Source: Candidatus Rokuibacteriota bacterium
GTDB taxonomy: Bacteria > Methylomirabilota > Methylomirabilia > Rokubacteriales > CSP1-6
DNA: 8,152 bases
Direction: 5' to 3'
Assembly: GCA_016177555.1 (NCBI GenBank)
Contig: JACOVB010000025.1
Coordinates: forward strand, 1 to 8,152
Positions 1-8,152 of the stretch are shown here, piece by piece. Numbering within the stretch: the stretch's first letter is position 1; every line of letters begins with the position of its first letter. A program made the position numbers and the translations under genes. The notes under the pieces are model-generated. The model did no database searches, had not been told where the DNA came from, and worked only from the letters and a program-made list of their open reading frames with translations.

Positions 1-40
1 CCGTACCTCCGCAGATGGGCCTTTTTCAGCGGCCTGCTAG
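1..40 (-). repeat. 40-bp stop-codon-associated repeat, copy A
   Basis: Read on the minus strand this segment starts CTAGCAGGCCGCTGAAAAAG and matches 5357-5396 (plus strand) at 38 of 40 positions. Its TAG (39-37) is the stop codon of the SCP2 gene, so the repeat begins at or within the stop and runs into the 3' flank. A stem CCGC-t-GA / TC-t-GCGG with one T-T mismatch and a 10-nt loop can form; the two differences from the other copy lie in the loop and beyond the stem. The repeat reaches base 1, so it may continue outside the window. It could be a REP-like mobile palindrome or a conserved 3'-UTR or terminator element. There is no U-tract. Confidence 0.8.
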
Positions 41-357
41 ACCTGGAAGAGGGAGCCCACCTTCATGGCGAGCCCCATGTCGCCCTTGAGCTTGAGCTTG
101 CCCGACATGAAGGCCATCTGCCCGGAGAGCTTGCCGCCGACCATGTCGAGCCAGTCCTGGGAGGACATGGTCAGCGTCAGGTTCGGGTTGGCTCCGGGGC
201 CGGCGTTCACCGCGCAGGCGCCATCCTTGATCACGGCGTGCCAGGTGCCGGCCTGATCCCCCGTGATGTCGTACTGGATCGTGGCGTTGATGCCGGCGGC
301 CTTGCTCGGCTGGAATTTGCTGGCCATCGCGTCGAAGGTCTCTTTGACGGTGGGCAT
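37..357 (-). CDS. SCP2 sterol-binding/lipid-carrier domain protein
   Basis: A 106-residue protein consisting of a single SCP2 (sterol carrier protein 2) domain. Such domains bind acyl-CoAs, sterols and other lipids in a hydrophobic tunnel and have no catalytic residues. Family features visible are the N-terminal helix (VKETFDAMASKF), the middle strands with the pattern NLTLTMSSQDWLDMVGGKLS, and the C-terminal GKLKLKGDMGLAMKVGSLF. There is no signal peptide, so it is cytoplasmic. The ATG at 357-355 is chosen because an ideal AGGAGG lies at 370-365, 7 nt upstream, although the frame stays open much further upstream. It is the last gene of the fadR-hydratase-SDR operon, 44 nt after the SDR stop, and probably shuttles or presents acyl-CoA substrates. 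The TAG stop belongs to the 40-bp repeat. The family assignment is firm; the ligand is unknown. Confidence 0.9.
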   Translation of the reverse strand: MPTVKETFDAMASKFQPSKAAGINATIQYDITGDQAGTWHAVIKDGACAVNAGPGANPNLTLTMSSQDWLDMVGGKLSGQMAFMSGKLKLKGDMGLAMKVGSLFQV

Positions 358-401
358 CGGTGGTCCTCCTCTTCCTCGTGTGGCGTCGTTGGTCTCGTGC
401 G

Positions 402-1151
402 CTAGAACGTGAACAGATCCATCCCCCCGGTCACCGTCAGCACGGCGCCCGTGATGTAGCGGGCGCGCTCGGAGCAGAGGAAGGCGATGGCATTGGCCAC
501 GTCCGTTGGATCGCCCTCCTTCTGCATCGCCACGCGCGTGACCATCCGGTCGTACAGCGGGGACAGGTTGGCATTGGGCCCGATGATGCCGGGGGCGATC
601 ACGTTGCTCGTGATGTTGTAGCGCGCGCCCTCCAGCGCCACCGACTTGGCGAAGCCCACCACGCCCATCTTGCTCGTCGAGTAGGCGGTCTGCCCGAAGC
701 CGCCCATGAGGCCGGCGATGGACGCCATGCAGATCACTCGCCCCCACCTCCGCTCCCGCATGCCGGGGAACACCACCTTCGTGACGTTGTAGGTCCCGGT
801 GAGGTTCACCGACAGGTTGAAATCCCAGTCGGCATCGCTCATGTCCTTGAGCTGGCCGAGCGTGTAGATGATCCCCGCGTTGTTGACGCAGATGTCCACG
901 GGCCCCACCTCACTCTGCGCCTTCTGCAGCACCTCGGCCAGCTGCGGCCGGGTGGTGATGTCCACCTCGTAGCCCCGCGCGGTGCCGCCGGCCCCGGTGA
1001 TCTCCGTCGCCGTCTCCGCCGCGCCCTCGCCGTTCAGGTCGAGGACGATCACCTTGCAGCCCTCGGCCGCCAGCGTGAGGCAGTCCTGCCGGCCCAGGCT
1101 CCGCGCGCCCCCCGTGACGAGGGCCACCTTACCCCGTATCCCGAGGTCCAC
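402..1151 (-). CDS. SDR-family NAD(P)-dependent dehydrogenase, probable 3-hydroxyacyl-CoA dehydrogenase
   Basis: A 249-residue classical short-chain dehydrogenase/reductase. The cofactor motif is TGGARSLG at residues 13-20; the usual middle glycine is Ser18. Asp38 after the second strand (VIVLD) favours NAD(H). NNAG is at 90-93, the active-site Asn is N116, and the triad is Ser144-Tyr157-Lys161 (YSTSK). The C-terminal ITGAVLTVTGGM is typical of FabG-like members. The start is GTG at 1151-1149, only 2 nt after the hydratase stop, with GGGA about 8 nt upstream; the frame is open upstream but that part is shadow of the hydratase gene. Between a crotonase and an SCP2 gene, and behind a FadR-type regulator, it most plausibly oxidises 3-hydroxyacyl-CoA to 3-ketoacyl-CoA. 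FabG-like 3-ketoacyl reduction is the alternative and cannot be excluded from sequence alone. Confidence 0.9.
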   Translation of the reverse strand: MDLGIRGKVALVTGGARSLGRQDCLTLAAEGCKVIVLDLNGEGAAETATEITGAGGTARGYEVDITTRPQLAEVLQKAQSEVGPVDICVNNAGIIYTLGQLKDMSDADWDFNLSVNLTGTYNVTKVVFPGMRERRWGRVICMASIAGLMGGFGQTAYSTSKMGVVGFAKSVALEGARYNITSNVIAPGIIGPNANLSPLYDRMVTRVAMQKEGDPTDVANAIAFLCSERARYITGAVLTVTGGMDLFTF

Positions 1152-1153
1152 GG

Positions 1154-1927
1154 CTATTTCCCTTTGAAGTTGGCGGGGCGCTTCTGGAAGAAGGCCTGGA
1201 TGCCCTCGCCCGCGTCCTCGGTCTTGAGCACCTTCTCGAAGGCCCGCACCTCGATCTCGATGGCCTGATCGATGGGCGCCTGGATCCCGTCGTCCACGGC
1301 CTCGATGATGAGGCGCGTGGCGATGGGAGGCCGCTTCGCCATCTCGCGCGCCATGGCCTTGGCGTCGTCGAGCGTCTCCCCGTCCTTCGACAGCCGGTTG
1401 ACGAGCCCGAGGCGATAGCACTCGGCGGCGGGGATCTGGGTGCCGAGGATCAGGTGCTCGAGCGCCAGGCCTCGGCCGATCAGCCGCGGGAGGCGCTGGG
1501 TGCCGCCATAGCCCGGGATGAGGCCCAGATTGGACTCCGTCTGCCCCATGCGCGCCGTCTCCTTCAGGATGCGGACGTGGCAGCCCATGGAGATCTCGCA
1601 GCCGCCCCCCAGCGCATGCCCGTTGATGGCGGCGATCACCGGCTTCGGGAAGCGCTCGATACGCCGCACCACGCTGTTGCCGAAGCGAATGAACGAGCCG
1701 ACGTCGGGACCGGAGAAGGCCGAGCCGAGGTCGGCGCCCGCGCAGAAGATCTTGCCGCCCGCCCCGGTGATGATGATGGACCGCACGGCGTCGTCATGCT
1801 CCAGCTCGGACAGCGCGGCGTTCAGATCGCGCATGAGCTGCTCGCTGATGGCATTGGCCGGGGGGCGGTTGAGCGTGATGACGGCGAAGCTCTCTTCGCG
1901 GGTCAGGATCAGCGTCTCGTACGGCAT
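1154..1927 (-). CDS. Enoyl-CoA hydratase (crotonase family)
   Basis: A 257-residue crotonase-fold protein of normal family length. Both catalytic glutamates are present: Glu111 (in GGGCE) and Glu131 (in GQTE), 20 residues apart as in rat mitochondrial hydratase Glu144/Glu164. The oxyanion-hole segments are FCAGADL (61-67) and GHALGGG (103-109), followed by the typical GYGGTQRLPRLIG and the C-terminal AFFQKRPANFKGK. It should add water to trans-2-enoyl-CoA to give (S)-3-hydroxyacyl-CoA in the cytoplasm. The ATG is preceded by AAGGAGAG with about 9 nt spacing. It lies 23 nt downstream of the TetR/FadR-type gene and 2 nt before the SDR gene, so it is the second gene of the operon. The family's common CD after the first Glu is Cys116-His117 here. 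In Bacillus subtilis, fadR is likewise followed by the hydratase gene fadB, which supports a beta-oxidation role. Confidence 0.93.
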   Translation of the reverse strand: MPYETLILTREESFAVITLNRPPANAISEQLMRDLNAALSELEHDDAVRSIIITGAGGKIFCAGADLGSAFSGPDVGSFIRFGNSVVRRIERFPKPVIAAINGHALGGGCEISMGCHVRILKETARMGQTESNLGLIPGYGGTQRLPRLIGRGLALEHLILGTQIPAAECYRLGLVNRLSKDGETLDDAKAMAREMAKRPPIATRLIIEAVDDGIQAPIDQAIEIEVRAFEKVLKTEDAGEGIQAFFQKRPANFKGK

Positions 1928-1950
1928 CGCAAGTCTCTCCTTTGTCTCGG

Positions 1951-2532
1951 TTAACGGACCGCGACGCCCTGCAGGAAGATGTCGGCGACCGCATCCGCCG
2001 TGTCCGCCAGCTGATAGCCGCGCTTGCCCAGCACCCAGGAGGTCGCCATCTGGTCCATGGCCCCGAACAGCGTCTTCGTGGCGATCTTGACGGGGAGGGT
2101 CGGACGGAGGCGGCCCTCGGCCACCCCCTCCTCCAGCACCGACCCGATCAGGGCGAAGTAGGAGGAGATCTCGTGGGCCGAGGCGCCGCGGAAGAACTTC
2201 TGCCCCTGGCGCTGCTCGACCTGGACGACCTCCGCCAGCTCCGGGCGCCCCTCGAGCAGCTCGAAGTGCAGATGGATGAGCCGCCGCAGCTTGGCCACCG
2301 CGTCCGGCTCGTCGGCGATGGCCTTGCGCACTGTCCCCACGAACTCCGTCATCTTCTCCCGGAAGAGGGTCACGAGGATGTCGTCCTTGGTCCGGAAGTA
2401 GAGGTAGATGGTGCCCGCCGCGATCCCCGCCTCCTTGGCGATGTCGGAGACGCGGGAGTTGTAGTAGCCCTTCCGGGCGAACACCCGAACTGCGGCGTCG
2501 ATGATCTGCTGGGGCTTGTCAGGGTCTCGCAT
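1951..2532 (-). CDS. fadR: TetR-family regulator, FadR (Bacillus YsiA) type
   Basis: A 193-residue one-component repressor. The N-terminal HTH spans about residues 10-53, with RVSDIAKEAGIAAGTIYLYF as the recognition unit. The C-terminal ligand domain resembles B. subtilis FadR/YsiA as I recall it: HFELLEGRPELAEVVQVEQRQ, then FGAMDQMATSWVL. That family represses fatty-acid degradation genes and is released by long-chain acyl-CoA. The gene heads the hydratase-SDR-SCP2 operon. The start is uncertain. An ATG at 2553-2551 adds seven residues, but the predicted promoter would start transcription at about 2551, so the ATG at 2532-2530 is preferred. Neither start has a clear Shine-Dalgarno. An 18-bp FadR-like box overlaps the expected transcription start, pointing to autoregulation. 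The TetR call is certain; the FadR subgroup rests on remembered family sequence plus context. Confidence 0.88.
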   Translation of the reverse strand: MRDPDKPQQIIDAAVRVFARKGYYNSRVSDIAKEAGIAAGTIYLYFRTKDDILVTLFREKMTEFVGTVRKAIADEPDAVAKLRRLIHLHFELLEGRPELAEVVQVEQRQGQKFFRGASAHEISSYFALIGSVLEEGVAEGRLRPTLPVKIATKTLFGAMDQMATSWVLGKRGYQLADTADAVADIFLQGVAVR

Positions 2533-2538
2533 GGCGGG

Positions 2539-2556
2539 TGACTGAACCGCCATTCA
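2539..2556. promoter_or_regulatory. Candidate FadR operator upstream of fadR operon
   Basis: On the minus strand the 18 bases read TGAATGGCGGTTCAGTCA. Against the B. subtilis FadR consensus TGAATGAMTANTCATTCA this matches 13 of 17 defined positions, including both outer half-site cores. It contains an exact TGAA-N6-TTCA dyad at 2543-2556. It covers roughly -5 to +13 of the predicted start site, a position that would block initiation. The consensus is recalled knowledge; binding is inference. Confidence 0.55.
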
Positions 2557-2557
2557 T

Positions 2558-2585
2558 CTTATGCGGTGGCTTCGCCGCCTGTCAA
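2558..2585 (-). promoter_or_regulatory. Sigma70-like promoter of the fadR operon
   Basis: On the minus strand there is a perfect -35 TTGACA (2585-2580), a 16-nt spacer and -10 CATAAG (2563-2558, 4 of 6 consensus). The expected +1 is near 2551. This is the only gene-free gap upstream of the operon, and the FadR-like box lies directly downstream. A TAAGAT alternative -10 would give an 18-nt spacer. Confidence 0.55.
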
Positions 2586-2592
2586 TTCGAAA

Positions 2593-2611
2593 GTGGGCGC
2601 GGGCCCGCCAC
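2593..2611 (-). terminator. Weak hairpin terminator after the PilZ gene
   Basis: Three bases past the PilZ stop codon, the minus strand can form GTGGCG / CGcCCAC (6 bp with one bulged base, 6-nt GC-rich loop), followed by TTTCGAATT. The T-run is only three long, so intrinsic termination would be weak. The placement, between the end of one transcription unit and the promoter of the next, fits. Confidence 0.3.
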
Positions 2612-2613
2612 GC

Positions 2614-3240
2614 TCAGGATTCGCGCTGGAGCAGGCTCGACACGTAGGCCCCGAGTCGGCCGAAGTCGCTCCGGGGCAGGTTCACGAAGACGAGCACCGA
2701 CCCCGTGCTGCCCACGTCCCACACCACCGCTGGCAGCGTGAGCGTGGTGCCGGGTGCCGCCGGGGAGAGAGAGAGGGTCACCAGGTCCCCGGGCTGGAGC
2801 GCCAGGTCGGTCGCGACCTTGGCGGCGAACGCGCTCAGGTCTACCGTCTCGCCGCGCGCGCTGCCGTCCATCCGCTTCTCGATGCTGACCGGCACGGGGG
2901 TGTGCACGCGCGGCGCGCGCCGCCTCGCCTCCCACGACGACACGAGCGGTTTCATGCGGCGCGCCTCGGTCTCCGGCAGGCCGATGAAGTCGAGCGCGAG
3001 GTCCTCGCTGGTCCGCCTCGCCACGCGGGCGACCACCTCGAGCCGGTCGGCCCCCTGAGGGAGCACCACGCTCACGGTCACCGCCGCGCCGACGGGCAAG
3101 TCACTCGCGGTCCGGACGCGCATCCCCGAGGTGCTGACGTCCAGGACCTCGCCCGTGATCACCCGCCGGTCGAAGGTCTCGATGGTCAGCGGCCAGTCCG
3201 CCCTGGCTCGCTCGGCCCCCCGCCGATCCCATCCGCTCAC
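2614..3240 (-). CDS. Tandem PilZ-domain protein (putative c-di-GMP receptor)
   Basis: A 208-residue soluble protein with two PilZ-like halves. The first (about 5-100) has the c-di-GMP signature R7xxxR11 plus D34xSxxG39 (DVSTSG). The second (about 105-205) begins with R107xxxR111 but has D134xSxxA139 (DLSAFA), losing the conserved glycine. PilZ domains bind cyclic di-GMP and switch motility, exopolysaccharide or secretion functions. No membrane segment or output enzyme domain is visible. The GTG at 3240-3238 is chosen because GGAAGG lies 5 nt upstream and the first domain begins immediately after it; an ATG at 3327 would add 29 residues without family character, and a TTGACA at 3300-3295 falls inside that extension. 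It lies 113 nt downstream of the dehydratase gene on the same strand, possibly co-transcribed. Its partner is unknown, though a prepilin gene lies about 2 kb away. Confidence 0.8.
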   Translation of the reverse strand: MSGWDRRGAERARADWPLTIETFDRRVITGEVLDVSTSGMRVRTASDLPVGAAVTVSVVLPQGADRLEVVARVARRTSEDLALDFIGLPETEARRMKPLVSSWEARRRAPRVHTPVPVSIEKRMDGSARGETVDLSAFAAKVATDLALQPGDLVTLSLSPAAPGTTLTLPAVVWDVGSTGSVLVFVNLPRSDFGRLGAYVSSLLQRES

Positions 3241-3353
3241 GCTGGCCTTCCGGGATACATGGCTACCAAGACCTTGAGGTGTCCGGCCTTGCCATGTCAA
3301 GCTCGCCAGGGTGGCCGAGCAGATCATCCCCGCCTACCACTGGCGCTGACCCC

Positions 3354-4322
3354 TCAGCCCGGGCTGATGATGCGGGCCAGGACCTCGGGGTCCACGTTGC
3401 CGCCCGACAGCACCACACCCACGCGCAACCCCGTGCCGAGCGGCATCTTGCCCGCCAGCACCGCCGCCGCGGCGACGGCGCCCGTCGGCTCGACGAGGAG
3501 CTTGCAGCGGAACAGCAGAAAGCGCATCGCGGCCTCGATCTCCGCGTCGGAGACGAGAAGCACGCCGGACAGGTTCTTCTGGAGCACCGGAAAGGTGAGC
3601 GCCCCCGGCGAGAGGTTGCGGATGCCATCGGCGATGGTGGGAGGCGGCGCGATGGCCACGCGCGCGCCCGTCTCGAGAGACAGGAATGTGTCGTTGGCGC
3701 TGTCTGCCTCCACCCCGAAGACGCTGATCCGTGGATCGAGCGCTTTCGCCACCGTGCTGCAGCCGGCCATGAGCCCACCGCCGCCCACGGGCGTGAGGAG
3801 GACGTCGAGTGCGCCGACCTCCTCGAACAGCTCCAGCGCCGCCGTCCCCTGCCCGGCCATGATGGCAGGGTCGTCATAGGGCGGCACCAGCACCCGCCCC
3901 GTGCGTGCCACGAGGTCCCTGGCCCGCTCCTCCCGGTCCTCGGTACGGCGGTCGTAGAAGACCACCTCGGCGCCGTAGCCGCGGGTGGCCTGGAGCTTGA
4001 GCGCGGGCGCATCCGTCGGCATCAGGATCATCGCGCTGGCCCCGGTGAGGCGCGCGGCCAGCGCGACCCCCTGGGCGTGGTTGCCGGAGGAGAAGGCCAC
4101 GACGCCCCGCGCGCGCTCCGAATCCGAGAGCGACAGGAGCTTGTTGAGCGCCCCGCGGATCTTGAAGGCCCCGGCCCGCTGCAGGTTCTCGCACTTGAAG
4201 AAGACCGAGAAGCCACTGGCCTCGTCGAAGGAGCGGCTCGTCATCACAGGGGTGCGGTGGATGCGCCCATGGAGCCGCGCGGCCGCGGCCTTGACGTCGT
4301 CCAGCGTCACGATGTCGCGCAT
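3354..4322 (-). CDS. Threonine/serine dehydratase-family PLP enzyme
   Basis: A 322-residue fold-type II PLP enzyme. Lys54 in AGAFKIRGA is the Schiff-base lysine, SSGNHAQG (78-85) binds the substrate carboxylate, and VGGGGL (179-184) is the glycine-rich phosphate cup. The C-terminus has SGGNVD, where serine or glycine near the end contacts the PLP ring nitrogen in this family. The length is that of catabolic threonine dehydratase, serine racemase or threo-3-hydroxyaspartate ammonia-lyase; the ACT-like regulatory domain of the biosynthetic IlvA form is absent. The likely reaction is L-threonine or L-serine to ammonia plus 2-oxobutyrate or pyruvate, but substrate and racemase activity cannot be told from these motifs. 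The ATG follows GGAG with a 4-nt spacing. A perfect TATAAT lies 11 nt upstream of the ATG. The gene is divergent from sppA across a 63-bp region. Confidence 0.9.
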   Translation of the reverse strand: MRDIVTLDDVKAAAARLHGRIHRTPVMTSRSFDEASGFSVFFKCENLQRAGAFKIRGALNKLLSLSDSERARGVVAFSSGNHAQGVALAARLTGASAMILMPTDAPALKLQATRGYGAEVVFYDRRTEDREERARDLVARTGRVLVPPYDDPAIMAGQGTAALELFEEVGALDVLLTPVGGGGLMAGCSTVAKALDPRISVFGVEADSANDTFLSLETGARVAIAPPPTIADGIRNLSPGALTFPVLQKNLSGVLLVSDAEIEAAMRFLLFRCKLLVEPTGAVAAAAVLAGKMPLGTGLRVGVVLSGGNVDPEVLARIISPG

Positions 4323-4333
4323 GGGGCTCCGCG

Positions 4334-4339
4334 ATTATA
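4334..4339 (-). promoter_or_regulatory. -10 element TATAAT of the dehydratase gene
   Basis: A perfect TATAAT on the minus strand in an otherwise GC-rich gap, with the start ATG beginning 11 nt downstream (4322). The expected +1 is near 4327, giving a leader of about 5 nt that would cut into the GGAG. No good -35 is found at 16-18 nt: the position holds GGCATT inside the right arm of the inverted repeat. The promoter may therefore need an activator. Confidence 0.45.
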
Positions 4340-4367
4340 GCGCCCGGCCGTTGAGAATGCCGGGCGC
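4340..4367. promoter_or_regulatory. Perfect 9-bp inverted repeat in divergent promoter region
   Basis: GCGCCCGGC (4340-4348) and GCCGGGCGC (4359-4367) are exact reverse complements separated by 10 nt. The left arm abuts the TATAAT of the leftward gene, and the loop and right arm contain the -35 of the rightward sppA promoter. No U-tract follows on either strand and no gene ends here, so a terminator is unlikely. A shared operator for the divergent pair, or a supercoiling-extruded cruciform, is the better reading. Confidence 0.5.
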
Positions 4368-4379
4368 CGCCCGTATACT
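4351..4379 (+). promoter_or_regulatory. Promoter of sppA, probably leaderless
   Basis: TTGAGA (4351-4356, 5 of 6), a 17-nt spacer and TATACT (4374-4379, 5 of 6). Six bases separate the -10 from the ATG at 4386, so the predicted +1 coincides with the A of the start codon. The 6-nt gap CCCGCC contains no Shine-Dalgarno. Confidence 0.6.
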
Positions 4380-4385
4380 CCCGCC

Positions 4386-5360
4386 ATGCGCTCCTCCCGC
4401 CTGTCCGGCTCCGTCGCCGCGCTCCTCGCGGCCCTCGTCCTCTCCGGGTGCTCGGTGATCTCCCTCGACCTCCAGCCGCGCATCCGCCCGCTCGTGGAAG
4501 AGACCGTGGAGGGCTCGGGCGCGGCCAAGATCGTGCTGATGGACCTCTCCGGCGTGCTGGCCGAGGACAACCCCGGGCTGTCCATCGGCACGCCGCCACC
4601 GCGGGTCCCCCTGCTCGCGCGGGTGCGCGAGGAGCTGCGGCGCGCCGACCAGGACGACCGCGTGCGGGCCCTCATCGTCCGCATCAACAGCCCGGGCGGC
4701 ACCATCACGGCCTCGGACATTCTCCACCACGAGATCTCTGCCTTCAAGGCGCGGAAGAAGATCCCCGTGGTCGCGGTGATCATGGACGTGGGCGCCTCGG
4801 GCGGGTACTACGCCGCGCTGGCGGCCGACACCATCATCGCCCATCCGACGGCCATCACGGGCAGCATCGGCGTGGTCATGCTCACCGTGAACGCCCAGGG
4901 GCTGCTGGAGAAGATCGGCGTCGCGCCGCTCGCCATCAAGTCGGGGCCCAGGAAGGACGCGGGCTCGCCCTTTCGCAGCCTCACCGACGAGGAGCGCGCC
5001 ATCTTCCAGGGCGTGATCGACGACATGCACGGCCGCTTCGTCCGCCTCATCGCCGCCTCCCGGAAGATGCCGGAGGAGCGCGTCCGCGCCGCGGCCGACG
5101 GGCGCATCTACACGGCCGAGCAGGCGCGCGCCCTCGGCCTCGTGGACCGGGTGGGGTATCTGGATGACGCGGTGGAGACGGCCCGGCAGGCGGCGGGGCT
5201 GAGCGAGGCGCGCATTGTCATGTACCACCGCCCGAGGGAGTACCGCGCCAACTTCTACTCCTCGACCCCGGCCGCGCCCACGGCGGAGGCGGCCGTGGCC
5301 CACCTCGCCGGCCTCGTCGGCGGCGCGGGCCCCCGCTTCCTCTACCTCTGGTGGCCCTAG
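4386..5360 (+). CDS. sppA: Lipoprotein S49 peptidase, signal peptide peptidase SppA type
   Basis: A 324-residue single-domain S49 (ClpP-fold) serine peptidase, close in length to B. subtilis SppA (335). Residues 1-21 are a lipoprotein signal peptide with lipobox L19-S20-G21-C22, so the mature enzyme should be lipidated at Cys22; Ser at +2 suggests export to the outer membrane under the E. coli Lol rule. The oxyanion segment NSPGG is at 101-105. The nucleophile is Ser138 in GASGG and the general base is Lys190 in KSGPRKD, 52 residues apart exactly as Ser147/Lys199 of B. subtilis SppA. The family TGSIGV is at 158-163. It should cut leftover signal peptides or misfolded envelope proteins. Most SppA proteins have a transmembrane anchor rather than a lipid anchor. 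Its promoter predicts a leaderless mRNA. The TAG stop lies inside the 40-bp repeat, and a prepilin gene follows 79 nt later. Confidence 0.93.
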   Translation: MRSSRLSGSVAALLAALVLSGCSVISLDLQPRIRPLVEETVEGSGAAKIVLMDLSGVLAEDNPGLSIGTPPPRVPLLARVREELRRADQDDRVRALIVRINSPGGTITASDILHHEISAFKARKKIPVVAVIMDVGASGGYYAALAADTIIAHPTAITGSIGVVMLTVNAQGLLEKIGVAPLAIKSGPRKDAGSPFRSLTDEERAIFQGVIDDMHGRFVRLIAASRKMPEERVRAAADGRIYTAEQARALGLVDRVGYLDDAVETARQAAGLSEARIVMYHRPREYRANFYSSTPAAPTAEAAVAHLAGLVGGAGPRFLYLWWP

Positions 5361-5396
5361 CAGGCCGCTGAAACAGGCCCATCTGCGGAGGTGCGG
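5357..5396 (+). repeat. 40-bp stop-codon-associated repeat, copy B
   Basis: It starts CTAGCAGGCCGCTGAAACAG, whose TAG (5358-5360) is the sppA stop. It matches copy A (1-40, opposite strand) at 38 of 40 positions; the differences are at 5374 (loop) and 5393 (after the stem). The predicted stem is 5365-5371 with 5382-5388 (one T-T mismatch); an alternative is GGCC/GGCC at 5363-5366 and 5376-5379. Sequence upstream of CTAG is unrelated between the copies, so the left boundary is sharp. It lies between sppA and the prepilin gene and points the same way as the preceding gene in both locations. Confidence 0.85.
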
Positions 5397-5439
5397 CGCC
5401 GCCGCCTGGCAGAAACCCTAAGGGAAGACGGCGGCAACG

Positions 5440-5859
5440 GTGCTAGCCTGGTTCTTGATGGGCTCCCGGCCTCACGGACAGCGCCCGCGACGAGCCGCTC
5501 GGGGCTTCACCCTGATCGAGCTCATGATCGTCGTGGCCGTCATCGGCATCCTGGCGGCCATCGCCATCCCGCTCTACGCCAACATGCAGTCGCGGGCTCG
5601 CATTGCCAAGGCCGAGGCCGACGCCCGCACCCTCGTGTCGGCCATCAGCATGTACTCCTCGCACATGCGGACCCTGCCGTCCACGCTGGCCGACCTCAAT
5701 GTCGCAACCACCAATAGCGATGGCATGGTGTCGGGGCCCTTCATGGCCTCGACTCCTGCCCCCCCCGCGGGCTGGAGCCCCTACGCCTACAGCTCCACGT
5801 CGCTGGGCGTCTTTGCCGTGACGACGAGCGGAGACACCACGACGGTCAGGCTGCCGTGA
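5440..5859 (+). CDS. Type IV prepilin-like protein (PilA/GspG type)
   Basis: A 139-residue precursor with a classic class III signal: basic leader RPRRAARG, cleavage after Gly22, then [22 protein letters not shown], with the conserved Glu at mature position +5 (Glu27). A PilD-type peptidase would cleave and N-methylate it, leaving about 117 residues. The helix continuation [20 protein letters not shown] resembles T2SS major pseudopilin GspG and short bacterial pilins. The C-terminal half has Ser/Thr-rich strands and no cysteine pair. The start is uncertain: GTG at 5440 gives a 22-residue leader, ATG at 5458 gives 16. No convincing Shine-Dalgarno precedes either. No other pilus or secretion gene is in the window, so it is an orphan here. 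It may be co-transcribed with sppA through the repeat, as no promoter is evident in the 79-nt gap. Confidence 0.85.
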
Positions 5860-5881
5860 CCCCTCGCGGACCCCGTCGTCG

Positions 5882-6577
5882 TCAGCGCGTCGGCGTCGAG
5901 CCCACATAGCCGCCCGCCCGATCCTGCTCCTGGTTCCAGCCGACCCACGCCGCTTCGGCACTGTCCCGGGTCAGGGAGCTGGCCTCGCCCGGCGCGCCGG
6001 AGCCGGGCACGGTGATCTCCTCGCCCGCCTTGACCATCCGTTCCCACTTGCGGTCGCCGGCAGAACCGGAGCAGGCCGCGACGCCGTGATACACGCGCAA
6101 CAGCACCGACCCGTCGCCGTTGGCGCGGAGCCCGGCGGCACCGCCGCGGAGACCCACCGTCACGGGCCCCGCCTGGACCTCGAGGGGCGCGCGCAGCGAG
6201 ACGCCGGGGAGCACGGCGACCCAGACCCGGCCGCCGTCCATGCGAAGTGCGAGCGGGGCGCCGGCAGCCGGCGCATCGTCGGCGAGGAACACCTGGGACA
6301 GCGGCGCCAGCCGGAGCGCATGACCGCCCACGCTGCGGAGCGTGAGGCGTCCACCGGGAAGCGCGCGGGCACCCTCTCCCTTGGCGATCTGCGTCCGAAG
6401 CCTGGCCGGCTCCCACGCGTTGTGTGCCTTGCGGTAGACCTCGACCTGGCCGCTGATGGTCGCCACCGTGAGCGGCGACTCGGCGGGCTGGGCGGACACC
6501 GCGCCGGCCCAGAGCGCGGCGCCGAGCAGCACGTCGAGGGCGACGCCAGCCAGGGGCGCGATCCGCACGCGCGTCAC
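5882..6577 (-). CDS. Secreted FecR-domain protein
   Basis: A 231-residue exported protein. Residues 1-29 form a Sec signal peptide ending VSA|QP, with an Asp15 inside the hydrophobic core. A FecR-like domain follows (about 37-200): GQVEVYRKAHNAWEPARLRTQ, GGRLTLRSVGG, LAPLSQVFL, then VTVGLRGGAAGL and MVKAGEEITV. In classical FecR proteins this periplasmic domain senses an outer-membrane receptor while a cytoplasmic helix controls a sigma factor. Here there is no cytoplasmic anti-sigma part and no second membrane segment, so it is a free periplasmic FecR-domain protein of unknown role. The GTG start overlaps the upstream crotonase stop by GTGA. The C-terminal tail (about 201-231) has no recognised feature. 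It converges with the prepilin gene, stops being 22 nt apart. The domain call is from pattern recognition and is moderately secure. Confidence 0.7.
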   Translation of the reverse strand: MTRVRIAPLAGVALDVLLGAALWAGAVSAQPAESPLTVATISGQVEVYRKAHNAWEPARLRTQIAKGEGARALPGGRLTLRSVGGHALRLAPLSQVFLADDAPAAGAPLALRMDGGRVWVAVLPGVSLRAPLEVQAGPVTVGLRGGAAGLRANGDGSVLLRVYHGVAACSGSAGDRKWERMVKAGEEITVPGSGAPGEASSLTRDSAEAAWVGWNQEQDRAGGYVGSTPTR

Positions 6578-7356
6578 CGGCCCGTCCAGCGCGGCGGGCG
6601 CTTCTCGAAGAAGGCGGCGATTCCTTCCTTCGCGTCGTCGGACATGAAGACGAGCGTCGTCAGCTCCCGGAGGTAGCGGAGCGCCGCCCCGTACTCCATG
6701 CCGGCCTGCGCCGCAGCGGCTTCCTTGGCGATGCCGAGCGCGGTGGGCGAGAGCCCCGCCAGTGTCCGGGCCAGCGCGCTCACCGCGGTCTCCAGCTCGG
6801 CCCGCGGCACCACGCGGCTCACGAGCCCCATCTCGAAGGCCTCGCGCGCCGACACCTGCTCGCCCGTGAGGATCATCAGCATCCCGCGCTTGCGACCCAC
6901 CGAGCGGAGGATGGGCGCCATGACGATGAGCGGGAGCACGCCGATCTTGATCTCCGGCAGCCCGAACACCGCATCCTCCGAGGCCACGACGATGTCGCAG
7001 CCCACGGCCAGGCCGCAGCCGCCCGCCAGCGCGAAGCCATGGACCTGGGCGATGACCGGCGTCTTCATCCGCGCCATGCCCTCGAGGATGCGCGGGAGGC
7101 CGGCGAAGGACTCGCGCGCTGCCAGGGTGGTCCCCCGATCCGCGGCGCCGCCGAGATCGGCGCCCGCGCAGAAGGCCTTGTCCCCGGCCCCGCGGAGCAC
7201 GATCACGCGCGCGGCCGGGTCCGGCTCGAGGGTTCCGAGCGCCCCCTCGAGCTCCCGGACCAGGGTCTGGCTGAGCGCATTGCGCTTGTCCGGCCGGTTC
7301 AGGGTCACCGTCGCCACGCCGTCCAGCACGTCCACCAGCAGGGTCTCGTAGCTCAC
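6574..7356 (-). CDS. Crotonase-family protein (enoyl-CoA hydratase/isomerase)
   Basis: A 260-residue crotonase-fold protein. The oxyanion-hole segments are FCAGADLGG (62-70) and GFALAGGCG (107-115). The first hydratase glutamate is replaced by Gly115, while the second, Glu135 in FGLPE, is kept. One-Glu crotonases include enoyl-CoA isomerases and other non-hydratase members, so plain hydration is not assured. The C-terminal EGIAAFFEKRPPRWTGR resembles the tail of the hydratase at 1154-1927, with the same EGI-AFF-KRP pattern. The GTG start at 7356 overlaps the NUDIX stop by GTGA, and its own TGA overlaps the FecR-domain GTG in the same way. Translation of the three genes is thus probably coupled. 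A pairing of CoA-ester chemistry with a CoA pyrophosphatase-type NUDIX enzyme is suggestive, but the substrate is unknown. Confidence 0.88.
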   Translation of the reverse strand: MSYETLLVDVLDGVATVTLNRPDKRNALSQTLVRELEGALGTLEPDPAARVIVLRGAGDKAFCAGADLGGAADRGTTLAARESFAGLPRILEGMARMKTPVIAQVHGFALAGGCGLAVGCDIVVASEDAVFGLPEIKIGVLPLIVMAPILRSVGRKRGMLMILTGEQVSAREAFEMGLVSRVVPRAELETAVSALARTLAGLSPTALGIAKEAAAAQAGMEYGAALRYLRELTTLVFMSDDAKEGIAAFFEKRPPRWTGR

Positions 7357-7940
7357 GGGGTCGCCTCCGCGTCGTCGAGGATGTCCAGGAACTGTTTCAG
7401 GATCCGCGCGGTCGCGCCCCACACCACGTCGGCGGCGGACACCTGGTAGAAGTGCACGGGGTGGACCTCGCCGTCCCGCTCCCACATCTCCGTGCTGAAG
7501 ATGGCCGGGTCGAGCAGCCGGTCCAGCGACACCTCGATCACGCGCTCGATCTCGCGCCCGTCGGGCCGGAACGTGACGGGGCCGCGCACGATGCCCACCA
7601 CCGGCGTGATCACGAACGGCGTCGCGCGGGTCGCCGTGTCGTCCAGCAGCCCCAGCACTTCCACGGCGTCGGGCGGCAGCCGGATCTCCTCCCACGCCTC
7701 GCGGAGGGCCGTCTCCACGCGCGAGGCGTCCCGCTCCTCGCAGATGCCGCCCGGGAAGGAGAACTGCCCCTTGTGGTGCGGCACGGCGTCCGACTTCTTG
7801 GTGAAGACGATGTGGGGGCCGCCGTGATCGGTGATGGGCAGGAGCACGGCGGCGCAGACGAGGTCGCTCCGGTCGAGCGCGATGCGGGGGCGCTCGGAGA
7901 GCGCCGCATCGAGCCGCGCGCGAAGGGCCTCGATCTCCAC
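7353..7940 (-). CDS. NUDIX hydrolase, CoA pyrophosphatase (NudL) type
   Basis: A 195-residue NUDIX protein. The segment just before the NUDIX box, HHKGQFSFPGG (55-65), is the NuBoC signature that marks CoA diphosphatases (YeaB/NudL, Pcd1, Nudt7). The NUDIX helix follows as ERDASRVETALREAWEEIRL; the metal-binding REAWEE (80-85) is intact, but the glycine of the usual EExG is Arg87. The predicted reaction is CoA (or oxidised or acyl-CoA) to phosphopantetheine plus 3',5'-ADP, in the cytoplasm. The start is GTG at 7940-7938, one base after the stop of a 16-codon mini-ORF, with a purine run CCTAGG adjacent but no well-spaced Shine-Dalgarno of its own, so initiation probably depends on coupling. 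It is followed by a crotonase gene through a GTGA overlap. Confidence 0.88.
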   Translation of the reverse strand: MEIEALRARLDAALSERPRIALDRSDLVCAAVLLPITDHGGPHIVFTKKSDAVPHHKGQFSFPGGICEERDASRVETALREAWEEIRLPPDAVEVLGLLDDTATRATPFVITPVVGIVRGPVTFRPDGREIERVIEVSLDRLLDPAIFSTEMWERDGEVHPVHFYQVSAADVVWGATARILKQFLDILDDAEATP

Positions 7941-7941
7941 C

Positions 7942-7992
7942 CTAGGGCGCCCTGAAGATGCGGTCAGCCTGCTCGTCGGGCACCGATGGCAT
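7942..7992 (-). CDS. 16-codon mini-ORF with strong RBS
   Basis: The frame ATG to TAG encodes MPSVPDEQADRIFRAP. GAGGAG (8006-8001) lies 8 nt upstream of its ATG and overlaps the permease stop codon (TGAGGAG). Its stop is one base before the NUDIX GTG. The frame is closed by that same permease TGA just upstream, so this is not the tail of a longer gene. The peptide has no recognised domain, run of regulatory codons or membrane segment. It could be a translational-coupling leader that delivers ribosomes to the NUDIX start, the relic of an older NUDIX N-terminus, or chance. A good Shine-Dalgarno plus exact abutment on both sides favours the first. Confidence 0.4.
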   Translation of the reverse strand: MPSVPDEQADRIFRAP

Positions 7993-8004
7993 GGGCGCGT
8001 CTCC

Positions 8005-8152
8005 TCAGGAAGCGGGTTGAGCCACGGGAGCGGGGCGGAGCCGCTGGATCGCGAACACCGCGCCGAGAAGGGCGAAGCCGGCGAGGTCGGTGGCCAGCCC
8101 GGGCTTGATGAGGAGCAGGGCGGCGGCCAGCAGGGCGGCCCGCTCCGGCAGG
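8005..8152 (-). CDS. TRAP-type fused permease, C-terminal fragment (partial)
   Basis: The last 48 residues of a gene that begins beyond the right edge of the window, ending in TGA at 8007-8005. The sequence starts LPERAALLAAALLLIKPGLA and continues TDLAGFALLGAVFAIQRL, followed by a Pro/Ala-rich tail. The ER-LL-AAALLLIKPG--TDL-G pattern and two short hydrophobic helices recall the C-terminus of 4TM/12TM fused TRAP transporter permeases, which import carboxylates or similar solutes using a separate periplasmic binding protein. This rests on memory of the family and a short fragment. The stop overlaps the Shine-Dalgarno of the mini-ORF, so it probably heads the mini-ORF-NUDIX-crotonase-FecR transcription unit. 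Confidence 0.55.
   Translation of the reverse strand, partial: LPERAALLAAALLLIKPGLATDLAGFALLGAVFAIQRLRPAPVAQPAS

Follow-up and report, generated by a model that had tools for sequence, protein, structure and literature searches.

The window, i.e. the whole 8,152-nucleotide stretch of Candidatus Rokuibacteriota DNA (contig JACOVB010000025.1) that was analysed, holds two copies of a 40-bp repeat, one at positions 1-40 on the minus strand and the other at 5357-5396 on the plus strand. They are identical at 38 of 40 positions and both start with CTAG, and the TAG of this CTAG ends the adjoining gene in each case, namely an SCP2 sterol-carrier-like gene and an sppA-like gene. As such, this part of the sequence-only reading, including its figure of 95% identity, was borne out. 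The features of the two sites are as follows:

1..37, minus strand: left end of putative MITE copy 1, which starts at G37 and runs off the window start
38..39, minus strand: TA target next to the left end of copy 1, forming the first two bases of the SCP2 stop TAG (39-37)
37..357, minus strand: SCP2 sterol-carrier-like gene, its TAG stop lying across the insertion boundary (PF02036, E 7e-24)
4386..5360, plus strand: sppA-like peptidase S49 gene (PF01343, E 6e-48)
5358..5359, plus strand: TA target next to the left end of copy 2, forming the first two bases of the sppA stop TAG (5358-5360)
5360..5400 (end approximate), plus strand: relic left end of putative MITE copy 2, without recognisable right end
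5440..5859, plus strand: type II secretion / pilin-like gene with an N-terminal methylation motif (PF07963, PF08334), downstream of and outside the element

From our point of view, the repeat in all likelihood forms the left-hand terminal inverted repeat of a MITE that lacks its own transposase and is moved by an IS5-type enzyme to TA, mostly within CTAG, a reading drawn from sequence comparisons.

Anatomy and spread of the element

Copies were counted in the nearest relative genome compared (G001), which has 36% of sampled 31-mers in common with the window and contains a 2,000-base stretch identical to MGBT01000039.1 of Candidatus Rokubacteria bacterium GWA2_70_23. With up to three mismatches, a 28-base core occurs there at 60 places (27 forward, 33 reverse) and its reversed control at none; the abundance of the repeat in this genome is far above chance, and the dozens of copies agree with the earlier expectation of many per genome. 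Across 40 genomes the spread is patchy, the left end being found in nine (G001 included), with 67 matches in G001, 42 in G002 and 10 in G003; element copies are also carried by G024 and G025.

The G001 loci yielded 69 distinct left ends, 51 of which have a recognisable right end. The 40-mer had been taken for a unit of its own; the repeat is real, but it does not stand alone and constitutes the left ~40 bp of a longer non-coding element. Two-ended copies span 107-216 bp, and 49 of the 51 measure either 150-154 or 211-216 bp (the others 107 and 146 bp), which gives main size classes of ~152 and ~213 bp. At this length, and with no transposase gene inside any of the 51, the copies have the size of MITEs. 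The count of 69 is built on left ends and leaves out copies with a right end only; two loci (L111 and L112) show nothing but a right end within the stretch fetched for them. As for the window's own copies, the G001 orthologue of the SCP2 copy (L012) is of the long type and continues until the contig end, and the sppA copy is a left-end relic both in the window and in G001 (L013).

Both ends form terminal inverted repeats of the type TAGCAGGNNGC.GAAAAA, the right one varying more. The left end consists of TA followed by GCAGGCYGCTGAAAAAGGCCCATCTGC, and the right end, read inwards, of TA followed by an outer end of the type GCAGG.TGC.GAAAAA and then by an inner copy, GCAGGCYGCTCAAAAAGGTCCAGATGC, which pairs with the left arm. 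All 51 copies retain a G-G mismatch between the paired arms, which can form a long hairpin (-90.6 kcal/mol in L076 and -111.2 kcal/mol in L031); such a long imperfect arm hairpin is a usual feature of MITEs. The predicted long-range pairing is one between the two arms of the element and not a local stem. The stem CCGCTGA/TCTGCGG, which had been predicted earlier, is not conserved, at least six of its seven pairs surviving in just 19 of 69 copies.

The arm modules travel together (A/A in 39 copies, B/B in 10 and mixed in none, with 49 of the 51 examined being classifiable). When copies of equal size are compared, the B type has the less stable fold (L085 -53.2 vs L076 -90.6 kcal/mol and, in the long size, L024 -89.2 vs L031 -111.2 kcal/mol), and on this ground strong base-pair covariation between the arms was rejected; A and B may simply be two subfamilies. 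Most arm positions hardly vary, position 6 being mixed (T-A 21, C-G 18, C-A 12).

Four loci of G001 (L003, L016, L025 and L029) hold tandem fusions in which the inner right end directly joins a second left end; the junction reads GGCCTGCGAGGGCTGAAAAAGG in L003 and L029 and is closely similar in L016 and L025. At two insertion sites shared by G001 and G002 the size class differs between the genomes (~212 bp in L022 vs ~152 bp in L117, and 153 bp in L092 vs 214 bp in L124). This suggests that the interior of the element is altered once it has inserted, perhaps through recombination among copies. Rfam gave no match at gathering scores over the whole window and, for seven loci with full elements searched up to E = 1, a single match, none lying in the element. 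This match, to RF02514 (5' ureB sRNA; L085:282-577, 93.9 bits), lies away from the element and is perhaps just conserved urease coding sequence.

Target site and gene stops

The first of two alternatives raised earlier, an element inserting at CTAG, is borne out by the boundaries found in G001. Left 4-mers of the 69 copies are CTAG in 49, GTAG in six, TTAG in one and others in 13, and right 4-mers of the 51 two-ended copies are CTAG in 29, CTAC in three, CTAA and CTAT in one each and others in 17. TA is present at the left boundary of 58 of 69 copies and at both boundaries of 30 of 51, and the best-kept copies have the boundaries N-TA-[GCAGG...CCTGC]-TA-N. Six of these 30 have unlike 4-mers (CTAG/CTAC twice, CTAG/CTAA, TTAG/CTAG, GTAG/CTAG and CTAG/GTAG), and their unlike outer bases fit a duplication of TA rather than one of four base pairs. 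The remaining 21 of 51 lack TA at one or both boundaries (one through masked bases), which we read as decay.

For 16 G001 insertion sites, a query made of the two flanks with the element taken out was compared with two sister genomes. Four of them (L001, L023, L031 and L071) gave clean empty sites, the relative matching across the junction with a single TA where G001 has two (e.g. query 2197-2386 at 90% in G002). The other 12 joined-flank queries matched with one flank only, ended near the junction or contained gaps, and for L085 and L074 TA is absent from the expected place in the relative. At the clean empty sites TA, or more of CTAG, is thus duplicated; all four carry CTAG on both sides in G001 and cannot by themselves separate a 2-bp from a 4-bp duplication. 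Together with the unlike outer bases, the alignments suggest that the duplicated bases are TA alone and not CTAG. At the orthologue of the L018 site in G003 (C68, 83831-84065), ~235 bp lie between both flank matches.

Genes were called with scores from a codon model that was trained on the window genes; by these calls, a terminal NTAG is the exact in-frame stop of an adjoining gene in 46 of 69 copies, a number which a second caller returned again (left end 33, right end 11, both 2). With a longest-ORF caller, stops account for 10 of 49 ends and for 10 of 58 background sites in G001; in our own reading, antisense ORFs mislead this caller at high GC, and the codon-scored calls were therefore used. 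Placement relative to stops is hence not random, in line with the sequence-only reading, and still has to be held against the CTAG background. CTAG is rare in G001 (28 sites in 204 kb), and the 30 free CTAG sites of the same loci divide into 20 gene stops, seven intergenic sites and three sites inside genes; when other filters were applied in an earlier count, 15 of 28 CTAG sites lay at stops, and of about 1,570 other TA sites 49 do. The stop share is the same in copies and free CTAG sites (46/69 vs 20/30, p = 1; vs 20/27 when sites inside genes are set aside, p = 0.63), so that target choice explains the placement in G001, and the second alternative, a selected 3'-end signal, finds no excess over the target background there. 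From this it follows that an apparent 'stop-codon signal' can come from target choice alone, and that free CTAG sites are the control that is needed.

The orientation relative to the host gene, which had been thought fixed, varies: among the 51 two-ended copies, 22 have a stop at the left end only, 11 at the right end only (22 to 11, p = 0.08) and two at both ends. A gene was called on both sides for 43 of 69 copies, with 29 pairs being co-directional, 11 convergent and three divergent.

It had further been claimed that the repeat supplies the stop codon of its host gene. As a description of where the TAG lies this stands, but in the causal sense it fails for sppA and is mixed for SCP2. In both G002 and G003, sppA has no element (site GGCCGTAGCG) and ends in TAG already (GGCC-G-TAG); its stop therefore predates the element and was kept upon insertion. 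The SCP2 insertion is common to the window, G001 and G002, and the element-free gene ends in CTAG in G005 and in TGA in G003; the SCP2 stop is likely, although not settled, to be older than the insertion. Since the first base of the element is G and its target is TA, a TAG stop is rebuilt whatever the original third base was.

As such, the following course of events is the most likely. An IS5-type transposase of the NF033581 group, present or past, would move the element in trans, and insertion would occur at TA, mostly inside CTAG, with TA alone being duplicated. Where the target TA belongs to a TAG or TAA stop, insertion leaves a TAG behind and the gene product intact, as the element begins with G. 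With CTAG being rare and the sampled CTAG sites being mostly gene stops, target preference would put about two thirds of the copies on stops, and loss of gene-breaking insertions could add to this. A target that is rare and located at stops, combined with a first base that rebuilds the stop, would offer a simple reason why dozens of low-harm copies could accumulate, and why such a copy number could be reached in a gene-dense, GC-rich genome.

Partner transposases and rival explanations

Scanning a species collection with the pattern CTAGCAGGYTGYTGAAAAA returned at least 118 stretches, two of them G001 contigs. The matches listed, with the G001 contigs set aside, comprise 55 end pairs, of which 49 measure 113-289 bp and six 1,289-1,513 bp; of the six long pairs five were scanned, each of which codes for an IS5-type transposase above the NF033581 cut-off. 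A profile made from these five transposases has matches in 10 of 40 genomes. Full-length relatives within the window's family occur in G005, G006, G011 (two) and G022, and weaker or partial matches in G003 (weak, 4.8e-7), G013, G014, G017, G021 (one partial and one distant, 2e-38 and 1e-28) and G030. In G005, G022 and G011 (L305) the transposase lies between inverted ends of the MITE type (1,302, 1,296 and 1,334 bp) and matches NF033581 with E values of 4e-85 to 2e-83, which brings the scanned transposases above the curated cut-off to eight of eight. The element and IS5-type insertion sequences have these ends in common. By exact-prefix agreement from TA inwards, a measure that one early change is enough to cut short, a sampled same-family IS end is matched over 18-22 bases by 9 of 51 right ends and over 19 bases by 19 of 69 left ends; for 30 of 51 right ends, agreement with the sampled IS ends stops at six bases or earlier.

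Profile searches found no NF033581-group transposase in G001, G002, G024 and G025, all of which have copies, so that the partner has been lost, is unassembled or has diverged in these genomes. G006 carries an IS5-type transposase with one such end (L306) and two more pieces at contig ends; despite the transposase, the MITE left end has no match there. Among the matches listed (G001 left out), 47 ends that were not selected by the pattern point to a YTA target, the outer base being C in 32, T in 12, G in two and A in one. The outer bases are unlike in 15 of the 55 end pairs, 12 of which have the form T-TA..TA-G or C-TA..TA-A. These 12 pairs fit a duplication of TA on a YTAR target, and not one of all four bases.

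A different view would be that the element is retained at gene ends as a selected 3'-end signal, with its hairpin terminating transcription or protecting the mRNA. Such a role would be compatible with the exact gene stop preceding 46 of 69 copies, the long hairpin of the arms (-90.6 and -111.2 kcal/mol), the excess of left-only over right-only stops (22 to 11, p = 0.08) and the cross-phylum proportions given below (p = 0.003, from a crude caller among the matches listed). However, free CTAG sites in G001 have the same stop share (p = 1), a terminator scan of the full copy L031, which detects short loops only, found none, and the element is missing at several orthologous sites of the sister genomes. 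We therefore consider a 3'-end signal improbable, and an effect of the hairpin on transcript ends is unproven.

Two further explanations concern the machinery that moves the element. The two boundaries of the element fit a TA duplication, which is a hallmark of the IS630/Tc1 family, the pneumococcal RUP being such a case. RUP is described as similar to IS630-Spn1, with TA targets (PMC2229807). PF13358 has, however, no match in G001, G002 and G024, none of the 11 DDE_3 loci in the other three of six genomes carries these ends in the fetched stretch, and the five scanned long cross-phylum pairs (5/5, among the matches listed) as well as the three bracketed copies of the family encode IS5-type transposases, which makes an IS630/Tc1-type MITE very improbable. 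We attach still less probability to a REP/BIME-like element that a Y1 (RAYT) transposase moves via single-stranded hairpins. The imperfect palindrome with its kept G-G mismatch (51/51 copies), a few tandem fusions and the 5' NTAG, which is reminiscent of REP feet, speak in its favour, but none of the three Y1_Tnp loci in the six genomes has the repeat nearby, which also answers the earlier suggestion to look for a RAYT/Y1 transposase; G003, G024 and G025 have copies without a Y1_Tnp locus, and a target duplication is visible at the clean empty sites. Among the loci found in the six genomes, no IS630, DDE_Tnp_1 or Y1 locus is bracketed by these ends. PF01609 transposases were likewise rejected as partner: only one of 21 loci in the six genomes (L132) lies near a MITE, with no second end around the gene, and L131 and L149 show one chance-like end match with four mismatches each.

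Known elements and breadth across phyla

The autonomous counterpart of the MITE would be the IS5 family (NF033581, transpos_IS5_4), which has ends of the MITE type and a YTA target; unlike IS5 insertion sequences, the element contains no transposase gene. Its duplication looks like TA, whereas that of IS5 is reported as 4-bp YTAR (PMC10359306). REP/BIME sequences with RAYT are likewise dispersed palindromic repeats near gene ends; in contrast to them, the present element has no Y1 transposase association in six genomes and has a target duplication.

Bacterial MITEs with TA ends are described as small and hairpin-forming, with many being intergenic (PMC2229807, PMC2759123, PMC10969869). Correia/NEMIS, ERIC/RU-1 and RUP are likewise non-coding, with inverted-repeat ends, terminal TA, target duplication and a stem-loop (PMC2229807, PMC2759123). 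The element is GC-rich, whereas most MITEs of that kind are described as A+T-rich, and its ends match IS5-type elements, whereas the partner proposed for RUP is IS630-Spn1. An RU-1 insertion in ECA3499 is reported to have taken away the stop and lengthened the protein (PMC2759123); the present element, in contrast, keeps the stop. The Chunjie MITE of Geobacter uraniireducens (178-235 bp, with conserved ends and direct repeats, 37 further intergenic copies and 57 partial copies; PMC10969869) is, by its description, similar in size, conserved ends and intergenic copies. In the literature searched, none of five end sequences of the element occurs in a paper, queries on Rokubacteria with palindromic repeats or transposable elements returned nothing relevant, and queries on MITE, stop codon, TA, CTAG and Geobacter returned no description of the element. 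We file it as a new MITE family of a kind already known, with a stop-preserving geometry.

Beyond G001, the matches listed for CTAGCAGGYTGYTGAAAAA come from Acidobacteria, Alpha-, Beta-, Gamma- and Deltaproteobacteria, Nitrospira, Chloroflexi, Nitrospinota, Planctomycetes, Gemmatimonadales, Spirochaetes and others. The end sequence is also carried by the genome of Citrifermentans bremense (L249), a member of the Geobacteraceae. Judged by eye, the interiors of the short cross-phylum elements are mostly unlike one another, which points to MITEs born repeatedly from an IS5-type IS group. Among the matches listed, it is the TAG frame that is the long open one at 45 of 117 ends (G001 left out), compared with 62 of 901 background readings, and a crude gene caller placed 38 of 120 ends at stops against 29 of 370 CTAG sites (one G001 contig, L245, included); the ratio of stop to intergenic is 38 : 59 for ends and 29 : 110 for background CTAG (odds ratio 2.4, p = 0.003). 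As this caller fails at high GC, the numbers are rough and the stop excess across phyla is a lead, not a result. One could speculate that the end TAGCAGGYTGYTGAAAAA marks bacteria-wide IS5-type elements and repeatedly born MITEs which use stops beyond neutral target choice, via target preference or hairpin selection. We regard this as rather unlikely; if it were true, insertion at TA combined with the initial G would make stop codons a safe harbour. The end sequence can help to locate MITEs in uncultured phyla, and the hairpins of such elements may affect transcript ends or genome rearrangement.

Some elements elsewhere have interior blocks in common with the Rokubacteria element, such as CATCTGCKKCGTT and ACGTAC..GTACGCCTCG, namely those at L253 (Deltaproteobacteria), L250, L211 and L217 (Nitrospira/Nitrospiraceae) and L215 (another proteobacterium).
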